Source: Actinomycetota bacterium | Lineage (GTDB): Bacteria; Actinomycetota; Actinomycetes; Nanopelagicales; Nanopelagicaceae | Length of the DNA: 35,406 nt | Direction of reading: 5' to 3' | Assembly: GCA_947372965.1 (NCBI GenBank) | Contig: CANBVR010000012.1 | Span: 1 to 35,406, forward strand | Part shown: one piece after another, positions 1 through 35,406 of the stretch | Numbering within the stretch: position 1 is the first letter of the stretch | Layout: each line of letters starts with the position of its first letter | Program-made: the position numbers and the translations under genes | Notes under the pieces: model-generated | Seen by the model: the letters and a program-made list of their open reading frames with translations, nothing else | Databases searched by the model: none | What the model was told of the DNA's origin: nothing

Positions 1-61
1 GGTGATCAATATCTAGAAGGAGCGTCTTATCGCTTTGAACAATTAATGGGCCATCAGTCAC
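1..61 (-). CDS. DNA repair helicase XPB (5' end only, runs off the window)
   Basis: Only the first 20 codons are in the window. Read on the minus strand from a GTG at 61-59 they give MTDGPLIVQSDKTLLLDIDH, which I recognise as the highly conserved N-terminus of actinobacterial XPB/ERCC3-type 3'-5' DNA helicases. The start is supported by an AAGGAA Shine-Dalgarno at 69-74, seven bases upstream. The gene overlaps the 3' end of the M20 peptidase gene by 8 bases in another frame, so translation is probably coupled. The helicase-associated protein usually encoded next to XPB lies two genes upstream (1145-3301), which supports the call. XPB helicases unwind DNA in repair. All helicase motifs lie outside the window, so the identification rests on the N-terminal signature and context only. 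Confidence 0.8.
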   Translation of the reverse strand, partial: MTDGPLIVQSDKTLLLDIDH

Positions 62-1130
62 GAATGAGTTCCTTAATAAAGGCAGTTAGAAGGGTTACTC
101 GCGACGGAATTGAAGAGAGCAAAATTTGTTCATGTGGTGCGTGCGCGCCATCTCCAACAGCTCCTAAGCCATCGAGAGTTGGGGCGCCAGCTGCGGCAGC
201 AAAGTTGCCGTCACTTGCGCCACCTACAGAGGCATGACCAATGGGATCCATTCCAATAGCTTTTGCAACGGCTTCTAATTTTTCATAGAGCGCTTTGGTA
301 GATGTAACCTCAAGTGGTGGTCGATTTATTCCACCAGCGATTTCAATTCTTGCTTCAGGGTGTGAAGCCTTTAAATTCTTGATTGCGGCATCAACTCGCG
401 CTAATTCGGCCGATGAGAATGAACGGATATCGATATCAAGAGTTGCCAAGGCTGGGACTGTATTTGTTGTGGTTCCGGAATTTAGAGTAGTGGGAACAAC
501 CGTAGTTCCATGTTCGGAGCTTTCTAAGTCAGAAATTATTTGGATAATCTTTGAAATCTCAACTGTGGCATTGATTCCTTTTTCTGGCTCTAAACCAGCA
601 TGTGCAGCACGACCATGAATAGCAATTTGGTACATCGAGGTCCCTTTGCGACCAGTTTTAACTTTGCCATTTAGCGATGCTTCCAAAACAAGAACTGCCT
701 TTGCTTTACCAGCTACTCGTTTGATTAATTCACGAGAAGTTTGGCTTCCGATTTCTTCATCGGTTGTAGCAATAAGTGCAACCTTATTTTCACAACCAGG
801 AATCTCTTTAACTGCATAAAGTGCTTGCAGGAAACCGGCCTTCATGTCGAAGATTCCTGGGCCCTTGACTACATCGCCCGATTCTTGCCAAAGCGGAAGG
901 AAAGAACCCTTTGGCCAAACGGTATCTAAGTGTGCGAGTAAGACAACCTCTGGATGTTTCGTGCCCCACCAAAATACTGGGCGGCCATTTTCTTCAATTA
1001 CTTCTGCCTTTATTGAAAGATTTCTATTTGCGATTTCAACAGCCAGATCAACAACACCGCGGCAGGCGCCCAAATCTTCGCTAGGAGATTCAAACTCAAC
1101 TAGCGCCTTTAGGTCATGGATGATCGTCAT
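54..1130 (-). CDS. M20 family zinc metallopeptidase (CPG2/ArgE/DapE-like)
   Basis: A cytosolic di-zinc hydrolase of the M20 family, which cleaves amide bonds of N-acyl amino acids or small peptides; the exact substrate cannot be read from sequence. Visible signature: AHLDTVW (H67, D69), the bridging aspartate in GIFDMKAG (D95), the catalytic/ligand glutamate pair in ATTDEEIGS (E125, E126), and a late histidine in GDGAHAPHEQ. An M20 dimerisation domain sits in the middle (GRAAHAGLEPEKGINA). The length of 358 aa fits the family. There is no signal peptide. It lies between the helicase-associated gene (14-base gap upstream) and XPB (8-base overlap downstream), two genes normally thought of as partners. 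There is no close SD; a CAGAAT hexamer lies six bases before the ATG. Confidence 0.88.
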   Translation of the reverse strand: MTIIHDLKALVEFESPSEDLGACRGVVDLAVEIANRNLSIKAEVIEENGRPVFWWGTKHPEVVLLAHLDTVWPKGSFLPLWQESGDVVKGPGIFDMKAGFLQALYAVKEIPGCENKVALIATTDEEIGSQTSRELIKRVAGKAKAVLVLEASLNGKVKTGRKGTSMYQIAIHGRAAHAGLEPEKGINATVEISKIIQIISDLESSEHGTTVVPTTLNSGTTTNTVPALATLDIDIRSFSSAELARVDAAIKNLKASHPEARIEIAGGINRPPLEVTSTKALYEKLEAVAKAIGMDPIGHASVGGASDGNFAAAAGAPTLDGLGAVGDGAHAPHEQILLSSIPSRVTLLTAFIKELIRD

Positions 1131-1144
1131 AGGTTAATTCTGCC

Positions 1145-3301
1145 TTACTTCGCCAAACTGACGCCGGTGATTCTTGGAATTCGGAAGCTCTGCATCTCGC
1201 CGGTGGCGTGATCTCGGGCAATTAAGGTGCCAAGCGAGATTGAGATTGGGTCAATCAATCGGTTTGAAACGCCACCATTTGTATCGGCGTATCCGATTGT
1301 CAGGCTTGCTTGTTCTTCAATATATTGATGCAAGAGATCAAGAGTTTCATTTGCAGTTGTACGTGGAATTTCTCGAGGCTTGTGCGCTGATGCTTTTTCA
1401 CCGGCACGTAACGCGCGAACTGCAGATGCGAGAATCACTTCACTCGGCACACTTACTTCACTTATAACTCTTGGCGGCTTTGGCCTTGATTTTGCACGAC
1501 GAATTGCAGGTGCTGAAACTAAAATTCCTGTTGCATTTTCCGCAGCTGGAAGATATCCGGACTCACGCAATATCGAAATGACTTCTGTGATATCTGTGTC
1601 ACTAATCAAAACTTGTGGCGCCAATTTTCTAAACCTAAGTGGCTCCAACTTTTTATCATGCAAAATCTGTTGGATAATTCCTTCATCTTCACAACGTAAG
1701 TACGAATGAGCGATACCAACTCGAAGTTTTCCGTGGCGCTTTGCAACATCATTAATTAAGTATTCAAGAGGCTGTGGCATCGGAGTTTTTGAGGTCTTCT
1801 TTAAGAAATCCTTAATTTGATCGCCAGTCTGCCCATGATCTAAACCACGGCGAATGGACCCTTCGCTAAAGCGATAAACCGTAGCCCCGCCTCGGCTTTC
1901 GATATCAGCAATAGTGCCGATCATATTTGCAAGTTCAACAGTAAGCGGACCTGGTGCAATGGCACTGTTATCTGCTTGAATCAAAATGTGATCTACTGGC
2001 TTTGGTAACGCAGCTTCAACTCCAAGATCTTCATCGTTGTTGATAAGTGCAATTCCAAAAGTTGAGATTGAACCTTGCCCAGTTATGCCAAGCCATTCGG
2101 CTTCGCGTAAGGTCCATTCAATATATTCAGCGTTAAAGCGTTGGGGCATCTGCCATTTAATAATTGCTTGGAGCGAAGCCAAATTTGGGTCGCTCTCAGA
2201 ATTTTGGATTAAGAGATTTAAAGTGGTTCGCCGCATCGAGGCAATTCCGGCGCGATCTAACTCTGGGCCTAAAGGAGCAATGTTCTTTGCATCTGATTTC
2301 CCAATAAGTCCGGCAACACGTGATGTTTCCAACCAGAGGCCTATGAGTCCGTGCCAACGTTCTTCAAGTGATCTAGTCATCCAAATATCAAAAGCTGCGG
2401 TAGGAAGAATTTGATCATCAGTGTCAATAACGATTAATCCAGCAAGGTAGAGAACTTCGGCAACAAATCCAGTGCAAACTTCATCAATTCCCAAATGCTC
2501 GGAGGTTCGTTTTAGGTCGCGAATTCCAAGACCACCTGACCTTAAAGCGACCGGAGGTTCATCCGACCAATTGTGTGCAAGCTCTTCACACCAACGTAAG
2601 AAATTGGAGATATTGGCAATTGCTGCTCGATCAACTTCCTTTTGCTTGCGGGCTGTGCCAGAAAATTCTGGAACGTTATTTTGTAGTTCTTTGTAGATCT
2701 TCCCGCCACGTAAATGAATGCCGACTTCACGAGGTAATACAACCGTCTGGGAATCCATAACTTCTAAATAATTCTTTTCCAACAACCAAGTTATAGCTTT
2801 GCCAGGATTCTTAACACTCGCGATTTGTCCCCGCGGCGGACCCCAAGTTAGGCGATCTAGAATTAATTTTGAATCTTCTGGAAGATCCTTTAGCGCTTTA
2901 AAATCAATCTTCTTTGGTGATTGCGGCCCAAGGCCAGCTGGTTCATCACCAATTAGGTTTCGCATATTTCCCGGCAAGCGGTATTTCGTTCCATCTTTAT
3001 AGACCAAAGCCCGCGTCCAGAGTTGATCGAGAATCTGCGCTGCAGATTTATCAGTAACAGCAGCCAATTCGGATTTACTAAAAGGCTCTTCAAGTACGCA
3101 GGTAGCTGTCAATATTTCATGTTGGAGCTTATTTAGCCCTTCAAGTGCCCGGATCAAACTTGGCGCAGAGTTGGCGCGAGCGGCAAGAGATGAGAGGTCA
3201 GAGGGAACTGGTGAAATTAAATCCGGTCGCAACTCAAAAAGTTCGACAATCGCAGAATCATCGCGATCGCGTAACTCTTGGGCAAAGGAATTCGCAGACA
3301 T
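1145..3301 (-). CDS. XPB-associated helicase-domain protein (Helicase_C_3 / WYL-like C-terminus)
   Basis: A 718-aa protein matching the large actinobacterial 'helicase-associated' or 'helicase C-terminal domain-containing' family normally encoded just upstream of XPB. Its N-terminal part is helical and winged-helix-like (around residues 60-130, including a region reading ILTATCVLEEPFSKSELAAV). A central region, roughly residues 420-600, contains HILIQADNSAIAPGPL and RVGIAHSYLRCEDEGI and corresponds to the Helicase_C_3 domain. The last 80 residues (SLTIGYADTNGG... RLIDPISIS... IARDHATGEMQSFRIPRITGV) look like a WYL-type beta domain. No Walker A motif is visible, so it is probably not an active helicase itself; a role as an XPB partner in DNA repair is inferred from neighbourhood. 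The ATG at 3301 has no SD; a TAAAGT hexamer lies nine bases upstream. Confidence 0.8.
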   Translation of the reverse strand: MSANSFAQELRDRDDSAIVELFELRPDLISPVPSDLSSLAARANSAPSLIRALEGLNKLQHEILTATCVLEEPFSKSELAAVTDKSAAQILDQLWTRALVYKDGTKYRLPGNMRNLIGDEPAGLGPQSPKKIDFKALKDLPEDSKLILDRLTWGPPRGQIASVKNPGKAITWLLEKNYLEVMDSQTVVLPREVGIHLRGGKIYKELQNNVPEFSGTARKQKEVDRAAIANISNFLRWCEELAHNWSDEPPVALRSGGLGIRDLKRTSEHLGIDEVCTGFVAEVLYLAGLIVIDTDDQILPTAAFDIWMTRSLEERWHGLIGLWLETSRVAGLIGKSDAKNIAPLGPELDRAGIASMRRTTLNLLIQNSESDPNLASLQAIIKWQMPQRFNAEYIEWTLREAEWLGITGQGSISTFGIALINNDEDLGVEAALPKPVDHILIQADNSAIAPGPLTVELANMIGTIADIESRGGATVYRFSEGSIRRGLDHGQTGDQIKDFLKKTSKTPMPQPLEYLINDVAKRHGKLRVGIAHSYLRCEDEGIIQQILHDKKLEPLRFRKLAPQVLISDTDITEVISILRESGYLPAAENATGILVSAPAIRRAKSRPKPPRVISEVSVPSEVILASAVRALRAGEKASAHKPREIPRTTANETLDLLHQYIEEQASLTIGYADTNGGVSNRLIDPISISLGTLIARDHATGEMQSFRIPRITGVSLAK

Positions 3302-3336
3302 AAGGGGTCTACTTTACCGACCTTTTGAACTGGTGC

Positions 3337-4104
3337 TTAACCGCGCTTTCGTGAAGGCGAGAGGAAGGTAGCGCCTGCTGCAATGCGGGCAAGAATTGGT
3401 CCAAATGTTGCCTTCAGGACGCGGGCTCGGCGGAAATCATGTATCGGCCAGTTATCTCTAATTGCGCGGATCTGCAGCAAGGTATCGGGATTAATTGCGG
3501 CGGGGTGACCAACAGTTTCAAGAAGTGGGAAGTCATGGTGGCTATCGGAATAGGCATAACAACTAGATAAATCGATACCGCGTTCTTTTGTTAATTCAGA
3601 AATAGCAAGTGATTTTTCTTTTCCATGGAGCAAACTTCCAATCATCTTCCCGGTGTAAACCCCATCTTTAGCTTCTGCCTTTGTACCGAGCGCACCAGTA
3701 AATCCAAGTCGATTAGCAATAATTTCTGCCATATCTTGCGGCGCAGCTGTTACTAACCAAACCTCTTCACCATTTGCGAGATGTTGATTTGCGATTTCAA
3801 TTGTTCCCTGCCAGATTGCAGGAGAAACATATTGATCATAAACATCACCACCGATTGCGATGATTTCTTTCACATTGTGGCCGCCAATGAATTCACAGGC
3901 AGCGTTTTGATACTTTGCAATCTCTTCTGGATTTTCGGTACCTGTAAGTCGATAACGAAGGTTGGCTAAGACAAACGTTGAGATATCGCGCTTGGAAAAG
4001 AAGCCGCGTTGGTACATTCCACGACCAAGGAAGAAGAGAGTAGAGCCACGGATGATGGTGTTATCGACATCGAAAAAGGCAGCGCATCTGGCTTTTTCGG
4101 TCAT
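3337..4104 (-). CDS. HAD-IB family hydrolase (SerB-like phosphatase)
   Basis: A 255-aa haloacid dehalogenase-superfamily phosphohydrolase of subfamily IB. Motif I is FFDVDNT with the nucleophile D12 and general acid D14; motif II is the LVTAAP segment; the motif III lysine lies in the KEKSLAI region; motif IV is YSDSHHDFPLL. The helical cap between motifs I and II includes RGFFSKRDISTFVLANLRYR. Substrates of this subfamily include phosphoserine and other small phosphomonoesters; the substrate here is unknown. A hydrophobic, basic tail (ILARIAAGATFLSPSRKR) could contact the membrane. It is divergent from the histidine-phosphatase gene with only 45 bases between starts. The ATG lacks an SD and is preceded by TAAGGT-N6, fitting a leaderless transcript. 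Confidence 0.88.
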   Translation of the reverse strand: MTEKARCAAFFDVDNTIIRGSTLFFLGRGMYQRGFFSKRDISTFVLANLRYRLTGTENPEEIAKYQNAACEFIGGHNVKEIIAIGGDVYDQYVSPAIWQGTIEIANQHLANGEEVWLVTAAPQDMAEIIANRLGFTGALGTKAEAKDGVYTGKMIGSLLHGKEKSLAISELTKERGIDLSSCYAYSDSHHDFPLLETVGHPAAINPDTLLQIRAIRDNWPIHDFRRARVLKATFGPILARIAAGATFLSPSRKRG

Positions 4105-4116
4105 GGGGCAACCTTA
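4105..4116 (-). promoter_or_regulatory. Putative leaderless promoter -10 of the HAD-IB gene
   Basis: Read on the minus strand this is TAAGGT followed by six bases (TGCCCC) and then the ATG at 4104. It fits the TANNNT -10 consensus placed so that transcription would begin at the A of the start codon. There is no SD before this gene. No convincing -35 is visible. Confidence 0.5.
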
Positions 4117-4137
4117 GCGCCCAAGGATATGAGTCGT

Positions 4138-4149
4138 TATGATTCACGC
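4138..4149 (+). promoter_or_regulatory. Putative leaderless promoter -10 of the histidine-phosphatase gene
   Basis: TATGAT (five of six matches to TATAAT) followed by exactly six bases (TCACGC) and the ATG at 4150. It supports 4150 as both transcription and translation start. A weak -35-like TTAGCG lies at 4114-4119 with an 18-base spacer. The divergent HAD-IB -10 lies 21 bases away on the other strand. Confidence 0.55.
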
Positions 4150-4770
4150 ATGGCCGCAACAATTCACGTACTTCGACATGGCGAGGTCGAAAACCCAGAG
4201 AAGATTCTCTATGGCCGCCAACCAGGATGGCGTTTATCTACACGGGGCCAAGAGATGGCAAAGGTTGTAGCCAATTGGTCAAAAGATTTAGATCTCGGGG
4301 CGATACACGCTTCACCCCTACAAAGAGCTCAAGAAACTGCAGCGCCTGTAGCAGCGGCACATAACTTGCAGATAACAACTGACGCAAATTTGATTGAAGC
4401 GGCAAATATCTTCGAAGGAAAGAAGTTTGAATTAGGAAGCGGTGTACTTCGCCATCCGGCATCATGGTGGCACCTTCGCAACCCATGGAAACCATCTTGG
4501 GGCGAGCCATATAACGAACAGATTGAACGTATGTTGGCGGCAGTATTTGCTGCGCGCGATGCGGCAAATGGAAAAGATGCATTAGTAGTTTCGCACCAAC
4601 TTCCAATTTGGATTTTACGTTCGACAATAGAAGGCCGTCCGATGTTGCACGATCCACGCAAACGGATCTGCACTTTGGCATCGGTGACAAGTCTTCATTT
4701 AGATGATGAAGGCGCGATCAGTGGCGTTAGCTATCAAGAACCAGCAAAGCATTTGCTCCCCAATAAATGA
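4150..4770 (+). CDS. Histidine phosphatase superfamily protein (phosphoglycerate mutase-like)
   Basis: A 206-aa cytosolic protein with the family's phospho-histidine motif LRHGEVE near the N-terminus (R9, H10, G11) and the second catalytic histidine in VVSHQLP. Members transfer or hydrolyse phosphate on small metabolites; the substrate is not deducible. The reading frame is open for a further 47 codons upstream, but that extension would read antisense through the HAD-IB gene, and RHG proteins normally begin a few residues before RHG. The ATG at 4150 also sits six bases after a TATGAT box, so I chose it. The gene starts the cytochrome c maturation operon, overlapping the TlpA-like gene by four bases (ATGA). 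Membership of this family at the head of this operon is common in actinobacteria. Confidence 0.86.
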   Translation: MAATIHVLRHGEVENPEKILYGRQPGWRLSTRGQEMAKVVANWSKDLDLGAIHASPLQRAQETAAPVAAAHNLQITTDANLIEAANIFEGKKFELGSGVLRHPASWWHLRNPWKPSWGEPYNEQIERMLAAVFAARDAANGKDALVVSHQLPIWILRSTIEGRPMLHDPRKRICTLASVTSLHLDDEGAISGVSYQEPAKHLLPNK

Positions 4771-5315
4771 AGAAACTATTTGCGCTCGCAGTTGTTCTTT
4801 TACTCACCGGTTGTTCTAGCGGGGGTCTTTCCAAAGCAAATGAAAATTCATTTGTCTCCGGCAATGGCTCGGCAATTATTATCAAAGAATCTGATCGAAA
4901 AATTGCGCCAGATATATCTGGAGAGATCCTTTCTGGTGGATCGCTTACTCTTGCAAAAGGAAAAGTAACCGTTCTAAATATCTGGGCATCTTGGTGTTCT
5001 CCATGTCGCGCAGAAGCACCAACACTTGAGGATTTTGCAAAAAAGAATCCAGATATTCAATTTGCTGGAATTTTAACTCGCGATAATTTAACTTCTGCAC
5101 AAAGATTTACCGAGCGATTTAAGATTACTTATCCTTCATTCGTTGATGATGCGATCATTGCAAAATTTCAAGGTTCTCTCTCAGCAAATGCGATCCCTAC
5201 AACTTTGGTGATTGATTCAAAAGGTAGAGTCGCGGCGCGCATAAGTGGGCAAGCAACTGTGGCAATGTTGCAGGATGTATTGAGTAAAGTCTCTGGCGGT
5301 GCTGTAAATGCATAG
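4767..5315 (+). CDS. TlpA/ResA-like thioredoxin-fold lipoprotein
   Basis: A 182-aa exported thiol-disulfide protein that would keep apocytochrome c haem-binding cysteines reduced outside the membrane. A lipoprotein signal peptide ends in the lipobox LLTGC (C16), so the mature protein should be lipid-anchored on the outer face of the membrane. The thioredoxin active site is WCSPC (C77, C80), followed by the cis-proline region NAIPTTLVID. It overlaps the upstream gene by 4 bases and ccdA by 8 bases. CcdA is the expected source of its reducing equivalents, and the ResB-CcsB haem ligation complex follows. Exact orthology to ResA rather than generic TlpA is not settled. Confidence 0.9.
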   Translation: MKKLFALAVVLLLTGCSSGGLSKANENSFVSGNGSAIIIKESDRKIAPDISGEILSGGSLTLAKGKVTVLNIWASWCSPCRAEAPTLEDFAKKNPDIQFAGILTRDNLTSAQRFTERFKITYPSFVDDAIIAKFQGSLSANAIPTTLVIDSKGRVAARISGQATVAMLQDVLSKVSGGAVNA

Positions 5316-6039
5316 CTTCTTCGTCGATCAGATCTTTACCGGCAACTTAATAATCGCCGCCTTTATAAGTTTAATTGCCGGAACTATTTCATTTTTCTCA
5401 CCTTGCGTCTTGCCACTGGTCCCCGGGTATCTCTCCTATGCAGCAGGTATGACCGAAGTTAGAAGTCGTGGCCGCGCTGCACTTGGTTCGCTCTTATTTG
5501 TAATCGGATTCTCGACGTTATTTATTACCTACGGCGTTTTATTCGGTTCCCTTGGTGCAAAAATAAATAGCCACTCAAATGTAATTTCAGTGATTCTTGG
5601 TCTACTCACAATTGCCATGGGCGCGATCTTTCTTTTCAATCAGAAGTTTTACCGTTCCTTCAAGCCACAATGGAAGGTTCGTACTGGGTTAATCGGAGCG
5701 CCAGTTTTGGGTTTCCTCTTTGGGATTGGCTGGACACCTTGTATCGGTCCAACGCTTGGCGCAGTACAAGCTCTCTCATTTGAAACTTCGAGTGCACTTC
5801 GAGGTGCAATCTTAAGTTTTGCCTACTGTTTGGGACTCGGCGCTCCATTCTTATTAGTAGGAATCTTCTTCGATCAATCAAAGCGCCTACGCAAGTTCAT
5901 TGCACGCCACGGAAATCACCTAACGTTCATCGGTGGAATTTTTCTTATTCTTATTGGACTTCTTCAAGTAACTGGGCTTTGGAATGATTTGATGAATAAC
6001 TTGCGAGATTTAATCTCAGGATTTATTCCGGTGGTTTAA
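5308..6039 (+). CDS. ccdA: Cytochrome c biogenesis protein CcdA (thiol-disulfide transporter)
   Basis: A 243-aa polytopic membrane protein with about six hydrophobic segments. It passes electrons from cytoplasmic thioredoxin across the membrane to the TlpA-like lipoprotein. The paired redox cysteines are visible in the two family motifs: FFSPCVLPLVPGYLSY (C33) and GIGWTPCIGPTLGA (C145). Length and topology match the short CcdA form, without the periplasmic domains of DsbD. It overlaps the lipoprotein gene by eight bases and abuts resB directly. Confidence 0.94.
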   Translation: MHSFFVDQIFTGNLIIAAFISLIAGTISFFSPCVLPLVPGYLSYAAGMTEVRSRGRAALGSLLFVIGFSTLFITYGVLFGSLGAKINSHSNVISVILGLLTIAMGAIFLFNQKFYRSFKPQWKVRTGLIGAPVLGFLFGIGWTPCIGPTLGAVQALSFETSSALRGAILSFAYCLGLGAPFLLVGIFFDQSKRLRKFIARHGNHLTFIGGIFLILIGLLQVTGLWNDLMNNLRDLISGFIPVV

Positions 6040-7500
6040 ATGAGCATGAATGAATTAAGGGGACGTTCGCTTTTCCGCTGGGCTTGGCGCCAATTAACAA
6101 GTATGCGCACAGCGCTCATGCTTTTATTGTTACTTGGGATTGCCTCTATTCCTGGGTCACTATTTCCGCAGCGATCACAGAATCCAATGAAAGTCGCGGC
6201 CTACTTCGCAAAAAATCCAACGCTTGCAACTTGGCTTGATCGAATCAAGATTTTTGATGTTTATAGCTCACCTTGGTTTAGTGCGATCTATCTCTTGCTT
6301 TTTATCTCCCTAATAGGTTGTGTCTTGCCGCGGACTATCGAACATGTAAAAGCGTTGGGCGCAAAGCCCCCATTGACACCAAAATTCCTTGATCGAATGG
6401 AATTTCCAAGCACTTTAGAAGTTGATAAGGAACTTGCCCTAGATAATGCCGAGCAATGGTTGCGATCAAAACATTTTAGAGTTCGTCGCGAGGCTGGCTC
6501 AATCTCTGCAGAGAAGGGATACTCCCGGGAATCGGGAAACCTACTCTTTCACCTTTCTTTGATACTTATCCTCGTTGGTGTTGGGATCGGTTCACTTTTT
6601 GGTATGAAAGGTGAAGCAATCGTAAGTGTTGGTGATCGCTTCATAAATACACCTACATCTTATGACAGCCTGGGATTTGGAAAGTTTCAATCGGAGAATT
6701 CACTGACATCCTTCTCGCTGATCGTCACGGATTTCAAAGCAAAATATGATTTGAAGACAAACGCCCCATCTGATTACAAACTCTCTGTTCTAGCAGCAAA
6801 TCCGATTGGTTCAAAAGAAATTGCACGCACAATAAAAGTTAATTCACCACTTACTTATGGAAATACCAAAATTTATTTGCAGGCAAATGGTTATTCTCCG
6901 ATGGTCACAATCCGAGATAAGAGCGGAAAGATTGCTTTCCAAGGTGCGACAGTCTTCCTTCCGCAAGATGGAAATCTAACTTCAACAGGCGCAATCAAAC
7001 TTCCTGATATGAATCCACAAATGGGATTTGTGGCGACATTTATTCCAACTTACGATCGCAATTCAAAGCGCGGTGCATTCTCAACTTATCCTGAAGTTTT
7101 AGATCCTAGACTTCTCTTTTCGGCTTGGGTTGGAAATCTTGGGCTAGATTCTGGTCAGCCACAATCGGTTTACCGACTAAATACCACCAAGATGTCGAGA
7201 ATTGCACTAATGCAATTGCAATTACATGAGACCTACAACTTCGGTGAGGGTTCAATCACATTTGAAGGTTGGAAGCCTTGGGTAAATCTACAAATCGTAA
7301 GTGACCCAGGTAAGTTTTACTCACTGTACGGTGCAATACTTGCGATCCTTGGTCTGCTACTTTCACTCTTTACAAGACAGCGCAGAATTTGGGTAAAGGT
7401 TGGCGAAAAGGTTGAAATAGCTGGCCTTGCAAAGAATGGCACTCCAGGCTTAGAAGAAGAGTTAGCTGCGCTAAAAAAGAGATTAGAAGGGGAGAAGTAA
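6040..7500 (+). CDS. resB: Cytochrome c biogenesis protein ResB
   Basis: A 486-aa membrane protein of the System II (Ccs) cytochrome c maturation pathway, which with CcsB exports haem and attaches it to apocytochrome c. The sequence shows a short N-terminal cytoplasmic part, two early transmembrane segments (TALMLLLLLGIASIPGSLFP and AIYLLLFISLIGCVLP), a third around residue 170 (LLFHLSLILILVGVGIGSLF), a large extracytoplasmic domain, and a final transmembrane segment (YGAILAILGLLLSLFTRQRR). This is the usual ResB layout. The gene starts immediately after the ccdA stop codon and is followed at once by ccsB. Confidence 0.93.
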   Translation: MSMNELRGRSLFRWAWRQLTSMRTALMLLLLLGIASIPGSLFPQRSQNPMKVAAYFAKNPTLATWLDRIKIFDVYSSPWFSAIYLLLFISLIGCVLPRTIEHVKALGAKPPLTPKFLDRMEFPSTLEVDKELALDNAEQWLRSKHFRVRREAGSISAEKGYSRESGNLLFHLSLILILVGVGIGSLFGMKGEAIVSVGDRFINTPTSYDSLGFGKFQSENSLTSFSLIVTDFKAKYDLKTNAPSDYKLSVLAANPIGSKEIARTIKVNSPLTYGNTKIYLQANGYSPMVTIRDKSGKIAFQGATVFLPQDGNLTSTGAIKLPDMNPQMGFVATFIPTYDRNSKRGAFSTYPEVLDPRLLFSAWVGNLGLDSGQPQSVYRLNTTKMSRIALMQLQLHETYNFGEGSITFEGWKPWVNLQIVSDPGKFYSLYGAILAILGLLLSLFTRQRRIWVKVGEKVEIAGLAKNGTPGLEEELAALKKRLEGEK

Positions 7501-8394
7501 TTGTCATCTAGCAATTGGGCTTACTTATCCAATTATGCAATTTACTCAGCAATGGTTCTCTTCACCCTTGCCTTCTTTTCACATGCAGTTGAAGTTGCTT
7601 TCTCTGTGAAAAACGATGAAGCAAAGACAAAATTTGATTTCACTCGAACCGATCGCTTCGGTCGTATCGGCAGCGCGATGATGGTTCTTGCAGTCAACTT
7701 CTTATTCGCCGGCGTTATTTTCCGTGGCATCTCTGCACATCGAGTGCCGTGGGGAAATATGTATGAATTCTCAATAACTGGCGCGCTTGCCTTCTCGGGT
7801 GCATATTTATTTGCCTTGGCTAAGTACAAAATTCGCTGGTTAGGTTTACCAGTTGCAATTGCAGTATTACTTACTCTTGGAACTGCAATCACGATTCTTT
7901 ATCGCCCAAGCGCTCCGCTTGTTCCGGCACTTAAATCAACTTGGCTGGCGATTCACGTATCTGCTGCAATTATTTCTGGTGGTGTTTTCTTATTGGCTAA
8001 TTGCATCGCCGCAACTTATTTAATTCTAGATCGGTATGAAACAAACTCATTGCCACGACCAAATTGGGCAAAGAAGCTTCCATCACTTGAGGTTCTAGAT
8101 CAACTTTCTTATCGCCTGGTCGCATTCGTATTTCCACTGTGGACTTTTGCGGTTATCGCTGGTGCGATCTGGGCCGAATCTGCTTGGGGGCGCTATTGGG
8201 GTTGGGATCCAAAAGAGACCTGGGCCTTTATTACTTGGGTGGCTTATGCCGCTTACTTACATGCTCGCGTAACAATTGGTTGGCGCGGTCGTAAAGCAGC
8301 TTGGTTATGTTTATTCGCAGGTTCGACATTCTTATTTAATTACATCTACGTAAATATCTGGGGTACTGGTCGCCATACCTACAGCGGTTTATAA
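7501..8394 (+). CDS. ccsB: Cytochrome c biogenesis protein CcsB (haem exporter/ligase subunit)
   Basis: A 297-aa membrane protein carrying the tryptophan-rich WWD haem-handling motif (WGRYWGWDPKETWAF) between transmembrane segments, with conserved histidines nearby (AIHVSAA and the C-terminal GRHTYSGL). It forms the haem delivery and ligation complex with ResB. The start is TTG, directly after the resB stop codon, supported by a GGGGAG Shine-Dalgarno inside the resB 3' end. It ends four bases from the convergent small membrane protein gene, with no visible terminator hairpin between them. Confidence 0.93.
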   Translation: MSSSNWAYLSNYAIYSAMVLFTLAFFSHAVEVAFSVKNDEAKTKFDFTRTDRFGRIGSAMMVLAVNFLFAGVIFRGISAHRVPWGNMYEFSITGALAFSGAYLFALAKYKIRWLGLPVAIAVLLTLGTAITILYRPSAPLVPALKSTWLAIHVSAAIISGGVFLLANCIAATYLILDRYETNSLPRPNWAKKLPSLEVLDQLSYRLVAFVFPLWTFAVIAGAIWAESAWGRYWGWDPKETWAFITWVAYAAYLHARVTIGWRGRKAAWLCLFAGSTFLFNYIYVNIWGTGRHTYSGL

Positions 8395-8398
8395 GTAA

Positions 8399-8656
8399 CT
8401 AGATCTTACGTAGGAAATCTGGATCATCATCCGGTGGGATAATTTTCCCAGGTCTGCGAGTACGTGGACCACGATTACCTTTCGGTTTCCCAATGAACTG
8501 CCAGGCAAGTGCGCCCATGAATTCAAAGAGCAAAATAATTAAAAGCCAACCCCATTTAGGAAGTTTCCTAACTTGGTCTTGATCAGTTCGAGCGCAATCA
8601 AAGAATGAATAGAGCGTGAAACCAATAATAAAGATGGTGAAGAGGGCTCTTAGCAT
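8399..8656 (-). CDS. Small membrane protein with PLDc_N-type domain
   Basis: An 85-aa protein with two hydrophobic segments (LRALFTIFIIGFTLYSFF and WGWLLIILLFEFMGALAW) separated by DCARTDQDQVRKLPK, followed by a basic, proline/arginine-rich cytoplasmic tail (KGNRGPRTRRPGK). This is the phospholipase D nuclease N-terminal (PLDc_N) membrane module, here stand-alone without any nuclease. The function is unknown. Such genes are frequently found next to menA in actinobacteria. It follows menA by nine bases with no SD; the gap contains TAAACT-N6-ATG, in which the menA stop codon forms the first three bases. Confidence 0.82.
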   Translation of the reverse strand: MLRALFTIFIIGFTLYSFFDCARTDQDQVRKLPKWGWLLIILLFEFMGALAWQFIGKPKGNRGPRTRRPGKIIPPDDDPDFLRKI

Positions 8657-8668
8657 GTCTGGAGTTTA
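8657..8668 (-). promoter_or_regulatory. Putative leaderless -10 overlapping the menA stop codon
   Basis: On the minus strand: TAAACT, six bases (CCAGAC), then the ATG of the PLDc_N-type gene. TAA is the menA stop. The arrangement and hexamer are identical to those between nuoN and the polyprenyl diphosphate synthase. There is no SD in the nine-base gap. Confidence 0.4.
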
Positions 8669-9535
8669 GGCCCTGCCGAGAGTAAGTGCGAGAGTTATTA
8701 ACAGTGCCATCGCGAGTTGTAATTTTCCAGTCTTACCAAGCAGTGGAATTAGCGCCTTTCCACTCGCTCCGCCCATTATCTCTTTAGAGATTGCAAAAGT
8801 TAGCGGGAGCGAAAGCAGGGTTATTAAACCCCAAGGTGTGATTTGAAAAATTAGCGCACTTGAGAGCTGAGCAACAATCAGTAGTACAAGAAGTGCTGTG
8901 CGTGCCCGCTTATCTCCGAGTCGGACAGCCAAGGTCTTCTTAGAGACAAGAAGATCTTTTGGAAGATCGCGCAGATTATTTATGGCTAGAAGTGAACATG
9001 CCAGGGCTCCCATTGGAAGTGCGATTAGAAACGCTTGCCAGGTTAATTTCTGGCTCTGGGCAAAGTAACTTCCCATGGTCGCAACGATTCCAAAGAATAC
9101 AAAGACGGAAATCTCACCAAAGCCTTTGTAACCGTAAGGGTTTTCACCACCGGTGTATTTCCAAGCAGCGATAATTGAAATTACCCCAACCAAAATAAGC
9201 CACGGAGAAGTTCGAAGTGACAAAATCAACCCAGCAACACATGCTGCGAAGAATGTTAAATAGGCCGCCTGCTTAACTTGTTTTGCGGTGGCTAAGCCAC
9301 TGGCTACTAACCGAACCGGCCCAACTCTTTCGGCATCAGTTCCCTTAATGCCATCGGAATAATCATTTGAGTAATTAACTCCAATTTGAAGCAGAAGACT
9401 TACTGCAAGAGCCAAGAGGGCATTGAACCAATTAATTGAAATTCCATTAATTTGAATTAGCGCAGTGCCAACTAGAACGGGGGCGATCGCAGCCGGAAGT
9501 GTGCGTGGGCGTGAGCCAATTACCCATTTATTCAT
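8666..9535 (-). CDS. menA: 1,4-dihydroxy-2-naphthoate polyprenyltransferase (MenA)
   Basis: A 289-aa integral membrane prenyltransferase of the UbiA family that joins the polyprenyl tail to 1,4-dihydroxy-2-naphthoate, yielding demethylmenaquinone. The two aspartate-rich, magnesium-diphosphate binding motifs are visible: NYSNDYSDGIKGTD (about residue 56 on) and NNLRDLPKD (about residue 186 on). There are roughly eight to nine hydrophobic segments. The N-terminus MNKWVIGSRPRTLPAAIAPV is typical of MenA. It lies ten bases downstream of menE and nine upstream of the small membrane protein gene, forming a minus-strand unit. No SD; TAAGAATAT lies four bases before the ATG and includes the menE stop codon. 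Confidence 0.95.
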   Translation of the reverse strand: MNKWVIGSRPRTLPAAIAPVLVGTALIQINGISINWFNALLALAVSLLLQIGVNYSNDYSDGIKGTDAERVGPVRLVASGLATAKQVKQAAYLTFFAACVAGLILSLRTSPWLILVGVISIIAAWKYTGGENPYGYKGFGEISVFVFFGIVATMGSYFAQSQKLTWQAFLIALPMGALACSLLAINNLRDLPKDLLVSKKTLAVRLGDKRARTALLVLLIVAQLSSALIFQITPWGLITLLSLPLTFAISKEIMGGASGKALIPLLGKTGKLQLAMALLITLALTLGRA

Positions 9536-9548
9536 GGCGATATTCTTA
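9536..9548 (-). promoter_or_regulatory. TAAGAATAT element directly before menA
   Basis: On the minus strand TAAGAATAT ends four bases before the menA ATG. The same nine bases sit four bases before the menG GTG at 15771. It may be a variant -10 (AAGAAT-N6-start) for a leaderless transcript. TAA is also the menE stop codon, inside a short TAAGTAAGTAAG repeat. Confidence 0.3.
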
Positions 9549-10460
9549 CTTACTTAGGTAATTCTTTTGCACGGTGACACGATCGGGTTTGCCGATTCCC
9601 TTGAGAGGTATCTCATCTATTTCTACAAACTCCTTAGGAACTGCAAATTTACCAATTGCCTTCTCTATTAACTTCGAAGTTGCGGCCACGTCAATAACTG
9701 AAGTGGAGGCAAGACAAAGTTTTGTTCCCCACTTTGCATCAGGCACTCCGAAGGCTATGAAATCATCACCAAGCAATCTCTCAACTGCCACCAATGAAAT
9801 ATTTTCACCACCAGAAATAATCACATCATCACCTCTTCCGAGGATAAAAACTTTTCCAGCTTTAATCTCTGCAAAATCTGAAGTTGTGTACCAATCTGGT
9901 TGAAAGACCATCGGGCCTTTAATCTGCAGAAAACCAGCCTGCGTGATCGCTACCTCAACGCCAGCAAGTGGCTGATTGTTGTAAATACATCCACCACAAG
10001 TTTCGGTTGAGCCATAAGTTGTCACAACATTTATTCCTGTTGAATTGGCACTTTGCAATAGTTGTTCAGATAGAGCTGCACCACCAACTAAAACTGCTTT
10101 GCAGCCCTGTAGGTGAGTAAGTAATTCATTGTCACCATTTAGTGCCTTATGAAGTTGAGTTGGAACAATCGCCGTAAAATCTGCCTTTTCCAAAACGGAT
10201 ACTGGTTCTGTTTCTAAAACTATTGCTCGAGCAAGAACATTTACTCCTGCAATGTGATTTGTTGGGAGCAATAGCGACCACACATCTCCAACTTTGGCAT
10301 CGAGATATCCATGTGTTGCGTTGACGGAAGCTAGAAGATTTTCACGTGAGAGTTCGATGGCTTTAACTTCACCCGTAGAGCCAGTCGTATTGACCACAAT
10401 CGATTGCGGACCTGCGCCTGAAAGTAGCGCCCTTATTTGGTCAATTTCAAAATGGCTCAT
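9546..10460 (-). CDS. menE: O-succinylbenzoate-CoA ligase (MenE), unusually short
   Basis: Activates o-succinylbenzoate to its CoA thioester via an acyl-adenylate. Motifs of the acyl-adenylate-forming superfamily are intact: the P-loop TTGSTGEVK (residues 25-33), [24 protein letters not shown], and the C-terminal catalytic lysine region LKGIGKPDR. At 304 aa it is shorter than well-known MenE proteins (roughly 360-490 aa). The missing part is the region before the P-loop, which starts only 24 residues in. The upstream DNA is taken up by the promoter region and menB, so a missed start is unlikely. Divergent from menB; first gene of menE-menA-small membrane protein. Confidence 0.9.
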
Positions 10461-10468
10461 AACAGCCG

Positions 10469-10475
10469 TAGGCTA
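10469..10475. promoter_or_regulatory. Symmetric divergent -10 candidates between menE and menB
   Basis: The seven bases TAGGCTA read TAGGCT on the plus strand and TAGCCT on the minus strand, offset by one base. Both fit TANNNT. The plus-strand box would start menB mRNA near 10481, leaving a short leader with the SD at 10491-10495. The minus-strand box lies nine bases before the menE ATG, which has no SD. No clear -35 on either side. Confidence 0.35.
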
Positions 10476-10490
10476 TCCATATATTTAATA

Positions 10491-10495
10491 GGAGG
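10491..10495 (+). promoter_or_regulatory. Strong Shine-Dalgarno of menB (decides the start)
   Basis: GGAGG lies four bases before the GTG at 10500. It fixes that GTG as the menB start over the 21-codon upstream extension of the open frame, which would run through the menE-menB promoter region. Confidence 0.75.
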
Positions 10496-10499
10496 AAAT

Positions 10500-11378
10500 G
10501 TGAGCAAGCCGTTTAAGCGCGAACCAGGCAGTCGAACCATTCCTAATTGGGCGATTGGCGAAGGTGGAGAGAGCTTTACTGACATTACTTATCAAGTTGC
10601 CGAAGGCATGGCAAAGATAACAATCAATCGGCCAGAAGTTCGTAATGCATTTCGACCACAAACCCTCTTTGAATTACAAGAAGCCTTCTCCCTCGCTCGC
10701 GATAACGATCAAATTGGTGTAATTATTTTTACCGGTGCTGGAACCGAAGCCTTTTGTTCTGGTGGCGATATAAATGTTCGTGGCGACGATGGCTACCTCG
10801 GTAACGATCCGCTTGCGAAAAAGGGAATTGGCCGCTTAAATGTTTTAGATCTTCAAATTCAGATTCGTCGATTACCAAAGCCAGTAGTAGCGATGGTTGC
10901 AGGTTGGGCTGTGGGTGGTGGACATGTTCTTCATGTCGTTTGCGATCTAACAATTGCGGCAGAGAATGCAAAGTTTGGTCAGACCGGTCCAATGGTCGGA
11001 TCCTTTGATGGTGGATATGGTGCTGGATTGCTTGCAGCGCACATTGGACAAAAGAAAGCGCGCGAAATCTGGTTCCTCTGTCGCCAATACGATGCACAAG
11101 AAGCTTTAGATATGGGTCTGGTAAATACCGTTGTACCAGTCGCTGAATTAGAAGCCGAAACAGTCTCTTGGTGTCGTGAAATGCTTCGTCATTCACCGAT
11201 GGCACTTCGCTTACTCAAGGCCGGACTTAATGCTGCCGACGATGGATTGGCTGGCGTACAACAACTTGCCGGCGATGCCACCTTGCTCTTCTATATGACT
11301 GAAGAAGGACAAGAAGGGCGCGATGCCTACAAGGAGCGTCGCGAACCTAACTTCAATAAGTTTCCTAAGCGTCCATAA
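10500..11378 (+). CDS. menB: 1,4-dihydroxy-2-naphthoyl-CoA synthase (MenB)
   Basis: A 292-aa crotonase-superfamily enzyme that cyclises o-succinylbenzoyl-CoA to dihydroxynaphthoyl-CoA. Family features seen: the oxyanion-hole segments [13 protein letters not shown] and [18 protein letters not shown], and the MenB-specific [18 protein letters not shown] containing the catalytic aspartate. The C-terminal [20 protein letters not shown] is typical of MenB. The GTG start is set by a GGAGG four bases upstream, and [12 protein letters not shown] is a normal actinobacterial MenB N-terminus. It heads the menB-menC-menD unit and is divergent from menE. Confidence 0.96.
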
Positions 11379-11385
11379 TTAAAAA
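11374..11385 (+). promoter_or_regulatory. Putative leaderless -10 (CATAAT) overlapping the menB stop, before menC
   Basis: CATAAT (five of six matches to TATAAT) spans the menB stop codon TAA (11376-11378) and is followed by exactly six bases and the menC ATG. There is no SD in the seven-base gap. It could give menC its own leaderless transcript inside the operon. Confidence 0.4.
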
Positions 11386-12363
11386 ATGTTTGAGCTTAGT
11401 GAGATCTTTCAAGATCTCAATATCGTAGCAATCCCCACAAAGACTAATTTTCGGGGTGTAAATGTTCGCGAAGTCGCACTCTTTCGTGGGAGTCAAGGGT
11501 GGAGTGAATTTTCACCATTTATCGAATATGGGGTTAACGAATCTAAGACCTGGTTGCAGGCTGCACTTGAAGCTGCCTATAAGCCTTGGCCCAAGTTATT
11601 GCGAGAAAAAGTTTTAATAAACGCCACCTTGCCACAAGTAGCAATTGATGAAGTTCCACGGATCCTGCGCGGTTTTCCTGGCGCCAACACTATTAAAATC
11701 AAAGTAGATGACTTTGAAAAAGATAATTATTTGGTCGAAGCAGCCCTGGAATTCAACCCGGATGCCAAAATTCGCCTAGATGTCAATGGTGGTTGGGATC
11801 TGCAAACCGCTCTACTTAATTTATATAACTTTCACCTTCGCTTTGGAAATGTATTTGAATATATCGAGCAGCCTTGTCTGGAGCTCACCGATCTGGCAAA
11901 ACTCAAGAAAGAAGTACCACTAAAGATTGCAGTAGATGAGTCAATCCGAAAGGCACTAGATACTGATTTATCAGTACTCAAGGAATGTGCTGATGTTGCA
12001 ATTATTAAATGGGCACCGAGTGGGGGATTTGCAAGCGCCCAGAAATTAATTAGCGCAATTGGTTTACCAGTTGTTATTTCAAGCGCACTTGATACTGGTA
12101 TTGGAATCTCACATGGATTAGCTTTAGCAGCAGCCCAACCAGAGATGGAATTTGCCTGCGGACTTGGAACAACATCACTCTTTGTTAGCGATGTTCTCGC
12201 ACCATCATTGTTAATGGTTGATGGGAGCCTTGAGGTTGTTCGCCAGGAACTAGACGAAGAATTATTGAGTAAGTACCAGGCGAGCCCAGAACGTAGACTT
12301 TGGTGGGAAGAACGAATCAGATCGATTGTGGCCGAAGGAGGTTTAGATGAGTACCTCAACTGA
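11386..12363 (+). CDS. menC: o-Succinylbenzoate synthase (MenC)
   Basis: A 325-aa enolase-superfamily enzyme that dehydrates SHCHC to o-succinylbenzoate. The superfamily barrel signature is readable: the KxK pair TIKIKVDD (K104, K106), metal ligands D132 (RLDVNGGWD), E161 (EQPC) and D184 (AVDES), and the opposing lysine K208 (AIIKWAPSGG). Length matches actinobacterial MenC. It follows menB by seven bases without an SD; a CATAAT box six bases before the ATG may make it leaderless. Its 3' end overlaps menD by 17 bases. Confidence 0.94.
   Translation: MFELSEIFQDLNIVAIPTKTNFRGVNVREVALFRGSQGWSEFSPFIEYGVNESKTWLQAALEAAYKPWPKLLREKVLINATLPQVAIDEVPRILRGFPGANTIKIKVDDFEKDNYLVEAALEFNPDAKIRLDVNGGWDLQTALLNLYNFHLRFGNVFEYIEQPCLELTDLAKLKKEVPLKIAVDESIRKALDTDLSVLKECADVAIIKWAPSGGFASAQKLISAIGLPVVISSALDTGIGISHGLALAAAQPEMEFACGLGTTSLFVSDVLAPSLLMVDGSLEVVRQELDEELLSKYQASPERRLWWEERIRSIVAEGGLDEYLN
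12335..12341 (+). promoter_or_regulatory. Strong Shine-Dalgarno of menD inside menC
   Basis: AAGGAGG, five bases before the menD ATG at 12347, lying within the last codons of menC. It supports menD starting 17 bases before the menC stop, by reinitiation or independent entry. Confidence 0.7.
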
Positions 12364-13924
12364 TCTTGCCAGAGCTACCATCCGACAATTAATTGAGGCC
12401 GGCGTTAGTGAATATGTTTTAAGTCCCGGTTCAAGAAATGCACCGCTTTCTATTGCGCTTCACGAAGCAAAAGAGCGTGGGCTAATCGAGTTGCATGTTA
12501 AGTTAGATGAGCGTGGCGCTGGATTTTATGCACTCGGAATCTCTAAGGCGAGTAATAATTACGTTGCCGTCATTTGCACAAGCGGAACTGCCGCAGCGAA
12601 TTACCATCCAGCAGTATTAGAAGCACTTCATGCCGAGAATAAATTGCTTGTGATCACAGCAGATCGGCCAGAGCGATTGCGTAAGACTGGAGCAAATCAA
12701 ACAACTGATCAGGTCGGAATCTTTAAGGGCGTAATTACGCACGATCTGTATACAGCAAGCAAAATTGAATTGAATAGTGGTCCAGTACATCTGAACCTTC
12801 AATTTGATGAGCCACTACTGCCAAATGAAAGTCAGCTTAAAAGTGATTGGTTGAGTGGGCTTCATATCAATCCACAAAGTGCAAAGATAAATAATCCCAA
12901 GGTCTTGAGTGCAACCGGAAATGGCCTCTTAGTAATAGGACATGATCGTGGTGGTTTTGATCTTCAAGAAGTGCGCAATTTTGCAGATGAACTGGGGCTG
13001 CCGATCATTGCAGAGGATCCCCTCTCTTTTTCTGGCGCTTGTGCCCACGCCAGTATTTTTCTAGCTGATGAAAAAGTTCGTGAATATCTAAAACCAGATT
13101 ATGTGATTGTAATCGGACGAACAACGTTATCTCGAAGTATTAATTCCTACATACAAAGCGCAGAAAAAAGCTATGTGATTGATCCACGAATTGCTTCAAT
13201 TGATAGCAAGCGCACGGGCACTGAAGTTTTCTTCACACTTCCAAAGCCAGAGATCAAAACCTTGAATCCAAGTTGGATGATTGATTGGAAGGAAGTTTCA
13301 CGAATTGCGGGTGAGGCTATCAATTCGGAGAAGGGTTGGTCAGAACAGGTTGCGCTCTCCTTGATCGCTCGTGAACTTCCCAATGAATCCGCACTATTTA
13401 TTGGATCTTCTAGACCAATTAGAGATATCGAAGGTTTTTCTAAGCCACGAAGTGGTTTAGCTACTTTTGCCAATCGCGGACTTGCCGGGATTGATGGAAA
13501 CCTCTCAACTATCTTTGGCATTGCAACCCAATTTGAAAGAAGTTTTGGAGTTGTTGGAGATCTGACCTTCCTGCATGACCTCTCAGCACTGGCAAATCTT
13601 CCAAAGGCGAATTTAACCTTATTTGTTATTGATAATAATGGTGGTGGCATTTTCTCGACCTTGCCACAAGCAGGAGTAAAAGGTTTTGATGAAATCTTCG
13701 GTACGCCGCAAAATCAAGATCTCGCGCAGATTGCAAAAGCATTTAAAGTAGAGGTTGAAGTTGTTAAGAATGATTCAGATCTTTCCCGTGTGATCGCTCA
13801 CGATCGCATCGGGGTTCATTTCATTATTGTCGAGGTTCCGACCCGCGATCTTAATGCTAGAAAATTAAAAGAAGTTTACGAACGGACTTCAAGCGCGTTG
13901 CGCATAGGACTTAATTTAGCTTGA
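12347..13924 (+). CDS. menD: SEPHCHC synthase (MenD)
   Basis: A 525-aa thiamine diphosphate enzyme that condenses 2-oxoglutarate with isochorismate, the first committed step of menaquinone synthesis. Features: N-terminal pyrimidine-binding domain with EYVLSPGSRNAPLS and the glutamate of KLDERGAGFYALG; central domain; C-terminal diphosphate-binding domain with ANRGLAGIDGNLSTIFG and VIDNNGGGIFSTLPQ. Its length is near the usual 520-580. A strong SD inside menC sets the start. The last 49 bases overlap convergently with the 3' end of menF, which makes the isochorismate it uses. Confidence 0.95.
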   Translation: MSTSTDLARATIRQLIEAGVSEYVLSPGSRNAPLSIALHEAKERGLIELHVKLDERGAGFYALGISKASNNYVAVICTSGTAAANYHPAVLEALHAENKLLVITADRPERLRKTGANQTTDQVGIFKGVITHDLYTASKIELNSGPVHLNLQFDEPLLPNESQLKSDWLSGLHINPQSAKINNPKVLSATGNGLLVIGHDRGGFDLQEVRNFADELGLPIIAEDPLSFSGACAHASIFLADEKVREYLKPDYVIVIGRTTLSRSINSYIQSAEKSYVIDPRIASIDSKRTGTEVFFTLPKPEIKTLNPSWMIDWKEVSRIAGEAINSEKGWSEQVALSLIARELPNESALFIGSSRPIRDIEGFSKPRSGLATFANRGLAGIDGNLSTIFGIATQFERSFGVVGDLTFLHDLSALANLPKANLTLFVIDNNGGGIFSTLPQAGVKGFDEIFGTPQNQDLAQIAKAFKVEVEVVKNDSDLSRVIAHDRIGVHFIIVEVPTRDLNARKLKEVYERTSSALRIGLNLA

Positions 13925-15108
13925 CTCTCAGCTAGTTCTTCTTCTGGATTTGAACCAGCAACAATTCCACACCCCGCAAAGATTCGCATTGCTTTATGGT
14001 CCTTCGATAGTTCACCACAACGAAGTGCAATACCCACTTCACCATCTCCGCGCGCATCGATCCAACCAACAGGACCGGCATATCGTCCGCGATTCATGCC
14101 TTCTAATACATTTATCAAAGCATCGGCTTTTCCAGTAGGAGTTCCACAAACTGCTGCGGATGGATGTAGAGAGGAGATAACGGTGAAGATATCTACTGGG
14201 GTTGCAGATTCGTTTACTACTCCAGTCACATCTGTTGCAAGGTGCATGACATTTGCCAAGTGAAGTACAAAGGGAACTTCTGGCACATTTGTTGAAGAAC
14301 AATATGGCGCAAGAGCATCCGCAACAGACCGAACCGCATATTCATGCTCCTCCAAGTCCTTTGAGGATTTTGCGAGGGAGGCGGCAAGACCGAGATCTCT
14401 TGCCTCATCGCCAGTCTTTCGAATAGTGCCGGCTAAGACTCTTGAGGTTACGAGTGATTTACTTAGGCGCACCAAAAGTTCTGGGGTTGCGCCAACTAGG
14501 TCGGAAACCAAGAAAACCCAAGTTGATGGGTAATTCTCGACCAAGAAATTAATTATCGATCTTGTTGAAATTTCAGTAGAGCTTTTCGCAATTAAATCTC
14601 TAGCCAGAACTACCTTCTCCAAATCACCGCTTCTAATATGTGAAACTGCCGAAGCCACTCTTTCTTTCCAAGCTTCATCACTTAGTGAACCTTGAGAGAA
14701 GGAAACTTCTGAATTAATAGCAATCTTGGCCAACTCTTCTAGGGTTGGTTGTTTGCCTGACCCAATCCAAGTGATCCAGGACTTGCCACCCTTTTTACCA
14801 ATAATTACTTCAGGTATTACTAACTCTGACTCTTCACTTGATTCAAAGGCAAATGAGGCAAAAAGTATTGGCCCAGTACCACTGCCATGAACACTATTTT
14901 GAATCTTGAGAGAATTTAATTGCTGGTGCCACCAAGTTCTGGCATCTGAAAATCTATTATTTCCTTTGACACTTGTTTTGCGCCAAATTCCAAAGCCAAT
15001 TAGCCCTTCGCCACCACGAATCCACGAAGTTGAAATTTCGCGATCCATCGCAATTAAATTTAATTGGGGATGTTCACCGAGGAGTTCGGTGGTAATAAAT
15101 TCCGGCAT
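13876..15108 (-). CDS. menF: Isochorismate synthase (MenF)
   Basis: Converts chorismate to isochorismate for MenD. The chorismate-binding domain fills the C-terminal two thirds, with LEKVVLARD, HPSAAVCGTPT, EGMNRGRYAGPVGWIDARGDGEVGIALR and the closing IFAGCGIVAGSNPEEELAE that binds magnesium. About 410 aa, normal for the family. I take the ATG at 15108 as start (MPEFITTELL): it is two bases after the bioY stop, so translation would be coupled. An in-frame TTG at 15135 inside bioY is the alternative. Context with the men genes favours menaquinone rather than siderophore isochorismate synthase. The 3' end overlaps menD by 49 bases tail to tail. Confidence 0.92.
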   Translation of the reverse strand: MPEFITTELLGEHPQLNLIAMDREISTSWIRGGEGLIGFGIWRKTSVKGNNRFSDARTWWHQQLNSLKIQNSVHGSGTGPILFASFAFESSEESELVIPEVIIGKKGGKSWITWIGSGKQPTLEELAKIAINSEVSFSQGSLSDEAWKERVASAVSHIRSGDLEKVVLARDLIAKSSTEISTRSIINFLVENYPSTWVFLVSDLVGATPELLVRLSKSLVTSRVLAGTIRKTGDEARDLGLAASLAKSSKDLEEHEYAVRSVADALAPYCSSTNVPEVPFVLHLANVMHLATDVTGVVNESATPVDIFTVISSLHPSAAVCGTPTGKADALINVLEGMNRGRYAGPVGWIDARGDGEVGIALRCGELSKDHKAMRIFAGCGIVAGSNPEEELAESQAKLSPMRNALEVRS

Positions 15109-15110
15109 GC

Positions 15111-15695
15111 TTAACGCTTTGCGGCGAATCTCCAAATAGTAGGAAGCGCCGTCGAAGCAATAGCAATTTTTAGAAATTCACCAAAGATGAATGGAGTTAA
15201 GCCTTTATCAAAAGACCAGGCCCATGATTGGCCGGTATAAATATGAAGCCAGGTAACGCCAAAGGAAAAGATAATTACTGAGCCGATTAACATTGTTGGG
15301 ATAACAGTCTTTATACGTTGGTCCCACTTACGACCAGCTAGTGCGCCCAGAACGAGGGAGGCAAGCAACATCCCAACCAAGTAGCCACCGGTAGCGCCAG
15401 CGATTTTTGAGATTCCATGTGAACCAGAGGCAAAGATTGGTGCGCCAGCGATTCCCATCAATAGGTAAAAGGCAAAAGTTGTAACGCCGAGTGTTGCTCC
15501 ATATGCAGTTCCAAGTAAGAGGACTGCCAAAGTCTGTCCGGTTACTGGTACTGGTGAACCTGGAACTGGAATTGCAATTTGCGCCATCGCAGCAATAAAT
15601 GCAGTTCCACCAAGGACAAGGCCAAGATGTGTAAGTGCGGTTGATCGTGGAAGGACTGCAGAACGCAGGGTTTTCGATGAACTCACTAGTGACAT
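15111..15695 (-). CDS. bioY: BioY family biotin transporter (ECF S component)
   Basis: A 194-aa membrane protein with about six hydrophobic segments, matching the substrate-binding S component of biotin ECF transporters. The diagnostic region is IAMAQIAIPVPGSPVPVTGQ, followed by LAVLLLGTAYGATLG and the GATGGYLVGMLLAS segment. No bioM/bioN energising genes lie next to it, so it either works alone or shares a general ECF module encoded elsewhere. An AGAAGGG SD lies nine bases before the ATG. menF begins two bases after its stop, an unexpected pairing of a vitamin importer with menaquinone synthesis that may be only operon packing. Confidence 0.92.
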   Translation of the reverse strand: MSLVSSSKTLRSAVLPRSTALTHLGLVLGGTAFIAAMAQIAIPVPGSPVPVTGQTLAVLLLGTAYGATLGVTTFAFYLLMGIAGAPIFASGSHGISKIAGATGGYLVGMLLASLVLGALAGRKWDQRIKTVIPTMLIGSVIIFSFGVTWLHIYTGQSWAWSFDKGLTPFIFGEFLKIAIASTALPTIWRFAAKR

Positions 15696-15719
15696 TTATA
15701 TTGGCCCTTCTAAATCTGA

Positions 15720-15725
15720 TTTATA
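15720..15725 (-). promoter_or_regulatory. Putative -10 of bioY
   Basis: On the minus strand this reads TATAAA, five of six matches to TATAAT. It would start transcription near 15713, giving an 18-base leader that carries the AGAAGGG SD at 15705-15711. No good -35 at 16-18 bases. Confidence 0.35.
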
Positions 15726-15735
15726 TCTGGTCAAT

Positions 15736-15770
15736 TTGTGATCTAAGCCTACTCCCATAAGAATATACGG
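15736..15770 (+). promoter_or_regulatory. Putative leaderless promoter of menG
   Basis: TTGTGA (15736-15741, four of six matches to TTGACA), a 17-base spacer, AAGAAT (15759-15764), six bases, then the menG GTG. There is no SD. The TAAGAATAT covering the -10 is repeated at the same distance before menA. Confidence 0.4.
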
Positions 15771-16466
15771 GTGAGTAGAGCAGATCTAGGCAAAGAGCCA
15801 GAGGATGTATCTGCCATGTTCGATGGCGTTGCCCGCCGCTATGACATCTTGAATGACCTTTTAAGTCTGGGCCGAACAAAAGCTTGGCGCAAAGTTGCTA
15901 CCGCAACAATCTCACCAAAGCCAGGAATGAAGATTCTCGATATCGCTGCCGGAACGGGATCTTCAAGTCGACCACTTGCGGATGCAGGAGCAGATGTAAT
16001 CCCACTCGATTTTTCAAAGGGAATGTTGGATGCCGGACGCAAGCGTCATCCTGATCTAAAATTTACTCAAGGTGACGCACTAAATTTACCTTTCAAAGAT
16101 AACGAATTTGATGTAACAACAATTTCTTTTGGTCTGCGAAATACGGCAAATACACATTCAGCTTTGAAAGAAGCGCTGCGAGTTACCAAAGCTGGCGGTC
16201 GAATTGTTGTCGTTGAATTCTCCCAACCAACTAATTTTATTTTCCGCACCATCTATATGCGCTACTTGATGCGCGCCCTTCCGCCTATCGCTCGCAAGGT
16301 CTCATCAAACCCAGATGCCTATGTTTACCTCGCGGAATCGATCATGGCCTGGCCAAATCAGTCCGATCTTGCCGCCGAACTTCGTCGGGCGGGATTTGAG
16401 CGAGTTGGCTGGCAAAATCTGACATTTGGAATCGTTGCGATACACAGCGGCTATAAAAAGCCTTAG
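15771..16466 (+). CDS. menG: Demethylmenaquinone methyltransferase (MenG/UbiE)
   Basis: A 231-aa SAM-dependent methyltransferase performing the final C-methylation of demethylmenaquinone to menaquinone. The SAM-binding motif is ILDIAAGTGSSSRPL (around residue 53). UbiE/COQ5 signatures are MFDGVARRYDILNDLLSLG at the N-terminus and TTISFGLRN with LREALRV-like helix and GGRIVVVEFSQP further on. The GTG start gives the normal actinobacterial N-terminus MSRADLGKEPEDVSAMFDG. It has no SD and is preceded by a -10-like element six bases away, suggesting a leaderless mRNA. It stands between divergent bioY and the nuo operon, 57 bases upstream of nuoA. Confidence 0.95.
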   Translation: MSRADLGKEPEDVSAMFDGVARRYDILNDLLSLGRTKAWRKVATATISPKPGMKILDIAAGTGSSSRPLADAGADVIPLDFSKGMLDAGRKRHPDLKFTQGDALNLPFKDNEFDVTTISFGLRNTANTHSALKEALRVTKAGGRIVVVEFSQPTNFIFRTIYMRYLMRALPPIARKVSSNPDAYVYLAESIMAWPNQSDLAAELRRAGFERVGWQNLTFGIVAIHSGYKKP

Positions 16467-16509
16467 TGATAGCCACCACACACGCTTATACCCAGCACTG
16501 CTAACCCCT

Positions 16510-16523
16510 TAGACTTCACAACT
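16510..16523 (+). promoter_or_regulatory. Putative promoter -10 of the nuo operon
   Basis: TAGACT (16510-16515) fits TANNNT and ends eight bases before the nuoA GTG. No SD precedes nuoA, so a leaderless or nearly leaderless operon mRNA is plausible. An alternative -10-like TTATAC lies at 16486-16491. No good -35. It is the only sizeable gap (57 bases) before the 15-kb operon. Confidence 0.35.
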
Positions 16524-16883
16524 GTGAACCCATATGTACCGATTCTCGTCATAGGTGCGATTGGCTTCGGATTCGGTGCCTTCTCAGTTGCTATTGCAGC
16601 AATCACTGGTCCAAAGCGCTATAACCGCGCAAAGCTTGATGCTTACGAGTGCGGAATTGAACCTTCACCACAAGCAGCAGGTGGTGGAAGATTCCCAGTT
16701 AAATATTTCTTAACTGCAATGCTCTTTATTGTTTTCGATATTGAAATAGTTTTCTTATATCCATGGGCAGTAACTTTCGATCAACTTGGACTATTTGGTC
16801 TAGTTGAAATGATCATCTTTATCGCAACGGTATTCGTCGCATACGCCTACGTCTGGCGCCGCGGTGGATTGGAATGGGATTAA
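16524..16883 (+). CDS. nuoA: NADH-quinone oxidoreductase subunit A
   Basis: A 119-aa membrane subunit of complex I with three hydrophobic segments and the conserved loop [22 protein letters not shown] between the first two; this loop lies near the quinone channel. The middle helix reads [19 protein letters not shown], with the conserved acidic residues. The GTG start gives MNPYVPIL, the usual actinobacterial beginning. It opens the fourteen-gene nuo operon. There is no SD, and a TAGACT hexamer lies eight bases upstream. Confidence 0.95.
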
Positions 16884-16888
16884 TTCTT

Positions 16889-17443
16889 ATGGGTCTAGAA
16901 GAGAAATTACCAGCGGGGTTTGCGCTTACCTCTGTTGAAAAACTCGCGGGTTACATGCGTAAGAATTCACTTTGGCCAGCAACATTCGGTTTAGCATGTT
17001 GTGCAATTGAGATGATGGCATTTGGTGGTGGCAAGCATGACGCCGCCCGTTTTGGAATGGAAGTTTTCCGCGCTTCTCCTCGTCAAGCAGATTTAATGAT
17101 TGTTGCTGGTCGCGTATCAAACAAGATGGCCCCAGTTCTTCGCCAAATCTACGATCAAATGGCTGGACCAAAGTGGGTTCTAGCAATGGGTGCATGTGCC
17201 TCATCTGGTGGAATGTTTAACAATTATGCAATCGTGCAAGGCGTGGACCACGTAGTACCAGTTGATATTTATTTACCAGGCTGTCCACCTCGCCCAGAAA
17301 TGTTGATGGATGCAATTTTGAAGTTGCACGAACATATCGGAAGTGAAAAACTCGGCGTAAATCGTGAACAAGTTATCCGTGAAGTAGAGGCAGCTGCGCT
17401 CGCAGCTAAGCCCACGATTCAATTAAATGGCCTTCTTGCATGA
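16889..17443 (+). CDS. nuoB: NADH-quinone oxidoreductase subunit B (N2 cluster)
   Basis: A 184-aa peripheral-arm subunit that carries the terminal 4Fe-4S cluster N2, the electron donor to quinone. Cluster ligands are visible: adjacent C37-C38 in [11 protein letters not shown], the cysteine in [11 protein letters not shown], and that in [11 protein letters not shown] chose the ATG at 16889 ([11 protein letters not shown]) because actinobacterial NuoB starts this way; an in-frame ATG at 16874 would overlap nuoA by ten bases. It shares ATGA with nuoC. Confidence 0.95.
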
Positions 17444-18084
17444 GCGATTTAACTAAAGATCACGGAATGTTTGGCGTCCACGGAAGTGGAGATACCTCCG
17501 GTTTCGGTGGCCTAGTTCGCGCTGCGGCCAGTACCGGTTCAACCGAACGTCCTTATGGAAGTTACTTTGATGAGGTTACCGATGAATTGGAACGCGCTTA
17601 CCCTGAATTTTCAAATGCAATCGAACGAGTCGTAGTCCATTGTGGCGAATTAACTCTGCACGTCAAAGCTTCAAAATTAGTTGAGACTGCTTACAAACTT
17701 CGTGATACGCAATCACTTCGATTTGAAATGTGTCTTGGTGTGAGCGGCGTTCATTACCCAGAAGATAAAGATCGTGAACTGCATGCGGTCTATCCACTTC
17801 TTTCATTGACTCACAATCGTCGCATCCGTTTGGAAGTTAGCGTTCCGGATTCAAATCCACACATCCCATCTCTCGTTGAAGTTTGGGCCGGTAACAATTG
17901 GCACGAACGTGAAACTTTTGACATGTTTGGAATTATTTTTGATGAGCATCCAGGATTAACAAGAATTTTGATGCCAGATGATTGGCCAGGACACCCACAA
18001 CGTAAGGATTACCCACTTGGTGGAATTCCTGTTGAGTACAAGGGTGCAACTGTTCCAGCTCCATCAGAACGTAGGTCCTACTAG
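17440..18084 (+). CDS. nuoC: NADH-quinone oxidoreductase subunit C
   Basis: A 214-aa peripheral-arm subunit (30-kDa type) that packs against NuoD. The family signature is near the C-terminus: [18 protein letters not shown], followed by [20 protein letters not shown]. It is a separate gene here, not fused to nuoD as in enterobacteria. The N-terminal 35 residues (glycine/serine-rich, [17 protein letters not shown]) are poorly conserved, as usual in actinobacteria. The start overlaps nuoB by four bases and the stop shares one base with the nuoD GTG. Confidence 0.94.
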
Positions 18085-19424
18085 TGACTATTAATCAAGA
18101 TGCATACGCACCTTCACAAGAGACAACAGAAGGACGCGTTTATTCTGTAACTGGTGGCGATTGGGATTCACTCGTAACTGAAATTGGTCAGGCCAAAGAA
18201 GAGCGCGTAGTTGTAAACATGGGCCCACAACACCCATCAACTCACGGCGTACTTCGCTTGGTTCTAGAACTTGAAGGCGAAACAATTACCGAGGCTCGCG
18301 CTGGAATTGGTTATCTTCATACTGGTATTGAAAAGAACACCGAATACCGTTCTTGGACCCAGGGCGTAACGTTTATTACTCGCATGGATTACTTGGCACC
18401 AATTTTTAATGAAACTGCTTACTGCTTATCACTCGAGAAACTTCTTGGAATAACAAACGATGTTCCAGAACGTGCAAGTGAAATTCGCGTATTAATGATG
18501 GAGCTAAACCGTATCTCTTCTCATATGGTTGCTCTTGGCACTGGAGCTCTTGAATTAGGCGCACTTTCCCCAATGATCTTTGCTTTCCGTGAACGCGAAC
18601 TGGTTCTTGATTTATTCGAATATATCTCTGGCCTTCGCATGAATATGGCTTATGTCCGCCCGGGTGGTGTTGCACAAGATCTTCCAAAGGGTGCGACAAC
18701 TCGCATTCGTGAGACCGTTACTCAATTGCGCAAAAACTTTAAAGATAATGAGAAGTTATTGGTTGGAAATACCATCTGGATGAAGCGGACCCAGAACATC
18801 GGGTATTTAGATCTTGCTGGCTGCACGACTCTTGGAATTACTGGCCCAGTTCTTCGCTCAACCGGTCTGCCATGGGATCTGCGAAAGACCCAGCCATATT
18901 GTGGCTATGAGAATTACGAATTTGATGTGATCACGACAGATACCTGTGATGTTTATGGTCGCTTCTTGATTCGTATGCAAGAACTCGAGCAATCACTTCG
19001 AATCATTGAACAAGCTTGTGACAAGTTAGATAAGTCTGAAGGTCAGCCAGTTATGGTTGCCGATAAGAAGATTGCATGGCCGGCACAACTTTCAGTCGGT
19101 AAAGATGGAATGGGTAACTCACTAGATCACATCCGTGAAATTATGGGTGAATCTATGGAGTCTTTGATCCACCACTTCAAGATTGTTACTGAAGGTTTCC
19201 GAGTTCCTGCTGGTCAGTCATATGCCGCAGTTGAATCACCACGTGGTGAGACTGGGGTACATCTTGTCTCTGATGGCGGTACTCGCCCTTATCGAGTTCA
19301 CTTCCGCGAACCATCTTTTAATAATCTACAAGCAACATCTGCAATGGCTGAAGGCGGAATGATCGCTGACGTTATTGGAGCTGTTGCCTCAATCGATCCG
19401 GTTATGGGTGGTGTTGATCGCTAA
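18084..19424 (+). CDS. nuoD: NADH-quinone oxidoreductase subunit D
   Basis: A 446-aa peripheral-arm subunit (49-kDa type, related to NiFe hydrogenase large subunits) that forms the quinone-binding cavity with NuoB. The conserved [23 protein letters not shown] segment contains the quinone-site histidines, and YLHTGIEKN and the C-terminal [24 protein letters not shown] are typical. The N-terminal 40 residues form a variable extension. GTG start, sharing one base with the nuoC stop codon; TAATG overlap with nuoE. Confidence 0.96.
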
Positions 19425-20068
19425 TGTCAGATAAAGATTTCATTTCGTTCTCACAAGAACAAATTGCGACAATGGATAAAATCATTGCGCGCTATCCACG
19501 TTCTCGCTCAGCGATTATGCCCCTACTTCATTATGTTCAATCACTCGATGGATATGTAACACCTCGTGGCATTGAAAAGATTGCAGAAAAGCTTGAATTG
19601 GCAACTGCCGAGGTAACTGCAGTTTCCACCTTCTATACCCAATACCTAACCAAGCCAGCCGGGGATTATCACGTTGGTGTTTGTGTTAATACTTTGTGTG
19701 CAGTTATGGGCGGAGATGCAATTTATGAATCTGTATCCGAGCACCTTGGAATTGGAAATCATGAAGTAACTAAGGATGGAAAAGTTTCCTTAGAACGCAT
19801 TGAGTGCAACGCGGCTTGCGATTATGCGCCAGTTGTAATGGTTAATTGGGAGTTCTACGACAACCAGACACCTCGCTCCGTAAATGATTTAGTTGATGCC
19901 GCTCGTGCTGGAAATCCACCAGCGCCAACTCGTGGGCCTAATAAATTGCGAACGTGGCGGGAAAATTCTGCCGTGCTTGCAGGATTAAATGACGGTTTGG
20001 CTAATGAAGGTATCTCTGCAGGTGAGGCTTCACTTCGCGGCTTAAAGATTGCGAAGGATAAGAAGTAA
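19424..20068 (+). CDS. nuoE: NADH-quinone oxidoreductase subunit E (2Fe-2S)
   Basis: A 214-aa subunit of the NADH dehydrogenase module, of the thioredoxin-like 24-kDa type. The four 2Fe-2S cluster (N1a) ligands are C87 and C92 (CVNTLC) and C128 and C132 (CNAAC). The N-terminal helical region contains YPRSRSAIMPLLHYVQSLDGYV, typical of the family. A C-terminal tail of about 50 residues follows the fold, as is common in actinobacteria. It begins and ends with TAATG stop-start overlaps. Confidence 0.95.
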   Translation: MSDKDFISFSQEQIATMDKIIARYPRSRSAIMPLLHYVQSLDGYVTPRGIEKIAEKLELATAEVTAVSTFYTQYLTKPAGDYHVGVCVNTLCAVMGGDAIYESVSEHLGIGNHEVTKDGKVSLERIECNAACDYAPVVMVNWEFYDNQTPRSVNDLVDAARAGNPPAPTRGPNKLRTWRENSAVLAGLNDGLANEGISAGEASLRGLKIAKDKK

Positions 20069-21369
20069 TGACAAAACTTTCACCAGTACTTTCCGCTAAT
20101 TGGGATGAGAAAGATTCATTCACAATCGAAGGTTACAAACGCCATGGCGGTTACAAAGCCGCAGCAACAGCACTTGGTATGGAACCTGATGCGGTAATTC
20201 AAATGATTAAAGATTCTGGCCTTCGTGGTCGCGGTGGCGCCGGCTTCCCAACTGGAAGTAAGTGGGGATTTATCCCACAAGGCGATAACAAGGATCACTA
20301 CTTAGTTGTAAATGCTGATGAATCAGAACCAGGTACTTGTAAAGATATGCCACTTCTATTGGCTAACCCGCACGTCCTTGTTGAGGGAATCATCATCGCT
20401 TCATATGCGATTCGCGCAAACCATGCCTTTATTTATCTTCGTGGCGAAGTAGTACATGTTTATCGCCGACTACTTCAAGCAATCGAAGATGCATACGCCG
20501 CAGGTCATCTTGGAAAAAATATTGGTGGCAAAGGTTTCGATCTCGAATTGACTCTTCATGCTGGCGCTGGCGCTTACATTTGTGGTGAAGAAACTGCACT
20601 TCTAGATTCACTTGAAGGATTTCGTGGGCAACCTCGTCTGCGCCCACCATTCCCAGCAATCGCTGGTTTGTATGCAAAGCCAACTGTTGTTAATAACGTT
20701 GAATCAATTGCATCAGTTCCAGCAATTATTAATAATGGACTCGAATGGTTCCAAGCAATGGGCACCGAGAAGAGCAAGGGCTTCACCCTTTACTCACTTT
20801 CTGGCCATGTAGAAAACCCAGGACAATTTGAGGCACCGCTAGGAATTACACTTCGCGAGATCCTTGAACTTTCTGGTGGTATTCGTAAGGGACACCAACT
20901 TAAGTTCTGGACACCAGGTGGGTCTTCTACTCCAATTTTTACCGCCGAACATTTAGATGTACCGCTTGATTATGAAGGTGTATCTGCAGCTGGATCTATG
21001 CTCGGAACAAAAGCACTTCAAATCTTTGATGAAACAACTTGCGTAGTTCGCGCAGCCCTCCGCTGGTCTGAGTTCTACAAGCACGAATCATGTGGAAAGT
21101 GCACTCCATGCCGCGAAGGAACTTGGTGGTTGGTGCAAATGCTTCATGATCTTGAAGCGGGTAAAGGCACTGAAGCAGATCTTGAAAAACTTCTTGACCT
21201 TTGCGACAACATTGCCGGACGTTCATTTTGTGCACTTGCAGATGGTGCGGTTGCTCCAATTATCTCTTCACTTAAGTATTTCCGCGATGAATATTTAGAA
21301 CATCAACGCAATGGTGGCTGCCCATTTGACCCAGTTGCCTCAACTAATTTTGCGGCGGTGAATTCCTAA
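20068..21369 (+). CDS. nuoF: NADH-quinone oxidoreductase subunit F (NADH/FMN binding)
   Basis: A 433-aa flavoprotein that oxidises NADH through FMN and a 4Fe-4S cluster (N3). The NADH/FMN glycine-rich segment is LRGRGGAGFPTGSKW (from about residue 52), then VVNADESEPGTCKD and AGAYICGEETALLDSLEG. The cluster ligands are in ESCGKCTPCREGT plus the later cysteine of GRSFCALADGA. Full-length and intact. An AAGGA SD lies shortly before the start; TAATG overlaps both neighbours. Confidence 0.97.
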   Translation: MTKLSPVLSANWDEKDSFTIEGYKRHGGYKAAATALGMEPDAVIQMIKDSGLRGRGGAGFPTGSKWGFIPQGDNKDHYLVVNADESEPGTCKDMPLLLANPHVLVEGIIIASYAIRANHAFIYLRGEVVHVYRRLLQAIEDAYAAGHLGKNIGGKGFDLELTLHAGAGAYICGEETALLDSLEGFRGQPRLRPPFPAIAGLYAKPTVVNNVESIASVPAIINNGLEWFQAMGTEKSKGFTLYSLSGHVENPGQFEAPLGITLREILELSGGIRKGHQLKFWTPGGSSTPIFTAEHLDVPLDYEGVSAAGSMLGTKALQIFDETTCVVRAALRWSEFYKHESCGKCTPCREGTWWLVQMLHDLEAGKGTEADLEKLLDLCDNIAGRSFCALADGAVAPIISSLKYFRDEYLEHQRNGGCPFDPVASTNFAAVNS

Positions 21370-23708
21370 TGACACCAGAGCAATTAACAGAAGTTGAAAT
21401 GATTACCGTTGTAATCGATGGCTTTGAAGTAACAGTTCCAAAGGGAACCTTGGTTATCCGCGCCGCCGAGAAGTTGGGAATTCAAATCCCACGTTTCTGC
21501 GATCACCCACTTCTTTCGCCCGCTGGTGCATGCCGTCAATGTTTGGTCGATATTGAAATTAATGGCCGTGCATTTCCAAAGCCACAAGCATCTTGCACTA
21601 TCCCAGTTGAAAACAACATGATCGTGAAGACGCAATTAACTTCACCGGTTGCCGATAAGGCACAAAAGGGAATAATGGAGTTGTTGTTAATCAACCACCC
21701 ACTTGATTGCCCAGTTTGCGATAAAGGTGGCGAATGTCCACTTCAAAACCAAGCGATGAGCAATGGTCGACCAGAATCTCGCTACGAAGGCGTTAAGCGC
21801 ACTTTTGATAAGCCAATTTCGATTTCATCACAAGTTCTTCTAGATAGAGAGCGTTGCGTTCTTTGCGCTCGTTGCACTCGTTTCTCAGATGAGATTGCGG
21901 GAGATCCATTTATTACCTTGAATGAACGTGGCGCCCTTCAACAAGTAGGCATTTACGAGAGCGATCCGTTTGAATCCTATTACTCCGGAAATACTGTTCA
22001 AATTTGTCCAGTCGGTGCACTCACTGGCGCCTCATATCGTTTCCGCGCTCGTCCATTCGATTTAGTTTCTGTTGATTCTGCTTGCGAGCACTGCGCATCT
22101 GGTTGCGCGATGCGCACCGATATTCGTCGCGGCAAGACTCTTCGCCGTTTGGCTGGAGAAGATGCATCAGTAAATGAAGAGTGGAATTGCGATAAAGGTC
22201 GTTGGGCTTTTAAATATTTGTCTTCTCGTGAGCGGGTTGCAACTCCAATGATTCGTGGCGCTGATGGCGAATTACATGAAGCATCTTGGCCAGAAGCAAT
22301 AGCCGCAGCTGCCGCAGGACTTAAAGGAAAACGTGCAGGAGTTCTAGTTGGTGGCCGCGCAACTCTTGAAGATGCCTATGGCTACTCAAAGTTTGCTCGC
22401 GTTGCACTAGGTACAAACGATATTGATTTCCGCTCTCGTCCACATTCTGCTGAGGAGACATCTTTTCTTGCATCAGTAGCAGTCAACGCAACTACTACTT
22501 ACAAAGATATTGATAAGGCAGATCAAGTTGTATTACTTGGATTCGAACCAGAAGATGAATCTCCAATTGTTTTTCTTCGAATCTTCAAGCAGGTAAAAAA
22601 GCGTGGCCTAGTAGTTACAAGCGATGCGCCATTTGCTAGCCGTGGTTCTACAAAGCTAAAAGCAAAGTTGATAACTTCGATTTCAGATGTAACTGGTTTA
22701 ACCGAGAAGAGCGTTGTAATAGTAGGAGAGCGTTTATCGGAAACCGCGGGTGCGCTATCTGCGGCAGTAGAACTTGTTAATAAAAGTGGGGCCAAGCTTG
22801 CTTGGATTCCACGTCGCGCCGGCGAACGTGGCGCCCTTGAAGCGGGAGCAATTGCAAATCTGCTTCCAGGTGGTCGCCCAATTTCAGAAACATCTGCTCG
22901 CGTAGATATTCAAACTGCTTGGTCGGTACCGGCACTTCCAATTACGCCAGGTCGCACAACAAATGAAATTTTGGAAGCACTCAATCTTGTCAGCGATGAT
23001 GTAAGCGCACTAGATGCAGTAGTTATCGGTGGCCTTGATCCGGCTGATATCTCGAGCCAAGCTCTTTCTCAATTGCTAAATTCTTTCGTCGTATCACTAG
23101 AAATTTCCCACAGCTCAGTAACTGCCATTGCAGATGTAGTTCTGCCAGTTGCCGCTGTTGTCGAGAAGAGTGGAACCTTCCTTGATTGGGAAGGGCGCTC
23201 TCGCGCCTTCGATAAGGGAATTACTGATGCACTTACGCGAAGCGATGTAAGAATTCTTTCGATGATTGCCGATGAATTAGGCGCACCAATCGAACTCCCA
23301 ACAGTTTCAGCAACTCGTCGTGAGATTGCAGCAGTTGGTAAGTGGGATGGTGCAAAAGCTGAATTTACAAAGATTACTCTTACATCTAAGAGCCCAACTG
23401 GGGATAAGTTAAATCTTTCTTCATGGCGCCAACTTCTAGATCTCGGTTCACTTCAACTCGGGGAAGCTAATTTGGCGGGAACTTCTCGCAAAGCAGCGGC
23501 CCACATCTCATCAAGCCGAGCAGAAAAGCTAGGCGTTACTTATGGTCAAGAAGTTCGAATCTCATCAGAGCTTGGTTCAATCAAACTTCCAGTTGTTATT
23601 TCTCAAATGTCAGATGACACAATCTGGGTGCCACGAAATTCGCAAGGCTCGCAGGTAATTGCCAGCCTTGGATTTGTAAGCGGCCAAGTTACGGTGGTAA
23701 AGGCATGA
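21369..23708 (+). CDS. nuoG: NADH-quinone oxidoreductase subunit G
   Basis: A 779-aa iron-sulfur subunit. The N-terminal ferredoxin-like domain carries a 2Fe-2S cluster (cysteines in RFCDHPLLSPAGACRQC and SCTIP). It is followed by HPLDCPVCDKGGECPLQ with a histidine-plus-cysteines 4Fe-4S site, then CVLCARCTRFSDE and EHCASGCAMRTD. The remainder is a degenerate molybdopterin-oxidoreductase domain with a short C-terminal beta domain. The N-terminal ten residues before MITVVIDGFEV may not be translated; an internal ATG there is an alternative start. Length is normal for actinobacterial NuoG. ATGA overlap with nuoH. Confidence 0.95.
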   Translation: MTPEQLTEVEMITVVIDGFEVTVPKGTLVIRAAEKLGIQIPRFCDHPLLSPAGACRQCLVDIEINGRAFPKPQASCTIPVENNMIVKTQLTSPVADKAQKGIMELLLINHPLDCPVCDKGGECPLQNQAMSNGRPESRYEGVKRTFDKPISISSQVLLDRERCVLCARCTRFSDEIAGDPFITLNERGALQQVGIYESDPFESYYSGNTVQICPVGALTGASYRFRARPFDLVSVDSACEHCASGCAMRTDIRRGKTLRRLAGEDASVNEEWNCDKGRWAFKYLSSRERVATPMIRGADGELHEASWPEAIAAAAAGLKGKRAGVLVGGRATLEDAYGYSKFARVALGTNDIDFRSRPHSAEETSFLASVAVNATTTYKDIDKADQVVLLGFEPEDESPIVFLRIFKQVKKRGLVVTSDAPFASRGSTKLKAKLITSISDVTGLTEKSVVIVGERLSETAGALSAAVELVNKSGAKLAWIPRRAGERGALEAGAIANLLPGGRPISETSARVDIQTAWSVPALPITPGRTTNEILEALNLVSDDVSALDAVVIGGLDPADISSQALSQLLNSFVVSLEISHSSVTAIADVVLPVAAVVEKSGTFLDWEGRSRAFDKGITDALTRSDVRILSMIADELGAPIELPTVSATRREIAAVGKWDGAKAEFTKITLTSKSPTGDKLNLSSWRQLLDLGSLQLGEANLAGTSRKAAAHISSSRAEKLGVTYGQEVRISSELGSIKLPVVISQMSDDTIWVPRNSQGSQVIASLGFVSGQVTVVKA

Positions 23709-24928
23709 GTACTTTAGAACTTCTCGGAAAAGATCCTGGCTGGTTGACGGCAGTCAAAGGCTTACTTGTTTTCGTAATCTGTGTGCTCGCAACACTGATT
23801 TCCATTGTTATGGAGCGAAAGATTGTTTCTTGGATGCAGATGCGCATTGGTCCAAACCGTACGGGGCCATTTGGCTCAATCCAATCACTTGCTGATGGCG
23901 TTAAGTTGGCTCTGAAAGAAGACATAATTCCAACGGCGGCGGATCGAATTGTTTTCGTTATTGCGCCTGTTATAAGTGTTACTGCCTGTTTTATGTCTTT
24001 CGCAGTAATCCCAATGACTGGAGTGGTAAACCTCTTCGGACATAAGACTTTGCTCCAACTAACTGATCTACCAGTTGGAGTTCTTTATATCTTGGCCGTA
24101 GCTTCCTTTGGAGTTTATGGAATTGTTCTAGCTGGGTGGTCTTCTGGATCTACTTATCCTTTACTTGGTGGACTTCGCTCTAGCGCGCAAGTTATTTCAT
24201 ATGAAGTGGCGATGGGTCTTTCTTTAGTTGCCGTCTTTATCTATTCCGGATCTATGTCAACAAATGCAATTATTGCCGCACAACATAATTGGTGGTTTGG
24301 GGTAACGCTCTTCCCATCATTCGTTATTTATGCAATCTCTATGGTTGGCGAGACCAATCGCGCCCCATTCGACTTGGCTGAGGCCGAAGGTGAATTAGTT
24401 GGCGGCTTCCATACCGAGTATTCATCTCTAAAGTTTGCGCTCTTTTTCTTAGCTGAATATGTAAACATTATTGGCGTCTCTGCTCTCGCGACCACCTTAT
24501 TCCTTGGCGGCTACCACGCACTTCCAGGACTTGGTTTTACCGAAAACTGGCTTGGTGGTTGGTTCACGCTAATTTGGTTCTTTGCAAAGGTTTCGCTCTT
24601 CTTCTATATCTTCGTCTGGCTCCGTGGCACGTTGCCAAGAATGCGCTATGACCAATTTATGAAATTTGGTTGGAAAGTCTTGATCCCAGTAAGTCTGATC
24701 TGGATCATGATCGTCTCAACTCTTCGTTTGATGTCGCAAAATGGGGCCTCTCGAATAGTTGTTGGAAGTTTTGGTGTTGGCGTAGTTCTTGTAATCCTCA
24801 CTGCAATGCAATTCATGGAGAGCGCCAAGAAGAAGCGAATTGTTGAAGATTCTCTCGGTGAAGTAGCAACCCCATCATTCCCAGTTCCGGAATTACCAAC
24901 AAAGAGAGCGGAGCAACTAAATGGATAA
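23705..24928 (+). CDS. nuoH: NADH-quinone oxidoreductase subunit H
   Basis: A 407-aa membrane subunit that links the peripheral and membrane arms and borders the quinone entry channel. About eight to nine hydrophobic segments. Signatures: [19 protein letters not shown] with [15 protein letters not shown] in the first loop, and the conserved acidic loop [30 protein letters not shown]-terminal cytoplasmic tail of about 40 residues is an actinobacterial feature. Overlaps nuoG by four and nuoI by eight bases. Confidence 0.97.
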
Positions 24929-25523
24929 CCCATTAACACCTCGCTCGAACGATAAGGGCCTTGCCGCAGCAGCTAAGGCAAATGCCCCTATCGAAAATCA
25001 AGAGGCAGGTTCATTCTTTAAACAACTTCTTGGATTCTGGGTTACCTTCGTAACGCAATTTAAGAAGCCAAATACCGTTCAATACCCAGAAGGAAAAGTT
25101 CCAACAGAAGAACGCTTTCATGGCCGTCATCAACTTAACCGTTATGACGATGGTTTGGAAAAGTGCATTGGCTGTGAGTTATGTGCCTGGGCATGTCCAG
25201 CAGATGCCATCTTGGTTGAGGGCGCTAATAACACTGAAGAAGAACGATTCTCACCTGGCGAGCGTTATGGCAAGGTTTATCAAATTAATTATCTCCGCTG
25301 TATCTTCTGCGGACTTTGCATCGAAGCCTGCCCAACTCGCGCACTGACAATGACAAATGAATATGAATTAGCAGATTCTTCGCGCTCGAAGTTGATCTTC
25401 GAAAAGGAAGATCTATTGGCTCCACTTCGCGCAGGTATGTTGCAACCCCCTCATCCAATGCAGGATGGCAAGACACATACTGATTACTACCTCGGTAATA
25501 TAAAAGGAGGAAGTAATGCTTAA
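24921..25523 (+). CDS. nuoI: NADH-quinone oxidoreductase subunit I (two 4Fe-4S)
   Basis: A 200-aa ferredoxin-like subunit carrying clusters N6a and N6b that pass electrons to N2. Both four-cysteine motifs are complete: C82, C85, C88, C92 ([13 protein letters not shown]) and C127, C130, C133, C137 ([13 protein letters not shown]). The amphipathic N-terminal helix ([20 protein letters not shown]) anchors the subunit at the membrane. An N-terminal extension of roughly 25 polar residues precedes it. Overlaps nuoH and nuoJ by eight bases each. Confidence 0.96.
25502..25510 (+). promoter_or_regulatory. Strong Shine-Dalgarno of nuoJ
   Basis: AAAAGGAGG, five bases before the nuoJ ATG and inside the end of nuoI. 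Together with GGAGGAGG before nuoK (26286-26293) it is among the strongest SDs in the operon, in contrast to the SD-less nuoA. Confidence 0.65.
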
Positions 25524-26298
25524 TCTGGCACTTCAAATGGGAGCAACGAAAACTCCTGAAGCAGTTCTCTTTTGGATCATGGCGCCAGTTGCAGTTATCG
25601 CTGCACTTGGAATGCTTTTTGCTAAGAAGGCAGTTCACTCAGCGCTATTGCTTGCGTGGGTCATGATTACCCTCGCATTCTTTTATATTGCTGAAGGCGC
25701 GCTTTTCCTCGGCATTGTTCAGGTAGTTGTTTATACCGGCGCAGTAATGATGTTATTCCTCTTTATTTTGATGTTGGTTGGTGTTGATTCATCTGACTCA
25801 TTAGTAGAAACCATTAAGGGTCAGCGCGCAACAGCAATTGTTGCTGCAATTGGTCTTGGTGGATTACTCCTCTCACTAGTTGGCCGCGCAACTGTTGGCG
25901 CCCAGGCCATCGGTGTTGAGACTGCAAATGTCAAAGGAAATGTTCAAGGTCTTGCTGAAGAACTTTTCACAAAGTATGTCTGGGCCTTTGAAGTAGTTTC
26001 CGCTCTTTTAATTACCGCTGCGCTCGGAGCGATGGTCTTGGCCCATAGCCAAAACACCAAATCACGTACTGCCCAGCGCGATCAATCAATCGCACGTTTT
26101 CGAAAGAGCTCACTTGCCGAGGCTGCTGGACTTCCAGCGCCAGGCGTCTTTGCTCGCCACAACGCGGTTGATGTTCCAGCGCTTCTTCCAGATGGATCTG
26201 CCGCAGCAGCATCAATCTCAGGAACGCTTAAGTCGCGTGGCGATATGTTGGAGAGCGCAATCTTTGAATTAGAAGTGAAAGAAGTGGAGGAGGACTAA
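25516..26298 (+). CDS. nuoJ: NADH-quinone oxidoreductase subunit J
   Basis: A 260-aa membrane-arm subunit with five hydrophobic segments in the first 175 residues. The third contains the conserved [20 protein letters not shown], the pi-bulge helix important for coupling. A long polar C-terminal tail (about 85 residues, ending [10 protein letters not shown]) extends beyond the membrane domain; similar tails occur in other actinobacterial NuoJ proteins. Strong SD; abuts nuoK without a gap. Confidence 0.95.
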
Positions 26299-26598
26299 AT
26301 GGATATCTCAAATTATCTTTATCTCTCTGCCGCACTCTTTACGATTGGCGCAGTCGGCGTAGTTGTTCGCCGCAACGCGATTGTGGTCTTTATGTGTGTT
26401 GAGTTGATGCTAAATGCCGCAAATCTCGCCTTTGTAACTTTCTCTCGTCTAAATGGAAATCTTGATGGTCAAGTTGCCTCGTTCTTCACTATGGTTGTTG
26501 CCGCGTGTGAAGTTGTTATTGGCCTAGCGATTATCGTCACGATATTTCGTTCCCGTCGATCAGCATCTGTTGATGATGCTAGTTTGTTGAAGCGATAA
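26299..26598 (+). CDS. nuoK: NADH-quinone oxidoreductase subunit K
   Basis: A 99-aa membrane subunit with three transmembrane helices. Conserved glutamates for proton translocation are seen in [16 protein letters not shown] and in the third helix [15 protein letters not shown]. The size is exactly that of the MrpC/NuoK family. GGAGGAGG SD five bases before the ATG; the stop shares TAATG with nuoL. Confidence 0.96.
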
Positions 26599-28487
26599 TG
26601 AACGCAAATAACGCGATAGTTTTATTAATAGCCCTGCCACTATTTAGCTCGGCAATTTTGTTACTTTCTGGTCGCAAGAGCGATAAATGGGGTCACCTCC
26701 TCGCAACGGCAGTATCAGCCACAACTTTTGTAATTGGCGTCTATGAGTTTTTCCAGATGCACTCACGCCCATCTACAGATCGGCCACTTACTCAAAAGTT
26801 ATTTGAGTGGATCTCCGTTGGGGGATTCCAAGTAGATGCCTCACTTCTTCTAGATCAACTTTCAATTTGTTTTGTCCTTCTTATTACTGGCGTTGGAACG
26901 CTGATTCATATCTATTCAATTGAATACATGTCTCATGACCATAATCGTCGCCGATTCTTCGCATACTTGAACCTCTTTATTGCAGCCATGTTGCTATTGG
27001 TTCTTGGTGACTCTTATCTAAATCTCTATGTTGGTTGGGAAGGCGTTGGCCTGGCTTCCTACCTATTGATTGGTTTCTGGAATCAGAAGCCGGCATATGC
27101 CACAGCGGCAAAGAAAGCTTTCGTTGCCAACCGCGTAGGTGACGTCGGACTTTCACTTGCAATCATGATTGCCTTCACTCAATTTGGCACAGTCACATTT
27201 GCTGGCGTTAAAGCGGGCGCACCACATGCTTCTCCAGCGGCGTTGACTGCTCTTGGTGCGATGTTGCTATTAGCTGCTGCTGGTAAGTCAGCTCAGTTCC
27301 CATTGCAATCTTGGCTCGGTGATGCTATGGCCGGCCCAACACCAGTATCAGCACTTATCCATGCCGCGACGATGGTTACTGCCGGCGTCTATTTAATAAC
27401 ACGTTCTAATTTTGTTTTTGATGCTTCGCCAACTGCGCAAGCGATGGTTGTAACCGTAGGTGCAATTACATTGTTATTCGGTGCAATTATCGGTACTGCG
27501 AAAGATGACATTAAGAAGGCGCTTGCAGCCTCAACTATGTCGCAAATCGGTTACATGATTCTTGCAACTGGACTTGGCCCAATCGGCTATGCATTCGCCA
27601 TCCTTCACCTACTTACTCACGGTTTCTTCAAGGCTGGAATGTTCCTCGGCGCCGGTTCGGTTATGCACGGCATGGATGATGAAGTAAATATGCGTCGTTA
27701 CGGTGGCCTTGCGAAAGCAATGCCAATAACTGCAGTTACTTTCAGTCTGGGTTATTTGGCAATTCTTGGAGTACCTCCATTCGCTGGTTTCTATTCAAAA
27801 GACAAAATTATTGAAACTGCACTAAATGCTGGGGGAGCAAAGGGAATTCTTCTAGGTGGTGCCACACTTCTTGGAGCTGCAATCACAGCTTTCTATATGA
27901 CGCGCGTAATTGTTCTTACCTTTACCGGCGCAAAGCGTTGGGATAGCAAAGCTCATCCACACGAATCCCCAATTCTTATGTGGCTACCAATGGCGATCTT
28001 GGCTATCGGATCAGTTGCATCTGGATTCCTCCTAAGTTCAGGAAGCGCACTTGTTAATTGGCTACAACCAATTGTCAATGCAGGCCACCATGAACATAAT
28101 GAGGAGCTTTTAAAGCCGGCAGTTGTTTCATCTCTTGCACTTGGACTTGTTCTAGTTGGTGTACTCACCGCAGTATTTAAGTACCGAACAGTTCCGGTTG
28201 ATGCACCAACCAAGGTTTCAATCTTCACAACGGCTGCACGTAAAGATCTCTATCAAGATTCCTTTAACGAAGCAGTTCTTATGCACCCAGGACAGAAGCT
28301 CACAACAGGTTTGGTCTATACCGATGAACAAGTTATCGATGGCACCGTCCGAGGGGTAGGTTCTTCGCTTTCTATCATCTCCACTGCGATGCGAAAGATT
28401 CAAAATGGATATGTCCGTAGCTATGCACTCGTTATGGTCCTTGGTGTTCTAGCCCTGGTAACAACAATCTGGTTGGTGACACTATGA
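26598..28487 (+). CDS. nuoL: NADH-quinone oxidoreductase subunit L (proton pump)
   Basis: A 629-aa antiporter-like membrane subunit, the distal proton pump of complex I. Signatures: the key glutamate in [18 protein letters not shown], the lysine/histidine helix [21 protein letters not shown], and [22 protein letters not shown]. The C-terminal part holds the long lateral helix region and a final transmembrane segment ([18 protein letters not shown]). A small histidine-rich loop ([10 protein letters not shown]) lies before the last third. TAATG and ATGA overlaps with neighbours. Confidence 0.97.
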
Positions 28488-29989
28488 GTATCGTGACAAT
28501 TCTTGGCCTGATCCCACTACTTGGAGCGGTTTTGGTGGCAGTGTTACCAAAAGCGAATGAAAAGCTAACCAAGCAAGTTGCCCTAGCAACCTCACTTGTT
28601 GTCGCGCTAGGTTCAATTTGGTTGGCTTACAAGTTCAATGGTTCTGATGGAAATTTCCAATTTGTGGAGTCGCATCAATGGATTAAGAATTTCAACATTA
28701 ATTACGCAGTTGGTATCGATGGCATTTCACTTACTTTAATCGTAATGACTGCAATCTTGGTCCCTATTGTTTTCCTCGCTGGCTGGAATGAATCAGAAGG
28801 TGGCCGCTGGAGCGTTAAGACTTTCTATATCCTTCTTTTGACTCTTGAGACAATGATGATTGGCGTCTTCGCAGCCACAGATGTCTTTTTGTTCTACGTA
28901 ATCTTCGAAGCGATGCTAATTCCGGTCTACTTCCTGATTGGTGGTTACGGTCGCGGAGAGCGCGCAGCTGCTGCGATGAAGTTCTTGATGTATAGCCTCT
29001 TCGGTGGACTTTTGATGTTGGCAGCCGTTATCGGCGTTTACATCATCTCTACCAATCAAAATGGTGGAACTTTTGATGTAACTGCTCTCTCGCATTTAAC
29101 AATTGATAAGCCAACTCAGAATTGGTTATTCCTAGGCTTCTTCATCGCTTTCGCAATCAAAGCTCCGCTTTGGCCATTCCATACCTGGTTACCGGCTGCG
29201 GCTAAGAGCGCGACTGCTGGAACATCTACCTTGTTGTTGGGCGTACTCGACAAGATCGGTACCTACGGAATGATCCGCTTCTGTATGACTCTATTTCCAG
29301 ATGCAACAAAAACATTCACTCCGATCATTATTGTTTTAGCTGTCATCTCCATTCTTTATGGTGCCTTCTTAGCAATCGGTCAAAAAGATATTAATTCACT
29401 GATCGCATTTACTTCAATTTCGCACTTTGGATTTATCACTCTAGGAATATTTGCTATGACATCGCAAGGTATTTCTGGAGCTTCCTTCTATATGGTTAAC
29501 CACGGTTTCTCTACAGCCGCACTCTTCTTAGTTGCCGGTTGGATGATTAAGCGACGCGACTCTTCACAGATCTCAGATTTCGGCGGACTACAACGAGTAA
29601 CTCCTGTCATGGCTTGGTCATTCTTCTTAGCCGGAATGTCAGCCCTCGCACTTCCAGGTCTTTCAAGTTTCATAAGTGAGTTCCTAGTTCTAGTTGGAAC
29701 TTTCACCAAGTATCCACTCGCAGCAATTCTCGGCACCACCGGAATTGTTCTTGCTGCACTTTATGTACTAATCGTCGTACAGCGCACCTTGCATGGTGAG
29801 ACAACTCCAGGAAATGAGAATTTAACTGACCTGACAGTTCGCGAGAAGGTAGCGATTGCACCAGTAATTGCAATTCTCGTAATTCTCGGCTTCTTCCCAA
29901 AACCGGTTCTGCATGTAATTAATCCAACCACTGCAGTGGTTATGGAGCACGCTGGTGCCACTGATCCAATCGCTAAGGCAGGTAAATAA
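28484..29989 (+). CDS. nuoM: NADH-quinone oxidoreductase subunit M (proton pump)
   Basis: A 501-aa antiporter-like subunit with about fourteen hydrophobic segments. It shows the conserved [20 protein letters not shown] (key glutamate), [21 protein letters not shown], and the discontinuous-helix region [20 protein letters not shown]. The family is unmistakable from the first third, [17 protein letters not shown]. Starts within the nuoL stop codon (ATGA) and ends two bases before nuoN. Confidence 0.97.
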
Positions 29990-29991
29990 TC

Positions 29992-31503
29992 GTGAACGCG
30001 CCTAAATTAGATTACGCACTCCTCGCTCCAATACTCATCATCCTCGGTGGCGCCCTTATAGGCGTTCTGGTCGAAGCTTTCTTATCTAAGACTCGTCGAG
30101 CTGGTGTCCAACTAGTTATTTCATTTGTAACGCTCACCGCAGCCTTGGTTCAGGTTATTCGCATCCGCCGTAGCGGTTCTTCTGGCGCAGCAGTGCTTTC
30201 AGTATCAATCGATGCAGCAGGAATATTTATTCAAGGAACAATTCTGGTTTTATCTTTAGTCGCACTCTTGCTCATCGCTGATACCGATAATTTCACCGCC
30301 CAAGCTTCTGCTATTCCTGGCTCAAGCCAAGAATCTGTCGCAATTCAAGCGGGCAAGCAACAGACGGAAGTTTTTCCACTTACGCTCTTTGCAATTGCCG
30401 GCATGCTTCTATTCCCTGTAGCTACTGATTTAGTAACGCTTTTTGTCGCTCTTGAGATGCTCTCATTGCCACTTTATTTGATGGCTGGGCTTTCACGCCG
30501 TCGTCGATTGTTGTCGCAGGAAGCCGCACTTAAGTACTTCTTACTTGGTGCATTTTCATCCGCCTTCTTCTTGATGGGTTCAGCATTTCTCTACGGTTAC
30601 TCCGGAACACTCACTCTTAACGGGATTGCCTCCGCCATCCACACCTCTGGTAATAACAATGTATTTCTTCTAATTGGTATCGCCTTTGTCTCTGTGGGTC
30701 TGCTCTTTAAAGTTGGCGCAGTTCCATTCCACAACTGGACGCCTGATGTTTACCAAGGCTCCCCAACGCCAATTACTGGCTTTATGGCGGCCTGCACCAA
30801 AGCAGCAGCCTTTGGTGCCACGCTTCGAATTTTCTATGTTGCGCTAGATGGCGCGCAATGGAGTTGGAAGCCACTGATTTCAGTAATTGCAGTAATAACG
30901 ATGCTCTTTGGTGCCATCGCAGCTTGGTCACAGCGTGACGTCAAACGCATGTTGGCGTACTCATCAATCGCACATGCAGGTTTTATTTTGACCGCTGTTG
31001 TTTCACTAAATTCACATGCTCTCTCCGGCGCACTCTTCTACTTTGTCGTCTATGGTTTTGCAACGATTGGTGCTTTCGGAATTGTTACCTTGGTTAGAGA
31101 CTCTTCTGGTGAAGTAGGCGATGTTAATCGTTGGATCGGACTTGGAAAGAAAGCTCCACTTACCGCCTCGACATATTCCCTATTTCTTCTTAGCTTTGGT
31201 GGAATTCCACTTACCGCCGGATTTATTGGAAAGTTTGCAGTCTTCTCGGCTGCTTATGAATCAGGAAATATTTACCTAACAGTTGCTGGTGTACTTTCAA
31301 GTGCAATCGCAATCTTCTTCTACCTGCGCGTGGTAGTTATGCTCTTCTTCCAGAATCCAGAGAGTGATTCAGTTTCAGTCGTGATTCCGTCTGTAATGAC
31401 TCGGATTGCAATATCAATTTGTGCGCTGGCGACAATAATCTTGGGTCTTTTCCCATCGCTACTCCTAAATGCGGCAGATTCATTCGCACTCTTTACTCGC
31501 TAA
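29992..31503 (+). CDS. nuoN: NADH-quinone oxidoreductase subunit N (proton pump)
   Basis: A 503-aa antiporter-like subunit, last gene of the complex I operon. Signatures: FVALEMLSLPLYLMAGLSRRR with the key glutamate, the VGAVPFHNWTPDVYQGSPTPIT segment, and SQRDVKRMLAYSSIAHAGF. GTG start two bases after nuoM. Its TAA stop forms the first half of the TAAACT hexamer that precedes the polyprenyl diphosphate synthase gene. Confidence 0.97.
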   Translation: MNAPKLDYALLAPILIILGGALIGVLVEAFLSKTRRAGVQLVISFVTLTAALVQVIRIRRSGSSGAAVLSVSIDAAGIFIQGTILVLSLVALLLIADTDNFTAQASAIPGSSQESVAIQAGKQQTEVFPLTLFAIAGMLLFPVATDLVTLFVALEMLSLPLYLMAGLSRRRRLLSQEAALKYFLLGAFSSAFFLMGSAFLYGYSGTLTLNGIASAIHTSGNNNVFLLIGIAFVSVGLLFKVGAVPFHNWTPDVYQGSPTPITGFMAACTKAAAFGATLRIFYVALDGAQWSWKPLISVIAVITMLFGAIAAWSQRDVKRMLAYSSIAHAGFILTAVVSLNSHALSGALFYFVVYGFATIGAFGIVTLVRDSSGEVGDVNRWIGLGKKAPLTASTYSLFLLSFGGIPLTAGFIGKFAVFSAAYESGNIYLTVAGVLSSAIAIFFYLRVVVMLFFQNPESDSVSVVIPSVMTRIAISICALATIILGLFPSLLLNAADSFALFTR

Positions 31504-31512
31504 ACTAGGTAC
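31501..31512 (+). promoter_or_regulatory. Putative leaderless -10 overlapping the nuoN stop codon
   Basis: TAAACT, six bases (AGGTAC), then the ATG of the polyprenyl diphosphate synthase; TAA is the nuoN stop. There is no SD in the nine-base gap. A weak -35-like TTCATT lies at 31479-31484 with a 16-base spacer. Confidence 0.45.
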
Positions 31513-32502
31513 ATGTCCCAATTCGGTATTCCCAATTTAGATCCTGCCCTTGAGGCTGATCTAATTGTTGGCATGGCTGAAGTTGAAGTATTTCTCCGCG
31601 AAGCCATCGAAGGAAAATATCCACTTGTAATTGAAACATCTCGCCATTTAGTTGATGCAGGCGGAAAGCGCCTTCGTCCTTTGATGGTTCTTCTTGCTGC
31701 TCAATTTGGCAACCCGAAGGCAAAGGGAATTAAAGAAGCGGCAGTAGTCTGCGAACTTACACATCTTGGAACTTTGTATCACGACGATGTAATGGACGAG
31801 GCGCCTCTTCGCCGTGGCGTTGAAAGTGCAAACAATCGCTGGGGAAATACGGTTGCAATCCTTACGGGGGATTACCTATTTGCTAAAACTTCTCAATTAC
31901 TAGCTGACCTTGGCCCGGAAGCCGTACGACTTCAGGCACTTACCTTTGAACGACTGGTAATTGGTCAGATAACTGAGACGCAAGGTCACACCGATGGCAA
32001 GAATCAAATAGATCATTACATTTCAGTCATCGCCGACAAGACTGCTTCACTACTTTCAGCTTGTGCCCGCTATGGCGCAATAATCTCGGGCGCCGATACA
32101 AAGGTCGTTGAGGCGCTTACAAAATTCGGCGAAGAGATCGGCATCGTCTTCCAACTAGCTGATGACATCATTGATATCGAGAGTACATCTGGAGAATCTG
32201 GAAAAACGCCTGGTACTGATCTTCGCGAAGGCGTTCCAACTCTTGTCACTTTACAAATCCTTGAATCAAACGATCCGGCAGATGCCGAACTAAAGAAGAT
32301 TTTGTCAGCCCCAATAGTCGATGAAACCATTGTAATTCGCACACTTGAGGCGCTTCGAACCCACAAAGCGATGGATCAAGCAAAAGAGATTGTTCAGAAG
32401 TATGCCGCCTCGGCACGTAAGCACTTAGAAACTTTGCCAGAAGGAAAAGCCAAAGCTGCTTTAGTCGAACTCAGCGACGCTGTTATTACTCGATCTTCCT
32501 GA
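31513..32502 (+). CDS. Long-chain polyprenyl diphosphate synthase (menaquinone tail)
   Basis: A 329-aa trans-isoprenyl diphosphate synthase that elongates isopentenyl diphosphate units into the polyprenyl tail used by MenA. Both aspartate-rich motifs are present: DDVMD (residues 91-95) and DDIID (217-221), as are GGKRLRPL and the KTASL segment. Chain length cannot be read with confidence; octaprenyl to nonaprenyl would fit an actinobacterial menaquinone. Placement directly after nuoN, usual in actinobacteria, supports the quinone role. No SD; a TAAACT-N6-ATG arrangement suggests a leaderless mRNA. The last 42 bases overlap the convergent rarD gene. Confidence 0.92.
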   Translation: MSQFGIPNLDPALEADLIVGMAEVEVFLREAIEGKYPLVIETSRHLVDAGGKRLRPLMVLLAAQFGNPKAKGIKEAAVVCELTHLGTLYHDDVMDEAPLRRGVESANNRWGNTVAILTGDYLFAKTSQLLADLGPEAVRLQALTFERLVIGQITETQGHTDGKNQIDHYISVIADKTASLLSACARYGAIISGADTKVVEALTKFGEEIGIVFQLADDIIDIESTSGESGKTPGTDLREGVPTLVTLQILESNDPADAELKKILSAPIVDETIVIRTLEALRTHKAMDQAKEIVQKYAASARKHLETLPEGKAKAALVELSDAVITRSS

Positions 32503-33360
32503 TTTTAAAAGATCATAAGCCAGGGTAATTAACGCAATCCAAATAATCACAAAGCCAAACCACCTTGCAGTTGGCATTGGTTCATGGCGAATCCAAACCG
32601 CAATACAGAACTGAAGAGTTGGCGTCAGATATTGGAAAAGCCCAACCATAGTGAGCGGAATTCGAGTTGTTGCACCGTTAAATAACAACAATGGAACTGC
32701 GGTAACTACCCCAGCTCCAATTAAGAGAATTGAAAGCTTGGCCCCGTGGCCGAATTGGCCTTGGCCCTTAGAGCTAAGCCAAATCAGATAGCCTCCATAA
32801 AAAGGCAGCGAGATAAAGGTTTCAACCGCGAGTCCTTGCAGGGCTCCTAGGTTTAACTTCTTTTTGACCAGACTGTAGGAAGACCAAGAGAAGGCCAAGG
32901 CAAAAGAGATCCACGGCAGGCTTCCATAGTCAGCGGTCAAAATTACGACGCCAACTACAGCAAAAAAGAATGCCACCCACTGGATTTTGCGCATCTCCTC
33001 TTTAAAAAAGAGAATTCCCATACCCACCAAGAGGATCGGCTGCATGTAATAGCCAAGGGAGGCTTCGACGATATGTTGGTGATTTACCGCGTAAATGTAG
33101 GTCAACCAGTTAACTGAAATTAGAGCTGCGGCGAGGGCAAAGCGAAAGGCAATTTTTGGCGAGCGAAACATTGCCCAGGTCTCTTTAAGTTGTCGGCCAA
33201 TAATTAAAAGAATCACACAAATTATTAACGACCATACTGCACGGTGCGAAACAATTTCTACCGGGTTTGCAGGCTTAAGTAATGGCCAATAAAGTGGAAA
33301 GAGTCCCCAGATTGTGTAGGAAGAGAAACCGAAGATTAAACCCTTTTGGTAACGAGTCAT
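32461..33360 (-). CDS. rarD: RarD/EamA family membrane transporter
   Basis: A 299-aa protein with about ten transmembrane segments in two EamA repeats. The N-terminal GFSSYTIWGLFPLYWPLLKPANPVEIVSHR-type region (first 40 residues) and ALISVNWLTYIYAVNHQHIVEASLGYY are diagnostic of the RarD subfamily of drug/metabolite transporters. The transported substrate is unknown; the old name refers to a chloramphenicol-sensitivity phenotype. It starts three bases after the yajQ stop codon (TAA TAG ATG) with no SD of its own, so it is probably translationally coupled. Its 3' end runs 42 bases into the opposing polyprenyl synthase gene. Confidence 0.9.
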   Translation of the reverse strand: MTRYQKGLIFGFSSYTIWGLFPLYWPLLKPANPVEIVSHRAVWSLIICVILLIIGRQLKETWAMFRSPKIAFRFALAAALISVNWLTYIYAVNHQHIVEASLGYYMQPILLVGMGILFFKEEMRKIQWVAFFFAVVGVVILTADYGSLPWISFALAFSWSSYSLVKKKLNLGALQGLAVETFISLPFYGGYLIWLSSKGQGQFGHGAKLSILLIGAGVVTAVPLLLFNGATTRIPLTMVGLFQYLTPTLQFCIAVWIRHEPMPTARWFGFVIIWIALITLAYDLLKSGRSSNNSVAEFD

Positions 33361-33363
33361 CTA

Positions 33364-33852
33364 TTAGCGGTAGTTCGTAAATTGAACTGCAAAATCCCAA
33401 TCGCCGGCTTTTACAAGAGCAATCGTGGTCTGCAAATCATCACGATCTTTTGAAGTAACTCGAAGAGTTTCACCTTGGATCTGAGTCTTCACAGATTTTG
33501 GACCTTCGTCACGAATTTTCTTTGCAATCTTCTTTGCATTTTCGGTAGAGATGCCTTCTTTTAGTGTGCACACAATCTTATAAATCTTGCCACTCAGTTC
33601 TGGATCGGTTGACTCGAGGTGCTTTAAAGAAACTTGACGCTTCACAAGCTTGTCCTTAAATACTTCTAGGATTGCCTTTGCCTTCTCTTCTGATTGCGCC
33701 TCGATCAAAACCTTTTCTCCAGATTTTTCAATCTTGCTGTCGGTATTCTTAAAATCAAAGCGTGTAGAAATTTCACGATCAGCTTGATTGAAAGCGTTAT
33801 CAACCTCCATGCGATCGACTTCAGATACAATATCAAAACTTGAATCAGCCAC
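33364..33852 (-). CDS. yajQ: YajQ family nucleotide-binding protein
   Basis: A 162-aa protein matching the YajQ/DUF520 family along its whole length: [19 protein letters not shown] at the start, the [10 protein letters not shown] segment, [19 protein letters not shown], and the ending [15 protein letters not shown]. Two ferredoxin-like (RRM-like) halves are expected. Members have been reported to bind cyclic di-GMP or other nucleotides; the role here is not known. GTG start with a GAGGAG SD (33860-33865) seven bases upstream. Probably co-transcribed with rarD; divergent from lldD with 56 bases between them. Confidence 0.94.
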
Positions 33853-33873
33853 TCAGAAACTCCTCATAATGCA

Positions 33874-33908
33874 TTCAATGAAAGGTAATTGTAGGGTAAA
33901 TTATTGTT
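33874..33908 (+). promoter_or_regulatory. Putative leaderless promoter of lldD
   Basis: TTCAAT (33874-33879, weak -35), a 17-base spacer, TAAATT (33897-33902), six bases (ATTGTT), then the lldD ATG. There is no SD. It fits the TANNNT-N6-ATG pattern seen at several other starts in the window. Confidence 0.5.
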
Positions 33909-35129
33909 ATGTTAAAAAGTGAGCGCAAATTTCCCAGCCTTCCTTATTTCTGGTCGCTCATAGATTTCAAACTTCCTTCGCTAAATCCATACAAGGGAAA
34001 GCTGGATCGGGCGCAAACCGTCTCTGATCTTGCAAAGGTGGCCAAAAAGCGCGTCCCAAAAGTTGTCTTTGATTATGTTGAGGGCTCAGCGGTCGACGAA
34101 GTGAGCTATGCCAGATCTCGCGATGCCTGGGATCGAGTTGAATTCAATTCCAAGGTTTTGCGTGATGTCTCTTTAATCGATACCTCTGAAATAATTTTGG
34201 GTAGGAAAGTAGATCTACCAATCATATTTAGCCCAACTGGTTACACCAGATTAATGCACCATGTTGGTGAGCCTGCAGTTGCTAATGTTGCCTTTGAAAA
34301 GAACTTGGTTTATTCACTTTCTACTATGGGAACAACTTCTCCGGCTGAGTTAGCCCAAGCAGTACCGGGCGCACGTAAGTGGTTCCAACTTTATGTAATG
34401 AAGAATCGCAAAGATTCTTTGGCGGTTATTAAGCAAGCAAAAGATTCTGGTTTTGAAGCGCTGATTCTTACAGTGGACACACCCGTTGCGGGCCTTCGCT
34501 ATCGTGATAACCGAAATGGTCTAACAATTCCACCAAAGATTAGATTAAATACAGTCCTTGCAATCGCTCGAAAGCCAATTTGGTGGCTCAATCTTTTCAC
34601 CACTGGAAAGTTAGAGTTCGCAGCCTTTCGTGGTTGGGATAAACCGCTCTCAGAGTTAGCCGGGCTGATCTTTGATCCCTCCACAACATTTGCCGATATT
34701 AAATGGCTCAAGTCTGTTTGGGATGGCCCAATTATTGTTAAGGGAATTCAGAGTGTGGCAGATGCAAAGGAAGTCGCAAAGCTTGGGGTTTCAGGAATCA
34801 TTCTTTCAAATCACGGTGGTCGCCAATTAGACCGTGGCCCAGTTCCTTTGGAGATCTTGCCTGAAGTTGTGAAAGTGGTCGGTAAGAAAGTAGATGTTTA
34901 TATCGATGGCGCTGTTATGTCTGGCCTCGATGTTTTATCTGCAATAGCACTTGGCGCCAAGGCGGTATTTATTGGTCGGGCATATCTATACGGAATCATG
35001 GCTGATGGAGAACGTGGCGTGAATAAAGTAATTGAATTAATGCGCCGGGAATTGGTTAATGGCATGGCCTTGACAGGAGCTAGAAATCTCAAGGAAGTTC
35101 GTGCAAATGGCGCGAAGATCAGGAGTTAA
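33909..35129 (+). CDS. lldD: FMN-dependent L-lactate dehydrogenase (LldD-type alpha-hydroxy acid oxidase)
   Basis: A 406-aa flavoenzyme that oxidises L-lactate (or a similar 2-hydroxy acid) to the keto acid and passes electrons to the quinone pool. The (beta/alpha)8 family signature is strong: FDYVEGSAVDE, FSPTGYTRLMH, LSTMGTTSP, WFQLYVMKNR, LTVDTPVAGLRYRDNRNG, VVKGIQ-type lysine segment (IIVKGIQS), the active-site SNHGGRQLD histidine, and IDGAVMSG with FIGRAYLYG for phosphate binding. The WW-containing insert and the N-terminal extension resemble mycobacterial LldD2. An exact substrate cannot be proved. Leaderless-type start; a strong SD for the following SDR gene lies in its last codons. 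Confidence 0.9.
   Translation: MLKSERKFPSLPYFWSLIDFKLPSLNPYKGKLDRAQTVSDLAKVAKKRVPKVVFDYVEGSAVDEVSYARSRDAWDRVEFNSKVLRDVSLIDTSEIILGRKVDLPIIFSPTGYTRLMHHVGEPAVANVAFEKNLVYSLSTMGTTSPAELAQAVPGARKWFQLYVMKNRKDSLAVIKQAKDSGFEALILTVDTPVAGLRYRDNRNGLTIPPKIRLNTVLAIARKPIWWLNLFTTGKLEFAAFRGWDKPLSELAGLIFDPSTTFADIKWLKSVWDGPIIVKGIQSVADAKEVAKLGVSGIILSNHGGRQLDRGPVPLEILPEVVKVVGKKVDVYIDGAVMSGLDVLSAIALGAKAVFIGRAYLYGIMADGERGVNKVIELMRRELVNGMALTGARNLKEVRANGAKIRS
35121..35125 (+). promoter_or_regulatory. Shine-Dalgarno of the SDR gene
   Basis: AGGAG within the last two sense codons of lldD, seven bases before the ATG at 35133. It supports that start and joint expression with lldD. Confidence 0.65.
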
Positions 35130-35132
35130 ATC

Positions 35133-35406
35133 ATGAAGATCGCAATAGTTACTGGGGGAGCCAAGGGAATTGGTTTTGGAAGTACCAAACGTTTGCTGGA
35201 TGATGGCGCCACAGTAGTCATGTTTGATTTAGATGAGGCTGGACTAGATGCTGCAAAGAAGGAATTAGCCTCGTTTGGTGATCGAATCTCAGGTATAAAA
35301 GTTGATATCTCGAGCGATTCGCAGGTAAAGGCAGCAGTAAATACTGTGGGCGAAAAGTACGGCCAGATCGATTACCTAGTTAATTGTGCTGGAATTCAGA
35401 CTTATG
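35133..35406 (+). CDS. SDR family NAD(P)-dependent oxidoreductase (5' part, runs off the window)
   Basis: The first 91 codons of a classical short-chain dehydrogenase. The Rossmann glycine motif TGGAKGIG is at residues 7-14. An acidic residue ends the second strand (VVMFDLDEAG), which favours NAD over NADP. The VDIS adenine-pocket motif and the NCAG stabilising motif are present. The catalytic Ser-Tyr-Lys residues lie beyond the window end. It begins three bases after the lldD stop with an AGGAG SD, so it is likely co-expressed with the lactate dehydrogenase. The substrate is unknown; a 2-hydroxy acid, sugar or alcohol linked to lactate metabolism would fit the context. Confidence 0.88.
   Translation, partial: MKIAIVTGGAKGIGFGSTKRLLDDGATVVMFDLDEAGLDAAKKELASFGDRISGIKVDISSDSQVKAAVNTVGEKYGQIDYLVNCAGIQTY

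Follow-up and report, generated by a model that had tools for sequence, protein, structure and literature searches.

Two divergent genes separated by a gap of only 45 nt raise the question of whether closely set promoters act as an either-or switch or are simply packed together. The window, by which we mean the whole stretch of 35,406 nucleotides that was analyzed, comes from a genome of 1.27 Mb in 73 contigs. It carries a HAD-IB family hydrolase gene (HAD) on the minus strand and, facing away from it on the plus strand, a gene of branch 1 of the histidine phosphatase superfamily (HP). HP is followed by genes for a ResA-like thioredoxin, CcdA, ResB, and CcsB, and its coding sequence overlaps that of the ResA-like protein by 4 nt; an earlier note on this DNA had called this operon a cytochrome c maturation operon, and the five genes together do make up a System II cytochrome c biogenesis set. 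The same note had suggested mutual exclusion between a phosphatase gene and the cytochrome operon; for a selected exclusion between HAD and that operon, we found no support. Our results are instead consistent with a model in which, quite probably, the gap holds two independent leaderless promoters set back to back, whose closeness stems from compactness and was not selected as an either-or switch. The features discussed below are collected in Table 1.

Table 1. Features of the divergent region and its surroundings (positions in the window; counts refer to relatives unless stated otherwise)
Feature	Position	Strand	Detail
Helicase gene	1145-3301	-	Start at 3301
Helicase -10 box TAAAGT	3311-3316	-	TAAAGT-N9-ATG; TANNNT at N9 in 73/74 loci
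HAD-IB family hydrolase gene (TIGR01490)	3337-4104	-	Start codon 4104-4102
Predicted HAD transcription start	4104	-	A of ATG; predicted from N6 spacing
HAD N6 spacer TGCCCC	4105-4110	-	From box to ATG; N6 in 73/78
HAD -10 box TAAGGT	4111-4116	-	Sequence and logo
CGC upstream of HAD box (CGN extended -10)	4117-4119	-	C in 71/78 and G in 74/78 at the first two positions
Inter-box stretch, 21 nt	4117-4137	.	7 to 105 nt in 109 unique loci; conserved -35 hexamer not seen
HP -10 box TATGAT	4138-4143	+	TANNNT at N6 or N7 in 80/80 (best 80 of 95)
HP N6 spacer TCACGC	4144-4149	+	N6 in 62/80, N7 in 18/80
Predicted HP transcription start	4150	+	A of ATG; predicted from N6 spacing
HP gene, histidine phosphatase superfamily branch 1	4150-4770	+	First gene of the operon
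ResA-like thioredoxin, CcdA/DsbD_TM, ResB, and CcsB genes	4767-8394	+	Remaining operon genes

Read on the plus strand, the gap (4105-4149) and its borders run CAT (4102-4104), GGGGCA, ACCTTA (4111-4116), 21 nt, TATGAT (4138-4143), TCACGC, and ATG (4150-4152). The letters thus confirm the arrangement first described for this region, with TAAGGT-N6-ATG on the minus strand, TATGAT-N6-ATG on the plus strand, and 21 nt between the boxes. The further statement that neither gene has a Shine-Dalgarno (SD) sequence also holds among relatives, where SD-like 5-mers sought 5 to 18 nt 5' of the starts were present at 1/78 HAD and 0/80 HP starts. Because TANNNT sits 6 nt before each start codon, transcription is predicted to begin at the A of each ATG, which would place the two start sites 46 nt apart. 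The gap would then house two separate -10-only promoters, presumably of the housekeeping-sigma type, back to back, and two leaderless mRNAs would result, one for the HAD-IB hydrolase and one for the HP-resA-ccdA-resB-ccsB operon. Judged from the sequences, it is very likely that both genes are leaderless and are served by -10-only promoters.

The motif has no meaning on its own, since the string TANNNT-N6-ATG occurs fewer times in the window (9) than expected from shuffled sequence (17.3) and so shows no excess. A scan for the paired pattern found 12 instances, and shuffled sequence gave a larger number. Motif counts were therefore rejected as evidence, because shuffles give as many or more, and weight is carried only by placement 5' of start codons and by conservation. 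Placement was scored in 435 kb, the window plus 20 stretches that together make up about one-third of the genome. TANNNT precedes the 423 called starts there at N6 in 52 cases and at N7 in 21, whereas the other 18 spacers average about 5 cases each. Divergent starts show the strongest peak (N6 at 19/86 and N7 at 9/86), and starts lying 5 nt or less from a co-directional upstream gene stay at background level (3/166 and 5/166, respectively). It is established that Actinobacteria have leaderless genes with TANNNT close to the start, and the N6/N7 peak in this genome is their known signature, as described in the available text of PMC3160421 and PMC3898074.

For conservation, we scanned one species-genome collection for HP relatives and kept the best 80 of 95 loci. 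HAD lies upstream of HP in 78 of these 80, and in the other two (L041 and L044) the contig stops about 100 nt upstream of HP. The relatives include Candidatus Planktophila versatilis (L015), which NCBI places in the family Nanopelagicaceae. When the start nearest the alignment was taken, HAD starts had TANNNT at N6 in 73/78 loci and at N7 in 3/78, and HP starts had it at N6 in 62/80 and at N7 in 18/80. The alignment of relatives that the earlier note had proposed as a check thus shows both boxes kept, at N6 or N7 in 76/78 HAD starts and in all 80 HP starts. In the 18 relatives with an N7 spacer, HP transcription may begin 1 nt before the ATG. Starts inside the operon, which served as controls, had no TANNNT at N6 or N7 (0/55 resA-like and 0/75 ccdA starts). 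Sequence logos of the 78 loci are conserved in the two -10 boxes and in short flanks, namely CGN before the HAD box and a T on either side of the HP box. No letters were conserved where a -35 element would be expected, either in these logos or in the set of 109 unique loci used for spacing. The neighboring helicase gene shows a pattern of its own: a 3-nt leader is predicted for it (window 3299-3316, minus strand), a near-leaderless start of unusually fixed spacing, and under a permissive rule preferring N9 its TANNNT was found at N9 in 101/106 loci.

The conserved distance from box to start also bears on where HP begins. The HP frame contains an in-frame ATG at 4129, which the gene caller picked as the start, and remains open up to a TTG at 4009; the boxes might then not be promoters at all, with transcription coming from farther upstream and giving mRNAs with 5' leaders, or HP might start at 4129 or 4009. 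However, an N6 or N7 box precedes the start nearest the position aligned with 4150 in 80/80 relatives, SD-like sites are absent, and the HP/HAD gap varies in length and is only 33 to 35 nt in several relatives. We regard this alternative as very improbable. The start at 4150, which the earlier note had also chosen, is favored over 4129 and 4009 because the box-to-start distance is near-fixed while the gap is variable and because SD sequences are absent.

Since similarity to HP had determined the ranking of the 80-locus set, we added a sample drawn evenly from the family. HP was found in 60 of 61 genomes, and we examined 52 of the 60 loci; this sample overlaps the 80-locus set and includes the window's own locus among the 43 that have a HAD neighbor. 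With starts chosen permissively, both boxes were present in 43/52 loci, the HP box without a HAD neighbor in 8/52, and neither in 1/52 (L238). Some of the more distant loci (L225 and L239 to L241) gave weaker matches under this rule, with the boxes TAAGAT and TACTCT and GTG starts. Loss of a box with the gene order kept, which had been named at the outset as evidence against the promoters, was not found: when any nearby in-frame start was accepted, both boxes were present in 78/78 loci of the first set and in 43/43 of the family sample.

Outside the family, the picture differs. The flanks fetched for 38 other members of the class (mostly about 3 kb, with about 40 nt in L106 and 1.5 kb in L132) contained no divergently adjacent HAD gene. 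In L109, a HAD-like match lies 2.5 to 2.9 kb upstream and is co-directional, and L122 has a short HAD match 2.9 kb upstream that is cut by the end of the stretch. TANNNT lies 5 to 8 nt 5' of the HP start in 1/38 of these class members (L140). Because no divergent HAD gene was seen in the flanks of the 38 and only one has the box, the promoter pair is best read as a family trait. At L117, L132, and L133, which belong to one other family of the class (f5), GATGCT takes the place of TATGCT at N6 before the HP start; it is possibly a relative of the HP promoter without the canonical T.

The distance between the two boxes is labile. It ranges from 7 to 105 nt among 109 unique loci, is 69 nt or less in 108 of them, and has changed at least 27 times on a quick tree. 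Even so, exactly 26 nt separates the boxes in 53/109 loci, whose interiors are near random (median pairwise identity, 0.29), and this hints at some length constraint. Such a constraint, acting in part of the family and without a regulatory purpose, could arise if the upstream contacts of each promoter need room next to the extended -10 of the other, as 3 nt of CGN, a 6-nt -35 site, and a 17-nt spacer add up to 26. In the 26-nt group, moreover, the spacer from the HAD stop codon to the helicase box has 16 different lengths in 52 scored loci. This spacer, which contains no promoter and is an imperfect control since it ends at a stop codon, also served for comparison on the tree, where 101 loci were scorable for both distances; the inter-box distance needed 25 changes versus 39 for the control, a difference that points toward a constraint but is not significant (P = 0.10). 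In addition, letters at the place where the -35 site should be are not conserved, and 14/109 loci have only 7 to 11 nt between the boxes, too short for such contacts. We therefore consider constraint by upstream contacts unlikely, and shared ancestry may explain the frequency of 26 nt. Selection for this spacing is at most suggestive given the tree comparison, and a helical phasing of the spacings, judged by eye, was dropped as post hoc.

The same variability argues against a selected switch, in which the promoters would be kept close so that a polymerase at one blocks the other and HAD-IB and cytochrome c maturation become alternatives. RNA polymerase covers a promoter from about -55 to +20, so with 108 of 109 unique spacings at 69 nt or less the footprints would overlap in most loci. 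From known footprints, it is likely on physical grounds that only one polymerase binds at the HAD/HP gap at a time, and the 26-nt spacing of 53 loci with near-random interiors can likewise be counted toward a switch. However, a switch would require partners and spacing to be conserved together, and what we find is a spacing that spans 7 to 105 nt and has changed at least 27 times, together with 9/52 loci without a HAD neighbor. The HP box is kept in 8 of these 9, where the divergent neighbor is instead the helicase gene with its TANNNT-N9-ATG promoter, at 17 to 86 nt between boxes. Searches of these eight genomes, which are drafts 82 to 99% complete, found only HAD proteins of 30 to 36% identity in six and none in two; the genome of L238, in which the HP box is absent, encodes a HAD protein of 51% identity elsewhere.

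Comparable closeness is also seen at unrelated gene pairs. Within the third of the genome that was sampled, both boxes stand at N6 or N7 in 10/43 divergent pairs, and none of 27 control spacer pairs that do not overlap the peak occurred in any divergent pair; the spacer pairs 5/6 and 7/8, each of which shares a peak position, occurred in 7 and 3. Paired boxes are concentrated where gaps are short, with 8/16 pairs less than 60 nt apart versus 2/27 wider ones. Because the spacing changes, the HP box outlives its HAD partner, and such pairs are common, a selected switch lacks support, and we think it quite unlikely.

Studies of other bacteria bear on the switch from both sides. In the part of PMC12825309 that was available, strong activation on one side of an Escherichia coli bidirectional promoter can repress the other side, and exclusion under strong activation may occur here as well; against this, five of five tested bidirectional promoters showed no competition at basal strength. 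Those promoters resemble the HAD/HP gap in being too close for two polymerases, on steric grounds. They differ in that they share a -10 element, with start sites most commonly 18 bp apart and also often 10 or 23 bp apart (PMC12825309, available text), while here two separate boxes stand 21 nt apart and the predicted start sites 46 nt apart, so that the gap does not belong to the shared or overlapping -10 type. In Mycobacterium tuberculosis, where closely juxtaposed divergent promoters are called common, the neighbors prpD and Rv1129c are likewise divergent and both leaderless, there by mapped start sites; they differ from an exclusive pair in being reportedly induced together (PMC3898074, in the sections available).

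The HAD/HP pair is better placed among the leaderless TANNNT promoters of Actinobacteria, with which it shares a TANNNT box near the start, the absence of an SD sequence, and an unconserved -35 region (PMC3160421 and PMC3898074, as far as available); the box lies at about N6 (N6 or N7 in 76/78 and 80/80 starts). The CGN before the box, found here on the HAD side, is shared with M. tuberculosis promoters (PMC3898074, same portion). What differs here is that two such promoters, with predicted start sites, share a 45-nt gap in back-to-back orientation, and that small-genome relatives retain both together. A search of open papers found no report of leaderless transcription in Nanopelagicales or in streamlined freshwater actinobacteria, and none of the papers that a looser search listed mentioned Planktophila. 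The best explanation for the closeness of the boxes is that intergenic regions are compact and initiation is leaderless, a combination that would leave room for two promoters whose predicted start sites lie 23 to 56 nt apart.

Other divergent pairs were followed in the best 30 loci each of 57 to 60 matching genomes, with the permissive start rule; from their sequences, we take the genes to be ispH, xseA, nudC, an endonuclease gene, aroA, SRAP, argF, and DUF3039. For ispH/xseA, both boxes were present in 23/30 loci, with 1 nt between them in 16, 14 nt in 6, and 10 nt in 1, and the other 7 had no adjacent xseA. Our genome's own locus (L101, 16336-16363) reads AGTCTA-T-TAGGAT, with the boxes 1 nt apart and both genes apparently leaderless, and the intergenic distance is 25 to 26 nt in the 16 loci with 1-nt spacing (within L162 to L191). 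The nudC-like/endonuclease-like pair (L280 to L309), for which the nudC-side start is less sure from protein alignments, had both boxes in 20/30 loci, 13 of them at 1 nt and the other 7 at 11 to 80 nt; the nudC-side box was missing in 9/30 and the other in 1/30. In its own-genome locus (L101, 3438-3474), the boxes are 11 nt apart. The aroA/SRAP pair, with both boxes in 24/30 loci, no adjacent partner in 4, and no SRAP-side box in 2, is freely variable in spacing, with 12 different values between -2 and 38 nt, unlike the 1-nt pairs. We also considered argF/DUF3039 as a conserved overlapping promoter and rejected it, as the overlap was not evidently kept in 10 relatives judged by eye. At L082 (4604-4627) and L095 (5597-5621), with intergenic distances of 22 and 23 nt, the -10 boxes overlap by TA (ANNNTANNNT), and the predicted start sites are 23 to 24 nt apart.

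These pairs allow a broader proposal, which we put forward tentatively: leaderless back-to-back promoters may be a standing device of genome compaction in Nanopelagicaceae, including a tight form, ANNNTA-N-TANNNT, with boxes 1 nt apart. In the tight form, N6 spacers on both sides would place the predicted start sites 26 nt apart. If this holds, roughly 25 nt of intergenic DNA would act as one leaderless bidirectional promoter, a single short element for both genes, and its 26-nt distance would fall outside the distances of 10, 18, and 23 that are common in E. coli. The 1-nt form, seen at two unrelated gene pairs, is more novel than the HAD/HP pair itself, which looks like a further case of a known kind of leaderless promoter and a matter of compact genome design more than of an either-or switch.

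The HAD/HP gap thus offers a conserved, well-delimited example of a minimal divergent promoter region in which both messages are predicted to be leaderless, and, as far as sequence goes, its promoters strongly back the start codons assigned to both genes. It also indicates that closeness of promoters need not imply regulation, as the boxes persist through changes of both spacing and partner. Because several gene pairs share this paired arrangement, the relatives form a natural series in which to learn when close promoters interfere.
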